The notes under the pieces are model-generated. The model saw nothing but the letters and a program-made list of their open reading frames with translations. It was not told the DNA's origin and did not search any database. Shown piece after piece: positions 1-64,000 of a stretch of 64,000 nt of DNA. The stretch's first letter is position 1; each line of letters opens with the position of its first letter. The translations under genes and the position numbers were made by a program. Source of the stretch: Picochlorum sp. 'celeri' (taxonomy: Eukaryota; Chlorophyta; Trebouxiophyceae); the NCBI GenBank assembly GCA_010909725.1, contig JAACMV010000015.1, positions 62,001 to 126,000 of the forward strand, written 5' to 3'.

Positions 1-1915
1 TCTTCTGTTTCTGATACCATTTTTTGTCATCGAAGAAGGCTTGTTGCAGTTGGGGCCACATAGAAACTTGGAATCTGTAACTCTCAAAAATTTTCTCAAG
101 ATCTACTGTCTTGTATGTTGGCACAGACACCCATGCAGGACAGTATTCAGACATCCTTTTCTTTATTTTGGCTGTATACTGTTTCTGACTAGATAAGAAG
201 ATCCATTCTCCTGACCCCAGAGAATCACTTTTATATCTGTCTTCCACCTCTGTATGACGACCATTTTCTGCATTCCACTTTGCATGGATCTTTTGCTTTT
301 CCGAATCATGAAAAACCCACGTGGCCGCTGACTTTTTACCTGGGTCCAAACCGACAATGATACAATCTGTGTGATATATACCATGGTCATCTTTGCGTAT
401 GCCAGCCAACCTTTTGATCCTTTCTGTGATGACTGTCTTGTCTTTGTTTTTAGCCTTTCGTTTCTGTAGAACGTCCTTTTGTGACTTTAATGTATGCAAC
501 AATGGCTTCAGTAGAACATAATGTATGGTGGAAATGTCACCAAGGAGAATACGCAAAGGGTCATATCTGATCTTTTTTGCAATAATGTTGGTTGCAAACA
601 TCCCACAATAGGTGGCCCACAACTTTGCTTTGACGTAATTCATATCATCCTGCAGATGGATTATCTTGCATTCCAGATCCGACTTCACAGTGTCTATAAC
701 AGCAGAAACAGAGACGCCATCAGTGCATATAGAGCATCCGAATCTGAGTTTCGTTTGGTCCTTCATGTGCTTTTTTTTCAATACTCGCTTCATGTTGAAT
801 ATCGATTTCCAATAATAATACTTATTTGTATAGTCATCCAGTGCTGGACAGTCATCTACTATCTTTCTGATATATGGATATTTCTTTGCGAGTTGCTCAA
901 CCATAGTCTTCACTGCTGTGCTGGAGATATGGATATGCTTTGGTTTCCAGGCCATCTGTGGACACAGACAAAATGTCCATTTCTGTCTTCCAAGTATACT
1001 CTTCTTCCCTTCAAACTCTCCGTTTCTGAACCTCTGTTGCAGTGATTCCACGAATGGCTCCAAGTGACCCAAAATGAAGAAGCAAATTCTGGATTTCTCA
1101 GAAAGAGTTGTCGTCTTTGGCACCAACGAGCAAATGATATCCAAGGCTCTCTGTGCTTCATCCCATACTGACACATCAGACGCAAATTCTGTCAATGATG
1201 GTCTACGTTCAACAATATCACTGACTTTCGTCCTCTCCCAGAATGCCTGTGTGATTGCAGAAAATACTTGTCCAAACTTCTTCTTTGACAAATTTTTGAT
1301 TTGGTCAAAGTCCGTGTCGTCTCGAAATAGCAAATATCTCAGATACCGTAATGCATATACATTAAGATTGGTTTCCAAATGCGTGGTATGCATAACAGAC
1401 GACTGCTGGGCCATCTGCTCCATTGTTTTGTCTCTCCAAGAAGAGAGACAACCCTGTGGCCAATCTGTTTTTAACCCAGTCTCCTCACAATATTCCTTGC
1501 ACAAGTCGCGCAAGTTGGTATCAACATCCTTTCTCTCCTTCTTTTGTTGCAAATGATTAGCAAGGTGTCTGTAGATTTTGTTGTAGAGTTCGTAGAGAGA
1601 TTCATCTTTGTGGTCTCTAAATGCCCCACCGTTCCTCAATAACAATAGATGCATGACATGATGCGCATGAATCTGTAGTCTACTCAGGTAGAATACACAT
1701 TCTTCAATTTCGCGTTGAACCACTTTGAACTTACAAAAAGGCTGCAAAGTGCACTTGACGACTGTCTTATTGAAAAAACGGTCTTTATCCTTCTTTATAG
1801 CCACATCCAATCGAGTAAACTTCTTTTTCTTCACCTTTTTCGATGGTGTGGCGGACACCTTTCTCTTTTTTTTCATTTTGAAATGACACGGTTGGCGATG
1901 GCGGCTCGACTTCAT
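1..1915 (-). CDS. Fanzor-family RNA-guided nuclease (eukaryotic TnpB-like), 3' end beyond window
   Basis: One uninterrupted frame of 638 codons runs from the ATG at 1915 down to base 1 with no stop, so the C-terminus lies outside the window. The N-terminus is very basic: KKKRKV (residues 15-20, like the SV40 nuclear localisation core) followed by KKVKKKK (26-32). A long helical region follows, then a TDGVSVS motif (about 398-404), typical of the wedge/RuvC entry of Fanzor1 proteins. Next comes VGLDPGKKS, in which Asp524 (codon 344-346) fits the first RuvC catalytic acid. RuvC II/III and the zinc finger would lie to the left of the window. The frame shows no internal damage, although it is long and in transposon-type sequence. 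A stop at 1970-1972 closes the frame upstream. Family assignment is from motifs recognised by eye; an unrelated RuvC-like transposase is the main alternative. Confidence 0.82.
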   Translation of the reverse strand, partial: MKSSRHRQPCHFKMKKKRKVSATPSKKVKKKKFTRLDVAIKKDKDRFFNKTVVKCTLQPFCKFKVVQREIEECVFYLSRLQIHAHHVMHLLLLRNGGAFRDHKDESLYELYNKIYRHLANHLQQKKERKDVDTNLRDLCKEYCEETGLKTDWPQGCLSSWRDKTMEQMAQQSSVMHTTHLETNLNVYALRYLRYLLFRDDTDFDQIKNLSKKKFGQVFSAITQAFWERTKVSDIVERRPSLTEFASDVSVWDEAQRALDIICSLVPKTTTLSEKSRICFFILGHLEPFVESLQQRFRNGEFEGKKSILGRQKWTFCLCPQMAWKPKHIHISSTAVKTMVEQLAKKYPYIRKIVDDCPALDDYTNKYYYWKSIFNMKRVLKKKHMKDQTKLRFGCSICTDGVSVSAVIDTVKSDLECKIIHLQDDMNYVKAKLWATYCGMFATNIIAKKIRYDPLRILLGDISTIHYVLLKPLLHTLKSQKDVLQKRKAKNKDKTVITERIKRLAGIRKDDHGIYHTDCIIVGLDPGKKSAATWVFHDSEKQKIHAKWNAENGRHTEVEDRYKSDSLGSGEWIFLSSQKQYTAKIKKRMSEYCPAWVSVPTYKTVDLEKIFESYRFQVSMWPQLQQAFFDDKKWYQKQK

Positions 1916-2095
1916 ACCAATCCAAGGTTCTAGAAGATTCGGATTGACCAGAGTCAAATGGACTAGATGTTACATTCCTTAATTAAACGAAATTTAAAAT
2001 TTTTACGGTATGTTTGTTTTCACCGGTACAACACACCTTCGCAACAACACTGTGTTTTAAACTTTATTTTCCGAATATATATTGTATACATATAC

Positions 2096-3403
2096 TTACT
2101 CTTCGAAGCTAACACGAATGCGGCGCCAGCGAGAAGATACTTTCACAAGAAGGTTTAAAAATTCACGGCTGGAAGATACCGCCACTTGACTTCTGGAGTC
2201 CATTTGGCCTTGGTTCATGTGAAATGTACACCGATCTAAATATACTTTATCTGAATTTAAGAGGGGTACAAACACGTATCTCTCTACATATTCGTACCAT
2301 TGCTGTCCATTGACCGCAATATCAATCTCTGTCAATCGTAACAACAGTTCAGCAGGTATCCGGAACAAATACTCAGCTGGTATCCACAGCTGCTTGCATC
2401 GATCGCCGATATCATCTAAAAATACACTCAAGATGGATATTTTCAAAACTTCAAGATGAGAACCTTGACTTGGCATGCTGATTTTATCAATGCCAGAATT
2501 CCTGATGTCGACATGCTGTATTCCTACTGGAAGCTGCAACGACCTCAAAGGATTCCAAGCCAAATCTCTAACTTCAATGTGCTTCAAATTCTCGCAATGA
2601 GATGCATCAATTGTGTCATCGATGACAAATGCATCTCTCGTGCCGTCACATGAGGAAATAACAAGTTTTTCCAAACTCCTGCAAAGTATCGCACTGTTTA
2701 TCCATGAATTAATTGGTGCATGGCAATAGCAATGTCGAATCTCCAGCGATCTCAAATTCGGCAAGGATACAATTGGCAAATCATCGTTTGGGTTGGTTGC
2801 AATGTACGTATTCGACAAGCTCAACTTCTCCAAGTCCATTGGCAACTTTCTGTCTGTGAGCACCAGAGAGGTGGTATCCCAACCGAATATTTTCAAGTTT
2901 TTCAATGCCACAAAATCATGAAAACTTATTTGATGCTCTATATGCTTTGTTCTGTTGATCACCAATGTGTGTATTCTCAGGTTCAGGCCACTCTCGCAGT
3001 TCATGAGCAGTTGCAACAACCCACTAATGTCCTGGTGATCTTTCAGCACGACCGTTGTGGCGCTGTCATCCTCTTCTGCATGCTCAACCTCACATGATTT
3101 ATTAGCCGTCTCACCGGATATGATGCAAATGTGTTTGGCATGGGCAATATGCCTTCCACTGCAGAACCTCAAGTACTGGTCCAGTTGGTCTTCCCGTAAC
3201 GTCACCTCGTGACGACGAAACAACACATGTACTTCTTTATCGTTCGTATCATAGTCCAATGAATTTATGAGACTCAAACCGAGACGGTTAAGGAGTGTCT
3301 TTGATGTCGCCAGGCAAAACCTCACTCGATCCTTGATATCGAGCAGATGGGTGCCCACGATGCGCTCCAAAAGATCCGTGGGCAGGTTTTCCATTGGTAT
3401 CAT
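2096..3403 (-). CDS. F-box protein with leucine-rich-repeat-like C-terminal region
   Basis: This 435-residue intronless protein opens with an F-box (about residues 5-45: LPTDLLERIV, then a helix ending in SKTLLNRL). The rest is a series of irregular LRR-like units such as LEKLSLSNTYI, LRSLEIRHC, LEKLVISSC and LKHIEVRDL. F-box proteins bind SKP1 in SCF ubiquitin ligases and LRRs usually bind the substrate. The target cannot be told from sequence. Met4 is an alternative start (MENLPTDLL). It lies on the same strand as the Fanzor gene, whose start is 180 nt past this stop, and looks like an ordinary host gene. Confidence 0.8.
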   Translation of the reverse strand: MIPMENLPTDLLERIVGTHLLDIKDRVRFCLATSKTLLNRLGLSLINSLDYDTNDKEVHVLFRRHEVTLREDQLDQYLRFCSGRHIAHAKHICIISGETANKSCEVEHAEEDDSATTVVLKDHQDISGLLQLLMNCESGLNLRIHTLVINRTKHIEHQISFHDFVALKNLKIFGWDTTSLVLTDRKLPMDLEKLSLSNTYIATNPNDDLPIVSLPNLRSLEIRHCYCHAPINSWINSAILCRSLEKLVISSCDGTRDAFVIDDTIDASHCENLKHIEVRDLAWNPLRSLQLPVGIQHVDIRNSGIDKISMPSQGSHLEVLKISILSVFLDDIGDRCKQLWIPAEYLFRIPAELLLRLTEIDIAVNGQQWYEYVERYVFVPLLNSDKVYLDRCTFHMNQGQMDSRSQVAVSSSREFLNLLVKVSSRWRRIRVSFEE

Positions 3404-3665
3404 GCCACCCTCATTGTCGTTTGAAGATATCCATCCTTCTCCGTGCTATGAGACACAAAGGGTATTTCATGTGAGAAATTTGTCCGTTTCAGTCCAGCAT
3501 TTTGATGTGGACCGCTGTAGCGGACTCCGATCAAACAAACTTTTCATGGGGGGGTCCCAGGTCGCATGTTCCGCCGGCATTCATGAGCAATCAAAGCGAT
3601 ATAGATTGGTGTACAGCCCAGACCTGTCCCTATAGAATTATACATTGCATATAGTAGAGTAAACA

Positions 3666-4300
3666 ATGGCTGACGACAAGAAGATCAAGGCTGTGAAGAA
3701 GGAGGGAGGAAAAAAGGCACAGGATTTGGCGTACGTTTCATTTCTCTCTGTCAGTATTTGTGTTGGATCGACGTTCATAGATTGAAAAACTCGCATTCAT
3801 GGTTATGCAGGGGTGTGTCTGCTTTGGGAGGAGTGTCATTCTTCAATGTTGCCGTAGACGAACCAGAAGGCGACTTGGAGTTGCTCCAGGTTCTGTTGGA
3901 CGCTGCCAACGTGGAAGTGGACGAGGCCGCCGAAGAGCGCAAGGGTGGTGCTGGCGACCTCGGAAAGGCCTTTTTGTCTTCAGGAAATGATCAGTTGGCT
4001 ATTATCTTCCACGTGCCAAAGGCTCTGTCTGAGGCCAAGGGGGTGACACTCCAGGAATGGATGGACGCCCTGCTCAAGCCTGTGACAGACAAAGGCATGA
4101 AGATCGTTGAGCAGACTGACGAGGTCGCTAAAGTCACGGTTCCAGCCAATCCAGATGCCGGGGTGTTCCCGATTAAAATGAGGGATGAGTGCACCGCATG
4201 CGGATTTACATTTTTGAGGGAAAAGGGATTGATTCCACAGGATGATTCTTCCTCTGATGACGATGTCAATTATGCAGAGGCAGCTGGAGTTGAGTGGTAG
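3666..4300 (+). CDS. small acidic protein, family not recognised
   Basis: Exon 1 (3666-3730) encodes a Lys-rich start, MADDKKIKAVKKEGGKKAQ. It is joined over an 80-nt intron (3731-3810, GTACGT...ATGCAG) to exon 2, giving 184 residues with phase preserved. The body looks globular, with Trp in EWMDALLKP, the stretch FPIKMRDECTACGFTFLREKG and an acidic tail (DDSSSDDDVNYAEAAG). There is no signal peptide or membrane segment. The Lys-rich start and acidic end suggest a soluble, possibly nucleic-acid- or ribosome-associated protein, but that is inference. The stop is 17 nt from that of the convergent DPE1 gene. Confidence 0.72.
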
Positions 4301-4317
4301 ATTACATATTTGAATTC

Positions 4318-6081
4318 CTAATCTGTAATATGAAGATCTGAAAGTCTGTCCGTCACAGTGACCCACTCACGCAGTTCTGCAGCAGCTGCAGTCAATTTCT
4401 CACTTTTCCACACCTCTTCAGAATCATCCAATCTCCACGCCCAATTACCTTCAGCTCTGCCTGGGGTGTTCATACGGGCTTCAGCTCCAAGCCTCAAAGC
4501 ATCTTGCATGGTGATGATGGCGGTCTTTGAGACTGAGGCAAATGCTAGCTTGGTGAATGCAGCGACAATGTCACCTTCAGCAATGTCAATGCCGCAATAC
4601 TCGTGGATGATCTGTTTCTCTTCATCCGTAGCCTGTGTTTCCCACCATTCTACTGTAGTTGGATTATCATGCGTTCCAGTGTAAATAAATGAATTTGGTC
4701 GTGCATTGTGTGGCAAGTGTGTGTTGCGCGGACCTCCTCCCCAGGCAAACTGCAGCACAAGCATTCCTGGAGCCCCCACAAGATCTCTGAGCTCGATAAC
4801 ATCTGCTGTGATGACGCCTAAATCTTCTGCCAGAATAGGGACCTCACCTAGCTCTCGTCTCAGTGCATTGAAGAGTGCCAGTCCAGGCCCCTTTTGCCAC
4901 TGGCCAACCATTGCTGTGTCTCGCCAAGCTTCCACAGCCCAATACCCAGCAAAAGCACGGAAGTGATCAATTCTAGTCTCATCATACAACTCCATGGCCC
5001 GCTTCATGCGTTGGATCCACCAAGAGTATCCTTCTGCTTCATTTGCTTTCCAATCATATAAGGGGCTTCCCCAAAGTTGTCCAGTGGAAGAAAAGGCGTC
5101 TGGTGGAACACCAGACACTAGGCTTGGAGTCCCGGTTTCACGATCCAGCTGAAACAATTTTCTATTCGCCCAAACATCAGCACTATGACCTCCAACATAA
5201 ATTGGCATATCACCTACAATTGTCACACCTCGAGCAGACGCATAATCTCTAACGCCGGACCAAAACTTGTCAAAGAGAAACTGCAGAACCACAAAAACTT
5301 CAATTTTATCGGACCAAAGAGCACGCAAGTTGGCGAGTGTCCTTGGGTGCCTGTCCCGAACATTTGCTGGCCAGTCCCACCATGCCTCATACTCTGCCAG
5401 GTCCGGATCCTCGCACAGCGCATGGAACAGAGCAGATTCTTCCACCCAAGGATTTTTGGCCCTGAAAGAATCGCATGCCGATCGAAGGCCTTCGAACTCT
5501 GGTTTGTCCAACAATGCCATTGCTGCCTTCACCAACAGGGGTGTCTTGATCTTTATGGCCTCATCAAAGGCAGCATTTCCATCGACTGTCTGGACCCTAT
5601 CCAACTGCTGAATATCTTCCTTTTCTAGTAATCCCATATGAACAAGCCCCTCCAAGGGAATCAACAAGGTGTTGCCACAGAGCGCATCTTCTCCAGAATA
5701 TGGAGACCAATACAGTGGATCAGGGGGTACTAGCGGAAGTACCTGCCACACTTGCATGCCCGCATCGACCAACCAATCTATGAATTTGAGGGCCTCGTTG
5801 CCAATCTCTCCCGTTCCATACTTGCCAGGAAGAGAAGTTGGGTGCAACACCACTCCAGCCCTTCTCTGTTTTGAGCCAGCAGGTTCGATATTCTCATATG
5901 TCTCGGGAAGTACCTCCCCAAGCTCATAATCTGCATAGAGCATTTTCTCCTGGCCCTTCTGCATCAGAGATCCGACCAAATGACAACGGATACCCTTGCG
6001 CATCGATAGCCCTCTGTGACACAAGCGACCTATGGGCAGCATCATTCGCACCCCATTGGAGCAGCATGATCGTGTATTCAT
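4318..6081 (-). CDS. DPE1: 4-alpha-glucanotransferase (disproportionating enzyme, GH77), probably plastidic
   Basis: The protein has 587 residues. A basic N-terminal extension of about 70 residues, consistent with a plastid transit peptide, precedes a complete GH77 amylomaltase domain. The domain begins at RRAGVVLHPTSLPG, with GTGEIG and WSPYSGEDALCGN nearby. Catalytic motifs are visible: the nucleophile Asp in RIDHFRAF, the acid/base Glu in ILAEDLG, and the transition-state Asp in YTGTHDN. Single-domain DPE1 enzymes transfer maltodextrin units during starch breakdown in the plastid; the cytosolic DPE2 form carries starch-binding domains that are absent here. No intron was seen. It diverges from eL6 across a 387-nt gap. 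Confidence 0.93.
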   Translation of the reverse strand: MNTRSCCSNGVRMMLPIGRLCHRGLSMRKGIRCHLVGSLMQKGQEKMLYADYELGEVLPETYENIEPAGSKQRRAGVVLHPTSLPGKYGTGEIGNEALKFIDWLVDAGMQVWQVLPLVPPDPLYWSPYSGEDALCGNTLLIPLEGLVHMGLLEKEDIQQLDRVQTVDGNAAFDEAIKIKTPLLVKAAMALLDKPEFEGLRSACDSFRAKNPWVEESALFHALCEDPDLAEYEAWWDWPANVRDRHPRTLANLRALWSDKIEVFVVLQFLFDKFWSGVRDYASARGVTIVGDMPIYVGGHSADVWANRKLFQLDRETGTPSLVSGVPPDAFSSTGQLWGSPLYDWKANEAEGYSWWIQRMKRAMELYDETRIDHFRAFAGYWAVEAWRDTAMVGQWQKGPGLALFNALRRELGEVPILAEDLGVITADVIELRDLVGAPGMLVLQFAWGGGPRNTHLPHNARPNSFIYTGTHDNPTTVEWWETQATDEEKQIIHEYCGIDIAEGDIVAAFTKLAFASVSKTAIITMQDALRLGAEARMNTPGRAEGNWAWRLDDSEEVWKSEKLTAAAAELREWVTVTDRLSDLHITD

Positions 6082-6468
6082 CGCTAAAACTCACAGATTT
6101 TCTATTAGTCAATCGCAGATCTACGAAGACGGGCCAAGTGACATGCAAAGGTCCTAGAGTTCAGGGCGTAGGATGTGCTTTCTGTGAGGAAAGCAGCCAA
6201 ATCCTATCCTGGACTTGCAATGCTGTATAGTTCTGTACGATCTTGTTCGTTGCTCCGCACTGATGACCCCGAAATCTGACCCATCGGATTGGCTCCCCGA
6301 AATATTCTGTCTCTGGGTTTGCTGGCCAACGTAGCCGATGTGATGGCCCGTTCACAGATCATCGGCGATGGGGACAGGTAGCCTTTCAATTACTCCTCTT
6401 CCCAAGCTCGCCATGTATTTTCATGCCCTTGCCTCCCGGGCTCACATCAAAAGTATAAATTGCAAACA
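6082..6468. promoter_or_regulatory. shared 5' region between DPE1 and eL6
   Basis: This divergent intergenic stretch must hold the promoters and leaders of both flanking genes. It has no supported gene. A TATAAA at 6454-6459 is only 9 nt from the eL6 ATG and so is unlikely to be its TATA box. Confidence 0.5.
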
Positions 6469-7375
6469 ATGGTGAAGGAATTAGCTAGAGGTATTGAGGC
6501 CCAAGGGCGCTCCAAATCTTACCACAGACGGTGCGTGTGACTGGAGACTTTCTCAGGAAATGGAGGCGGTGATGTAGAACCAAGTGCTGGCGATAGAGAG
6601 AGGCTACAATCCCCCTGGATATCATCACATACAAATTTAATACACGGCTTCATCCCCTGTCGCTGTGTTTCCGTGTCAGATGAAGCTTGACGGCGTGTTC
6701 AAGCACATTCGCCGCCGTGACCACCTCCTTGTTTCACCTGATGTGCGTTCTCATACGATCATATTATTTCCATGCAGTGGTTTGTGGGCCATTAAGAAAA
6801 AGAATGGAGGCAAGTTCCCAACGCATCCAAAGGCTGCCAAGGCCGAGGTTGAGGCCAAGGCCCCCAAGTTCTACCCAGCCGATGATGAATCCAAGCCATT
6901 GGCCCGCCGCTTTGCCCGTAGACAGACCAAGCTTCGTGCTTCTATCACACCAGGAACCGTGCTTATCCTCTTGGCCGGGCGCTTCAAGGGAAAGCGCGTG
7001 GTCTTCTTGGGACAGCTTCCTTCGGGTCTCCTCCTGGTGACTGGGCCATTCAAGGTGAATGGAGTGCCATTGCGCCGTGTGAACCAGGCCTACGTCATTG
7101 CTACTTCTACCAAGGTGGATGTAAGCAAGGTTGATATTTCCAAGTTCGATGATAGCTATTTCAAATCCGCGGAGAAGAAGCAAAGAACTAAGAAAGGAGA
7201 GGCAGACTTCTTCGAGGACAAACTCGAGAAGAAGCAGCTTCCAGCAGACTACATAGCAAACCAGAAGACCGTCGACGCCGCCATCCTCGGTGCTCTGAAT
7301 GACGACGTGAAGGGATATTTGGGAACCCGCTTTACCCTCCGCTCTGGAGACAGACCCCACCTGATGAAATTCTAA
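6469..7375 (+). CDS. RPL6: 60S ribosomal protein eL6
   Basis: Exon 1 (6469-6530, [15 protein letters not shown]...) is spliced over a 247-nt intron (6531-6777, GTGCGT...ATGCAG) to exon 2, giving 219 residues. The eL6 signature is clear: [18 protein letters not shown], then [53 protein letters not shown] and a basic C-terminus. It is a component of the large cytosolic ribosomal subunit. The intron interrupts the protein just before GLWAI and is three to four times longer than most introns in the window. Confidence 0.95.
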
Positions 7376-7875
7376 GTGTCTGTCGATAGGACGAATTAAT
7401 TATGTATAATTTGCTGGTGAGCAATTGTTAGATGTAATACACTACAATAATGCACGGGAACCCAATATTGGGATGGTATTAATGCTCGTGGAGCACTTGA
7501 GATGCATTGGCTCATATGAGAACAAGATTCAAACCCGCATTTGAATGTTTGAGCGAGACACAGCTGACGTTATTAACTCGAAATCAGATTACCACATATC
7601 TGAATTGGTGCGTTTCGCCTGCTCAAGAGTCGAACGTGTGCATTGGGTACCTCGCGTGTCCATTGCTCCAATAGCTCAAGTTTCCGATACAAAGTATGCA
7701 AGAGCCCCTGGCTCAACATACTAATTCATTGCACGATTGGCATATTGTCAGTGATAGTGATCTACAAGGTGCGAGCACAGTGCTCTTTTGCTTCAAGGGT
7801 TTTTCCCCTCGACACGTCGATGACGAATGTAATACGGGTTCATGAATACACTTCCTTTGATGCTCAGGTCTGGAC
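7376..7875. other. 500-nt intergenic stretch
   Basis: No gene is supported here. It contains the eL6 3' end, the upstream region of the next gene and a perfect 12-nt palindrome, CCCAATATTGGG, at 7461-7472. No tRNA fold was recognised on either strand. Confidence 0.5.
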
Positions 7876-8682
7876 ATGAAAGATTCTGGTATGGGTGAAT
7901 CCAATATAAAGCGAGGGGGGGTGGACACGAACCGACAGGCCCACGTTCTCGAGACCCCCGACACCCAGAAGAAGAAGGAGGCCAGGTCAGAAACCTCGGA
8001 CAAGGCTGTTCTCTACTTCTACGGTGGCCTCACAGTCGTTGGTGTGCTACTCACAATGATCGCCACCAGAAGGAATCCACCACTACCATCCTCTGAGGTC
8101 AGCAGGACAGATGATGGTACATGTGGTCCTGTGTGTTCCACATCTGGGAATCACGTGGTTCCTGGCATCGTGTATCCAACAACAGACTGGAACCACACGC
8201 AATACTTACCTCCTGGGTCTTCGTACAGTATGTACGAGAGAATGGAGAAGCTTGAGATGGAATCCCTGCGAATGCAACAAGAGTTGAAGAGCCATAGTGC
8301 AGCGATATCTGACATGGATGGTCGAATACGGGCACTCGAGACGTATGTCTTTGGGTCATCCGGGGCTGGGGTCAAAGGAAGGCTCGATACCTTGAAGAAT
8401 CAGATCGATTCTCTCTCCAAGGATGTCTCTCAAGGGAATTTGATTGATGGAAAGCCCTCCCCAAAGTCCCTCCAAATGCTCCAAAACAGTGAAAGCCTGT
8501 CTTCTTTGCAAGAAAAAGTTGAACATCTGGAACTATGGCTCGAAACCTTGCAGCATTCCTCTCAGACAATCTCGTCTCGACTGGATTCAGAGATGGCATC
8601 CATGACGGAGGATGTGGCCACGCTCGGCGAGAGGCTTCATCATGTGGAAAATCACGTCCACGTCTCCGAAGATTTATTGTAA
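7876..8682 (+). CDS. single-pass membrane coiled-coil protein, unrecognised
   Basis: This 268-residue intronless frame starts at the first ATG. A hydrophilic N-terminal segment rich in Lys and Glu is followed by one transmembrane helix (about residues 44-63, AVLYFYGGLTVVGVLLTMIA). A Pro/Ser/Cys-containing spacer leads to a long coiled-coil region (about 120-265) with heptad-like runs such as LEMESLRMQQELK, LDTLKNQIDSLSKDV and LQEKVEHLELWLETL. The architecture suggests a tethering or scaffold protein of an internal membrane, with most of the mass on one side. I do not recognise the family. Confidence 0.7.
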   Translation: MKDSGMGESNIKRGGVDTNRQAHVLETPDTQKKKEARSETSDKAVLYFYGGLTVVGVLLTMIATRRNPPLPSSEVSRTDDGTCGPVCSTSGNHVVPGIVYPTTDWNHTQYLPPGSSYSMYERMEKLEMESLRMQQELKSHSAAISDMDGRIRALETYVFGSSGAGVKGRLDTLKNQIDSLSKDVSQGNLIDGKPSPKSLQMLQNSESLSSLQEKVEHLELWLETLQHSSQTISSRLDSEMASMTEDVATLGERLHHVENHVHVSEDLL

Positions 8683-8780
8683 ATTATCCTTTATGAATCA
8701 ATTTGTAGTGAGGTAATCATTTCAATCGACAGGATAGCTCCACTTCAGCACTCATCTCTCTCCAGATTGGGTCGTTCCGC

Positions 8781-10671
8781 ATGGTGGACCAAGAAGAAGT
8801 GATTGGGGGCCCTGTGACTTCTGCGCAGGTATGTGATTGAATAAAATAAGAGTATAAGGGTCATCGTGATCAATGCATGGCCTCTTTCTCCAAAATCGAC
8901 TCTGACGAGTTTGTTGGTACGTCGCGCAGGCAGGATGTCTCTTTGTGTATCTGCTCCTTCTATTAATGTGGGCTTGCGCTGAATTTTGGAACTGGAGGTG
9001 CGTTTGCTGACGTGTTTCTTGGGAATCTGTTTGGTTGAATCTTGAGCAGGCTGAATACCTGCTGCAGGTCTTCGCGTCAGGCCAGCAATACGCACCATCG
9101 CGAGCATGCACATGAAGAAGAGCTTGAAGTTTTAGTAAAGGAAGAAAATCCTGGAACGGAGCAGGCCAAGCCTGCGATAGCACAGCCAAGAACACCTGGA
9201 GGTGGTCAGACTGTGGCCTATGCGCAAAAGTCGCAAGGATTTATTCAGGAAACGTTTTTAAAATTGATTGCGTTGAACTCAGAGGCTCTGAAAGCGAACA
9301 GGGAAAATCTTCGGAGCGCTGTTGAGATGGGGACAATTGTATTTTGGTTTTACATTGCTGATCGAACGCCTGCCATTGCTGCTGGTCCAAAGGAATACAT
9401 TCGTGATGTCTTCTTATTTATTTTCCTCGTTCTTACCATTGTAGCCAGCTCGTACTCTATCAAACAAGGAAGGGCACCAACGTTGATTAATAGGCAGCAG
9501 ACTGAGGAATGGAAAGGATGGATGCAAGTCTTGTTCTTGCTGTATCACTACTATGAAGCTCGCGAGGTGTACAATGCCATCAGGATATTCATCGCCTCAT
9601 ACGTGTGGATGACTGGGTTCGGAAATTTTGCATATTATTATAAGACCCGCGATTTTTCGATGGGCCGCTTCTGTCAGATGATGTGGAGGCTCAACTTGCT
9701 TGCACTGTTGTGTTGCCTCGCATTGGACAACGAGTACATGTTGTATTATATCTGCCCAATGCACACTCTGTACACTGTGATGGTTTACGCTGCTTTAGGC
9801 CTTTGGAAATCAGGAAATGATAGATCGTATGGCATTTGGATCAAATTCATCGCGTCCTTTGCGGTGGTGATTGGGTGTTGGGAGTATGAAAAGGTCTTCT
9901 ACACAGTCTGGGCACCATTCAGACTGTTGCTAGGCTATACGGATCCTCGCCGACCGAATCCCAACGCCATGCATGAATGGTACTTTAGAACCGGATTAGA
10001 TCGATATATATGGATCCACGGGATGATATGCGCGTACCTCCACCCCATGTTTGAACGATGGCTCAAGGCAGTAGATGACAAATCTGCAACAACGCGAAAG
10101 AGCATCCGCATCGCTCTTGGATCTGTTTGTGTCGGGGCAATGTACCTTTGGTACCAGCATATCTACACCCTTCCAAAGCTGGAGTACAATAAGATTCATC
10201 CATACACATCGTGGATCCCTATCACAAGTTTCCTTATTCTGAGAAACATTACTCCAAGCCTGCGACTCCACAGCCTGGGATTGTACGGATGGTTGGGCTG
10301 CATCACGTTGGAAACATGTACGATACCGTCTGAAGAATGTATGATATGTATGATACACGTAACAATGGACTTCGCATGATGCAGATGTTGGGCAATACCA
10401 TACATGGTTGTTGAGCAAGGTTCCAAACAGTCAACCAATCTATCTTCTCTCCCTGTTGCCGGGATATCCCCTTCTGAATTTCTCGGTCGTGACAGCTTTA
10501 TACATATTCTTATCTCATAGGCTGTTCAAAATGACAGCAGTGCTCAGGGATGCCGTGATTCCGCATGACGACGATGCCACCCTGTTCAAAAACCTAATGA
10601 CCATGGTCTTGGCTGGTGGAGCATCGTACCTCCTTGGATTCCTGGCAACAAGCATTTCCCAAGCGGTTTGA
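8781..10671 (+). CDS. Cas1p-type 10-TM O-acetyltransferase (RWA/CASD1-like)
   Basis: Three exons are proposed: 8781-8828, 9081-10317 and 10385-10671, giving 523 residues. The first intron (GTATGT...GTCAG, 252 nt) is the less certain one. The second (67 nt, GTACGA...ATGCAG) is well supported because it restores LETYVGQYHTWLL, the conserved C-terminal block of the family. Other hallmarks are LLYHYYEAREVYNAIRIF, ASYVWMTGFGNFAYYY, FCQMMWRLN and PGYPLLNFSVV. The protein is multipass, Golgi or secretory by family, and transfers acetyl groups to polysaccharides or glycans. The N-terminal GDS/esterase domain of animal CASD1 and fungal Cas1p is absent, as in plant RWA proteins. Confidence 0.9.
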
Positions 10672-10912
10672 TTACTCAATTATTGAACAGCACTATAGAG
10701 AAGTATGTCCAATGGACAGCATTTGGGTCAGGAGGTTTTTTTTTCATCCCTACGTAAATCTCTAAACATTTTATTTAGGGATTTCCTCCTGGGGGCCTGA
10801 TTGTCTTGGATGATATTCGTCATATTTTTCGCCTGTGTAATATATCCCAAAAAAAAAAAGAAAGAAATGTACATAGTACTCCATCATTGTGATACATTGC
10901 AATAATAAAAAC

Positions 10913-11667
10913 ATGTTGAAACGCCTTCAGTCAAGTTGTCGTTCCTGGTCCTGCCAACAGGTGCGCGATTAAGTCAATACATTGCCACCTCGGGTGTATT
11001 TTTGAACTATATCGGTTACCTGTCGAAACAGATTCGGACGGATGTCGAGACAGTGGTGCAGCAAAGCTGCAGGGCGCTCTGTTGCAACGAAGGCAGCACT
11101 TTGACATGGATGAGGCATCATAATGCAAGATCTCTTCATACGACACCGAACGTTTTATCAGAATATCAAGATCCTGAAGCAAAGCAAGGAAATAGTAGCC
11201 CCAGTGCCGGGTTTGGGTCAATTCCAGCCCAGGCAAAATCTCTGGGATTTCTAGGAGTCTTGCCATTCTGGATGTTTTCTCCTCCAGTGGTATCGCATCT
11301 GCCCATCATTCAAGCGACATTGGGAGTATCTGCATCAGATTGTGTGACGCTTCAGCTGTCCTATGGCGCTACCATCCTGAGTTTCCTCGGAGGAGTCCAC
11401 TGGGGACTTGCCATGACAAGCCTGACGCCCTTGAAAGCAACCGGGGAGAGGTACATTTGGAGCGTAGTACCATGTCTTGCTGGATTTCCAACTCTAGTCC
11501 TTCCATCGGAACAAGCTGCCGCAGTGCAAGCTGCCCTCTTGGGAGTCGTTTATGTTGCAGACAGGTCCTGGGCCCGTCGAGGTGGGTTGCCTCCTTGGTA
11601 CATGTCCCTGCGGCGGCCTCTGACGCTCTTAGCAGCATCCGGTCTCGCCATGACAGCGGTGTCTTGA
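10913..11667 (+). CDS. TMEM69/DUF3429 family membrane protein, probably mitochondrial
   Basis: The proposed exon 1 (10913-10960) encodes a basic leader MLKRLQSSCRSWSCQQ. It joins exon 2 (11032-11667) over a 71-nt intron (GTGCGC...AAACAG) in phase, giving 227 residues. The conserved part starts at KSLGFLGVLPFW, with LQLSYGATILSFLGGVHWGLAM and several hydrophobic segments up to the C-terminus, all characteristic of DUF3429. The Arg/Ser-rich leader suggests mitochondrial import. A shorter protein from the ATG at 11110 (185 residues, also basic at its start) is the alternative. The molecular function of the family is unknown. Confidence 0.8.
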
Positions 11668-11890
11668 GATGCATTTGTGGAGGGATGGTAAAAATGTAGT
11701 CTACCATACTCAGGTACAAGTGTATTCTAAATAAATCAGCAGTTCCGCGGTATTCATAAATTCCTCGCGAATAGAGTGAATGAATTGATAGATAATGTTT
11801 AAAAATGACATACTGGAGTAATACTAGATGTGTTTGTGAATCCATGTTGTAAAATGTTTCGTTTGACATGTCGACACCCCTAGACCTGCC

Positions 11891-13903
11891 ATGTCGCTCC
11901 AAACTTTGTTATATGGGCTGATCAGACATTCCATATTGATATCTCTGTGTGGTGTTGTTTTAGGGGGAGATTGGTTGGAGCAATCCATCTATATACACTC
12001 GGTGGACTCGCACTGGTGTATTCAACTTCTAAATTCTTCTTCTTCTTCTCTTGGTTGCTCATCATCTGATCGCGGGCGTGGATTGGTGGGTGCACTATGG
12101 AATGTACATGATGTGGCAGCGTTGGATAATCTGCCTGTGGATACGCTGTACAACTACACCCTTGTTGTACAGCAACATGATCTTGGTGGCGTATTGCGGC
12201 ACCTGACAACTCCATCTCGAAAGGAAAGGGTCTCTTCCATCCTCGTGGAGTCCCATGGCGAGTCTTCAGAACATAGTGTGACGTGGAGCTGGGATAATAC
12301 CAGATCTCTATCCAAGTTTCAGAGGGAGGCGGCGATGAGGGGCCATGACTGGAACCCTCAAGGCCTTGACATCCCAGTAGTGGATATTCCAGTCGCTCTC
12401 TTGTCGTCCAATATGACTCTGTTGACTGGAAATAGATCGGTATTCAATGAAGAAAGGTACAAAAAAGGCTCGGGTCCATTGTTTCTGTCTCGCGTGAAGC
12501 ATCACATGTTGGCAGAGGCTTCCAACAACAGCACCTTGTGCATAGGGCAGAAAACATGCCTGCCTGTCGGTGGGTTCTCGGTTCTGTCTAGTGCAGGTCC
12601 CAAGGGTTTTCCCACCATACTTGTTGTATCTCGGCTCGATAATTTTGAATTTTTCCACGGCATTCGGACTGCTCACGATGGTCCAGACAGTAGGCCAGGA
12701 TTGTGCACAATGATGCTTGTTGCCTCAAAAATATTGTCTGAAGAACTCTCATCTGGCCTGAAAAAGAGGGTCGTATTCGCAGCCCTACAATCAGAATCTA
12801 ACGATTTCATGGGTGGGCGCAGATTGGTGTACGAAGTAGACTCAAATAAGCGGTTCATATCGCGCATGCTGCAGATGTCTGATGTTGAGGTGGTCATTGA
12901 TGTGTCAGGCCTTGATTTGGGCCGAGCCATGGTAGAGACGGGTGGCACGACCGCTCTGTACGCTCATAAGAATCCCAATGAACGTGACAATGGGACAGTA
13001 TCTGGCACAATCATTGCCCAGCTGCGCAAATCCCTTTCCACATATGGCAGGATCAACCTGCATGAAGTGCAGTCTGGCAAGGTTGGGCTTCCTCCCACCT
13101 CGGGGCGCTTGTTCGGCTTTTTGTACCCAACATTGCCAATAATATCAATAACAGAATATAAGTCAGAATATATACATGGCACGGGTCTGCATAGAGCAAG
13201 CAGAAAGGATCAAATTCACATCATCAAATCTATGGCTTCTGGCCTCGCTGAGACTCTCATCGGCAAACGTGCCGGTGTGCAAGTCTCATCGCACGAAACA
13301 GAAAGATTAATGGCGTGTCTATCTTCAGATGCAGAGTTTCTACTGCTCGACTGCGATATCATACAAGAGATTCCCTTTGGAGGACCATTTGACACAGCCC
13401 ACATGAAATCAGGGTATCCAGGCATTGTTCGGTTCATGGCAGAAGATTCAGCCATCTTCATGTATGATAGGCTCCAATCATCTTTGGAAAGATTCGTGTG
13501 GAATTATCTAGTTCCATCATCAGCAGGACAGGCATGCAACGCAAGGAATGCAACCTCATGTCCAGATGGGACATCATGTGGAGGACGAGTCTCAGGGAGA
13601 GGTGCGGAATGGGCAACTTGTGTCTCACATCCACCCCTATTCGTACCTGCGTTTTCCTACTATATGACATACAGCCACACCGAAAGTTGGTCAGTAAATT
13701 CCAGTCTCATTCATTCATGGGAGGCATCATATGAAATGATGCCCCCCGATCCAATGCTGGTTGAAAGCAACTGGGAGACTGGCCAGCCCTCACTGACTGT
13801 GTACATGGCCGAGGATCCCTCGACAAACTCGAGAATTTTCTTCATTGGTGTCTCCACAACAGCCATCGCTGCAGTCCTCTCATACTTCTTCTTACAGAAA
13901 TAA
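11891..13903 (+). CDS. NCSTN: nicastrin, gamma-secretase subunit
   Basis: This is a 670-residue intronless type I membrane protein. It has a hydrophobic signal sequence (about residues 8-25), a large lumenal domain with Asn-X-Ser/Thr sites, and one C-terminal membrane helix (IFFIGVSTTAIAAVLSYFF). Nicastrin blocks include FPTILVVSRLDNFEFFHGIRTA, DSRPGLCTMMLVASKIL, KKRVVFAALQSESNDFMGGRRL and the LPPTSGRLFGFL stretch. Nicastrin gates substrate access to presenilin in the gamma-secretase complex. The gene implies that this organism has the intramembrane protease; the other subunits are not in the window. It converges with TIM14 across 31 nt containing a poly-T run. Confidence 0.88.
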   Translation: MSLQTLLYGLIRHSILISLCGVVLGGDWLEQSIYIHSVDSHWCIQLLNSSSSSLGCSSSDRGRGLVGALWNVHDVAALDNLPVDTLYNYTLVVQQHDLGGVLRHLTTPSRKERVSSILVESHGESSEHSVTWSWDNTRSLSKFQREAAMRGHDWNPQGLDIPVVDIPVALLSSNMTLLTGNRSVFNEERYKKGSGPLFLSRVKHHMLAEASNNSTLCIGQKTCLPVGGFSVLSSAGPKGFPTILVVSRLDNFEFFHGIRTAHDGPDSRPGLCTMMLVASKILSEELSSGLKKRVVFAALQSESNDFMGGRRLVYEVDSNKRFISRMLQMSDVEVVIDVSGLDLGRAMVETGGTTALYAHKNPNERDNGTVSGTIIAQLRKSLSTYGRINLHEVQSGKVGLPPTSGRLFGFLYPTLPIISITEYKSEYIHGTGLHRASRKDQIHIIKSMASGLAETLIGKRAGVQVSSHETERLMACLSSDAEFLLLDCDIIQEIPFGGPFDTAHMKSGYPGIVRFMAEDSAIFMYDRLQSSLERFVWNYLVPSSAGQACNARNATSCPDGTSCGGRVSGRGAEWATCVSHPPLFVPAFSYYMTYSHTESWSVNSSLIHSWEASYEMMPPDPMLVESNWETGQPSLTVYMAEDPSTNSRIFFIGVSTTAIAAVLSYFFLQK

Positions 13904-13934
13904 AATACAATTTTTTTGTATTTTTTTTTTGTAA

Positions 13935-14354
13935 TCAAAACACGCTCCCACCCCCCTTCTTTTTCCCCAACAACATTTCTTTCGCTTCATTTACTTTTGT
14001 AGCGATGTAACTACTCCCCCCCGAATCTGGATGATTTGCAATCATTATCCTACGATGGGCCTCCTTCACCTTTTGCTCAGGAGCACTCTCTCTAATCCCC
14101 AAAATTTGTGCGGCCTCTCTTCTCGTCATCTCGGGCAGAAATCCTCCCTTGTAAAACTGCCTCATCTTACTCCCAGCAGCCTTCCACCCATGGTACGCTT
14201 CGAAAGCGAACCGTGCAGCGTACGCAGCAGCTCCAGCTGCAAGCCCAGCCACAAGAGGAGTCGCCTGCACACCAATAGATGAAAATCATAACAATAGTGT
14301 ACACAATGTACGTCCTAAACCAGGAAAGCAGCGACGCCTAAAAGCACCTACCAT
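13935..14354 (-). CDS. TIM14: TIM14/PAM18, J-protein of the mitochondrial import motor
   Basis: The protein is predicted at 110 residues: an N-terminal membrane segment (ATPLVAGLAAGAAAYAARFAF) followed by a degenerate J domain with ILGI, HRRIMIANHPDSGGS (the HPD motif) and KVNEAKEMLLG. TIM14 stimulates mtHsp70 at the TIM23 channel. No ATG precedes the frame in the main exon, but the acceptor GTGCAG lies directly before GCG-ACT-CCT. An ATG|GTAGGT lies upstream at 14352-14354, so exon 1 appears to be only the start codon, with an 87-nt intron (14265-14351). The result, MATPLVAGL, matches the usual start of plant homologues. Confidence 0.9.
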
Positions 14355-14604
14355 TCTGCACCCAACTCAACCTCTCAGTCTCTCGCCCGTGACGAACCAA
14401 TCCAATCCCCTCTTGTTGTATTTCTCTTTGATAAATATCCTGATAAAAGAATTCTTACGATACCATTCATATGCAAAGCCTGGCGTGATTCCTGAATTCG
14501 AACCAAAAAAAGAAACGTGCAACCATTAACTAATTACGACATTTTCTTTTTGCGACGATTTCAACACACCCACAGGACCAGTCTACTTGTAATTCATAGA
14601 TGAA

Positions 14605-14999
14605 ATGAATGAGGAAAAATCCGTTCCAAAACGGGTTGAAGAAGGTGCGTCACGCCCTGACATGTTCAGCTGTGAATTGAAATTTAAGACAAAGAAATCG
14701 ATATTGAAGTCCCCATGACGCATTTTACGTATCTTGCAGCACTATTTTACAAGTTAAAGCAGAGAGCGTTCGTGGAATGCAGCGAATATTCCAGGGCATA
14801 TGCTGAGTGCTGTAAAGGTAGAGTGATATCCATGGTATGGGCATGTCGAGAAGAATCCCGGCATCTGAGTGATTGTATGAGTCGGTATACGAGTCGATTG
14901 GACGATCTTAAAGCGCATTGGGTAGCACGTGGGTCGCTGCACGAGATGACAGAGGCTCAATGGAACATGCTATTAGATGAGCTATTGCATGACGGTTGA
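14605..14999 (+). CDS. CMC1-like twin CX9C mitochondrial protein
   Basis: Exon 1 (14605-14644, MNEEKSVPKRVEE) and exon 2 (14740-14999) are joined over a 95-nt intron (GTGCGT...TTGCAG), giving 99 residues. Two exact CX9C pairs are visible, CSEYSRAYAEC and CREESRHLSDC, which form the helical hairpin oxidised by Mia40 in the intermembrane space. The spacing and the CCKGR element between the pairs match the CMC1/CMC2 group, involved in cytochrome oxidase assembly and copper handling. The exact subfamily is uncertain. Confidence 0.85.
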
Positions 15000-15144
15000 A
15001 GGATGCGATTTGCCGATCAATACGTTTCTATATACAATAATACTTGAAATAATAATGAAAAGGCTGCAGCAGTGTATGTTTTCCGGGGTAGGTGTTCAAA
15101 ATCCAAGTGCATCTCTCTCAGCAGATGGGCTCGGGTATTTCTCT

Positions 15145-16078
15145 TCAAATTTCCGACTTCTGTGGAGCAAAACCTTTCCTCCTCCTATTCCTTGTTGATC
15201 TGGGAGTCGGGGTTTCTGCTGATTCATCCATCGTATGCAATGGGAGGGACAGTGGCGTGACAGTGTGCCCTCCATGGCGGTCCTCAGCCTTCACCAGAGA
15301 TCCCTGTGGGGTTTCATGATGATGGTCCACTTGCCTTACATCTGGAGGGGTATCCACAGCCTCATGTTTCAGCACGTCTGTCCGCTGGTCCATCTTCAAC
15401 TCACTCACAGCTTCCCCTTCTACACACTGAGACTGCAGAGGTGGTGAGTTCTTATTCGTGCCCTTCAACGCCACCCGATCCTTCCTCTGAGACGTGGTTG
15501 AAGGGGCATATACCGCCCCAGATGCCATTCCAGACGTGATTGCAGAGTCTGATGCAGTCGGTCTCTGTGTGGCATGGTTATTCATGGACATGACAGAGGA
15601 CTGCCCAGCCGCCGCCGCCGCCCGTTGGTGCTTGCCAGACCCTGTACACATGTATAAAATTAACGTTAATTCCAGTGCGACCATGCACAGCGCAATCCCG
15701 CCACCACGCACCTCGAGGTCTCCCTCTGGGCCTCTTCACCTTGGGAACATCGCTGACCACCTGGGCCATTGGTGGATGCTTCCTCGGTCTACCCCTCCTT
15801 CTCTTCTGAGGATATAATAAAGAATCACTCAACTCAGATCCACCCCTCACACTGCCCTGCGGTGCCGAACCTACCAATTGAACCACCTTGGATTCTTCTT
15901 CTTCCGGCATTGACTCGATCGCCATTATCTCCCTATCAATATCCAATACATAATCTCTAGAAAATGCTGATTTCCTATGCGTCCGTAAAGATCGCCTCCG
16001 CGTGTACTCTTCTCCATCATTCGAAGCACCGTCGAGTCGTCTCCCGCTCGTCTCACCCTCGCACCGAGGGGACCCCAT
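15145..16078 (-). CDS. AT-hook DNA-binding protein
   Basis: Exon 1 (15712-16078) and exon 2 (15145-15641) are joined over a 70-nt intron (GTGCGT...GTACAG), giving 287 residues in phase. Two AT-hooks are present near residues 92-120: RRRGRPRKHPP and KRPRGRPRG. The second ends exactly at the splice junction. The rest is low-complexity, rich in Ser, Thr, Glu and His, and ends in a basic patch (STRNRRRKGFAPQKS). AT-hooks bind the minor groove of AT-rich DNA, so this is probably a nuclear chromatin or transcription factor. No other domain is recognised. Confidence 0.78.
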
Positions 16079-16452
16079 ACCTCGTCAGGTTGACCTATCT
16101 AATTTTAATGATACACTGTCAACGGAGATATCGGTCCCATGCAGGCAGGAACAGAATGAGCCAACGGAGTGAATGCGCTGATATTCAAGTTCAAATCCTG
16201 TCCAGAGATGTTGCCTCTGTGGCACTAGTATCGAAAAAAACAATCTGATCAAGATATTGGACAACCATCGGAGGCACAGTCTGTGCCAGTATTCAGAATC
16301 AATGTCCCCAACCTATACGTCCTCTTTTGTTTGCAGGTGTCCCATCGACACAGTCCATTGATAGGAGCAATCCTATTGGTTGATTAGGGATATGTGGGAC
16401 CATGTCTTCTGAATCCTTCTGATTCAAAACATATTCATAGTATGGTGCAAAG
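16079..16452. promoter_or_regulatory. divergent region between the AT-hook gene and ALDH22
   Basis: This 374-nt divergent gap has no supported gene. It must carry both promoters. No clear TATA box or long palindrome was seen. Confidence 0.4.
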
Positions 16453-18309
16453 ATGATGGAAACAGTGCATCGGTATCTCAAAGATACCATCGGTGAGTTC
16501 ATCAAGGCTACTGATGCCGAGACGTTGACCATTGCCGTGTCCATCGCATGTGGATTGGTCGTCGTGGTGCTGCTGTTGGTGGCGTATCTTAACTACCCGA
16601 TGCCAGTCCCCAGCATTTATGTGGGGGTTGGATTGATGGATGAGAAACCAGAAGGATTAACGATGCCAGGTCGGACGAGGAGTCCATCCAAGAGGGGTGG
16701 CCAGACAGGGAGCAGCATTCCGTGTTACGATCCTGGAACCATGGAGCTCTTGGGATACGCACCAGCAATGACACCTGAGCAGGTATCTGCAAGCATTAAG
16801 AAGGCTAAAATAGCACAGGAGGAGTGGAAACATTCCAGTTTTGCTCATAGAAGGAGGGTGCTGTCTGTGATGCTCAAGTATATTATGGAGCATCAGGAAG
16901 ACATCTGTAGGATTTCTTCCATTGATTCGGGCAAGCCCATGGTGGACGCTGCTTTTGGAGAGCTTATTGTGACGTGTGAGAAGATTCGGTGGTTGATGTC
17001 GGAGGGGGAGAGGTGGCTCAAGCCAGAGAGTAGGTCGGCAGGGAGAATGATGTTTTATAAAAAGGCGAGGGTGGAATATGTGCCCGTGGGTGTTGTGGGG
17101 GCGATCGTTCCTTTCAACTATCCATTCCACAATATTTACAATCCCATGGTGGCGGCGATTTTTGCAGGGAATGGGATAGTGATCAAAGTGTCTGAGCATG
17201 CCAGTTGGTCTGCCCTGCACTATGCAGAGGGTATCAGAGCTGCTTTGGATGTGGCAGGGGCGCCTCCTGACTTGGTTCAGATTGTGACAGGGTATGGAGA
17301 CGCTGGCCATGCTTTGGTGACTTCTGGAGTTGACAAGGTTATATTTGTTGGCTCGACAGGAGTTGGGAAGAAGGTGATGGCATCTGCCGCAGACACCCTG
17401 ACTCCGGTGGTCCTGGAGCTGGGGGGAAAGGATGCTTTTATTGTGTGTGAAGATGCTGATTTAAATGTTGCAGTTCCTACTGCGTTGCGAGGCGCCTTTC
17501 AGGCATGCGGTCAGAACTGCACGGGAGCCGAGAGGTTTATTGTGCATGAGAATGCTGTGGACAAGTTTTTGGATATTTGCATGACAGCTGTTGCGCAGAT
17601 GAGGCAAGGTCCAGCGTCTCAGGACGACTCGGTTGATTTTGGCTCTCTTTGTTTACCTGGATTGGCAGAAAAGGTGCAAGAGCTGGTTGATGATGCCGTG
17701 TCACATGGTGCAACCGTGGTGACTGGTGGGCGAATGCCTTCTCCAGACTCTGAGCTCTCAACTGGACAGTTCTATCCTCCAACCATCCTGACTGGTGTTA
17801 ACGATTCCATGAGGATATGGCATGAGGAAGTGTTCGGCCCCGTCATGTCTGTAGTGACCTTTAGTACGGATGACGAAGCTATCGCACTCGCAAATGACAG
17901 TGCCTTTGGATTAGGAAGCAGTGTTTTCTGTGGCAGCAAGCGCCGCGCTCGACGGATCGCATCCAAATTGAACACCGGAATGAGCAGCATCAATGACTTT
18001 GCAGCAACATATATGGCCCAGTCCCTGCCGTTTGGGGGTGTCAAGTATTCAGGATTTGACAGATTTGCAGGCATTGAAGGACTGAGGGGCATGTGCATCC
18101 CCAAGTCAGTTGCAGAGGATAGGTGGCCTTTTAGCACAGCAATCCCACCCTTATTACAGTACCCAGTCAAAGATCAGGCATTCAACTTTGTCACATCCCT
18201 TGTTTGGATGTTCTACTCTGAGAGCTGGACAGGATCAATCAAAGGCTTGTTTGGCCTTGCTGCATGCTTCCTACCATCATCCTTGAGAAGAAAGGCCCAT
18301 CAGGAATAA
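16453..18309 (+). CDS. ALDH22A1: aldehyde dehydrogenase, ALDH22 type, membrane-anchored
   Basis: The protein has 618 residues and no intron. An N-terminal transmembrane helix (about residues 24-48) precedes a full ALDH fold. Family motifs include VGVVGAIVPFNYPFHNIYNP, KVSEHASWS, FVGSTGVGKKV (cofactor loop), LELGGKDAFIV with the general-base Glu, and CGQNCTGAERF with the catalytic Cys. The C-terminal PFGGVKYSGFDRFAG block is also present. The membrane anchor and these motif variants match plant ALDH22A1 and fungal MSC7 rather than soluble ALDH2. It oxidises aldehydes with NAD(P)+; the physiological substrate is not known. Confidence 0.93.
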   Translation: MMETVHRYLKDTIGEFIKATDAETLTIAVSIACGLVVVVLLLVAYLNYPMPVPSIYVGVGLMDEKPEGLTMPGRTRSPSKRGGQTGSSIPCYDPGTMELLGYAPAMTPEQVSASIKKAKIAQEEWKHSSFAHRRRVLSVMLKYIMEHQEDICRISSIDSGKPMVDAAFGELIVTCEKIRWLMSEGERWLKPESRSAGRMMFYKKARVEYVPVGVVGAIVPFNYPFHNIYNPMVAAIFAGNGIVIKVSEHASWSALHYAEGIRAALDVAGAPPDLVQIVTGYGDAGHALVTSGVDKVIFVGSTGVGKKVMASAADTLTPVVLELGGKDAFIVCEDADLNVAVPTALRGAFQACGQNCTGAERFIVHENAVDKFLDICMTAVAQMRQGPASQDDSVDFGSLCLPGLAEKVQELVDDAVSHGATVVTGGRMPSPDSELSTGQFYPPTILTGVNDSMRIWHEEVFGPVMSVVTFSTDDEAIALANDSAFGLGSSVFCGSKRRARRIASKLNTGMSSINDFAATYMAQSLPFGGVKYSGFDRFAGIEGLRGMCIPKSVAEDRWPFSTAIPPLLQYPVKDQAFNFVTSLVWMFYSESWTGSIKGLFGLAACFLPSSLRRKAHQE

Positions 18310-18548
18310 TTTCATGTACAAGAAGCAGTCGTAGACGTATGAATATATTGATTGTAAATGGTCACCATTCACATACGTACTGTACAGTCTCCCCAGAGGT
18401 CGGCCGAGCACAACAAGTTGGTCAGTGAATTCTTGTGGGCAGAGCCATGGCGCATGAGAATCAGACGTTGGCATCGATGGCACATGAATTCGCATCGCCA
18501 CCTCCATTGCCGCACCTATTTCATTTGTGACTTTTTGGTATCAATATC

Positions 18549-20804
18549 ATGCTGGCCAGGCGCCTGGCTCTGTTTCAACGCCTCCACACTGTCAGTTCAT
18601 CAACAAAGGCTGCCGCCAAGAAAGCACATCGCATAGCGTGCAATCACCAATTGATCACGCAAAATCACAAGAATTGCTTTATAGATCGCTATCCATTGTC
18701 TCAAGCAGCACATAGAAGGAGCATTATGGTAGGCGCTGCTGGGTCCTCTGCTGAAGAGATTGAATCTCTTCGACAGCAGGTTGAAGATCTCAAGGTACGA
18801 TGATGCACATTGAGTGGTAATTGGGGTATTCATGTGCCTGATGGATCTCTGTGTGTGTAGACTGAGTTGAAGAAGAAGGAAAACGAGCACGCCATGGTGG
18901 CTCCATATTCCAGGACCTTTTCTCGCGCGATGATCAGCACCATTCTCAACAGCGAGAGTGAGGGGTTGTCCATGGTTGGGCAAACGTTGCGTATCGCTGG
19001 ATGGGTGAAAACTGGGCGCGTGGCTGGAGCTGGATCATTTGCATTCTTGGAGGTGAACGATGGAAGCTGCTTTGCAAATATGCAAGTCATGGTGGACAAA
19101 GAAGTTGGGGATGAGGTCGGTGGGTTGAAAGAAATTACACCAACTGCTACATGTGTCCTTATCGAAGGAGAGTTGGCAAAGACGCCGGAGGGAACTAAAC
19201 AAAAGGTATGTAGAATTGTGGTTGGAGTAACCCTATCGAGATCCGAGAGTGGCGCCCACAGTAGATGTATCCCCATCAGATTTTGATGTGGGATGGCACT
19301 ACCTTGACGGGCTCCTCTAGTAGATTCTCGTACATTAATTTCACCACTTTTAAAGCGGGCTGTCGACAATGGCAATCTGTGTCGGAGGTGGCGACATTCA
19401 TCTTGGTAGCACATTCTGATATCCAATCATCAATCTATACAGGTCGAATTGAAGGCTCGTAAGATTCTTCATGTTGGGAGCGTAGATCCCTCTGTGTATC
19501 CTTTGGCTAAAAAGAAGCAGAGCATGGAGTATTTGAGAGAGATTGCCCATCTTAGGCCTAGAACAAACACAATTGGGGCAGTTGCACGAATCAGGAATGC
19601 ACTGGCCTATGCCACGCATAAATTTTTCCAGGATAACGGATTCTTGTACGTTCATACTCCTATTATTACCGCATCTGATTGTGAAGGTGCTGGAGAGATG
19701 TTCCAGGTGACAACTCTGCTGGGGGAGGCCGAGTCTGGAGCCCATGAGCCAGTCGATCAAGCCGAGTTGGAAGCACTCCGTGCACAAGTTGCGGAGCAAG
19801 GAAGCAAAGTCAAAGTAGCCAAAGAAGCTGCGGCACAAGATAAAGAGAACAAAGATCTCGCAAAGGCATCTAAATCTGAAGTGAAAACATTGCTTGCTAT
19901 GAAAGAATCTCTTGCACAATTGGAAGAGAAGGCTCGTGTGATTGGTGGCATCCAAAGAACAGAGAATGGATCAATCGACTACTCAAAAGACTTTTTCGGC
20001 AAGCCTGCATACCTCACTGTCTCGGGACAGCTCAATGGAGAGTATTATGCATGCGGACTCTCCAATGTGTATACATTTGGTCCAACGTTCCGAGCAGAAA
20101 ACTCTCACACATCCCGCCATTTGGCTGAATTTTGGATGATTGAGCCAGAAATGGCATTTTGCACGCTCCAAGACGATATGCAATGCGCAGAGGATTATGT
20201 GAGATTCTGCTGTAGGCACTTGCTGGACACCTGCCGACCAGACCTTGAATTCATCACTAAAATGATCGATTCAGATGCAATCAATCGTTTGGAGCAGGTT
20301 GCTTCAAGTCCATTTATGCGTTTGTCGTATACGGATGCGATCGCCAAGTTGGAAGAGGTTGAAAAGAGTGGAGAAAAGAAGTTCCAGTTTCCCGTCTCTT
20401 GGGGTATCGACTTGCAGTCTGAACATGAAAGATACCTCACGGAGGAGGTATACAAGCAGCCAGTCATTGTATACGACTATCCAAAAGATATTAAGGCGTT
20501 TTATATGCGCCTGAATGATGACAACAAGACGGTCGCCGCCATGGATGTGCTCGTCCCCCGTGTAGGAGAGCTTATTGGAGGGTCCCAAAGAGAAGATCGA
20601 TTCGATGTCTTGGAGGAACGAATTCAAGCCTCTGGAATGCCTTTAGAACCATATGCTTCGTATCTCGACTTGAGAAAGTATGGTACAGTGCCACATTCCG
20701 GTTTCGGTCTTGGGTTTGAGAGACTCATCCTCTTTGCCACTGGCATTGAGAACATTAGAGACGTCATCCCATTCCCAAGATGGCCCGGCAATGCCAACTT
20801 TTAA
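18549..20804 (+). CDS. NARS: asparaginyl-tRNA synthetase, probably dual-targeted
   Basis: Three exons are joined (18549-18794, 18861-19205, 19443-20804; introns of 66 and 237 nt), giving 650 residues. The N-terminus [18 protein letters not shown] is a likely mitochondrial leader; a second Met at residue 60 (18726) would give a cytosolic form. An OB-fold anticodon domain follows ([15 protein letters not shown]...), then the class II catalytic core. Motif 2 lies in [28 protein letters not shown] and motif 3 in [31 protein letters not shown], which is diagnostic of AsnRS. A Lys/Glu/Ala-rich helical insertion of about 95 residues, as in plant cytosolic AsnRS, splits the core after [11 protein letters not shown]. 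Confidence 0.95.
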
Positions 20805-20844
20805 GAAATATCATTATTGTTACAGTACAGTCATTCCATCTGAT

Positions 20845-21312
20845 CTAATGGTACAAGGTCGCTGCAGCCTCTTGCAGCAAACTCCTGGCAACATCCTTGC
20901 CTCCGTCGGACAATGACGAGATTATTCCCTCCACCAATCGATACAGTATCCACCCCAGTAGTATCATCTCCACAACAGTCTTTTGCGTCATTCGTACTCT
21001 CTTTGACCTCAGAACCCTGAAAATTTCCGTCACGTCAATCTTCCCTCTACCCAGATCTCTCAGGAAGACACGTATATCCAGAGCAGCAATCCCAACAAGG
21101 GGCAGAGCTATAAGCCATTTCCCTCCCACTGCAGTGACGATGGCCAATACGCATTCCAAGATCAGAGCAGGGTACACTGCTGTATTGTAATTTTTAGCGG
21201 CATCATGTGGATTGATCTGGTCCAACTCCAAGTCTGTCAGTTGAACCAACTGATACAGTGAACAACCGAGTGCGGCAATCTGTAGAACCAATGCAAGAAA
21301 CCAGACCACCAT
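20845..21312 (-). CDS. cornichon/Erv14-family ER cargo receptor
   Basis: This 155-residue protein has three to four hydrophobic segments. The cornichon hallmark LVQLTDLELDQINPHDAAKNYN follows the first membrane helix, and KIDVTEIFRVLRSK lies between later helices. The final segment, VVEMILLGWILYRLVEGI, matches the family C-terminal helix. Cornichons recruit membrane cargo into COPII vesicles at ER exit sites. The approximately 20-residue hydrophilic tail after the last helix is longer than usual. It converges with AsnRS, 40 nt apart. Confidence 0.85.
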   Translation of the reverse strand: MVVWFLALVLQIAALGCSLYQLVQLTDLELDQINPHDAAKNYNTAVYPALILECVLAIVTAVGGKWLIALPLVGIAALDIRVFLRDLGRGKIDVTEIFRVLRSKRVRMTQKTVVEMILLGWILYRLVEGIISSLSDGGKDVARSLLQEAAATLYH

Positions 21313-21566
21313 TACTTTCTATATAATTTCATCCAAGATTCTGTGCACGGAATAAAGGGAGAAATCCAGCCCCTCTCCGACTGGCAGAATTCCAATCGGC
21401 TCAAACACACGCAGTCGCGTTGAGGATGTATTGTCGCATTATCAGTTTGAAAATATAATAAAATTGAAGAATATTTTGATAGATCAGAGCATTCCTTGAA
21501 TCAAACATTTCGTTCTTGTATCATACAATCAGTTGCATGCCAACAAACCTTTTAAAAGCAAATTTG

Positions 21567-22952
21567 CTATTGGCGCACGCTACTAGGGTCACAATCCGTG
21601 CCAAGATGGGCTTGGATGAGTTCAAATGGTATCATCTTTTGCAGCGCAGTGAATGCCATTTCAGGTGTAGGGCGATCTCCTGGGTCGTCTCTGAGGCAGG
21701 AGACCAAAAAGCCCCTCATATCAGAGGGAATGCCCTGCTGTGGTACTTCAATCCGGAGTCCAGACGACATGGCGAACAGTATCTGCACGGGCTGTCGCCC
21801 ATCCCAGACTAGTTCTTTCGTGAGCATTTCCATCATCAGTATACCCAATGAGTACATGTCTGTCTTTGAGTTTAGTTCGCCAGAGAGGACCATTTCCGGT
21901 GGCATGTATGACACAGTACCTAGAGTGTTTGTCATCATCTTCTCCCGTGTCAGCCTGGAGCGACCAAAATCACAGACTTTTGCTCTCATACCCAAAGGTG
22001 ACATTGCATTCGATGACAGAAGGACGTTGTTTCCTGACAAATCACCATGAATTACCCCATGATGCTTCAGGTACATCAAGGCATTCACAATATCAAGGGC
22101 AATCAGAACACAGCACTCCTTTCTGGACAGAGCAGTATGATCAAATTGTATCGGTATTTTCCCCGTAATATACTTTGTCAATGGTCCAATATCGCATAGC
22201 TCTTGAATAATTCGAACAAAGATGTACTCATCAGAATCCAGCATGGAGATATTATCAGAGTTTGTCGCAACTAATGCATTATAACATGCATTATCTGATA
22301 TTTGGTATGAATACGTCCGCACAATATTGGGGTGCACCATATGATATCCTATTTCTGCTTCGCACACAGCCTTTTCCAGATCTGCAACGCTTGCTCGAAT
22401 GCTCTTGACCGCTCTTGAGATTCCATTGACTGATGCAGCATGCACACTCCCAAAAGATCCGCTCCCCAGAAGTTGCCGTATACTGATATGCTGCGTTTGG
22501 TCAATATGGGATATTGCTTGATCGACCACGCGGGCCCCCGGTGGTGAGGTGGGACCTCTGTTGTATTTCCACAAGCAGCGCACAGTGCTACCTTTTTTTG
22601 ACAGGGTATTGATATCCTGGATTCGACCGTTCATCTCTTTCTCTAAATCAACTACATCATTGAGGTTAATAGCACTCACTCTCGCAGAGAGATTTTCAGG
22701 CTCGTTCGTTGCTGCCACCGGCACTCTGCGCACGTCCACTCCAGAAGAAGGCTTGTCATCTGAGTCCAAGGACGATTCAATTACACCAGGCAGCAAGCAC
22801 GTCAAGGATTCCTTGGATGAGTCATTCATCATTCTATTATGCTGTCTTTCATGCGCGTTTGCGAATTCTTTTGTCATGCCTGTTCCTGAACAAGTCTCCT
22901 CTGGGCCCGTTATGGCATCGTCAGCCCTCGTAACGCCTCCGGAGGCGTCCAT
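21567..22952 (-). CDS. protein kinase, tyrosine-kinase-like type
   Basis: The protein has 461 residues from the ATG at 22952. A disordered N-terminal half of about 150 residues precedes a kinase domain with the glycine loop LLGSGSFGSVHAA, the lysine in RAVKSI, and the catalytic loop VIHGDLSGNNVLL. DFG is intact in VCDFGRSRL and the APE equivalent is YMPPEM. The loop has Gly where HRD kinases have Arg, while the catalytic Asp and Asn remain, so activity is likely but activation-loop control may differ. Substrates are unknown. An exon upstream of the chosen ATG cannot be excluded. Confidence 0.88.
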   Translation of the reverse strand: MDASGGVTRADDAITGPEETCSGTGMTKEFANAHERQHNRMMNDSSKESLTCLLPGVIESSLDSDDKPSSGVDVRRVPVAATNEPENLSARVSAINLNDVVDLEKEMNGRIQDINTLSKKGSTVRCLWKYNRGPTSPPGARVVDQAISHIDQTQHISIRQLLGSGSFGSVHAASVNGISRAVKSIRASVADLEKAVCEAEIGYHMVHPNIVRTYSYQISDNACYNALVATNSDNISMLDSDEYIFVRIIQELCDIGPLTKYITGKIPIQFDHTALSRKECCVLIALDIVNALMYLKHHGVIHGDLSGNNVLLSSNAMSPLGMRAKVCDFGRSRLTREKMMTNTLGTVSYMPPEMVLSGELNSKTDMYSLGILMMEMLTKELVWDGRQPVQILFAMSSGLRIEVPQQGIPSDMRGFLVSCLRDDPGDRPTPEMAFTALQKMIPFELIQAHLGTDCDPSSVRQ

Positions 22953-23810
22953 CACGCGCTGGTACTCTCTACCGAATTCTCGTGTGCAATTTTTCTCTAG
23001 ATACTCTTATTTCTAGTAATTGACAAGGCAAATGAATACTATCCTAGCAATGCCCATGTAATATGGTGCACATATTCGAGAACATTGCTACTAAGAGCAG
23101 GTTCTTGCCAGGTTCCTCGAGAGCGCTTCTGCGCACGACGTATTCTTGCATCTCCTGTCTTCATTGCATTACCTGTGTTAACTATATCAAAATCAACTGA
23201 TAAAAGTTAGCCTTAATCTCATTAGGACTTTTCAATCAATATGAATTGCACATTTACCGCATCTACTACATCTACACCATACTTGTACTATCTATCAGAT
23301 CTGGTTGAACACAATCATCCCATCCACACAGCTCCTGGATGGGCAATCACGGTAGTAGATACTCGTACGTGGTGATACACCACGCGTCCCATCGCATCTT
23401 CCATCCAATCATTTCATACTCCTACGGATGGACGTGGAACGCCGCATCCTGTGGATTATCCCTTCATCTCTACGCTGGCCACCACTTGGTTTTTGTCTAC
23501 TCATGTCTACCCATCCTTCCATGATATGGCATTCTTGGCCAATACTCTGCTGCTACTGCTGCTGCTGCTGCACATCATCATGATCATCATCGTAAATCCA
23601 TTGCTGGGTGGCATATCAATGCATGGATGGTCCATGGCATACATATATATACTCCATCGTGGTTTTCAAAAAAATTTGAAATTTCAGCAGCAGTCAACAA
23701 CCATGCGTATTCCAAGTGGAACTCAATCCACGTGTTAAAGAATAGTTTACTTATACTCCTTAAATTCATTACTATAGATAGAAATATACTTCTAATTGCA
23801 AATATACAGG
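22953..23810. other. 858-nt divergent intergenic region with CTG/CAT microsatellite
   Basis: This lies between the divergent kinase and membrane coiled-coil genes. It holds a short (CTG)n-like run followed by ATCATC repeats near 23549-23595 and AT-rich sequence. Short open frames here have no codon pattern or family resemblance that I can defend. No tRNA was recognised. Confidence 0.5.
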
Positions 23811-26084
23811 ATGGAAGACTCGGCGGGACTAGATTTCATGCCCGGCGTGGTATGTGGGGGATCCATGACAAAGCGGGTCATGAAGAAGCGCAGCAAAGTT
23901 TGCACTGAAGATCACGTCCGAAAATTGAAAGAGAGTGAAGCATTCAAGGCATGGGAGCGTGGTGAGGATCTTCAGGCGTTTTATGCTCGGCACGATGGGA
24001 AGTTGACGTTTGAACGCATGGTGTCTTTCCTGAGGGGTATGACGGATACCATGGGAGATATTGGATCTGCGTTAAAGAATATTACTACTAGGCGGGCGTT
24101 CAGAGCGTCTGTTATTGCTGTGGCGCTTGTTGTTGTCGTGGTCCTTGGCGGGGGTTGGCTGTATGCTCATCGCGGATCTCTGCATGCGTCCTTGCCTGTG
24201 GATGAACAGTGGAATAGGCCGGTAGATATTGCAGAGACGATTCGTTCAGAGCTGGTTGATGTCGTGCCATCGAAGGATGGCGTGGAACACGAGGAGGCTA
24301 GGCAGGAGGTGGTTGAGGAGGAGAATGTGTCCTTGCTCTCTGCAGAGTTGTCTGCGTTGCAAGAAAAGTATGATCGCGATGTGTCGGAATTAGAACAGGC
24401 ACTCAAGGATGTGAGGGATAGGGTGAGTAGGCGAGTGGACGATTTGGAGCTGGAAGTACAGGTGGAACGGAAGAGGGCATCTCAAGCCAAGGCCAAGGAG
24501 GATTCCATGTTTTCAGCGTTGGAGGCGTCCACCCAAAAGGTGCACACGATGAGTAAGCAGTTGAAAGAATATGAGGGGCAAATTTCCATGCTGGAATCGA
24601 ACGTCCGGCTGTCGATTGAGCATTCTTCCGTCATCAAGTCTGTTGACTTGACACTCATGACCTGTGAGGGTATTTTACTGCTGGGTGCTTTTATCGCGTA
24701 CTTGAAAGCTCAAAGGTTGCGCACGTCCATGTATAGAACGACCCGATCGTATATGATGGCGTATAGGAGACAGCAGAGTATTTTGGCTGCAGCAGAGGAT
24801 GTGTATGCAGGTGCTTTGGAGTACAAATCAGAAGTGGAGGCATCGGATGTGGCTCCTAGAGAGGCTCCTGTGGTGCTCAAACCATGGGATCCAATTATTG
24901 GGGAACTAGAAACGTTGATTAAGTCGAGCCTGACTGTCGATAGGAATGCGACGCCTGTTCAGACCATGGCAGCGCTGAGACAGCACTTTAGTCAGCATGA
25001 TGGCAGAAAGCTCGACTCTTACAGACAAACGATAGAAGAGTTGCAAATGAAACTGAATGAATATGCATCTGCAACAGAATCAAGAGAACAAACTGTTGTT
25101 TCGCAGAGCCAGCAGTTGAAGGACCTGCAATCTAGACTTGAATCTGCAGAAGGCAGGGCTCATGATGCGTTGTCAGCGTCAGCTGTACTCCAAGAGAAGA
25201 TCTCTTCGCTCGAGGAAGAAGTGCGAAACACAGAGGAAGAAAAGAAAGCTGTCTCAGAAAGGCTTGCTAGAACAGAAGAGGAGTTGAATAAGGTCATGAT
25301 GTATGCACAGTCAATGGGTGATTCGGGAATCGCGTCACCCTTGACCAGGGTTCAAGATCACGACGTGTCATCATCGGTTCGGGATCACCTGAATAACTTT
25401 CAAAAGTCAATGGATCATCGACCTGCTGCCGTCAGTGTGGACGACGACGATGTCAAGGAAAATCTGGGCGACTCTGCCTTGGGGGAAAGGTTGAAGAGGA
25501 TTCGACAACTCATCCAGGAAGCAAATGAGAGTCCATTCGAGCTTTTGTCTCCCAGCAATGTTAATTCTATGAATGACTCTCTGGATGCAGAGACAGCTCT
25601 AAAGAATGTTCCTGTCATCGGTGCAATGCACATATCCAGCAGTGACGAAGAGGATGAGACACGATATGAGGGGTCAGGGAGGATGCTGGATGCCTCAGAA
25701 ATGCTATCGAACGAAGTAGCAGAATACACTAGCATTTTAGAGCGTTTTGAAAACTCGCCAAAAATAACCCAGAAGCTCAGAAAACTGACACAGGAAAAGA
25801 ATGATGTAGATCGGTTGAGAAGGCAGCTGGAAGAACTTGTCAAGTCATCCCAGAAGGAGGCCAAGGCCTACAGTGCTCTGAAATCGCTTCGCCAAGAAGT
25901 CGACTTTCTGTCAGATAAAGAAGAAATGGAACATGGTCTGAGAGAGCTTCAGGCATCCGATGCGCTGTTTTTTGCTCGCAAAAAGGAAAGGGATGCCTGC
26001 TCTGCCCTGGAAACAAGGCAGAGTACCCTCCGTCAAACACTAATGGATGCTCGTGATATGATTTCTTCTCAAATTACATCATAA
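23811..26084 (+). CDS. large two-TM coiled-coil protein, unrecognised
   Basis: The ATG at 23811 gives 757 residues without introns. The soluble N-terminus contains helices such as RKLKESEAFKAWERGEDLQAFY and LTFERMVSFLRGM. A transmembrane helix follows (about residues 108-124, VIAVALVVVVVLGGGWLY), then a coiled coil (about 175-275). A second hydrophobic segment (about 285-300, CEGILLLGAFIAYL) precedes a further long coiled coil that runs nearly to the C-terminus, broken by an acidic Ser-rich stretch (SSDEEDETRYEGSG). If both hydrophobic segments span, the two ends face the same side. It is probably an organelle- or nuclear-envelope-associated scaffold; the family is not recognised. Confidence 0.75.
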   Translation: MEDSAGLDFMPGVVCGGSMTKRVMKKRSKVCTEDHVRKLKESEAFKAWERGEDLQAFYARHDGKLTFERMVSFLRGMTDTMGDIGSALKNITTRRAFRASVIAVALVVVVVLGGGWLYAHRGSLHASLPVDEQWNRPVDIAETIRSELVDVVPSKDGVEHEEARQEVVEEENVSLLSAELSALQEKYDRDVSELEQALKDVRDRVSRRVDDLELEVQVERKRASQAKAKEDSMFSALEASTQKVHTMSKQLKEYEGQISMLESNVRLSIEHSSVIKSVDLTLMTCEGILLLGAFIAYLKAQRLRTSMYRTTRSYMMAYRRQQSILAAAEDVYAGALEYKSEVEASDVAPREAPVVLKPWDPIIGELETLIKSSLTVDRNATPVQTMAALRQHFSQHDGRKLDSYRQTIEELQMKLNEYASATESREQTVVSQSQQLKDLQSRLESAEGRAHDALSASAVLQEKISSLEEEVRNTEEEKKAVSERLARTEEELNKVMMYAQSMGDSGIASPLTRVQDHDVSSSVRDHLNNFQKSMDHRPAAVSVDDDDVKENLGDSALGERLKRIRQLIQEANESPFELLSPSNVNSMNDSLDAETALKNVPVIGAMHISSSDEEDETRYEGSGRMLDASEMLSNEVAEYTSILERFENSPKITQKLRKLTQEKNDVDRLRRQLEELVKSSQKEAKAYSALKSLRQEVDFLSDKEEMEHGLRELQASDALFFARKKERDACSALETRQSTLRQTLMDARDMISSQITS

Positions 26085-26143
26085 TGATATTTGTAACGAA
26101 CTTGAATGCATTTTACACTCGTCTGTTTGTTGTTGTCAGGACC

Positions 26144-26263
26144 GAACCTTCGCGAAAGGTTCATATCCGTACAAACCGGACAGTCCACATTTGTCGTACA
26201 TGATGTGGACTGTCCAGTGTGATGTGGACACTGTCCGGTTTCTTGTCACACAGGGTATAAAAG
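26144..26263 (+). promoter_or_regulatory. palindrome array plus TATA box upstream of the SIM-protein gene
   Basis: A hairpin GAACCTT-cgcga-AAGGTTC spans 26144-26162. After it, AAACCGGACAGTCCACAT (26173-26190) is repeated in inverted form twice: ATGTGGACTGTCC at 26203-26215 and ATGTGGACACTGTCCGGTTT at 26222-26241. Immediately downstream is a consensus TATAAAAG (26256-26263), 151 nt before the ATG at 26414. The arrangement looks like a multi-site operator for a dimeric regulator next to a core promoter. The assignment to the downstream gene is inference; the sites could also lie in the 3' UTR of the upstream gene. Confidence 0.6.
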
Positions 26264-26413
26264 AGCGATGCTTCTCCCAGATCACCTAAATAAAATTTAT
26301 ATTATAATTATATTAGTAATAGTACATTTGTATTTCATTAGAAAAATACGTTCATATTCTTCTGCTCAACTGCATACGTGAGAGATTACACTTGTGCTGG
26401 AGTTGCACCCAGA

Positions 26414-27067
26414 ATGTCGAAAGATCCCATCCATAAGACACGATTCATCAGAGAATTGCAATGTAATCGAGCAATATTGCCTCAAAAATCCAACGAAGTC
26501 ATCAAGGCTTTGACAGTAATAAATCAACAGTTGTACCATGGGTTGGCTGACGATGACTGTTTGCTCAGCTTGGTTCGCAATCCATATGATTACTACCAGC
26601 AGCTGACCAGCGACGTCTTTACAAGCGAAAGATGGCTTCTTCGCTTTATCAACGCGATGATTTATGTGCTGCGAGAGCCGAGCTTTTTGCTAACACAGCA
26701 AACTCTGGACAATGGGGAAGCAATGCAGTGGCAATCCTTGTTCCTGGATGCACAAGAATACTTCTATAATGCACGGAAAGGCCTGAACAAAAATTTCACA
26801 GCTCCAGCCGATCCGAGGAAGAGAACCATTCAAACTAGTTCTGTTGATTCCCACGACGACGATGATGATGGAGATTCACACACAACTCACATGGAATGCC
26901 AAGGAACTCCTGAGAGGGAGGAACCGGCCCAGCCTAATAAAGGGGCTGCCATTGAACAATGGTCAATTGACTTGACAAACGATGACAGCGACGTTGATGT
27001 GATTGATCTGACAGAGTCTGACATTGGCTACTCCATTGTTTCTGACATGGAGGAAGGAGAGTTGTAA
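26414..27067 (+). CDS. acidic protein with tandem SUMO-interacting-like motifs
   Basis: The ATG at 26414 gives 217 residues. The N-terminal two-thirds is helical and looks globular (SNEVIKALTVINQQLYHGL, SERWLLRFINAMIYVLREP). The C-terminal third is disordered and acidic, with a DDDDDGD run and two hydrophobic-acidic motifs, SIDLTNDDSD and VDVIDLTESD. Both fit the V/I-x-V/I-V/I/L plus acidic consensus for SUMO binding. It is probably a nuclear protein engaging SUMOylated partners. No enzyme domain was recognised. It has the most distinctive promoter in the window and converges with the MATE gene. Confidence 0.7.
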   Translation: MSKDPIHKTRFIRELQCNRAILPQKSNEVIKALTVINQQLYHGLADDDCLLSLVRNPYDYYQQLTSDVFTSERWLLRFINAMIYVLREPSFLLTQQTLDNGEAMQWQSLFLDAQEYFYNARKGLNKNFTAPADPRKRTIQTSSVDSHDDDDDGDSHTTHMECQGTPEREEPAQPNKGAAIEQWSIDLTNDDSDVDVIDLTESDIGYSIVSDMEEGEL

Positions 27068-27155
27068 TTAAAGGTGAATTGATTTTGTTTCGTTTTATTC
27101 CTTCGATCTCTTTTGTAAAATTTGCTGTGTAAAATACTTTTGATTGCATTCAGTT

Positions 27156-28688
27156 TTACGTGAAATGCTCGCTGAGCACTCTTGGAAATGATTGAACGAT
27201 CCTGCTCACAAAAAACGATGCAAGTCCCCACCAGACAATCCCGATTGTACACCCACGATTCAAGAAACTAGCAGCCGATAAAAAGCCTACCAGTGTACAA
27301 AGAGATATCATCATTGCCTTTGCAACGTAAACGGTGTCTCGGTTGCCCAGCAAAATGCCTGTTGAGGTGACATCAAGACCACAACAGAGCATGGCAGACA
27401 AGCCTTGGATCCACACTGATTTCATCGTTGGCCACAATTGTGAATCTGATGTGAGAACAAAAGGCAAGAGCGTCGGTATTCCAACGGCCACGAAACTCAA
27501 AGCCACTCCTAGGAGTGCACCTGTTATCAACAAAGCAATGGTAAGCTCGTTTTTCTCCCTTCCTGGAGTTGCAACTGGAAGGAACGCAAGAGACGCTTGT
27601 TCTAAAGGCGCATTGGTGAATGAACATAAACCCCAGAGTGACCAATTTATTTGATGCGCTGCCAAAGTTGCTGCAGGCAAGCGAGTAGCAGCTGCCTGGA
27701 GGAACAAGTAACTGCTTGTTTTGGCCACATAAAATACCCCCAAGGTGCTGACATAGCGAAGCAGAGCAAACACTTCAGACAAGGATGGCAGCACGATGCT
27801 AGGCTTCACCCGACTCTTGCACGCATGATACATTAGCACGGACGCAGAGAAACACTGAGATGCCAATGTAGTCCATGCAGCACCAACCACTCCAAATCTA
27901 AATCTATACAAGAGGATGACATCTCCAAGGGCACTCAAAAGTATTGACGATACCACTACTTTGAATGGAGTTCTACTGTCTCTTTGAGCAAGGAAAGATC
28001 CCTGTAAAACGCTTGTTAATATTGCTGCTGGAGCTGCAAACGCTCTAATTCTCAAGTACTTTTCTGCAACAGGCAGCAAAACTGGGTCACACCCGGTCAG
28101 AGACAATAACAATGATCCATATGTTGTCAGAACCAATGTTATACATGCTCCTCCGATCGCTCCAATCACCAAGGATGTGGACAAAGCCTTTCCTGCCAAA
28201 TCTTCCCTCTGTGACCTCAGGTGCTCCGCAACAATGGACACAGTAGCAATCGTCAGAGCAGTGAATGAGTAAAATGCAAAATTAAATATTAATGTACACG
28301 GGCTTAGAGCCGCAAGTTGAACTGTGCCAGCAAACTGACCAAGGAATATTGTGTCAACCAAGCTCATTATTGGGTCTGCAAGAGGAACTAGCAGCACAGG
28401 GAGGGAAAACGCAACAATTGTAGCTATGTTGCTTCGCACTCTACCAAACGAGCCTGATGAGTCTTCATCTTCGATAGGCTTCGCGTCGCCTCCACTCCGC
28501 TGGCGATCTAGCTCCCCATCGTGTGCCTGCAACAATTGCTGGGGCTGCCACCTCTCACCTGTTGCCATCTTCTCCATCCATGGTCGATGGTTCAAGTGGC
28601 AGCGCCTCACACGTCTTCTGCCGGAAGCACCCAATTGATTCTGAAGAATAGGCTGGCGATACACATGGTGTAGCATCATCGCTCCCAT
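27156..28688 (-). CDS. MATE-family multidrug/organic-ion antiporter
   Basis: This 510-residue protein has a basic, Arg/His-rich N-terminal extension of about 75 residues and then twelve hydrophobic segments. The MATE repeat starts with AFSLPVLLVPLADPIMSLVDTIFLGQF, and the second half begins near GVFYVAKTSSYLFLQAAATRLPAATLAAHQI. The sequence resembles the DinF/EDS5-like branch, which in plants sits in plastid or other inner membranes; the extension would fit organelle import. It exports organic compounds in exchange for H+ or Na+. The substrate cannot be inferred. Confidence 0.9.
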   Translation of the reverse strand: MGAMMLHHVYRQPILQNQLGASGRRRVRRCHLNHRPWMEKMATGERWQPQQLLQAHDGELDRQRSGGDAKPIEDEDSSGSFGRVRSNIATIVAFSLPVLLVPLADPIMSLVDTIFLGQFAGTVQLAALSPCTLIFNFAFYSFTALTIATVSIVAEHLRSQREDLAGKALSTSLVIGAIGGACITLVLTTYGSLLLSLTGCDPVLLPVAEKYLRIRAFAAPAAILTSVLQGSFLAQRDSRTPFKVVVSSILLSALGDVILLYRFRFGVVGAAWTTLASQCFSASVLMYHACKSRVKPSIVLPSLSEVFALLRYVSTLGVFYVAKTSSYLFLQAAATRLPAATLAAHQINWSLWGLCSFTNAPLEQASLAFLPVATPGREKNELTIALLITGALLGVALSFVAVGIPTLLPFVLTSDSQLWPTMKSVWIQGLSAMLCCGLDVTSTGILLGNRDTVYVAKAMMISLCTLVGFLSAASFLNRGCTIGIVWWGLASFFVSRIVQSFPRVLSEHFT

Positions 28689-28976
28689 CCCGGGGCCTCC
28701 TGTTTAGTCACCTACAGGAGCAGATAAACTCTAGGATTGCCGGTCAACGTATGATTGATGCATGGCACCAGTAGATCGGAAATAAAAACAGTATATTTAA
28801 CCAAGGCATTTGCCGATCGGATCCATGGGTGACTTGAGAGCCATCAAATTTCATCCATCATCGACATTTTCTTTTCAAATGTATCAATGTAAGAAACTTT
28901 CACCACGGAAGGAGGTGTACAATCGCTGTTGTGCCTCTTTCACGTACAATAACAATAAGAAGAAGGATATAAATTG

Positions 28977-29457
28977 ATGAGTAGCCAGGCGCGAGAGGCT
29001 TTGGGCTTGAAGAAGGGTCGCCTTGAGGAAGATGTTCAGGAATTAGAAAAAAGGGTGCGAGTGCTTCTTCTTGGGCTTGCATGCGATGCATATATGACGA
29101 CTTAAAGCTTGTGTTTCAGATTTATGAATTAGAGAGCGAATACTGCGGACAGGCAGAATGTACAGCCTTTGGCACGGTGACGAAAGGTTTTGAGGGATTT
29201 TTGACATCCAAAAATGCACAAGTCAGGAACAAAGGACGCACATTTCGGGTAGATGAGCGAGTTTTTAGTCTATCTAGTGCGACATCACAAGGAGTACGTG
29301 TCAAATACATGACCTGTTGTGCATTTGTGTTTGTATTCATTGTGATCCATGGGTATTGCAGACAACAGAGTATCAGATTCAAAAGGAAATGGAGGAGGCA
29401 CAGCAGGAACGGCGTGGGAGATCAGGGTATGTAGGCGTTGGAGGTAAAGGAAAATAA
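28977..29457 (+). CDS. EAF6: EAF6-like subunit of NuA4/MYST histone acetyltransferase complexes
   Basis: Three small exons (28977-29054, 29120-29293, 29362-29457; introns of 65 and 68 nt) give 115 residues. The N-terminal coiled coil contains KKGRLEEDVQELEKR and IYELESEYC. It leads to the family signature GTVTKGFEGFLTSKN and then RVFSLSSATSQ, which matches the conserved RIFSxSS end of EAF6/MEAF6. EAF6 is a scaffold subunit of NuA4 and related acetyltransferases. The tail YVGVGGKGK reads through a possible GTATGT donor to a TAA, and I prefer that unspliced ending. The stop is 23 nt from that of the convergent RCHY1-like gene. Confidence 0.87.
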
Positions 29458-29480
29458 ATAATTCTATATATGTGACAGCG

Positions 29481-30417
29481 TCATCTTTTGCCAGCGAATA
29501 GTCGCTGTGTATTATACGACCCACATGATGTGCATTTCAAGCCAATTAGGTGGAATGGCACCCCTGTGGACTTTGTGGAACAATCGTTGCACATAATATC
29601 TGCCTCCCATCCCGCATATTCTTCTGGGACTGGGTTATTCTCTATTTCTCTATCAAGTGCTGCCCAGTACGAAGAGTAATCCCCCAGGCTCTTCTTGCAG
29701 ATTGGACAGCAGGGGCAAATATTTGCCGTGCTTCTTTCTAGCTCTTCCAGGCAGTGTGCATGGATCGTGTGGCCGCATTTAAGTACAGTATTAGGTTCTA
29801 CACTCTCGAATTGGTACTCAAAACACACGGGGCAATTCTGGTGGAGAGCCCGCTCCACACACACGTGCTTGCCTTTCAAGCTTGTTGCATAACATCCTCC
29901 GCATGTCTCACAATGAAAGAAATTCTCCCTGCCACCTACTCGACAAATACCGCACTCATCGCAATGGAACGGCTCTTTCTCAACATTATCATCATAAAAT
30001 GGGCACACAGTGCACGAATACTGTCCAAAGGAAACACCACATGAAGTACAGTAATGTCCAACAGGCTGCTTTGTATCACATAGGGCACACACCACGTGCG
30101 TGATGTCTTTCCTGACAATCTCATGGCGTTTCTTAGGATCCTGCATGAAGTATATCGCATTCAGAATGGCCACAATCATAGCAAGGGAGATGGCTTTTGA
30201 AGCAGCCCAATCAGAGTTCTACACGCACAGGTTCATCTCTATTCTTCTCTTCATCGTGACAATGGCGGCACCAGCAGATCATACCACAGCATGGCGCTAC
30301 AAACTTGACTCTCCTTCTATAATGCTTGCAGCCATACTCCCCCAAGCCACGTTGCCTTTGGAGAACAGAGTCTGGTCCAGATACCACTGTTTCAGAGGTA
30401 TCGTCGTGCGCATCCAT
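29481..30417 (-). CDS. RCHY1: CHY zinc finger plus RING E3 ubiquitin ligase (RCHY1/PIRH2-like)
   Basis: Exon 1 (30229-30417) and exon 2 (29481-30140) are joined over an 88-nt intron (GTGCGT...ATGCAG), giving 282 residues. The CHY finger starts at YGCKHYRRRVKFVAPCC and is restored only after splicing, continuing into HEIVRKDITHVVCALCDTKQ. The CTCHY region (CGICRVGGRENFFHC) follows, then a RING domain (CPVCFEYQF...VLKCGHTIHAHCLEEL...CPICKK) and a C-terminal zinc ribbon (CNDCSTKS...LKCTSCGSYNT). This is the full RCHY1/MIEL1 architecture. The E3 is cytosolic or nuclear; its substrates are unknown. Confidence 0.93.
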
Positions 30418-30702
30418 GTATCCCACACATGAATGTATTTTAATTTAAATTATACGATAGCACGTGTAGCCCATGGACAAGGTGAGCGGCACTGCAGATC
30501 CAATATCGCAGCAAGTGTTAAATTAGGAAGACCAAGCAATGTTGGAGACCATGGAGATCATGGACAGGTCGACGCACGCAGTGGGTAACAGCATCTCAAA
30601 ATTTGCTTAAAATGTTGAGAATGGCGAGGACTGCGTGGCAGTAGCACACCCGCGGGACAAGAGGAGAATTTGAATTTGAAACACTGCACCGTTTGAACGA
30701 CG

Positions 30703-32229
30703 ATGGAGGAGAATGAAGGGGTGATTGACCTTCATTATCTTCCCAAGGTGCTGCTGCAGTACGAAAATAGTCCATACTTGGACAATGAGGATTTGGTGGA
30801 CGCGTCCCAGCACTTGCCATTGGTCTGCAGTTTGGACCTCTGCAGTGGGTATGTTGCCATCTCTGCGTGGTGTCATGCATAGCGAGTGATATTCAATATA
30901 TCTATTGTGCAGGAAATACATGTGTATGGCCTTTGGGAGAAGGATGGTCGTGTTCCCCACGACAAAGCATACCCACCCTGAATGTTTTGTATCAGCTGTC
31001 ACGCCGTCTCCCCAAGAAGTAGTTACATGTGTCTCGTTTCTCGGGAGGGATGGTAGAGCTTTGTCATCAACTGAGGGTCACGAGAATGATATTAGAATTT
31101 TAATGATTGGCACGTCGAAAGGGTTTTTACAGATACATTCCATCAACATCCAGCGTGGTGACCATGTCTGTTTGCATCGACAGCGAGTGAATGAAAAGGC
31201 CATCACCAATATTTCGGTGACAGAATCTCACAATGGTGGGATAGTCAGCGCAGGTACTCGAGATGGGATCGTCCTTGTTCATTGTATCGATGTCCTTTCT
31301 GCATGGCAATGGCATAAGAAGGGCAGACAGCCTCCTGACGTTGATGCGCACGCATGGGAATTCTACACCGTTGGTCCGAGGCATGCGTCTCTATACGTGC
31401 CGTGTAAGGCAACCCCTCGATCAACATCATTACATAGTGCACTGATAGACATGAATAGAGCGGGTTCGAGCCATAAAGCAGTACAAGAACAGGACATGCT
31501 GATTCTCACTGCTGGCAAAGACCCTCCCATTGCCTTTTATGCTCTCCATGAAAAGCATTGGGCCAGCCAAAAGAGTGGAATATTCTCATCGCTTGTGACC
31601 ATGTCTTCAAAAATGCTCTTCGGTCGAAAGAAGGCGGACGAGGACCACCACCATGGCGAGGCAGGAATGGTCATTGAGCACAGTGAAACGAGAGACACAG
31701 ACACGCCTGTGGAAGATCGCCCATTAAAAAAGCATACCACGTTGGCGTCTCCGTATACAAGTGTTTGGGATGATACAAAACGAGACTGCTTTGGATTAGA
31801 TGTGAGCTCCAGGTACGTTGTGATTAGTACATCTATAGATGACCATCTCCTCTGAATCATCTCCCCACTATACATACATGCAGCGGTGCATGGGCAGCTT
31901 GCTGCGATTCTCTAGGGAGGATATTGATTATTAGTATACGTGATGGATGCATTTTTAAAATGCTCAAAGGATACAGAGATTGTCAAGTAGCATGGGTCAA
32001 CATTGGAGAGGATGATGCAAACCTCTTCATATACGCCCCCAAGAGGAACGTGGTAGAACTATGGGACGTCTGCAAGACTGGAAGGAAGATGAAAACGATT
32101 AGAAACAATGTCACCGACAAGGGGCTCCTAATCGGCACCACCCATACTGTTGATAGCTCTGTAGCATATTTACTAGATTTGAAAACATGCACATTACACT
32201 CGATTCGAGTACTCTCGATGGATACATAA
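30703..32229 (+). CDS. RAB3GAP2-like N-terminal domain protein (Rab GAP regulatory subunit)
   Basis: Three exons (30703-30848, 30913-31812, 31884-32229; introns of 64 and 71 nt) give 463 residues. Family features are VVTCVSFLGRDGRA, ILMIGTSKGFLQIHSI and AITNISVT in the first half. The diagnostic block ILIISIRDGCIFKMLKGYRDCQVAWVN appears only after the second intron is removed, followed by FIYAPKRNVVELWDV. Animal RAB3GAP2 is about 1,400 residues. This protein corresponds to the N-terminal propeller-like part alone, as in short plant homologues. It would act with a catalytic RAB3GAP1 subunit in Rab18-type membrane traffic. Confidence 0.85.
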
Positions 32230-32831
32230 AAGATTATTGCTGTAATAATAACGCTCTGGAGAATTCTCTCTTCCTTTCAAGGAAAGAAAAATCCACGGCG
32301 TTGACCCTAGTGTCAAGACCATGCAGGGCCATGTCAACCCATGCGCCCAACAAAGGCACCCCGTCCTGTACAGGATCCATGTATCGGTCGAGAGACCTTG
32401 TTCACCGATCACATGCTTCCTTCGTCTGCTGACGTCGATATCTTTCATGAGATCCCTACCAAGACCAATCCGTATTCTTCATGCATTCTCATAGTCCCGA
32501 GGTGTAATATTTATGGATTATATTTGCACAATTGAAAGGCGGTATCGACGAGTGGTGTATCTAGCAGCCCTCGTTCGACGCGGCATTGAAGAGACCAACA
32601 GAACAGTTCTATGCGCCTTCCATTGGCATTACCACGTGACACTTACAGCATCAGAAAACATTGCAATAAACATACTGTGCGTGCCTTGACCAAGCAGAGC
32701 CGTCTACATGGGGCCAACCATGTTCAACGGCAGGCGTTGACCATGTTCTCTGTACCGATGTCTTGCTCCGAAATATTGGATTTCACGCGTTCTGTGTAAT
32801 TAATTCGAATGGAAAACATATTATTGCAGTG
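32230..32831. other. 602-nt intergenic region
   Basis: No coding frame here could be supported on either strand. It includes the promoter and possibly an unrecognised 5' non-coding exon of the glycosyltransferase gene; a TTATTGCAG acceptor-like sequence lies just before its ATG. Confidence 0.45.
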
Positions 32832-34193
32832 ATGGGGTTGATCGCCGCAAAGATTGCCGGCAGGTCTGGTTCCTCTGGGGCTCTGAGTCTGGAGGACTAT
32901 GACAGGATGGATCGAGGCCATGCGAGGATGGATCGAGTCCGATACTACACAACATTGGCTATTATTCTCACCGTCATTATAGGATATGATGTGGTATTTC
33001 GCTATTCGCTCGGGCGGCAGGACGAGTTGTTTGCCAAAGATAGAGCAGAGGTGTCCATTTTTGACCAAGGGGGGATGCAAGTGCAGGTGACGGAGAAGAA
33101 TCGATCAGACTCCATATATTTCATCGAAGAGGACGAGCACCATCCAGAAATACACGTGCAGAATGGATGGGATGACTCTATGGGGACGAATGACGACCTG
33201 TTCCCTGATGTTGATATTCCGGTTAGACTTGCACCTGGATTTGAGTTGACTGAATTTGACAAGCGTGTCTTGCAGCTGAGTGACTGGGGTCACCTTGTGC
33301 TGCACCAGATGTGGAGAAATCCGTGTGTCCTCAATGAGAAAGTGAAACCTATGAAGACGTGGGAAGCTGTCGAAGGTGATCGCCTGCGGGTAATATTCTG
33401 GACTGATGCAAGCATGGATTACTTTATGCAGACACATTTTAACGGGACGGATGTATTACGTTTCTGGAGGTTTTTAGATTCTGCCACAGAACCTGGCATT
33501 AAGAAATCCGACTTTTTCAGAGTGGTGATTGTGTGGTTCTATGGCAGTATCTATGTCGACCTCGATATTCAGATAAAAGCGTCACTGCAGCCGCTCTTGG
33601 ACCAAGGTTTGACCACCATGATGTGGGAGGGCGTGGACCGGTATAGAGTCATGACACCCGGGGAGTACAGAGAAGGTGGGCAGGATTGGCGAACTCTCAT
33701 GCTCAGTGGCTTTGTATCATCAGGCATTCGATTCAGCGATTTTCTAGGATTTTACATCAATTGGTCTGTCAGGAACTTTTTAAGCGGCCGAAAAAAGGAG
33801 GACGAAGGTGTACTGAGCTCAGTTGGGCCAATCGCAGAAGCCGAGGCATACAAATATTATGTCAGTAGGGTGAATAAACACGATCGACTGTTCCGAGTGA
33901 TGGCATTCGAGGAATTCCTCAACGTCTATGGCGATCATTTGACTGAATCCACATGGAATCTCAAGCACCCTGAAAGAAAGGCATGCACCAATGTGACTGA
34001 TATTTATAGCGACGGCATTGTCACAATTGCTCCCACGTCGGCAAAAGAAGAGCGTGATATGTCAGGCAATGTGGCTGAGGACGACGACGACGTATTTCAG
34101 CACGATTCTGCTTCTCTAGACAACATCCTGAAAATTACATTTGATGATAATCAACTGAGCCCAGTTCCGAATAAAAACAAGCCGTCCGAGTGA
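32832..34193 (+). CDS. type II membrane DXD glycosyltransferase (OCH1-like, sugar-binding region)
   Basis: The ATG at 32832 gives 453 residues. A short cytosolic tail, one membrane helix (about 37-55, TLAIILTVIIGYDVVF) and a stem precede a catalytic domain. The domain resembles the Gly_transf_sug family: LVLHQMWRNP, VIFWTDASMDYFM, then RVVIVWFYGSIYVDLDIQI, which holds the DXD metal/nucleotide-sugar site and the YGGIYxDxD-like context. Golgi glycan transfer, of mannose or a similar sugar, is likely by family. The acidic C-terminal tail (EDDDDVFQHDSASLD) is unusual. Confidence 0.82.
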   Translation: MGLIAAKIAGRSGSSGALSLEDYDRMDRGHARMDRVRYYTTLAIILTVIIGYDVVFRYSLGRQDELFAKDRAEVSIFDQGGMQVQVTEKNRSDSIYFIEEDEHHPEIHVQNGWDDSMGTNDDLFPDVDIPVRLAPGFELTEFDKRVLQLSDWGHLVLHQMWRNPCVLNEKVKPMKTWEAVEGDRLRVIFWTDASMDYFMQTHFNGTDVLRFWRFLDSATEPGIKKSDFFRVVIVWFYGSIYVDLDIQIKASLQPLLDQGLTTMMWEGVDRYRVMTPGEYREGGQDWRTLMLSGFVSSGIRFSDFLGFYINWSVRNFLSGRKKEDEGVLSSVGPIAEAEAYKYYVSRVNKHDRLFRVMAFEEFLNVYGDHLTESTWNLKHPERKACTNVTDIYSDGIVTIAPTSAKEERDMSGNVAEDDDDVFQHDSASLDNILKITFDDNQLSPVPNKNKPSE

Positions 34194-34371
34194 GTTCAAC
34201 ACAAGGCTTATTCTTTTTCAAGCAAACGTATATATTCTTATTACTATATTTACACTATTGTCATCACTGGTATCAGTAACGAATTTGGTCAAGAATAGTA
34301 CAACCACCACCTTCTCAGTAGGAGGGCAGTTTGAAAATTTCATTTTTCGAGTCCGGTTAGAGATCTACACG

Positions 34372-36854
34372 ATGGCATCGAATTCCCAGAATATACCCCA
34401 AAGAAAACAATTTGCTGCCCTTATTCCCAAGAATAGAGTGGGAGAGGTGGAGGACCAACAGGTGGTTGTTGGTGCGAGCACAGATTGTCCGAGATATTTC
34501 AGAGTGCTCTACACAAAGTACGCTCCGACAAAGAAGCGAAAAAATAAATCATTTTTAGATGGATATATGGTATTCGGTGGAACTGCAAAGGGAAAGGGAA
34601 GCAAGAATGTAGTTCTTTTAGACGAAGACTCAAAGGAAAAAGTAAGTATGGCCCAATCCAAGGTTCCCATGGTCTCGAATATACTCAAGCAGCGTGACAA
34701 TGGTGATGAGGGTGGGGATGAATCGTTCCGACTGGGTTCTTGGGAGGTGGAGGTGGATGTGGAAATTGAGGAGAAAGAATTCCTTAGTGGCCAAGCTTTC
34801 TTAGCTGGAGGCAGTGTAGCAGCAATAGAGCCTTCCCTGTCAAAGTATTCGTACCCCAGCAAGAAAACGACGGGATTTCTCAAACTCTCCAATAAGAGTG
34901 TGGGAGGAGTGAGCAGGAAAAAATTGACGCCTTTGTTTAACCCAGATGGGCCAGAAGCAATGGTACTGAACAGAGCTGCCTGGGAGCAAAATAAGGAGGA
35001 GGTGTGTCCGGTGGTATTGGACCCCAAGCTTTACAAGTGCATGAGGCCGCATCAGCGCGAAGGAGTACAGTTTCTATACGACTGTACCATGCATGTGAAT
35101 AGGGGGAAGCAGGGGTGTATTCTAGCAGACCAAATGTATGTTGCATGAGCAGTTGGGGTGATGTGTGAATCTTTACTTGTCGACACCATATGTTGTGCAG
35201 GGGATTGGGGAAGACATTGCAAACAATATCTTTTCTGTACACGGTCTTGAAGCAGGGGCCAAGAAATCACCCTCTTGTGAAGAAAGCATTGGTCGTAGCT
35301 CCCTCGTCTTTGACTGAGAACTGGAAGCGAGAGATTAAAAAGTGGCTTGGTGATGAGAAACTGCGATGTTGTATCCTCGCGGGACAACAGGTGAAGGAAG
35401 ATATTGTCGCATTCAAACACGGCATGTTGTACCCCATTGCAATAACGTCATATGAAATGATGAGGAAGGTTTCTTCCGATCTCGCGGGTCATGTGGATAT
35501 CATCATCGCAGATGAAGGGCATAGACTAAAATCAGCTGCAGGGAATAAAACTATAGCAGCACTGAATCAGCTTCGCTGTCCAAGGAAGATTATCTTATCT
35601 GGTACACCATTGCAAAATAATCTTGGCGAGCTCTTTGCAATGTGTGATTTTGTGAATCCAGGATGTTTGGGATCATTAGCCACATTCCAAAAGGTGTTTG
35701 AAGGGGCTATTGTCAAGTCTAGGGATCCCAATGCGTCAGAGGAAACGGTAACCCTTGGAGAGAAGAGATCTGAGGAACTGCGACGCATCTTGCAGGGGTT
35801 TGTGCTGCGAAGAGATGCATCTGTGAACGAAGCTTTCCTCCCAAAGCTATCATCATATGCCGTCTTTTGTCGCCCTTCGGACCTCCAAATAGAAATGATG
35901 AAGCGAATCATAGATGCGCGATGGGACTCGGGTGTCTACGCCAAGGAGGAAGCACTTGTACTTCTGACCAAGCTCAGAAAAGTCTGTGGCCACCCAAGGT
36001 TATTGCCAGAGGATTGTGGATCGTCTGCATCCCATGATAGCAGCGGGAAAATGCACGTTCTTATGAAACTCCTAACTCATATAGTATTTGCAATGAATGA
36101 AAGAGCTGTAGTGGTTTCTCAGTGGACGAGCATGCTCGATATTGTACAGCAGGCATGCAGCGATGCAAACATCTCCATTGTCCGATTGGATGGCACCACA
36201 CCGGTCTCCAAGCGGCAAGAAATAGTCGATTCGTTCAACGACCACGGCATTGGTAGCGTGTTCCTTTTGAGCACGGCGGCTGGGGGAGCAGGCCTTAATT
36301 TGATTGGCTCATCAAAGTTAGTCCTGTGTGACTCATCCTGGAATCCAGCGTTAGACAATCAGGCCATGGCCAGAATCTGGAGGGATGGACAGAAAAAAGA
36401 TTGTTCCATATATCGACTTCTGACCACTGGAACGATGGAAGAAAAAGTGTATCAGCGTCAAATGTTAAAAGGAGATCTTGCTCAGGTTTCAGTGTATGGA
36501 GATGGAGCAACGGACACACAGGGCAGATTTTCCAAGAATCAGCTTAAAGAGCTTTTTGAAATAGAATTAGGTACATCATGTATGACATCAGACATACTTG
36601 AGAAGATGGGTACATCCTACGAGGATGTAGCAGACGATGATGATGCAGCCTTGCAGGCTGTCAGGGACTCTTGCCCAATCACATTTGTCTACAAAGAGAC
36701 GATGAAGAAAAGCAGTCCGGCATATCATCAGCGAGACGATGAGAATAATAATGATCAGAACAACAATAATACGTATGAGTGCACTTCCATCCAAGGAGAT
36801 GATGGAAGGTGCAATGATGGCTTGTCAGATTTAGACATTGATATGACAATGTAA
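34372..36854 (+). CDS. RAD54: RAD54 homologous-recombination motor (SNF2 family)
   Basis: Two exons (34372-35135, 35201-36854; 65-nt intron GTATGT...GTGCAG) give 805 residues. The intron splits the Walker A region and splicing restores ILADQMGLGKTLQTISFLY. Helicase motifs include DEGHRLKS (II), LSGTPLQNNLGELF (III), VVVSQWTSMLDI (IV), STAAGGAGLNLIGSSKLVLCD (V) and QAMARIWRDGQKKDCSIYRLL (VI). FVNPGCLGS and the N-terminal FRVLYTKYAP...KKRKNKSFLDGY context are RAD54-type rather than ISWI or CHD. It translocates on duplex DNA and stimulates RAD51 strand exchange. The stop is 7 nt from the convergent HscB stop. Confidence 0.94.
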
Positions 36855-36861
36855 TGCCATA

Positions 36862-37662
36862 TCAGAGTTTTTCCTCCACCGCCTCGTGCATCCTGTTCAA
36901 ATAACGAAGGGTCTGTGTCTCCTTCAAGGCCTTATCTAAATCTTTCTCTCCAAAGAAACGTTTCATCTGCTGCAGACATGTATCAATCTGCCCCTCAACC
37001 TTGCGTTTCAATTCCAAAAGAGCAGCTTCATCTGTCGCGAGCTCAACCTCTTCTCGGAAATCCATGATAGCCTGAAGCATATCAAAGTCTCTAATTGTCT
37101 CTTTCTCTTGATCAGAAGTAGGAGAACATCCATGCAAAGATAATAGATACGTCGCCCGCGACAGTGGATTTTTGAGCGTTGCATAGGCATGATTCACACG
37201 CATTGCTTGCTCTGAAGAAATCTCCTGCTCTTCCGGCGTCGCGGATGAGAACTTATCAGGATGCAAATATTTTTGTAAACTCTTGTACGTAGATTCTAAC
37301 TGCTCCAGATCAACATCAAAACTCGCCTCATCCAATCCAAATATAGCATACGCATCCACAGAGTGACCTGGTGGTTGGATGGTCCCACACGCACCACAAA
37401 GGAATAAATCCTCCGGTGTCTTACCACACCGCCAACACATACTTTCCTCAAGCTCGTTCTTATCCGGCATCCCACTGCGTACCGTCACATGGTATCGCTT
37501 CCGAGCAGGAACCATGGAGTCCATGTTCCACAACCACCCAAGGCTCCCATGCTCCCATGCACGGTTGATTCCTGCCCTCGTCCCTTTCGATTCCACATGT
37601 CCAATTTCAACAGAAAGCAATCGAGATATATCACGATACAGACGACACCCTCTGCGCAACAT
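36862..37662 (-). CDS. HSCB: HscB/Jac1-type J-protein for Fe-S cluster assembly, mitochondrial
   Basis: The ATG at 37662 gives 266 residues with a mitochondrial-type leader (MLRRGCRLYRDISRLLS). A zinc-binding element with two CxxC pairs (CWRCGK...LFLCGACG) is found in eukaryotic HscB. The J domain follows: YAIFGLDEASF, LESTYKSLQKYLHPDKF with its HPD, and RVNHAYATLKNPLSRATYLLSLHG. The C-terminal HscB oligomerisation domain begins near QAIMDFREEVELA. HscB hands the ISCU scaffold to mitochondrial Hsp70. Frame upstream of the chosen Met has no other ATG. Confidence 0.93.
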   Translation of the reverse strand: MLRRGCRLYRDISRLLSVEIGHVESKGTRAGINRAWEHGSLGWLWNMDSMVPARKRYHVTVRSGMPDKNELEESMCWRCGKTPEDLFLCGACGTIQPPGHSVDAYAIFGLDEASFDVDLEQLESTYKSLQKYLHPDKFSSATPEEQEISSEQAMRVNHAYATLKNPLSRATYLLSLHGCSPTSDQEKETIRDFDMLQAIMDFREEVELATDEAALLELKRKVEGQIDTCLQQMKRFFGEKDLDKALKETQTLRYLNRMHEAVEEKL

Positions 37663-37951
37663 GTTTCCCTTTCTTCGTCTTCGTCTTGTTCCAATGTCGT
37701 CACCTATACGCCAATTCAAGCATGTCGACCCTTCAACTCCACCAATACAGTCATTTAAGAATTATGAATACACAATGTGCCATCCCAGAGTACATAGTAA
37801 TACAAATGCTCTCGAGCGCATCCATTTTCCTTCTATCGATATTTAAAAAACAAACAAAAATCTCATCGATCCGATCAACAACAGATACATCCTTATTTGC
37901 GAATCAATCAATTGATTGACGGTACAATAGTGAACACAGGATATACGATTC

Positions 37952-39052
37952 ATGACGGCGTGTTGCAGTGTCTGGGTAACTCAACCACACTGGAGAACAA
38001 ACAGACGTTCTGGCAGAGTTGTACGAGTGGATAGAATCACGCCATCTGCATCCCATAATGATGAAGCAAGAGTTTTGGACTCGTTTTGGTACTCGAGGGG
38101 AGTCGTGAATGACGAGAGTAGGCAATTGTTGGTGGAACTGTCCCTCACAGAGGTGGTTGACAGGGGGGATGTTCAAACTGCAATGCAGGATGGAGCACAT
38201 GAGGATGTGGTCGACATTCCAGGTGTCTCGTCGACGTGGGATCTGATGGATGGAAGTAAAGAAGTGCCAGCGAGTGTCGTATGGGCATCGCAGCGTATTC
38301 TTGATCTGCATCGGTTTTTAGGATCGAGAGAGGATATAGATGTAGTATGGATGGTTCAGAGAGAACCAAAGCTTCTGGATACAAGCATACAGCAACTGAC
38401 AAAGCGATTATTAGAGCTTCGGATCGATGATGCATCGGATGGCGTGGATGTAGCGAAACTGGTGCAACAACAGCCTGCGCTCCTCTTGGATACCCAGGAG
38501 ATGGGCACACAGGATGATGGTGATAACATTGGTGCCAAGTTGGAGGCTTGGAAGCATGGTCTCTTGTCTGGGGATGGGGAGAATGAATGGAACAGGCGTT
38601 TAGAAGAACTTGTTCAGTATAGAGAGAGTCATGGCGATTGCCATTGTGGGTATAGAGACAATGACCCACAGTCGCTGCGACTGTGGTGTAAAAAGCAAAG
38701 GAAAGAATACAAGAATGGTAATGTATCCAAGGAAAGGGTGGATAAATTAAGAGAGATTGGGTTTGAGTTTGACGAGGACTTTGCAGAATGGAAGCGATGG
38801 TACAATGAGTACATTATTGCTGATTCTCAAGGGTCTGATGCCAATCTTACAAAGCCACAAGGTATGTATTCGCAATACTGTGTGTAGAAGAATCAACAAT
38901 CACATATACATATATATGATGCAGATTTCTATCTCATCAACTGGTGCTCAATTCAAAGAATAGCAAAGCGATCCAAGGTCTTGCATGAGGAACGAATACA
39001 GTTGTTGGATGAGGCAGGCTTTGATTGGACAAAACCAGATGCGCTGTCATGA
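37952..39052 (+). CDS. mTERF-like repeats fused to helicase-associated (HA) domains
   Basis: Exons 37952-38861 and 38925-39052 (63-nt intron GTATGT...ATGCAG) give 345 residues. The N-terminus is basic and could be an organelle leader (MTACCSVWVTQPHWRTNRRSG). The middle has two mTERF-like helical units, VVWMVQREPKLLDTSIQQLTKRL and VAKLVQQQPALLLD. A helicase-associated domain follows: WNRRLEELVQYRESHGDC, LRLWCKKQRKEYKNG, RVDKLREIGFEF. Exon 2 adds a second HA half, LINWCSIQRIAK...RIQLLDEAGFDW. HA domains occur in many algal proteins of unknown role and may bind nucleic acid. An organelle RNA/DNA-binding role is inferred. Confidence 0.8.
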
Positions 39053-39131
39053 TGTGATCAATCATATAATAATCATGCGTTTACCATTGATTATTCAGTA
39101 CCAATACAACTATTGTTTTTTAAAAAAGTAC

Positions 39132-40262
39132 TCAGGATTGGTTTGACGAGATGCTGGTGGCATGGAGCTGAGACCTCAGAGACCTGAGCTCCCAATCAAA
39201 CTCGTCATCATCTTCTTCTTCTCCGACTGTCAAGGGTCGCTTTGTCAGCGGATCCGGAGCTTTAGACCTATATAGAGAATCCCACGCAATCCCTTTGAAA
39301 AATTCGTGCGATTTCAACGCATCCAGGGACGCATACCCCAGCCTCTTCTCCGGCACAGACTGCAGCAATCCTTTCACAAGATCACACGCCACCTCCCCTC
39401 CCCTCTCCATCACAGGCCCCATATCCACATCATTCTTCACAATATTTTGAAACGTGAGATACTCCGACCCACCTTTGAACGGAGTCTTCCCCGCACACAT
39501 TTGATAGATAATGCACCCAAGCGCCCACAGGTCAACCCCATACGACACCTCCCCAGAATTCTCCAACACCTCTGGAGGCACATACTCGGCAGTCCCCACC
39601 AAAGACACGGTCCTTTTCTTTCTCACATCACACCCTTCTATTCTTCTATCCTCAGAAGAAGAAGAAGAACTAGAAGAAGAAACATCCTTGGCACACCCAA
39701 AATCAATCAACTTCAGGTGCCCCCCCGCACCCAACAATATATTCTCCGGCTTCAAATCCCTATGCACCACCCCATACCTCCTCAACGCCTCCAACATCAC
39801 CACAATCTCCGCAGCATACATCCGAATCCTCCCCACATCCATACCCCCAAGACCCATGGCCTGGTCAATCTGTTCATACAACTCCCCATACATACACAAC
39901 TCCAACCCTATATATAAATTACTAGAATCCTGATATGTAAATAATAATTCAACGATCGACTCCTCCCCCCGCATCCTTTCCAACAACTGTTTCTCTCGTC
40001 GAATTCCATCCACCGCATGATTCTTAATAATGTGATACTTATCCACCACTTTCAACGCACAGACCTCCCCAGTGGACACATGTTCTGCTATATAGACATC
40101 AGAATAGCTACCATCACCTATACGACGCACAAGAGAGTACTGTGTCGCATCAGGAATTCCTCCTGATGCATGGGACACATGACATGTTCCTTCTTCTTCT
40201 TCTTTTTCTTTGTTGTTGTTGTTTCCATCCTCGGCATCATCCTTCTTCTTCTTGTTCTTCAT
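39132..40262 (-). CDS. PDPK1: PDK1-like AGC kinase without PH domain
   Basis: This is a 376-residue kinase. The domain (about residues 40-345) has GDGSYSDVYIAEH, ALKVVDKYHIIKNHAVDGIRREK, VVHRDLKPENILL, LIDFGCAKDV and VGTAEYVPPEVL. The order and LTFQNIV after GGSEYLTF match 3-phosphoinositide-dependent kinase 1, which phosphorylates AGC kinase activation loops. There is no C-terminal PH domain; only about 30 residues follow. The activation segment contains a poly-Ser run (nine Ser) and a basic insert before the conserved TVSLVGT. The start has a Lys/Glu/Asn-rich low-complexity leader encoded by a CTT/TTC repeat tract. Confidence 0.87.
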   Translation of the reverse strand: MKNKKKKDDAEDGNNNNKEKEEEEGTCHVSHASGGIPDATQYSLVRRIGDGSYSDVYIAEHVSTGEVCALKVVDKYHIIKNHAVDGIRREKQLLERMRGEESIVELLFTYQDSSNLYIGLELCMYGELYEQIDQAMGLGGMDVGRIRMYAAEIVVMLEALRRYGVVHRDLKPENILLGAGGHLKLIDFGCAKDVSSSSSSSSSEDRRIEGCDVRKKRTVSLVGTAEYVPPEVLENSGEVSYGVDLWALGCIIYQMCAGKTPFKGGSEYLTFQNIVKNDVDMGPVMERGGEVACDLVKGLLQSVPEKRLGYASLDALKSHEFFKGIAWDSLYRSKAPDPLTKRPLTVGEEEDDDEFDWELRSLRSQLHATSISSNQS

Positions 40263-40704
40263 GGGTTTTCATGATATATATAATAAATATCCCAGGAGAA
40301 GAAGCTTCTTCTCTTCCAAAAAAATACATTGAAAAGTTCCTTGAATTGAACATTTTGATGTATTATTCCATCCGGATTGGTAGGGTAATCCCCCCCTGGT
40401 ACGGGGTGCCCTAGAGGGAATCACTCTACGCCATCACGTTACGGCTCCGATCAACGGTGGCCTTGCAATTGTGGAAACATGCCACCATCTCAACTTTTGT
40501 ACTACACTTGCAATAATTTTTTACTCATATTCCTTTGACAACCCCATTGTTCTCTGCTGTTGTTGATGCGTTCAGGAAGCTACCGAGAGCAACATTTCTG
40601 ATGTGTCACGACCGACCTTGGGTGTACCAATTGGTTACTGCGTATTAATATTACTACTACTATATAAAGAATTGTATAGAGACTGTTTGTTGTATCACAA
40701 TTGG
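40263..40704. promoter_or_regulatory. divergent region between PDK1 and PUF genes
   Basis: This 442-nt gap holds both promoters and leaders. The ATATATATAATAAATAT stretch near 40273-40290 lies close to the PDK1 start. A C/G-run block (CCCCCCCCTGGTACGGGG) lies around 40389-40407. I tested the latter for a tRNA fold and found none. Confidence 0.4.
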
Positions 40705-42297
40705 ATGGATCCGAGCAACCACACGGAGAAGGGGGTGGAGGAGTACGAAGAGACTGGCACATATTATATCCAATACTATCATCAGGCTGTGCCTGTGATG
40801 GTGAGCGGTAGTCCTCATGGGATGTATGGAGCCATGTACTCGAGTTATCCTCCCATGGGGTATGTGATGGAGCAGGGGCAGGGCGGCAGTGGAGGGATGC
40901 GTGGTGCTTCTGGGGGGAGTCATGGTGGAAGGAGCAATAATAAAGGGATGCGTGGTGCTCCCAGTGTTTCGAGCAGTATGCCATCATCACGGTCATCAGG
41001 ATCTGCCGTTGATGTTCGGCAGCAGTCAAAGCCTGATAAGTCGGCCATTGCATCGATGATTGGGCTATGTGTCTCGGATGAAGCGTTTCGTACTCGGGAA
41101 AAGGAGTTTCAGATACCTGTGTATGAGTCGGTGTCTATGGAAGCGGCGCATGAGGAGTATGTCTCCAAAGGAAGGGGCACCGTGAGCAGTGGTGAGATTG
41201 ATGTGATGTCGAATGGGGATGTCAGTGCGATGGATCCTGATATTGTGCGGCGAGCAGCTTTTGATCATGAGGGATCAAAGGCGCTACAGGCAATTATTCT
41301 GTCGCATGGCAACACACCGGCCCCATCGATATGGGCCAGATCATCATCCCACAGAGGGATGCCTCCACAGGACAAGGATGATGATGATTACCAGGCGATT
41401 GATCGTATCTATGAGATGCTTTCGAAAGACATCATGTATCTGTGCTTGGACATGTATGGGAACTATACAGTGCAGTGTTTATTGATGGAAGCATCCCCCA
41501 AGGTGGCACAGCAGCTGGGAGATGTGATTGTGGCCAATGTGCTGCAATTCTCGTTGAACTTTTATGGTTGCCGTGTGGTTCAGTGTGCCATGAAGCATTT
41601 GTCCATGGACTACAGATCAAAGATGTGCGATGCGTTAGAACCATTTGCATTGCATTGCCTCCAGAGTCAGAATGCCAATCATGTGATTAATGCTCTGATG
41701 ACATTACCACGGCAAGACAGGCCGGCTCATGTGGGGCGAATGCACGCATCTATATGCGAGTATGCGGTGGTCTTGGCGACGCACAAGTACGGGGTGACAG
41801 TATTGAAGACGGCGTTGGAGTCGGATATCTCAAGGAATCTGTCAAAAGCAGCGACACGGCGTCTCCTTGATGTTGTAGGTGAACTTGCCTATGATGAGTA
41901 TGGGAATTATCTGGTTCAGAATTTGATACAGGCAAACATGTGGGGAGTCCGTCGCGCCGTACATGAGTTTTTATTACAGTGTCCTTTGTTGACGCTGGCC
42001 TGTGACAAGTTTGGGTCCAATGTGTTTGAAACATTCCTGTTGAACAGCAAGACAGAGCAGAGCGATGCAGTGATCATTGCATTCCTTGAGCAATGCTGTA
42101 CTGCAGGGAAAATTGATCAGATTGTCGTGAATATCGCCATCAATAGGTATGGTAATTATGTTGTTCAGAGAATGTTGATGATGTCATCCATTAGAGTTCG
42201 CCAGATGCTGTCAAAACATCTGGCACCCCATCGGGCCATGCTCATGGGGAGCAAGCATGGTAGACATATTGCCAAACAACTTCTCCTGGACATGTGA
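40705..42297 (+). CDS. Pumilio/PUF RNA-binding protein
   Basis: The ATG at 40705 gives 530 residues: a Gly/Ser/Met-rich disordered N-terminus of about 190 residues, then the C-terminal PUF domain. Base-contacting tripeptides can be read from the repeats: GNYTVQ (NY..Q), GCRVVQ (CR..Q), ANHVIN (NH..N), GVTVLK (VT..K), GNYLVQ (NY..Q), GSNVFE (SN..E) and GNYVVQ (NY..Q). The closing repeat is HGRHIAK. NY..Q, SN..E and NY..Q toward the C-terminus predict recognition of a 5' UGU. PUF proteins bind 3' UTRs and repress or localise mRNAs. Confidence 0.93.
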   Translation: MDPSNHTEKGVEEYEETGTYYIQYYHQAVPVMVSGSPHGMYGAMYSSYPPMGYVMEQGQGGSGGMRGASGGSHGGRSNNKGMRGAPSVSSSMPSSRSSGSAVDVRQQSKPDKSAIASMIGLCVSDEAFRTREKEFQIPVYESVSMEAAHEEYVSKGRGTVSSGEIDVMSNGDVSAMDPDIVRRAAFDHEGSKALQAIILSHGNTPAPSIWARSSSHRGMPPQDKDDDDYQAIDRIYEMLSKDIMYLCLDMYGNYTVQCLLMEASPKVAQQLGDVIVANVLQFSLNFYGCRVVQCAMKHLSMDYRSKMCDALEPFALHCLQSQNANHVINALMTLPRQDRPAHVGRMHASICEYAVVLATHKYGVTVLKTALESDISRNLSKAATRRLLDVVGELAYDEYGNYLVQNLIQANMWGVRRAVHEFLLQCPLLTLACDKFGSNVFETFLLNSKTEQSDAVIIAFLEQCCTAGKIDQIVVNIAINRYGNYVVQRMLMMSSIRVRQMLSKHLAPHRAMLMGSKHGRHIAKQLLLDM

Positions 42298-42541
42298 TGT
42301 TGTTGTTGTTTTTGATGCATCACTATCATTATTAGTTTATTATCATCATCACAAGTGAGAAGAAGAAGACTAAGAGGAAGAAGAAGAGTGGAGCAAGAGA
42401 AGAGGAGGAGAAACAAGAACATATCAACCACTGTACACGTTCTACCCTGTCTTTACATACCATTCCTTTACATAGTACAATGTATCATCGTATATATAAA
42501 TATAACTCATGTGGTTTAATCACACATGTAATGAATGTAAA

Positions 42542-43699
42542 TCAATCAACTATACTACTACGTATGGTACCTGTATACAGTGCGGAAAAAATGCTGTTTG
42601 GCAAGAGCAATCTAAACACCTGCGAGACATTATCATGAACCTCTCTCGGTATTCCCATACGCACAATATCAGGGAAGAAGAGAACATGAGCCAGACCAAA
42701 TAAGATTGTCAACGTGGCCACCCTCTTGATACTGGGATGCATACGCCCTCCATACCCTTTGAGACAGTGGTAATCAAACAACAGAATGCAAGGCCCTTGT
42801 ATCGTGAAGAATGCCATCCACATCCCATGCGACGATAGAGAATATCGTAAATACGCCAAAAACATCTCATGCATCATTCCACTCACAGCGAAGGCTGCCA
42901 TCATGGCAATCATTCTCCTCATTCGTGGTGGTGCCTCTCCAGCTGGAGTCTTTTGCCTCTTCTTGACCAGAGACTGCTCCACAATCACATCATACACCAG
43001 ATATCGAAGCGAATACCCAGTATTCAAATTCCACCGCCTCGACCAAAAATCTGTCAACGACGTGCTCTCCCATGGCTTGTCAAAGTCGACAGCAACCCGC
43101 ATGGAGGTTGTCGCAGGCAGACACTGCAAGACCACAGAGCCAGCTTGCATGATGATGCTGATAAACGCATACAATCCGATACAGTCACATATCTCGCATA
43201 CACATTGCATATACAGAGGCAAATCATTGTAATAATCCGTGTACAATCCATCTATTCGGCACAGAATCACCGTGACAACCAGCAAGGCCACCACCTTGCC
43301 AACCAACCCCACCACCAGCCCTCGTGGGTGGTCGCTCAGAGATTCATGCTGTCTTGCATTCGTTCTTCTACCCTTATTATCATCCAACACTGGTATCATT
43401 GGAAGGTTATATATGAGAATATACTGCCAAATGTTCACACACGAACACAGAGGCCCGCGCTGCAAACAAAGCCCCATTGTTTTGAAATTTGCAAGCCATG
43501 TATACAACAACAGCACAATTGCCTTATTTGTACTCGTAGTACTATCAGGTAATAGTAATGCTGGGAATAGTACGTTATAGAGACACACAAGAAGGGCGAT
43601 GGCGCTGAGCAGCCCCCGAGACCCTCGTGCGTGGGCAACCCGTAGTACGACAGGTGGGACACACACTGTCGTTGCTACCAGGACAATGGATGATACCAT
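42542..43699 (-). CDS. MBOAT wax-synthase-like acyltransferase
   Basis: This 385-residue multipass protein has the wax-synthase/MBOAT_2 hallmarks: TDFWSRRWNLNTGYSLRYLVYD, then AAFAVSGMMHEMFLAYL with the catalytic His, and TIQGPCILLFDYH. The family esterifies fatty alcohols, sterols or similar acceptors in the ER. The N-terminal half supplies further membrane helices. The start codon is 16 nt downstream of the alpha/beta hydrolase stop codon on the same strand, too close for a normal promoter, so co-transcription is likely. Confidence 0.87.
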   Translation of the reverse strand: MVSSIVLVATTVCVPPVVLRVAHARGSRGLLSAIALLVCLYNVLFPALLLPDSTTSTNKAIVLLLYTWLANFKTMGLCLQRGPLCSCVNIWQYILIYNLPMIPVLDDNKGRRTNARQHESLSDHPRGLVVGLVGKVVALLVVTVILCRIDGLYTDYYNDLPLYMQCVCEICDCIGLYAFISIIMQAGSVVLQCLPATTSMRVAVDFDKPWESTSLTDFWSRRWNLNTGYSLRYLVYDVIVEQSLVKKRQKTPAGEAPPRMRRMIAMMAAFAVSGMMHEMFLAYLRYSLSSHGMWMAFFTIQGPCILLFDYHCLKGYGGRMHPSIKRVATLTILFGLAHVLFFPDIVRMGIPREVHDNVSQVFRLLLPNSIFSALYTGTIRSSIVD

Positions 43700-43715
43700 G
43701 GGCTATTCTTTTAAG

Positions 43716-44516
43716 TCACGTTTGTTCAATTAACCACGCCATCAGGGTCTCCACCATGAGGGCATGATCATTTCCCCAAAAGTGATCATTGTTCTCAAAC
43801 ACATGGACATGAATACCAGCGATACTGCCTGCCTCTTGTAACGAGACGGATCCATGATCCGTGTCGACATGAGATAGAAGCATTCGTTCAAGCTGCTGAA
43901 TGGATGTGTACTGGTCCTGGTCCCCAACGAGGATGAGTTTCCTCTTGTCGCTGGAGAAGAGGCTGTTGCAATAGGTCCTTGTTCTCAACAAGCTCGATGC
44001 TAGCGTGCCGATCGGCACGCTAATACCAGCGTATGCTGAGACACGGACGTGTTCAATGGCTTGGGCTGCCAATGCTGCACCGAAACTGTATCCCACCAGA
44101 GCAATGTGCTTTTCTGACCCTGTATGGACCTCTTGCATCCTAGCTACCAGCCAATCAATCACATGGTGCACATCTGCCGCATCTTCTTGTCCACTTCCAA
44201 AGAGATTCCTGGCACTCATCTTGTTGCCCTCGCTGCCACCAACGCCTCGCATGTTGTAGCATAAGACTGCACCGAAATATTTCAGTGCCTGGCTCTGTCT
44301 CATAACCTCTGTGACAATGGCATCGTTCATAGACCCACCCAGCAGAGAATAGGGGTGTAGAACGACAAGGCCCATGTCTGGTTGTGTAACCGTGTCACGA
44401 CTATACAGTCTGAGTCGTCCTTCCAAGCCAATCGTTGGTGTGGTATCGCGACTGACCGTCGAGTCAAAAGGAACAGAGGAGGGTTTCAAGGGGACTGGAA
44501 TCACCACGCTCTTCAT
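43716..44516 (-). CDS. alpha/beta hydrolase (dienelactone-hydrolase-like esterase fold)
   Basis: The ATG at 44516 gives 266 residues. The fold is shown by LVVLHPYSLLGGSMND (oxyanion strand), LCYNMRGVGGSEGN and the nucleophile elbow ALVGYSFGAALAAQA, with Ser in GYSFG. The acid region is KLILVGDQDQYTS and the catalytic His is in FENNDHFWG. The nearest types are eukaryotic and bacterial alpha/beta hydrolases with an NMRGVGxSxG motif. The substrate is unknown; pairing with the acyltransferase gene hints at lipid or ester metabolism. Confidence 0.88.
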   Translation of the reverse strand: MKSVVIPVPLKPSSVPFDSTVSRDTTPTIGLEGRLRLYSRDTVTQPDMGLVVLHPYSLLGGSMNDAIVTEVMRQSQALKYFGAVLCYNMRGVGGSEGNKMSARNLFGSGQEDAADVHHVIDWLVARMQEVHTGSEKHIALVGYSFGAALAAQAIEHVRVSAYAGISVPIGTLASSLLRTRTYCNSLFSSDKRKLILVGDQDQYTSIQQLERMLLSHVDTDHGSVSLQEAGSIAGIHVHVFENNDHFWGNDHALMVETLMAWLIEQT

Positions 44517-44856
44517 CAGAAATACCCGTTGAGTACAATGACATACATAATTGGTATTTTTTGGCAATCCATCTGCAGCATGGATAGGTTAAAGGGACAC
44601 AAGGCGTTGCATGGAGCCAGCGCGCTTTCCATAATTCAAACTGGCCCAGTGGCCATTTGGCATGGATGCGCTCCTGTTTCTGCTAATTTCAATTCCATGA
44701 TTAAGAAGTAATTCAATTTCCATATAGCATACAGAGAGAAAGAACGACGATGCTGGCTGTGGAGAATAACTGTTCAACAAGAATTAGCATGGCACGATGA
44801 GACGCGTCTATTTCTATGTGACACGCACAGTATATATATTATATCGAGGTTTATAG
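44517..44856. promoter_or_regulatory. divergent region between the hydrolase and PIG-W genes
   Basis: This 340-nt gap has no supported gene. A TATATATATTATAT run (about 44831-44844) lies 12 nt before the PIG-W ATG and is probably leader rather than a functional TATA box. Confidence 0.4.
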
Positions 44857-46323
44857 ATGAACATGTGGATGGGTCAAAATCAGGAGGAGCAACGGGCTCG
44901 AGTGGCTGCCAAGGAAGCGTTTGTTCAGGGGTTGACTGGGTCTGGTGTGACTGAGATTGTGGTCATGACCACCCTGCCGACGGTCTTGAGTATCATCTAC
45001 ATGGCGATTGAAAGCATTGCTGTTCGGTGTGGATGTAGTATAGGTGATTGGAGGGTGGCGATTGTTCTGGGTATGATGGAGTATGGGGTGATGATTGTGC
45101 CAGAAATTATGGGAATGACTGAAGCGTATGATGCGTATGCGATGCTTGTCGTGGCATCTGTGGTCGCTTTTGTATTGATAGGGTTGGGTGTAGGGAAGAA
45201 GAGGGATGCTGAGCAGTCTCAAGAGCCTCACCAGCATGGAGATATGAGGCCTCCACCATATACTGTGGCACTGGAGGAGGGTGGTATCAAGGATGCAGTG
45301 TCCATGCATCGGGCTCAGGTCATGTTGATGACATGTCTGGCTATTCTAGGTGTAGATTTTAGAGCTTTTCCGAGAAGATTTGCAAAGACAGAGACGTATG
45401 GTACGAGCCTGATGGATGCAGGGGTGGGGTCTATTGTTCTATGTTCATCCTTTGTGCAAGGAGTGAATCAGATGAAATCTCCCAGGTATACAGCAAAGAG
45501 GCTGAAGGATTCTTGGAGCAGTCTGTTGCGGGTTGTTGTGTTGGTCCTCTTGGGGATTGGGAAGCCCGTGGTGACATCCCTGATGGGATATCAGGTCCAT
45601 GTAGGTGAGTATGGCAGGCATTGGAATTTCTTCTTGACGCTTGCTGTGCTCAGAGCCGTCATCATGAATGTACCACGGTCGACAAGTCCTCTGGCTTTGG
45701 GGGTCACGGTGGCAGGAGCTCATCAGTATGGATTATCCAGGTTTGGATTTGGGTTGGGTGAGCTGGTCAACAGCGATGCGAGAGGCACCTCTCTTCTGCA
45801 GCAAAACAAGGAAGGAATCATATCCTTACCGGGGTATATAGCCTTACATTTCTTGGGACTTTGGTGCGCTAAAGTATTCGTGTGGATGGCATCGTTGAGG
45901 GTGAGGCGACACATCAATGCACTTCTCCTCCTGTTTGTTGGATTCCTGTGGACCACATACTGGGCTCTTGCCATGTATGTCGAGCCTGCGTCTCGCCGAT
46001 CTTGCAATGCCTCCTTCATCGCATGGATGCTCGCTATAAATGTACAGGCGATGCTGTTGAATTCCGTGTGCCTTCGATATATGCGCTCCCACACGGATAT
46101 GGGATCACGGACAGTGTCAAAACGAAGCAATGCATCACCATATCTCCCTCCTTTGCTGAATGCAGTCAATAGGGGCATGCTGTACATCTTCCTGGCTGCC
46201 AATGTGATGACTGGAGGTATCAATTCATTCGTTGATACGCTATCGACAGGGGACATCCAAGCACGGAGAATTCTTGCCATCTACATGGCTGTCATGTATG
46301 TCTTCTCAAGAACACTGTTTTGA
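44857..46323 (+). CDS. PIGW: GPI-anchor inositol acyltransferase PIG-W/GWT1
   Basis: This intronless multipass protein of 488 residues begins AKEAFVQGLTGSGVTEI, the usual PIG-W start. The central signature ILGVDFRAFPRRFAKTETYGTSLMDAGVGS is complete. GEYGRHWNFFLTLA and QQNKEGIISLPGYIALHFLG are the other conserved blocks. It acylates the inositol of GlcN-PI in the ER, an early step in GPI-anchor synthesis. The hydrophilic loop after the third helix (KKRDAEQSQEPHQHGD) is family-typical. Confidence 0.94.
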   Translation: MNMWMGQNQEEQRARVAAKEAFVQGLTGSGVTEIVVMTTLPTVLSIIYMAIESIAVRCGCSIGDWRVAIVLGMMEYGVMIVPEIMGMTEAYDAYAMLVVASVVAFVLIGLGVGKKRDAEQSQEPHQHGDMRPPPYTVALEEGGIKDAVSMHRAQVMLMTCLAILGVDFRAFPRRFAKTETYGTSLMDAGVGSIVLCSSFVQGVNQMKSPRYTAKRLKDSWSSLLRVVVLVLLGIGKPVVTSLMGYQVHVGEYGRHWNFFLTLAVLRAVIMNVPRSTSPLALGVTVAGAHQYGLSRFGFGLGELVNSDARGTSLLQQNKEGIISLPGYIALHFLGLWCAKVFVWMASLRVRRHINALLLLFVGFLWTTYWALAMYVEPASRRSCNASFIAWMLAINVQAMLLNSVCLRYMRSHTDMGSRTVSKRSNASPYLPPLLNAVNRGMLYIFLAANVMTGGINSFVDTLSTGDIQARRILAIYMAVMYVFSRTLF

Positions 46324-46390
46324 CAAACATTTGACCATTTCACCTGAGAATTGTATTCACATATGTTAAATTAATTAATTATAAAGCAGT

Positions 46391-47854
46391 ATGGCTACTC
46401 AGGATGATGATATCATCCTTGTGTTTCCAGCTGCGTCGAGTGGCATGGTCCATGCATGGTACGAACCATACTTTCTGCATCATCCTGCTATTGAGACATC
46501 TGAGTGCAATACATATTTCATGACTATTTCAGGGACCTTGCCACGGGTACATCGCTGTGTAGTTTTAAAGGAAACTCGAACGCTTTGAGAGCTGCATGTA
46601 CAATTGGGAGGGATTATTTCGCAAGCTGCCAGCATCAAAAGCCGATTCTACACTTTTGGGACTGGAGAAAGGTATGATGAAGATATAGGCTTTGTATTGT
46701 GCATTAAATCAGGCTGATACGTATCGTTTTGTTGTTGGTGTGTGCAGGAACAGATACTTCAGAAGAGTTTTGTTCCAGAGAAATGCTGGAGTATTGCGTG
46801 CAGCAAGGATGGGATTCTCTGCGCTACTGGAGGTGATTCAGGAAATATTCATATATGGGATGCCAGCGTGGGCAAGCTTCTCCTGTCATGGAAGGCGCAT
46901 CACAAAAGGGTGACAACGATTGCATTCAGTGACAAAGGGACAGAGATTGTGGCTGGGAGCGAGGATAGTCTGGTCACTGTGTGGTCTGTTGCAGGTGTTC
47001 TGTCGCAACAGAGTCAACAGGGGAGTTTGCACACGTGGAGCGACCATACGATGCCGATCAGTCAGGTTTGTGTCGGGGCAGGGGTGACTGATCCATACGT
47101 GTTTGTCTGCAGTTTGGATCATACAATCTCGGTGAGGTCCCTCCTGTCAGGACGACTGTTGCAAAAGGTCACATTACCTTCTGCTTTGACGAGCATAGCT
47201 CTGGATCCATTGGAGTACTGTGCGTATGTTGGATCAAGTAGTGGGAACATTTTCAGCGTGTCTTTTATAGAAGCAGCCAGTGATGCGCAGCAGTCAAATA
47301 CTCATACTAGTAGAAACATGATTAAAACATTCAAAACCCAGTGCGGTGGAGTGACCTCATTGGCGTTATCGAGAGATGGCGCAACTTTGGTTGCGGGAAC
47401 AGAGGATGGATCAGTAATCACGTGGGACACTGTCACAGGTCAGCATATTCGCAAGTCTTCAATCGGTGCACCAGTCGCGACTGTTCTCGTGTTGAAGTAC
47501 CCGCTCGGCATGTCGGGGCGAGGACGTGGGCAGGTGCCCGAATCAAGCCTTCGTATGATGCCTTTAGGAAACTTTGCCAAGGTTGCAGGATCCTCAGGTG
47601 TCCCGCTCAAACCATGGCAACAAACCATGATCCTCATTGATTCTAGCAGCAGCAATAGTACCATACATAGAGTATCTGACGAGTATACAATCACATCCAT
47701 GATGGAATCACAAGGCATGACGCAGCCCATGCCAGTGCAAGAGCAAGAAAATGTCCAGGAACAACTGCAGGCTCGAATCCAGGAATTAGAACGTGAGAAT
47801 GCCACCCTTGTAGAACAGAAGAACAGAGCCCTGTCTCTACTTAAAAAATCATAA
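46391..47854 (+). CDS. WDR18: WDR18/IPI3, Rix1-complex WD40 protein for 60S biogenesis
   Basis: Three exons (46391-46458, 46533-46671, 46748-47854; introns of 74 and 76 nt) give 437 residues. Splicing restores the first repeat (GMVHAWDLATGTSLCSFKG) and PILHFWDWRK. Later repeats are ATGGDSGNIHIWDASVGKLL, VAGSEDSLVTVWSV, WSDHTMPISQVCVG and VAGTEDGSVITWD; the WSDHT block is diagnostic. A C-terminal coiled coil (LQARIQELERENATLVEQ) is typical of IPI3/WDR18. The protein works in the nucleolus in pre-60S maturation. Its stop is only 11 nt before the next ATG on the same strand. Confidence 0.93.
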
Positions 47855-47865
47855 TGTAATATATA

Positions 47866-48747
47866 ATGTCTACCAATGACGAAAACGGTGGTTGGACCAC
47901 TGTCGGGTCCTCTTCTCGGAGAAATAATAATAAGAAGAAGAGGAACATGCACAGCATGCGGAAGCATCTCACGATGGGTACGGATCCACTGAATCATCAT
48001 CGCCATTGTTATTTCTATAGGATATTATACTGCTATTATGACGCATCTGTAGAAGAAGGCGAGCAGATGGGCGGCGGGGTTGGTCGACAGAGGGTGTCAG
48101 AAGACAATGACTCTGCTCCGTCTGATCGGGTCATTGCACACTACACTGGTCTCGTTGAATCTGCCATCTCTGAAGTTCAGGATTCCATGTATTTCAAGAG
48201 TACTATTCAGGCATTGCGTGATCACATGGTGAGTATGGATGGACACATGCAACGCATGTATGTGTGGGGACTTGGGTCAGTGGAACAGCCTGGCGCTGTT
48301 CATATTCGGTATCAGGTGGCTATGGCGGTGCTTTTACATCGCACCTTTTCACCTGAGTGTTCAGAAACGTACGACCCTGTATATTCCCGAGTTGATCGTC
48401 TCGTGCACGAGTCGTACGGGTTCCACGTGGCAGATGCATCAGATGGCAAGGTGGTTGCCACGGTGCCTACGCTCTTCTTCATGCCTCATTGCGAAGCATG
48501 CCTCACAGCGCATCTGCTCCGAAGGAATATAGAATCTGATACGTTACATAATGTCATCATGCTAGGTAATTCTCTCAAGACATACAAGGAGCGGGGTGAG
48601 ATGGGTATTCGGAGGGATGATGAACATGTGGCCTATCTGGTTGCCGCATGTGTGCCTCGTGTCAGAGAAATAGCATTGCCAGAATACGGATTCCCCGTAT
48701 CAGGGGCTTTTAATGATTTATCATTACATATGTTCAGCAAGGAATGA
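47866..48747 (+). CDS. SRR1-like domain protein
   Basis: The protein has 293 residues. A hydrophilic start (GGWTTVGSSSRRNNNKKKR), as in SRR1 proteins, precedes the SRR1 domain. The domain shows MYVWGLGSVEQPGAVHIRYQ, YDPVYSRVDRLVHESYGF, VPTLFFMPHCEACLTAHLLRRN and VIMLGNSLKTYKERG. In Arabidopsis, SRR1 links phytochrome B signalling to the clock; the biochemical role is unknown. A 44-nt GTACGG...CTATAG intron near 47977 was considered and rejected because it breaks the frame. The close spacing after WDR18 suggests a shared transcript. Confidence 0.88.
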   Translation: MSTNDENGGWTTVGSSSRRNNNKKKRNMHSMRKHLTMGTDPLNHHRHCYFYRILYCYYDASVEEGEQMGGGVGRQRVSEDNDSAPSDRVIAHYTGLVESAISEVQDSMYFKSTIQALRDHMVSMDGHMQRMYVWGLGSVEQPGAVHIRYQVAMAVLLHRTFSPECSETYDPVYSRVDRLVHESYGFHVADASDGKVVATVPTLFFMPHCEACLTAHLLRRNIESDTLHNVIMLGNSLKTYKERGEMGIRRDDEHVAYLVAACVPRVREIALPEYGFPVSGAFNDLSLHMFSKE

Positions 48748-48848
48748 CAAACATCTGTATATATACTTGCCTTTTTGGCAGAAGAAAATACCCTATATTT
48801 TATGATTGGATATGAAATGAAATGAACACAAAAGTAATAGTAGTAGTA

Positions 48849-49808
48849 TCATACTATACTGACAGATTTAATCAGTTTTGAATCATCTTCATTGTTTTCA
48901 TTATCATGATGAATATTCTGGCCACTTTTGAGAATGCCTCGTGAAAGCATGGCAGGATCCTGTTGAATCTTTTTCAGCCAGCGTTGCTCTTCCAGAGCTG
49001 TAAAAGGCAAAAGAGTACAATGTGGCCACGAAAATTTCTCAGAATATTCCTTCGGGTCTGACTGTGATATGATTCGAAGTACTTGTAAGATTTGAGCCCG
49101 AGTCTGCGGAGATGCCGTGTTCTGGCTCGCAACCCGAACATCGTGCATCTTTTGGGTGTAGTGCAATGCATCGAGGGCAGTCAACCCATACAGCCTGGAC
49201 AAAATGAGTGCTACTAATGATCCAGTCCGACCATGTCCACCCCAGCAGTGTATATACAATCTCTCTCCGCGTAATATCCGTTGACAACAGTCATCTGCTA
49301 AATCTGAAATGGCACCATCGCTGGTGACACTTCCATCTACAATTGGGAGGTGCAACAGATCCAACCTCGTCTGATGTATGTTTTTCAAATCATCATTCCC
49401 AGCAGTATCGCCTTCTCTCGCCTTTTTCGCATCCATAATCATTCTTTGAGCATCCTTTATGTATGGCCGAAGCGTCTTGCCCATTTTCCAGGACATGTCA
49501 GAGACAGAGTTGTTATATTCTGCTTGTAAACAAACAAACGTTGTAACGCCAACCTTGAGCAGAGCCCGCAGAATCCCATGCGTCTCTTCATCACTAATAG
49601 TGGCTGGATACGCTCCAGCAAGAACCCTCCCTTGTATGATGTAGTTACTCCACGGTGTTGGCCCGCGAAAGTCAAGAGGAACACCCCCAGGATGCAGCTG
49701 AGGCAACCGCGGCAATACCTTGCTTCTATGTTCGAATGCCCCATGCATGGCACTCATATCCCCATTATTCCCATGAGGACTAATCTCGCTCGTTGTGTCA
49801 TCAACCAT
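48849..49808 (-). CDS. dual-specificity/tyrosine phosphatase
   Basis: The protein has 319 residues. After a disordered start, the phosphatase fold begins near NYIIQGRVLAGAYPATISDEE. The active-site loop is intact: YIHCWGGHGRTGSLVALIL, a CX5R P-loop with Cys and Arg present. The general-acid loop is probably LHLPIVDGSVTSD. An acidic, Asn-rich tail follows. The CWGGxGRTG loop is typical of atypical plant and algal DSP/PTPs, with phosphoprotein or other phosphate ester substrates. The flanking region 49809-50407 contains its promoter. Confidence 0.88.
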   Translation of the reverse strand: MVDDTTSEISPHGNNGDMSAMHGAFEHRSKVLPRLPQLHPGGVPLDFRGPTPWSNYIIQGRVLAGAYPATISDEETHGILRALLKVGVTTFVCLQAEYNNSVSDMSWKMGKTLRPYIKDAQRMIMDAKKAREGDTAGNDDLKNIHQTRLDLLHLPIVDGSVTSDGAISDLADDCCQRILRGERLYIHCWGGHGRTGSLVALILSRLYGLTALDALHYTQKMHDVRVASQNTASPQTRAQILQVLRIISQSDPKEYSEKFSWPHCTLLPFTALEEQRWLKKIQQDPAMLSRGILKSGQNIHHDNENNEDDSKLIKSVSIV

Positions 49809-50407
49809 GGCTGTCTGTGTGAATCAATCAAATGTATGTCGCAAGACTCAGCAACGCGCACCCCAGGACGGCATGGTTTCTTCTTCTTGTACCATGTAGA
49901 TGGACGTTTCTGCAAACAGATATTCAACGAAATACAATAATAAAATCAATTAAAAATCATTATGTATTGAATATCAACCGAATGAATGGGTCGATCGAAT
50001 GTTTGTTCAAACAATGAAGATGCACATTCAGAGCAGACCGAGGCAGCCGTTGACTCGTGTGGTCAACGGTTGCCTCGAATCCATCAATCCACCTGGTCCT
50101 TTTTTTTAATTTTTTTTTGGCGCTCCGTTTCAGCATATGTATATATGATGATGATGATGATGCATAGGTATGAACGTAGACTATGGTCGGATTCTTTCCG
50201 AGCAATTGCTCCCTTGCATTTCTGCATGCAAGGGAATTCCCATTCGAATGGAGGATCAGTCCTTCCTCTTGAAGAAGAAGAGAAGAAAAATCACTCCTCA
50301 TGACATGGCATGAATGCTCATTCTGTGATTCATCTGAATACAATAATAATAATAATAATAAGAGAATACGTAGATTCTTTACAAAGAAAAAGCAGTACTC
50401 GTGCGGC
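49809..50407. promoter_or_regulatory. 599-nt divergent region with homopolymer, ATG and AAT microsatellites
   Basis: This lies between the phosphatase and metallophosphoesterase genes. It has a poly-T tract interrupted by AA (about 50100-50117), a (GAT)n run (about 50146-50162) and an (AAT)n run (about 50341-50361). It also has a hairpin with 10-bp perfect arms, TCCCTTGCAT/ATGCAAGGGA, at 50210-50235. No gene was supported. Confidence 0.55.
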
Positions 50408-51525
50408 ATGGTCCAGGTATTTGCAATCAGCGACGTTCACACGGATTATAAAGAGAATCTGGCATGGTACGGTGTTTTGGCATGCATGGATTCGGTATTG
50501 TTCTTCCCTACTATGCAAAAAATAACTCAGTCAACAATGCGTGTAGGATTGAGAGTCATTGCCAGGAGGTGAGGGGTCTTGACCATGGCCAGTCGACTTC
50601 CCAGGAACAGGAGGAGCGCGTATTGATTGTTGCTGGGGATGTAAGCGACGATTTGGATATATTTCGGACGACTTTCGAGCATCTTGTGTCTGCCTATCAC
50701 CACGTGTTCTTTGTGACGGGTAATCATGAGCTATGGGTTAGGAAGAAGGATCGTACTCGGTATGACTCATTGGGCAAGTTGAGGGAAATAGTCAGGATTT
50801 GTGACGATTTGGGAGTGAAGACGAGGCCAACCAAGGTGTCAGAGCAGGTATGGATTGTTCCAATGTGGTCTTGGTATCATGCATCGTGGGATAAGGAGCC
50901 AGACATCCCTGGTGCCTATCCGATTGAAAGGGTCATGATGGACTTTCACGCGTGTGATTGGTCATCACAGCCACATCTACGGGCATCAGGGGATGATTCT
51001 CTGGCAGCGTATTTCGATGGCATGAATGGGCGGGAATATGTAGAGGCACTGGATCAAATCAAAAGGGATAGGTTGGAGAGTGGTGTGTTTGTGGTGTCAT
51101 TTTCACACTTTTTACCCCATCAGGAGCTGCTTCCAGAGAAGCGATGGCTCTTCTATCCCAACTTGGCCAAAGCTGCTGGAAGCGATTATCTTGCACGAAG
51201 AGTTGAAGAATTACAGCCTGACTGTCACGTTTATGGGCATACACATTTTACACAAGACCAAAAGATTCAGGGTACAGAGACCAGATTTGTGCAGTGGCCG
51301 CTCGGATACCCAAAGGAAATGAAGCGCCGGCGCAATGGAGGTCTTGGATGGAGTCCAATAATGCTATGGGACACCAAGGACGGTCATTCGCCTCAGCGGT
51401 CGTCCTACTGGTCAGATTTCTACAGAAACAATGACAGAAAAGCACACATTGTGACCCCAGCACCGTATGTGAGCGTGAAATCCTCTTCTCCGAGCTCAGT
51501 ATCTATGAAGGTTCACATCAAATAA
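50408..51525 (+). CDS. calcineurin-like metallophosphoesterase
   Basis: Exon 1 (50408-50466) and exon 2 (50547-51525) are joined over an 80-nt intron (GTACGG...GTGTAG), giving 345 residues. Metal-binding motifs are FAISDVHTDYKENLAW (D-H), VLIVAGDVSD (GDV), FFVTGNHELW (GNHE) and HVYGHTHFTQ (GHxH). HFLPHQELLP lies between them. This is a complete dinuclear metal site. The sequence resembles the uncharacterised family of plant and algal phosphoesterases that starts with SDxHTDY; the substrate is unknown. Splicing is needed to join the first two motifs. Confidence 0.9.
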
Positions 51526-51536
51526 TACATGAATTG

Positions 51537-51800
51537 CTACGAGGCAGATTTGAATTCCCAGACCTGTCTGCAGAAGGGGCATTTTGATTCTGCCTGTGTT
51601 GAAAGCCACTTGTTGATGCATGGTAAATGAAACGCATGGGAGCATACACCCCACACCACAGGGCAATCATCCCCCGGAAACTTGGCATCTGGAGCACATC
51701 CGTCGAACGGAGCTCGACAGATACCGCATACATCATCTCCAGCATCCCAGGTCCAAGAGGCTACTGCCTTCCACTCTTGTATGGTTACTTCAAACGTCAT
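51537..51800 (-). CDS. APC11: APC11, RING-H2 subunit of the anaphase-promoting complex
   Basis: The 87-residue protein covers the whole family length. It starts VTIQEWKAVASWTWDAGDDVCGICRAPFDGCAP and has the RING-H2 cysteines and histidines in CPVVWGVCSHAFHLPCINKWL and CPFCRQVWEF. APC11 is the catalytic RING that recruits E2 enzymes in the APC/C, driving anaphase and mitotic exit. It converges with the phosphoesterase gene, 11 nt between stop codons. Confidence 0.96.
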   Translation of the reverse strand: MTFEVTIQEWKAVASWTWDAGDDVCGICRAPFDGCAPDAKFPGDDCPVVWGVCSHAFHLPCINKWLSTQAESKCPFCRQVWEFKSAS

Positions 51801-52017
51801 TGCTATCCACAGTCGATATATCTATTTTTTTAATCCAATAAGAAACAGCGTGCGATATGATGCACTGTCTAGGTTGGATTCGTGTCCTTGATCGTTACGC
51901 AAGTCGTTGGCGTTTGTTATGCATTTGTTTCATGACACTGATCATACCATGTTAAAATAAAAATGAATACAGAAGTTACTCGGTGTGCGTCTATCATTGA
52001 TTTTAGGCGAGAGAATT

Positions 52018-53389
52018 CTACATCCAAGATCGTCCCAGGAACCCACCAGCACTGCCACCAACATCAGATGCAGCTTCACGGGTTGGCTCTTCGGTGGCTG
52101 CTGGGACTCTTCCAGACAGCAGATTCTCTTCAAAGGTGTGAGAGAATCCAGTTGCGATGATGGTCACATGGATCTCTCCCTCGTACTGATCATCAATAAC
52201 TGCTCCAAAGATGACATTGGCAGAAGGGTCTGCGAGCGATGTGACCACCTCGGAGACTCTGTTGACCTCGGCCAATGTGAGGTCTTTTCCTCCGGTGATG
52301 TTGTATACAATTCCTGTAGCCCTCTCGATCGATCGTTCGATCAAAGGAGCAGATGTGGCGGCGATGGCTGCCTCTTCTGCACGATTCTTTCCGCTGGAGA
52401 CTCCGACACCCAGCATGGCTGTACCAGAGTTGCACATGATGGTCTTCACATCTGCGAAATCAACGTTGACCAATCCAGGAATGGTAATGATGTCAGAAAT
52501 ACCCTGCACTCCTTGTCTCAAGACGTCATCAGCGAGCAAGAAGGCATCCTGGAGAGGCGTCGACTCTCCAACAACATCCAACAGGCGGTCATTTGGAATG
52601 ACAATCAATGTGTCCACATTCTTCCTCAGCGTTTCAACTCCATCTGTTGCTTGGTTAGCTCGGCGTCTACCTTCAAACGTGAATGGGAACGTGACCACTC
52701 CTACTGTCAAGATACCCATATCCTTTGACAGGCGGGCCACAACAGGAGCAGCACCTGTTCCCGTTCCTCCCCCCATTCCGGCTGTAATAAACACCATATC
52801 TGCACCATTCATTGCCGAAGCCAGTTCCTGATGACTTTCCTGCGCTGCTTCTTCCCCAAGCTCTGGCTTACCACCTGTACCGAGTCCACGGGTCAGAGTG
52901 GTCCCGATCTGAAGTTTGTTCAATGCTTGGTGGCTTTCAAGAGCCTGTGCATCCGTATTCACAGCCCAAAATTCTACTCCCTACACATATATTGATAGCA
53001 TCTATGGTGAATACGGTGTCAACGAGGGAGATGGATGTCCCGCTCTTTTGCAAGACATGTCACCGCGAGGGCAGAGCCGATGTGATTGATATATCCCATA
53101 CCTGAAGACCACTACTAATCATTCGATTGACAGCGTTGCCTCCTCCTCCTCCAACGCCAATAACCTTGATCCGAGCGTCCCCGCCCATGGGACCATAGTT
53201 GTTTGCTGAATACGAGGCATACGTGACGACAGCCCTGTCCTGACGCTGGCATACTTTTTTCTTAAACAGTTTTGATGACACTGAGACCTTGCTTCTGATC
53301 GATTGTCTGTAAGAACTCTGTTGAAGGGCCTTTTGCTGGCCAACGATGGACCCAACCGCGCTGGATGGTCTCTGTTGGGTGGCAATCAT
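52018..53389 (-). CDS. FTSZ: FtsZ, plastid division GTPase
   Basis: Exon 1 (53102-53389) and exon 2 (52018-52980) are joined over a 121-nt intron (GTATGG...GTGTAG), giving 416 residues. The N-terminal 65 residues are rich in Ser, Gln, Lys and Arg without acid residues, a typical chloroplast transit peptide. Then come [18 protein letters not shown], the tubulin signature [14 protein letters not shown], and the catalytic T7 loop VNVDFADVK. The C-terminus ends [13 protein letters not shown]. It is not clearly the FtsZ2-type ARC6-binding tail, so the paralogue cannot be fixed. FtsZ forms the stromal ring for plastid division. Confidence 0.95.
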
Positions 53390-53695
53390 CCTTTATACGT
53401 CTGATATTCGGATGGATTAATTTGATTCTTTTACTATTGCAGAAGAATCGGCTGCATCCACGGTCTTGAGGATTTCAAATTTTTGCTGATTTCGACCCTG
53501 GCCGGGCCATCATCACATGAAGCATGGATGTCTGTGTGTGACGGTTACGACGCACCATTCGAGGCACGCTCCATCATCATGAGCGAGCGAAGTACTATTG
53601 CTACTATTACACAATACAATGATGATAGTGATGGGGGCAACGGTGGGGGTGCTGGGGGAGAAAAAGAACAGCAGACGGAAATCATGTGTTTTTTT
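53390..53695. other. 306-nt gap upstream of FtsZ
   Basis: This holds the FtsZ promoter and the 3' end of the same-strand rhodanese gene. No gene or clear element was seen beyond a G/A-rich low-complexity tract near 53625-53670. Confidence 0.4.
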
Positions 53696-54562
53696 TTATT
53701 CTGATGGGTTGAGTATGGTCCACACGAACCACACCAAATCCAGAGCCAAGATGACGGCAAAGAATTTCAAGATATTTTGGTATCCTCCAGCAAAGCCAGT
53801 TCCAGCTTCTTGCTGCACTTCTGTCCAACCAAGGACCTCTGAGAGTCCTCCAATGCCTCCGACACGGACATCAACCCCATTCTTGGTTGGAATGTTTCCA
53901 GGCCGTGCGGTGTCAAGCCCACCATTGATCCATGCAATGTTCTGGTATCCTACACGTGCTAACTGCTCGCATGCGGAAAGGGATCTGAGCCCTTTCTGGC
54001 AGACGACAAGAATCTTGGCACTCTCCTTGTCTGGAACGCTGGCTTGGACAGTGGCAAGGAACTCTTGATTGGGAATCATGTGTGTGCCACCGAGCCACCA
54101 TCCTCCCATTCCAAAAGCAGTCGATTTTTTGATAAAGGTTCCAATATCAGAGGATTCGTCTGGGACAAAGAGAGGCACCTCGAGCGCATTCTGCAGTGGA
54201 GCCTTCTCGCGCTCGTTTGGTGGCCTCACATCCAACACAATCCATCCATCAGCAATCAATTTAGAATACTCCGAGGCAGGGACGTTGCGAACCTTCCCAG
54301 GAGTAGCAGCAAATGGGGCTGGACCTCCCTGGGATGGCATCGAGGCAGATCTGACAAGAACCTTGGATGAGCTGCTGCTGGTTCTACCAGAGGCAATGTT
54401 TCGGGATACTACAGCTCTGGTGACATTTTGTCTGTTGGTAGTCGCTTCAGAGCGCACAGTGCCTGCACATCAGGAACAGTTTAGTATTGCAGAAGACCAT
54501 GTGGGGTTTTGGACTCCATGTCGAGCTGGTTCCTCAAATCCCAACGCATCCTCACAACCCAT
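53696..54562 (-). CDS. plastid rhodanese-like membrane protein
   Basis: The main exon (53696-54462) encodes a transit-peptide-like Ser/Arg-rich leader. A rhodanese domain follows: YSKLIADGWIVLDVRPPNERE, then the active loop ILVVCQKGLRSLSACEQL with the catalytic Cys, and NIAWINGGLDTARPG. A C-terminal transmembrane helix ends the protein (LKFFAVILALDLVWFVWTIL). This matches thylakoid- or envelope-anchored plant sulfurtransferase-like proteins. The frame lacks an ATG before a GTGCAG acceptor. A tiny first exon (54559-54562, ATGG) with a 96-nt intron would give 256 residues in phase, but its donor (GTTGTG) is atypical and the exon is uncertain. Confidence 0.8.
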
Positions 54563-54967
54563 TCTGAGAGTGATACACTACTAATAAGAAGCATCAAAAT
54601 CTGCTAACGGAACTATACAACGTACGCTGTACTCCAGATACAGAAACACAACAAGAGATTGCTGACATGGTCATCCTACGTCTTGAATGGATCAGTATCA
54701 AAACGAATAGAGGGAACTAAATACACAAGATAACCTTTCTATCGCAAAAGAAATGCTACGGAGCGTGGTAGGCGCCCGATTATGTGGCATTCCAAGGGTG
54801 TCCCAGCAAGATTTTATCTGGATTGCCTGTCCATGGGCACGTGTGTTGCTTTGGGGTGCGCCTTTCACTGGCTTGCTTTGACCGATGGACATGAAACTGG
54901 GAGGCTGTACATGCACATGAGTTGGCCATGCATCGATTGGGGGCAATGAAACAATAATTGAATCATC
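54563..54967. promoter_or_regulatory. divergent region between the rhodanese and CtpA genes
   Basis: This 405-nt gap has no supported gene. A long reverse frame that starts inside CtpA extends through it, but it lacks recognisable protein character. Confidence 0.4.
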
Positions 54968-56485
54968 ATGAATATCCATAGACGGAGCATTGTGGGTATC
55001 GATAGATTTGGTCCCGATGAGAGAAGAAATATCAGGATTGGGAGCCCAGTGCTCTCTGCCCGCAGTGTTGCGCGTCGGATTTTCTCTGATGGCGCACAAC
55101 AATGGCATATTAATTATACAAAGAGTGAAATGTACTGTATACATGCTGTGAAGAGGGCAGATGTGTCCGTCAGTGAACGTGAAGGCTCTCTGCTGGAGCA
55201 GTGCACTGACTTGAAGAAACGAGTTGCGGGCTTTGCTTTGTCGGCGTTGCTCATTCTGAGCCAAGGGGTTGTCGTTAGTCAGCTTGTCATTCCTCCTCTT
55301 CCTGCTCATGCCGTGACGAATGAACAATTGCTCTATTTGGAGGCCTGGAGGGCAGTGGACAGGGCCTATGTGGACAAAACCTTCAATGGCCAGAGTTGGT
55401 TTCGGGTACGAGAAAATACGCTCAAGAAAAAAAAGCTTACGACGCGAGAGGATACGTACGAAGAAATTAAATCCATGTTAAAATCGCTCGATGATCCATT
55501 CACCAGGTTCCTGGAGCCAGAGCAGTACCAAGCTTTGAAAGGAGCAACAAGAGGGGATGTGACAGGGGTGGGTTTGGAGGTGTCCTTTCCTTCCTATTCG
55601 GCGCGTGATAAAAGCGGTAAAGCACCGCTAGTTGTTATTTCTCCTTCTCCCGGTGGTCCAGCTGAGCGAGCGGGAATCAAGGCGGGGGATGAAATTCTGC
55701 AGATTGATGGTCTGGATACAGAAAACATGTCTCTGTATGCTGCTGGCAATGCACTGCAGGGTGCTTCTGGATCTTCTGTTACTTTAAAGGTTAAAAGTAG
55801 TTCAAAACTGAATATGGTCAAGGAGATAACGTTGACAAGGGAGAAAATAAACATCAAGGGGGTAGATTTTGGCGACTGCGTTGCCAAGCCAACATCAAAA
55901 CGAGTGGGATACATTAGAATTGCCAGTTTTAGTAAGAAAACGGCCGAAAAGGTTCGAGAAGTCATAGAAGATTTGAAAAATAAAAATGTCGAGTACTACG
56001 TTCTCGATATAAGAAACAATGGAGGAGGAGTGTTTGCTGCTGGTATTGAGGTTGGCAGGATGTTGATTGACACTGGGGATTTGGTACTTATAGCTGATAG
56101 CGACGGAGTGAGGGATGTGTACGAGGCCGAGGGCGAGGCTTTGGACACAAAAACGCCCATGATTGTATTGGTGAACAAAGGTACCGCAAGCGCGAGCGAA
56201 GTACTGGCAGGTGCTTTGAAGGACAATAAGAGAGCCACCATTGTTGGAGAGAACACCTTTGGAAAGGGATTGATTCAGACACTCGTGGAACTCTCGGATG
56301 GCTCGGCAGTGACGGTTACCGTGTCCAAATATCAAACACCGAATGGTATTGACATTAATAAGAAGGGGATCGAACCTGATGTTAGATTGACCGGGGAGGA
56401 ACTGGAGCAAATCCCACTAGGTCCAGACAAGTTTTGCACATTCATCACTGGCGATGAGCCACTCGTTGACAAGATATTGGCCTAA
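54968..56485 (+). CDS. CTPA: C-terminal processing protease CtpA, thylakoid lumen
   Basis: This 505-residue protein has a bipartite leader. An Arg/Ser-rich stromal part is followed by a hydrophobic stretch (about 86-108) ending in PAHA (cleavage after residue 115), typical of lumen import. The mature enzyme starts TNEQLLYLEAWRAVDRAYVD, has a PDZ domain (GVGLEVSFPS...GPAERAGIKAGDEILQIDG), then the serine protease fold. The catalytic Ser lies in GTASASEVLAGAL and Lys in GENTFGKGLIQT. It trims the C-terminus of the photosystem II D1 precursor, which is needed for the oxygen-evolving manganese cluster. It implies working photosynthesis. Confidence 0.95.
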   Translation: MNIHRRSIVGIDRFGPDERRNIRIGSPVLSARSVARRIFSDGAQQWHINYTKSEMYCIHAVKRADVSVSEREGSLLEQCTDLKKRVAGFALSALLILSQGVVVSQLVIPPLPAHAVTNEQLLYLEAWRAVDRAYVDKTFNGQSWFRVRENTLKKKKLTTREDTYEEIKSMLKSLDDPFTRFLEPEQYQALKGATRGDVTGVGLEVSFPSYSARDKSGKAPLVVISPSPGGPAERAGIKAGDEILQIDGLDTENMSLYAAGNALQGASGSSVTLKVKSSSKLNMVKEITLTREKINIKGVDFGDCVAKPTSKRVGYIRIASFSKKTAEKVREVIEDLKNKNVEYYVLDIRNNGGGVFAAGIEVGRMLIDTGDLVLIADSDGVRDVYEAEGEALDTKTPMIVLVNKGTASASEVLAGALKDNKRATIVGENTFGKGLIQTLVELSDGSAVTVTVSKYQTPNGIDINKKGIEPDVRLTGEELEQIPLGPDKFCTFITGDEPLVDKILA

Positions 56486-56520
56486 TCCTTTTTTTTTTCA
56501 CTACATTACAGTGTACAAAT

Positions 56521-57482
56521 TCATTCATCAGGAAATAATGTTTTTTCAATGCTGGATATTTTAAGACGAATCGATTTGATTCTTGTGACCATCTCTTCAG
56601 TTGTCCCCTTTTGTTCTGGCGTGCTTGGCATGTTTGTCTTTCGTGCCACAATAGGTGCCGAGACAACCTGGGCCTGATTTCCTAATTTTGGGCGAATTCG
56701 TTGATTCTCATGCAGTCTCAGCATTTCCAAAATACCCGCTGGTATTCCTATGTATTCTGCTGCAATTTGAATCGCCTTGGAGATGTGCAGCATGGCTTCA
56801 AGCTTTTGTGGCTCCTCTGAATCCATACTCCCCTCCAAGCGTTTGATCTGATCCGCAAGTTCCGCTACTACAGATCCAGGAGTAGCAGTATCATGCACGC
56901 GACCTCGGGCGGACGGAGCAACTTGCCTTTTCAAATCCATCTGCTTGTGCCTGCTTGGTTCAGGAGTTTGCTGTGTATGCGCACTGCCCCGCGCAGTCAT
57001 AGGACTCTTCACACCAGGTGAATTTGAAAATCGAGAAACTCTAGACGTCATCATCCCTCTCGCGTGCCCTGGATTGTACCGAGGCGTCAACAAGACATCT
57101 TTGTACGACCCACCTGCACAAACACCGACCCCGGCCACCTCATGCACGATCAACACACACGTGTGACACATTTCTATATGTACTACATACCTGTTATTCT
57201 TCCATATTCAATTCGCGTGGGCTGGGCCTCCGATGCCTGAGAGGAGGAGACAACTCTCGCGGTCGAACTTTCTATGACCCCACTATTGCCTGGCTTTTGC
57301 TCCCTCTTTCGGTGAAAGCTCCCATCTTTATTCCTATTTCGAGCCGTATGAGAATTCCTAAACTGTTCATTGGCCCCATCTGTCCCTAAACCACCTTCCG
57401 ACGGAGTTGGGCCAAGCTTCAAGGAGGGAACAAGGGGAGCCCTTCCTTTCTTCCCTGATCTCTTCATATCTTCCCGACCCAT
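56521..57482 (-). CDS. unrecognised basic protein with C-terminal helical region
   Basis: Exon 1 (57191-57482) and exon 2 (56521-57113) are joined over a 77-nt intron (GTATGT...GTGCAG), giving 294 residues. The first 180 residues are Ser/Thr/Pro/Arg-rich and disordered, with phosphosite-like SP/TP motifs (LTPRYNPG, NSPGVKSPM, TPEPSR). The C-terminal part is helical: VVAELADQIKRLEGSM, LEAMLHISKAIQIAAEYIGIPAGILEML, EEMVTRIKSIRLKISSIEKTL. The pattern recalls cytoskeletal or cell-cycle regulators, but no family was recognised. The stop is 35 nt from that of CtpA. Confidence 0.72.
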
Positions 57483-57845
57483 TGCATAAAATTATCAATT
57501 ATAACTGTAGAGAGTGGCTACTGCAGCATATATCAAGACCTTCGATCAGAGTCTAATCGACCTTTGAAATCTGCTCTGGAAAGGGACTTGTATGCCACAT
57601 CGAAGACATGAATCATTCATGGTCAAAAGGAACCGTACAATAGGTTCCAAATATATGTTGAAATAAAGTAAATTCATAATTTAAGGGATCCAATCAAGGG
57701 AATATGGCCAAAAGACACACGGTCCGTTTCTGCGTGATCTGACATTCACAGGACTACCTTGATTCTTCGCATTCAAGGGCGATATATGTTCTAATGATAA
57801 GAAAAGTGCATCGTATGTAATATATGGCGTATCTCGTGGTTGTAG
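57483..57845. other. intergenic region likely holding exon 1 of the UDP-Gal mutase gene
   Basis: The downstream frame needs a start upstream of the TTGTAG acceptor at 57840-57845. One candidate is ATG at 57703 (MAKRHT then GTCCGT), but no donor is convincing. A consensus short exon could not be chosen by eye. Confidence 0.4.
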
Positions 57846-59342
57846 GAGGTTGGAGTGCTTATTCTTGGGTCTGGACCAACAGGATTGGGTGCAGCAACTC
57901 GTTTGAATCAACTGGGGAAGACGGATTGGTTACTAGTAGATAAAGAAAAAGAAGCAGGTGGATTGGCGTGCACTGATGTGACCCCAGAGGGGTTTCTATT
58001 TGACATGGGAGGGCATGTCATTTTCTCTCACTACCAGTACTTTGATGAACTTTTGGATGAAGCACTGGGGTCTGGATCTGATTCTTGGAATACTCATGAG
58101 AGAGTGAGTTATGTTTGGCTGAAGAATCGTTGGGTGGCGTACCCATTTCAGAATAACATCTCTGCATTGGACAAGGAAGATCAGGTGACGTGTCTGAGTG
58201 GGGTGGTGGAGGCAAAAGTTGCGAATGCCATGGCGACGTCCAAGCCAAATAATTTTGATGAATGGATTTTGCGAGTGATGGGGGAAGGGATTGCGAATAT
58301 CTTTATGAGGCCGTATAATTTCAAAGTGTGGGCTGTCCCAACGACCGAAATGCAGTGTGATTGGTTGGGGGAGAGGGTAGCAACCGTGGACGTGGATCGC
58401 GCTATTTCAAATGTCATCCATGGGAAAGAGGATGCGGGTTGGGGACCGAATGCTGTCTTCAGGTTTCCTAAGAAGGGCGGCACAGGAGCTATTTGGAAAG
58501 GTGTGGCAGATTTGTTGCCTAAAGAACGGCAATTGTATGGAGCAGAAGCAGTCTCTATTGATAAGGAAAACAAAATCGTTAGCTTCAAGGATGGATCTAC
58601 GATCAAATATGGACATCTTATTTCCACGCTTCCGCTGGATATCATGCTCCGTTGGACTGGAGATGGAGCATTGGCAGATGGGTTGACATATTCATCTTCC
58701 CACATTGTCGGTGTGGGTATTAGGGGGTCGTGTCCTCATGGGAAAAAGTGCTGGTTGTATTTCCCTGAGGACAACTGTCCTTTCTATCGAACAACGGTGT
58801 TTTCCAATTACGCGGAAGGTAATTATCCTAAAGAAACAGTGAGGCTCTCAACAGTGTGCATGGGAGATGGAAGAGCAGCAGAGGACGGCGCAGACAAGGA
58901 AGGGCCGTACTGGTCATTGATGTTTGAAATATCAGAGTCACAGTGGAAGCCTGTAGATCAGAGCGACGTCTCTCTGGGCGGAAATGTATGGCCACGTGTG
59001 GTGTTGGATACCTTGCTGGGTGCAGTTGCCACCAACCTTGTGTCACCAGATGACGAAATTGTTTCCATTTATCACACGAGATTGGAGCATGGATATCCAA
59101 CGCCATCATTGAATCGTGATACCGTGCTTGAGCAAGCACTTCCGAAATTAAGGGAGCACAGCATTTGGAGCAGAGGGAGATTTGGTTCATATAAATATGA
59201 AGTGGCAAATCAGGATCACAGTCTCATGCTGGGAGTGGAGACTGTAGACAATATATTGTATGGTTGTCACGAAATGACACTCCAGCATCCAAATATCGTG
59301 AATCAAAAGAAAAATACAGATTTATTATACAACAGTAATTAA
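57846..59342 (+). CDS. GLF: UDP-galactopyranose mutase, eukaryotic type (5' exon unresolved)
   Basis: The 498 codons after a TTGTAG acceptor start EVGVLILGSGPTGLGAATRLNQ, the FAD dinucleotide-binding fold. Eukaryotic UGM blocks follow: GFLFDMGGHVIFSHYQYFDELLDEAL, RWVAYPFQNNISALDKEDQV, FMRPYNFKVWAVPTTEMQCDWLGERVATVD and FGSYKYEVANQDHSLMLGVE. The enzyme interconverts UDP-galactopyranose and UDP-galactofuranose using reduced FAD, providing galactofuranose for glycans. It is known in fungi, trypanosomatids, nematodes and some algae, not in animals or land plants. The start codon lies in an upstream exon that I could not fix. Confidence 0.92.
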   Translation, partial: EVGVLILGSGPTGLGAATRLNQLGKTDWLLVDKEKEAGGLACTDVTPEGFLFDMGGHVIFSHYQYFDELLDEALGSGSDSWNTHERVSYVWLKNRWVAYPFQNNISALDKEDQVTCLSGVVEAKVANAMATSKPNNFDEWILRVMGEGIANIFMRPYNFKVWAVPTTEMQCDWLGERVATVDVDRAISNVIHGKEDAGWGPNAVFRFPKKGGTGAIWKGVADLLPKERQLYGAEAVSIDKENKIVSFKDGSTIKYGHLISTLPLDIMLRWTGDGALADGLTYSSSHIVGVGIRGSCPHGKKCWLYFPEDNCPFYRTTVFSNYAEGNYPKETVRLSTVCMGDGRAAEDGADKEGPYWSLMFEISESQWKPVDQSDVSLGGNVWPRVVLDTLLGAVATNLVSPDDEIVSIYHTRLEHGYPTPSLNRDTVLEQALPKLREHSIWSRGRFGSYKYEVANQDHSLMLGVETVDNILYGCHEMTLQHPNIVNQKKNTDLLYNSN

Positions 59343-60348
59343 GGTATTTCACCAGCACGTCTTCTTTTTGTTCTGTTTTTGCATACCAATGTTCTCGGAT
59401 GTTCAATTTCTGAAAGTCTGCGAGCAAGCCTCTGCCAGGGCTCTATTCTAGCATGTCGAGTCATTGCCGCTGCGCCTGATGTGGAAGGGAGAACCCATAC
59501 CTCTGTTTTGCTGGTATCAAGTGGCCATCCCCTTGGTAAGACAAACTGTCTTCCAAATTGCACCTTTTCTGGACATACCGAAGCCAGGATCACTTTTCTG
59601 TCTTGATCCAGTCGTTCTTCATTGCCATCTCGATCCCGACCTTTCTTTCGCTTCCGTGACTCAAACAGCTGAACAAACTGCTTCATTCCAGCAAATGCCA
59701 AGAGACAAGGGCATCCGCAGGCTGAACAGCAGCACTCTAATTCTTCGCACGTGTTTTCACATATTTCTCTCAATGTATTATAAAATGGACCCCTCCAATG
59801 CTCATATATATGTTTTCCGCTAAATGTACTACTATGTGTTCCCTGCACTCCACCACCAACGTCAGTAAATCCTATGCCATACAGGCGAGGCATCAGCACA
59901 TCCTGTTCACAAGACATTACAGTATCTGTATCCACTATTGACGTTTCTTGTAGAATTCTCCACATCCAATTATTAGGGTTGGCATAGTAGTGCCCTCGAT
60001 TCCAACTAGTCTCGCTTGGATTATGACCCACAATCAATAATCTCAGAGCAATTGGAGCAGCCTTGCCATCTTTTACGCAATCGCTTTTATACAATACCCT
60101 AGGAAAACCGTGCTTCTGGGTAGTGTCTGGGTGTCCTTCATAAGACCCCTTTGTCTCAGAAGAAGTGCTGCAGTGTTTCTCCTTTGGTTTCTTGTTGTCT
60201 CCAGGTGAGCAGCGAGTCGGCCGAGAGCCAAAGGCAAAGCGCTGAAATGGCAGTTTTCAATCATCATATATGTATGGTTTACATCGTTTTAAGCATGTAA
60301 TGTCTGAATAGTCCGTACCTCAAAGACATTGTCACCGTTGCTGCCCAT
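59339..60348 (-). CDS. TDG/MUG-type mismatch-specific DNA glycosylase
   Basis: Exon 1 (60319-60348, MGSNGDNVFE) and exon 2 (59339-60241) are joined over a 77-nt intron (GTACGG...TTTCAG), giving 310 residues. After a hydrophilic leader the UDG-superfamily fold shows LLIVGHNPSETSWNRGHYYANPNNWMWRIL, where Asn of GHNPS is the water-activating residue of MUG/TDG enzymes. Then come YGIGFTDVGGGVQGTHSS and VWVLPSTSGAAAM. Two Cys-rich stretches (CEELECCCSACGCPC) and a basic KKGRDRD insert are unusual. It removes U or T mispaired with G, or related lesions. Its stop overlaps that of the UDP-Gal mutase gene. Confidence 0.9.
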
Positions 60349-61590
60349 GGATTTTCAAATGCTATTCAGTCCATGTAGCGATGGTCATCACCCATGCTAT
60401 TTTCAGCTCTGATAATACAAATCATACATCAAAATTTGCTCAAAAATACACGATGACGGAGGTATTCCATTTGTTTTTTAGGCAAGGAGTTGCTCTTAAT
60501 TAAAAAGGGAGAAAAGAAGAAGAAAGGTATCAGGTCTCGGTCAAGCAAGTCGGGGATTCGGTCGCATCGCATGCCCACTCAATGATTGGGCATCATGCAT
60601 GCCTCTCGCAGGCTCTTAAAAAGGCCTTTAGGTTTGGATGTGCAATCGTGCTACATGAAGGGCTGATACTGATTTGAACAAAATTTAAAAATTTACCTGT
60701 TTCATTCGGTTGATAGTGGCCATTGGACGTCCAATTGCCTGATCACTGTATGCTGGAGGCTTGTTGTTGTTCTCGAAAGCCAAGGTGCGTAAAAATGCCA
60801 CTGGAGTGGTACGATTGGGAGTTTTGGCCATTAAATATGTTTTGAGTGGTATATATTGGGTCTATTTGTGTGTGTTTGGGCGATTGGGTGCAACGGGGCT
60901 GAAAAGGTAGGTGCACCAAAGCGATCGATTGTTCTTCCGGATACGCTGTGGCGTGTTGGATATTTCCACGAGTGGGAAGCCCAATGCTCCTCACTATCGT
61001 ATAAGGTTTCTTATAAGAACATAAAGTCATGTCCTTTCATCAATCAGCACTGGTTTTGGGAAAAGTGGCGTCCAGTTTGTGGGGCTGCCAACTCAGCCTG
61101 TGGAAGGGGGACGTGAGAAGGACCGTATAGTAGCAACAGCTCCGAGCATGTTTTCGCGCCACGCTGGGCCGGACAAATAAGCCAACATCATTTCATATTA
61201 TGTGGGAAGTAAATGGACGCCTCGGGCGGGGATGGGTTTGTGGTGGCGTGCTGCGGTGAGGTCCTCAGAGTTGGAGGGGGCAGAAATGAGCTTGTTCACA
61301 AGGGATGGGCACTTGTGACCAGTGAACAGCACACGCGCTGATCAGGTCAAAATCTCGTTGCCACACACATAATTTCTATCTCGTGTGTGCCTCTTGGGAT
61401 ATACAATTGTATTTTATAATTGTACAAGTATTGTGCAGGCAAGGGTGTGATGATCCAAACTCAAAACTGAAGACGTGGCTCAATCAATCCTCTGTTTGAA
61501 ACATCTTGACGTCGAGATTAGGAAGATTGATTTCATTACCGTACACGACAGAACCTATTGTTGGTTGATACGAGTGCCTACATACCTACA
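60349..61590. other. 1.24-kb intergenic region with a candidate small exon
   Basis: This is the longest gap in the window. On the minus strand, 60697-60831 reads MAKTPNRTTPVAF...RPMATINRMKQ, ending at CAG|GTAAAT, in phase with TDG exon 2. A possible E2F-like TTTTCGCGCC lies at 61152-61161. A 42-codon ATG frame at 61211-61339 (+) is GC-richer than its surroundings but has no support. No RNA gene was recognised. Confidence 0.4.
60697..60831 (-). CDS. candidate alternative first coding exon of the TDG-like gene
   Basis: Forty-five codons from an ATG to a phase-0 donor (CAG|GTAAAT). Joining it to the acceptor before TDG exon 2 (60241) would skip MGSNGDNVFE and use a 455-nt intron. Codon content looks protein-like (RTLAFENNNKPPAYSDQ), but the donor differs from the GTRYG rule elsewhere. 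It could also be a chance frame of 48 codons. Confidence 0.3.
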
Positions 61591-63672
61591 ATGACAAGAA
61601 AAATCTACACAAATTCTGTGTTGTATGCTTGTGCTGGAGCACTCATATTTCTTGGGTGCTCTGTAGCGTCACTTATTGGATCTCCATCATTTGAGAAAAG
61701 CCTGACGTTTGGCTCATCTGGATGGTCTTCCAGAAAATTGTTGCAGCATGAGAGGTCTCTTTCCCAGGTGTTTGATGCAGCTTTAGGTATTGCTGAAGCC
61801 CCAGCTGGATTCCATCTACCTCTGGTGGATGAGTTTATTGCAAAGTCAAACGAAATGAATAAGAGCCCTCCACCACCTCCAAGTAGCCCTTCTCCACCTC
61901 CTCCACCACCTCATCCGGCGCGGTACGAAATGTGCCAAGGAATACCGCACAAGCGGTATATATTTGCAGAGAGTCTTGGAGAAATCAAGCTTGCGTTAAA
62001 GAATGCGCAACCAGGGGATCTTATCGAAGTAAAATCAGGCATTTACTTTCAGGGATCAGGAGCAGGGAAATCGTCCATCATTCCTCCAGACTTGAGTGTT
62101 GACGAGAGGGGAAATGCAACAGCAAATAGGATTGATCCTCGTGAAAAGTCCCTCAAATCAAAAATTATGTCGAATGACAATGGTGAGGGGGATAAAGTTG
62201 AGGATCTAATGGATTTGTATTATGAATTGGAAATGTATGGGTACGGCAGAATTGAAGAGGATGTACCTGTTCCTGCTCCAGCGCCACAGCCAGCGCCACA
62301 GCCAGCGCCACAGCCAGCGCCACAGCCTGCGCCCAAGCCTGCTCCAAAACCAGCTCCCAAGCCTGCGCCCAAGCCTGCGCCCAAGCCTGCTCCAAAACCA
62401 GCACCCAAGCCTGCTCCAAAACCAAGCCCCACTTCTGATGAAATCCCTGCAAAGGGGCCTGCTCCAGAGCCAACCAAGGATGAAATCCCATCAAAACCTA
62501 CGATAGAGGAGGAGGAAGAAGCACCAGTACCAGAAATGGACTATGAGGACAGGTATGAGGACGAAGATGTTGCAGATCCAGAAGCTCCTGTTCAAGACCC
62601 AACATCTCCCAAGCCACCCCCTTCACCTAGACCAGATGGTCCAAGCAGAGGCCCGTGGGTAGCACCATCAGGCTTTATAGATAACTTGCATGGAACTGTT
62701 GAAGAGCCAATCACACTGTGTGGCCCAAAGACAGCAGTGTTCGATGGTTCCAACGGTGATGGTGGACTGTCTTCTGCAGCCATGAGGGTGATTCGTTCAT
62801 CGCATGTACGGGTGAAGGGTTTCACACTGCAAAATGCTCTCAAGGGCCTTGATGTACAGCAGACAAACTCCTCAGAATTCTCAAACATCACCACACGGTA
62901 TACGCTTCAAGAAGGCATTAGACTTCGTTACAACTCGACGTACAACGAGGTGACCGGATGCAATATTTCGTATACAGGCTTCTTGTGGGTGGGAATTGGA
63001 GAGGGGATGTACGTGGGGACAAGCACCAAGAACAGTATTGCCAGAAATCTCCCAGAAGATAGATCAGATTTCAACACGATAACATACAACCATTTCTGGG
63101 AAGGTATCACGGCTGAGAATATTGATCTTAAAGAATTTACAAGTGGAGGGATTGTTGCAAACAACACGTTCAATGGTTCCGCAATAGCTGGGCTGAACGG
63201 GGCAATTGCATGGGTTGCAATCAAAGGAAACAACTATACTGTTGTGAACAATACCGGTAGCGGTACTCTCCCTGGAGGACAAGGATTTAGAGTTCTTTTG
63301 AAACATGAAGGGCTCGCTGAAGAAAATATTGTCCTGAATAATACATGCTCAAACTTCAAACCTGGGTCATATTGTGTGTTCATTGATCCTCGAGCAAAGA
63401 GAACTCTGGTCAACTGCGACAACAAAAGGTCAGACGAGGCACTGTCTTCACCAGAAAAGATGACCATGGCATTTGATTCTAGCTCGAGGGTATGCAACTG
63501 CAATATAGATACTGTCTGTTTGACCCGCAGCTCTGAGAATAGAACTGTGTTCCTCAAGTCGGCTCGTGGCCCAACATCTTCAGAGTATGTGAGGCAGTTC
63601 TTTTCCAATGGATATCCAGTTTCAGATGCGCCTATGGATGAACCTGATGAATTTAGGCCAAGTTGGGATTAA
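61591..63672 (+). CDS. secreted/anchored right-handed beta-helix protein with PAPK-repeat linker
   Basis: The ATG at 61591 gives 693 residues. A hydrophobic signal or anchor (about 10-27) and a leader are followed by a Pro-rich SPPPPPSSPSPPPPPPHP linker. A beta-helix start follows (FAESLGEIKLALKNAQPGDLIEVKSGIYFQGSG), like chondroitinase-B/alginate-lyase folds. The fold is then interrupted by about 180 residues of PAPQ/PAPK repeats and acidic sequence, and resumes at GTVEEPITLCGPKTAVFDGSNG with many Asn-rich turns (FSNITTRYT, EVTGCNISYTG). Many N-glycosylation sites suggest a lumenal or extracellular position. No catalytic residues could be assigned. Confidence 0.85.
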   Translation: MTRKIYTNSVLYACAGALIFLGCSVASLIGSPSFEKSLTFGSSGWSSRKLLQHERSLSQVFDAALGIAEAPAGFHLPLVDEFIAKSNEMNKSPPPPPSSPSPPPPPPHPARYEMCQGIPHKRYIFAESLGEIKLALKNAQPGDLIEVKSGIYFQGSGAGKSSIIPPDLSVDERGNATANRIDPREKSLKSKIMSNDNGEGDKVEDLMDLYYELEMYGYGRIEEDVPVPAPAPQPAPQPAPQPAPQPAPKPAPKPAPKPAPKPAPKPAPKPAPKPAPKPSPTSDEIPAKGPAPEPTKDEIPSKPTIEEEEEAPVPEMDYEDRYEDEDVADPEAPVQDPTSPKPPPSPRPDGPSRGPWVAPSGFIDNLHGTVEEPITLCGPKTAVFDGSNGDGGLSSAAMRVIRSSHVRVKGFTLQNALKGLDVQQTNSSEFSNITTRYTLQEGIRLRYNSTYNEVTGCNISYTGFLWVGIGEGMYVGTSTKNSIARNLPEDRSDFNTITYNHFWEGITAENIDLKEFTSGGIVANNTFNGSAIAGLNGAIAWVAIKGNNYTVVNNTGSGTLPGGQGFRVLLKHEGLAEENIVLNNTCSNFKPGSYCVFIDPRAKRTLVNCDNKRSDEALSSPEKMTMAFDSSSRVCNCNIDTVCLTRSSENRTVFLKSARGPTSSEYVRQFFSNGYPVSDAPMDEPDEFRPSWD
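62262..62430 (+). repeat. 12-nt tandem repeat encoding PAPQ then PAPK
   Basis: Units such as CCAGCGCCACAG and CCTGCGCCCAAG are repeated with synonymous drift (GCG/GCT/GCC, CCA/CCC/CCT). They encode four to five PAPQ and about eight PAPK units. The second half has diverged more than the first. The opposite strand shows long Gly/Ala and Ala/Gln frames that are artefacts of this repeat. Confidence 0.9.
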
Positions 63673-64000
63673 AGTGGTCTATTTCTCTCTCTGATTGACG
63701 CATCAAGACTCCACTCATCAATCAATTCCCCCACCCAAGAATGTGCCCAAGCCAATTGTGATGCATCATATGCTGATGATCAATCTATGAAAGACACGTT
63801 GATATGGAATATACATATGTTTTATACACTTCGGATATTTTGTTTATTTGTAAGGTCTCAAGAAAAGAAACAACTGATGGCATTTTCCACAGCAGTGGGC
63901 AACAGCAACTGCTCCCAAGAGTGGATCAGTTCCAAGTCATTTGGCCAACAAGCAGGGGCAGAGCATTGTCTGCAGAACTGAAACATGGTCGCAGCAAATC
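63673..64000. other. right-edge intergenic sequence
   Basis: No gene is supported here. A minus-strand 42-codon ATG frame near 63846-63974 (MFQFCRQCSAPACW...) may be chance. The next gene is presumably beyond the window. Confidence 0.4.

Follow-up and report, generated by a model that had tools for sequence, protein, structure and literature searches.

A probable Fanzor1 RNA-guided nuclease gene in a small mariner-type element with near-identical copies in the diploid alga Picochlorum sp. 'celeri'

The gene that runs off the left edge of the analysed stretch of Picochlorum sp. 'celeri' DNA (64,000 nucleotides, C15:62001-126000, GC content 46.7%; hereafter the window) is very probably an intact gene for a Fanzor1 RNA-guided DNA endonuclease, carried by a 2.57-kb non-autonomous DNA transposon of the Tc1/mariner-pogo type that would be served by a transposase acting in trans and by a guide made at its right end. 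The reading frame is complete, the protein carries the Fanzor fingerprints and matches Fanzor1 in fold, the ends of the element are sharply bounded by terminal inverted repeats (TIRs), near-identical copies exist, and a DDE_1 element with related ends lies in the same genome. The assembly comprises 27.41 Mb in 30 contigs (C1-C30); the published genome is described as phased and diploid, its 27.43 Mb divided between two sets of 15 scaffolds, with 46% GC, 0.8% SNP heterozygosity and polishing by long reads alone (PMC7225527).

The minus-strand frame is open from an ATG at position 1915, or another at 1876, to base 2 of the window (638 codons from ATG 1915), in agreement with the stop-free frame of at least 638 codons from which an earlier note on the window's letters had proposed a Fanzor gene. 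That note had made an active-looking locus depend on an intact 3' part, and the intactness of this part is now confirmed: when the contig is extended to the left (L009, C15:56001-66000), the frame continues stop-free for ~0.43 kb beyond the window edge to a normal stop codon at C15:61564-61566, and this part supplies, all in frame, what the note had named for inspection: the Glu of RuvC-II (in NEF), the cysteines of the zinc finger and the Asp of RuvC-III (in WDRDVNAS). The protein measures 783 aa from ATG 1915 and 770 aa from ATG 1876. The latter start is favoured because most homologues reaching this far begin with MKKKRK, MGKK or similar. We take the MKKKRKV N-terminus to resemble a basic nuclear localisation signal. 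The window contains:

Positions 1-2010, minus strand: window part of the family-A Fanzor element (rest to C15:61441), delimited by the points at which homology between unrelated loci stops and by TIR pattern matches.
Positions 1985-2010, minus strand: left terminal inverted repeat, TA-CCGTAAAAATTTTAAATTTCGTTT, from a TIR pattern match.
Positions 1-1876, minus strand: N-terminal and middle part of the Fanzor1 coding sequence, with the MKKKRKV start at 1876 (alternative ATG 1915) and the stop at C15:61564-61566, from the open reading frame and alignment.
Positions 704-724, minus strand: TDGVSVS motif, T397-V402 being invariant in 17 of 17 aligned sequences.
Positions 344-346, minus strand: codon of the RuvC-I catalytic Asp in VGLDPGKK (D523 in the alignment, D524 from ATG 1915), invariant in 17 of 17.

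A protein search returned 17 matches, one of which (P0001) belongs to the query's own family; the other 16 share 45-54% identity over 88-97% of the query. Among the query and these 16 homologues, the residues of RuvC-I, RuvC-II and RuvC-III and those binding zinc are invariant (17 of 17), as are T397-V402 of TDGVSVS and the Asp of VGLDPGKK, the two motifs that the earlier note had singled out; TDGVSVS was found at 724-704 and the Asp codon of VGLDPGKK at 346-344. The frame is therefore not a product of chance, and conservation at about 50% divergence shows, at the level of the aligned sequences, long-term constraint on the protein. Furthermore, a Pfam scan of the full-length protein detects a Cas12f1-like TNB domain above the cut-off; in the window-encoded part alone, the scan found no TNB domain above the cut-off. 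A fold search with the predicted structure ranks Fanzor1 structures first, and a phmmer search of the PDB with the single sequence found no Fanzor. The Fanzor1 fingerprint, consisting of a RuvC-I DPG and a relocated RuvC-II Glu six residues ahead of the zinc finger (PMC10711439), is present in all seven sequences compared (families A and B and four family-C frames, see below), using an expression that took CxxC or Cx4C, as the second cysteine pair is Cx4C here and CxxC in that paper. The same seven sequences match the pattern D-X(125,275)-[TS][TS]-X-X-C4 zinc finger-X(5,50)-RD, as given in PMC3627910. Profile, fingerprints and fold support the identification of the window-edge gene as Fanzor1 and as a predicted RNA-guided nuclease, as the note had proposed.

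Other assignments were set aside. A Glyco_hydro_4C reading rests on a Pfam match under its cut-off, the IS607-type setting with TnpA that would go with Fanzor2 is not that of family A, and a viral locus was rejected, IMG/VR yielding three relatives with 40-41% identity in the C-terminal part alone. The precomputed Pfam annotation PF26935 is attached to 12 of the 17 protein matches and was absent from our own Pfam scan of three of these.

Fanzor is the sole gene of the family-A element, which spans ~2.57 kb (~2,570 bp) and has TIRs and a TA at both ends; this multicopy element and its transposase-bearing relative (see below) are absent from the earlier note. When the window locus is compared with other copies by BLAST, homology ends at both edges of a ~2,570-bp block; only with the copy on C15's homologue C27 does it continue through the flanks. 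The TIR pattern matches bounding the window's element lie at C15:61441-61466 and C15:63985-64010. The inverted repeats of the family start with TA-C(C/A)GTAAAA (with variants) and finish with ACTG-TA; TA lies outside the TIRs in copies retaining both ends, and a few copies are shortened at the left end. TIRs flanked by TA are a hallmark of the Tc1/mariner-pogo superfamily. With up to three mismatches, the pattern has 48 matches in the genome and 0 in the reversed control. Searching the genome with the TNB profile yields 26 places, namely 19 of family A, two of family B (one site, C20/C5) and five of family C; an extra copy on C21, recognised through its TIRs, brings the A copies examined to 20, and C22 holds an additional fragment with the left end. 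On C2 and C22, related TIRs also enclose a Fanzor-free element of 0.53 kb. An upstream ORF at 2096-3403 lies outside the element and has weak LRR matches under the cut-off. Elsewhere in the window, a dispersed repeat of ~180 bp (10683-10862) has 44 matching places reported, some 99-100% identical, and a 15-kb window query against the genome found this dispersed repeat only.

The Fanzor frame is uninterrupted in 13 of the 20 A copies and carries indels, mostly of one base, in the other seven, five of which lie on C1/C13/C21/C29; open frames in so many copies and the small size of the remaining indels rule out a decayed relic. Between sites, the copies are separated by 1-16 substitutions, with a median of 10 over 72 comparisons of 13 copies, a count that excludes site 8 and the five copies of the C1/C13/C21/C29 group. 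Site 8 (L026/27) has a diverged patch of ~170 bp, probably the result of gene conversion, and a 2.75-kb insertion near the left end. The 56 coding substitutions in 15 copies include no nonsense change; 22 nonsynonymous and 9 synonymous changes fall outside the patch and 12 and 13 inside it, at an expected ratio of 4:1 by sites, and the 22:9 outside shows no clear departure from neutrality. On these counts, the spread of family A is recent, with selection within the family weakly resolved. A repeat with a ~2.5-kb unit is found in tandem on C1/C13 and C14, beside the C1/C13/C21/C29 copies (L013, L018, L021, L024), and as an insertion (L026:480-3230) in the C15:917 kb Fanzor copy, at its left end.

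Element B (C20:34488-40512; L029, L038) measures 6,025 bp and encodes an 893-aa DDE_1 protein followed by Fanzor B, the DDE_1 domain scoring 49.3 bits (cut-off 22) and sitting between TIRs related to those of A. The terminal 59 bp of A and B are 80% identical, and a 16-bp segment of the leader matches exactly. Since ends and leader are common to both, A is probably a transposase-less derivative, descended from a B-like element by loss of the transposase and moved in trans. In the C5 counterpart of element B (L028), indels break the frames, and none of the 4,793 aligned bases is substituted; DDE_1 domains occur at eight places in the genome. A third, longer Fanzor constitutes family C (L030-L034; C14, C10, C19, C11 and C4). 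At four of its five places the frame is 975-1034 aa long and shows the same Fanzor fingerprints; the family has a repeated block of ~3.7 kb, at whose ends BLAST found no clear inverted repeats. Next to family C, an inverted 1.65-kb segment distinguishes the C19 and C11 homologues.

By analogy with the Fanzor family, the omega-RNA is predicted at the right end of the element. The distance from the stop codon to this end is 124 bases in A and 137 in B, and both tails have short blocks in common near the stop and the TIR. A structured non-coding end, which the earlier note had listed for checking, is supported by folding in the B tail, where z is -3.4 when folding starts at the stop codon and weakens when upstream sequence is added (range -3.4 to -1.7), but not clearly in the A tail, which is not unusually structured (z of -1.2 starting at the stop codon, and between -0.1 and +0.8 over longer stretches). 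Rfam matched no family in the window, outside of which the 3' end of the element lies. At the left end, an A precedes the TA in all 11 distinct flanks of family A (p = 2.6e-5 against a background of 0.383); the surroundings of L012, the L013 group and L045 are chimeric and L043 is a fragment, and the eight cleaner flanks give p = 4.6e-4. The mirrored T on the right is present at one of seven cleaner sites. The base before the left TA is T in family B and A in the 0.53-kb element. An A before the left TA only is not what a transposase with a symmetric target preference would predict, and could reflect a TAM requirement; the TAM of SpuFz1 is reported as CATA (PMC10432273). Unoccupied loci give a mixed picture of TA duplication on insertion: at ~5.05 kb of C15 (L039), the DNA that corresponds to the C27 copy's right flank but lacks the element has one TA there (in this one case, the ninth base after it differs from the flank of the C27 copy), and the unoccupied paralogue of the C4/C30 site (L047) has none. 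Queries with eight joined insertion sites produced no junction-spanning match but this paralogue (40 of 73 candidates scored) and no clean empty site.

In the mechanism proposed for family A, a DDE_1 transposase of the family-B type would act in trans on the family-A TIRs, and an RNA that starts within the right end and extends past the TIR into the adjacent DNA would serve as the omega-RNA, so that the guide of each copy would match the DNA adjoining that copy on its right side. Fanzor and its guide would then cut the unoccupied site, with a left motif ending in ATA, in the sister chromatid or the homologue, and repair would restore or spread the element. Counted against this explanation are the z values of the A tail, the Rfam result for the window, the lack of a TA at L047 and the T before the left TA of family B.

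Contigs pair through shared flanks as C15/C27, C11/C19, C2/C22, C4/C30, C8/C17, C5/C20 and C1/C21 with the small contigs C13/C29, and eight of the nine full-length family-A sites are present on both homologues. At the seven sites aligned on both, the allelic copies (~2.5 kb) show no substitution in five pairs and a single one in each of the other two. Phases look resolved at three of these pairs, because SNPs lie 83 (L009/23), 17 (L010/11) and 31 (L014/22) bases from the element. These three together have 1 substitution in 7,644 bases inside the element compared to 107 in 9,000 within 1.5 kb either side, with flanks differing by 0.3-3%; L010/L011, the flanks of which are partly non-collinear further out (7.2% overall), supplies most of the signal, and L009/23 and L014/22 alone give 1 of 5,140 inside against 21 of 6,000 in the flank (p = 4e-5). 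The five pairs without L010/11 and L026/27, possibly including unphased sites, give 2 of 12,851 against 31 of 15,000 (Fisher p = 6e-7). The dips in flank divergence near the elements are asymmetric. Three control genes in the window differ by ~0.4, 0.6 and 1.4% between homologues, as estimated from bit scores. The pairs L015/25, L016/19, L017/20 and L026/27 and family B lie beside or within SNP-free stretches, the family-B alleles differing at 0 of 4,793 bases and by 13 indels, with an adjoining 1.25 kb free of SNPs; family B, L015-L017 and L026 may be unphased. Taken together, three sites look as though the element had passed from one homologue to the other after the two had diverged. The C11 allele is identical inside to the C19 copy, including a change at position 1119 private to the two among 15 copies, and it lacks the first 66-67 bp, with flank bases 1-16 after the TA replaced by AG. 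SpuFz1 is reported to cut the non-target strand after bases 16 and 17 (PMC10432273), and the C11 loss fits a Fanzor cut with end joining, or equally two deletions and conversion.

A tentative reading of these allelic data makes Fanzor a natural gene drive of this diploid alga, a homing system in which the unoccupied homologue would be cut under direction of the guide and the element copied across. Homing would explain 0-1 substitutions in all seven allelic pairs while the flanks of three differ by 0.3-3%, the occurrence of eight of nine sites on both homologues, the loss of C11 flank bases 1-16 beside a copy identical to that of the homologue, and ATA on the left side only. It is nevertheless somewhat more probable than not that the near-identity arose otherwise, whether as an assembly effect (unphased stretches placed in both phases, mixed repeat reads) or through loss of heterozygosity or ordinary gene conversion between alleles. 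The SNP-free surroundings of four pairs and of family B are what unphased sequence would give, and polishing relied on long reads only (PMC7225527), with single-base indels in several copies. Such accounts fit less well with SNPs as close as 17 bases to a resolved pair and yet a single difference inside the three elements, or with the family-C Fanzor alleles, which are not homogenised (26 differences in 3.5 kb, the same as their flank with 28 of 3,811).

That the copies spread mainly through subtelomeric duplication and ectopic recombination rather than transposition is very unlikely. It is true that no more than 70 kb separates seven of the nine A sites from a contig end (p about 3e-5, with 14 chromosomes assumed), the C27 copy at 12.7 kb has a chimeric left junction, joining a repeat of many chromosome ends to a right flank that is unoccupied on C15, and the C1/C13/C21/C29 group has right but not left flanks in common; however, at most sites the homology between non-homologous loci stops at the TIRs with unrelated flanks, and related TIRs also enclose the 0.53-kb Fanzor-free element and the transposase-bearing element B. 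At C27 ~10.5-13.6 kb (L012), the end beyond the Fanzor copy consists of the repeat of many chromosome ends and C15 carries other DNA, a difference that may be either a rearrangement or an assembly join exactly at the element. Fanzor could also be a passenger without a nuclease role, kept for another task such as regulating transposition, with RNA-guided cutting idle. The weak RNA structure signal of the A tail would suit this idea, which is unlikely in view of catalytic and zinc residues that are unchanged throughout the 17 sequences, which have diverged by about 50%, and that match those of proteins described as proven to cut (PMC10432273, PMC11423790). An RNA-guided nuclease within a transposon mobilised in trans is thus the preferred explanation for family A.

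The host combines near-identical Fanzor copies, a transposase-bearing relative and one single-homologue site with the unoccupied right flank opposite, and P. celeri, itself diploid, is described as growing fast, with published tools based on Cas9 and Cre (PMC12301381, PMC10808502). Fanzor homing, protection of transposon copies and the lack of any role thereby become directly testable in a native host. In the literature naming Fanzor and Picochlorum together, as far as accessible, no Fanzor placed in Picochlorum was found, and titles and abstract openings, largely outside subscription journals, held no report of Fanzor homing between homologues. Fanzor1-only Mariner elements with TA flanks, given there as the Mariner hallmark, and relatives with a transposase were described by Bao and Jurka in 2013 (PMC3627910). 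Family A resembles PUl-1, PUl-4 and PGv-1 of that account, in which Fanzor1 lies in TIR- and TA-flanked elements, some with a Mariner transposase and some Fanzor-only with matching TIRs, but differs in its host, in its near-identical copies in a phased diploid and in the transposase-and-Fanzor relative beside the Fanzor-only element. Compared to SpuFz1 of Spizellomyces punctatus (PMC10432273), as described there, identity is 14-15%, the left flanks are NATA and not only CATA, and family A is known from sequence. An abundant Fanzor-encoding repeat of the likewise diploid trebouxiophyte Auxenochlorella, called uncharacterised in the text available (PMC12633428), is likened here by description alone. 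The logic of the proposed homing corresponds to the TnpB gene drive of IS200/605 as reported (PMC11870625), where the guide records the insertion site and element-free copies are cut, although that drive operates on bacterial plasmids and homing here is proposed for homologous eukaryotic chromosomes. The homing signature is suggestive though unproven, and family A would represent a fresh example of the published kind of Fanzor-only Mariner element, in an unusually clean setting.
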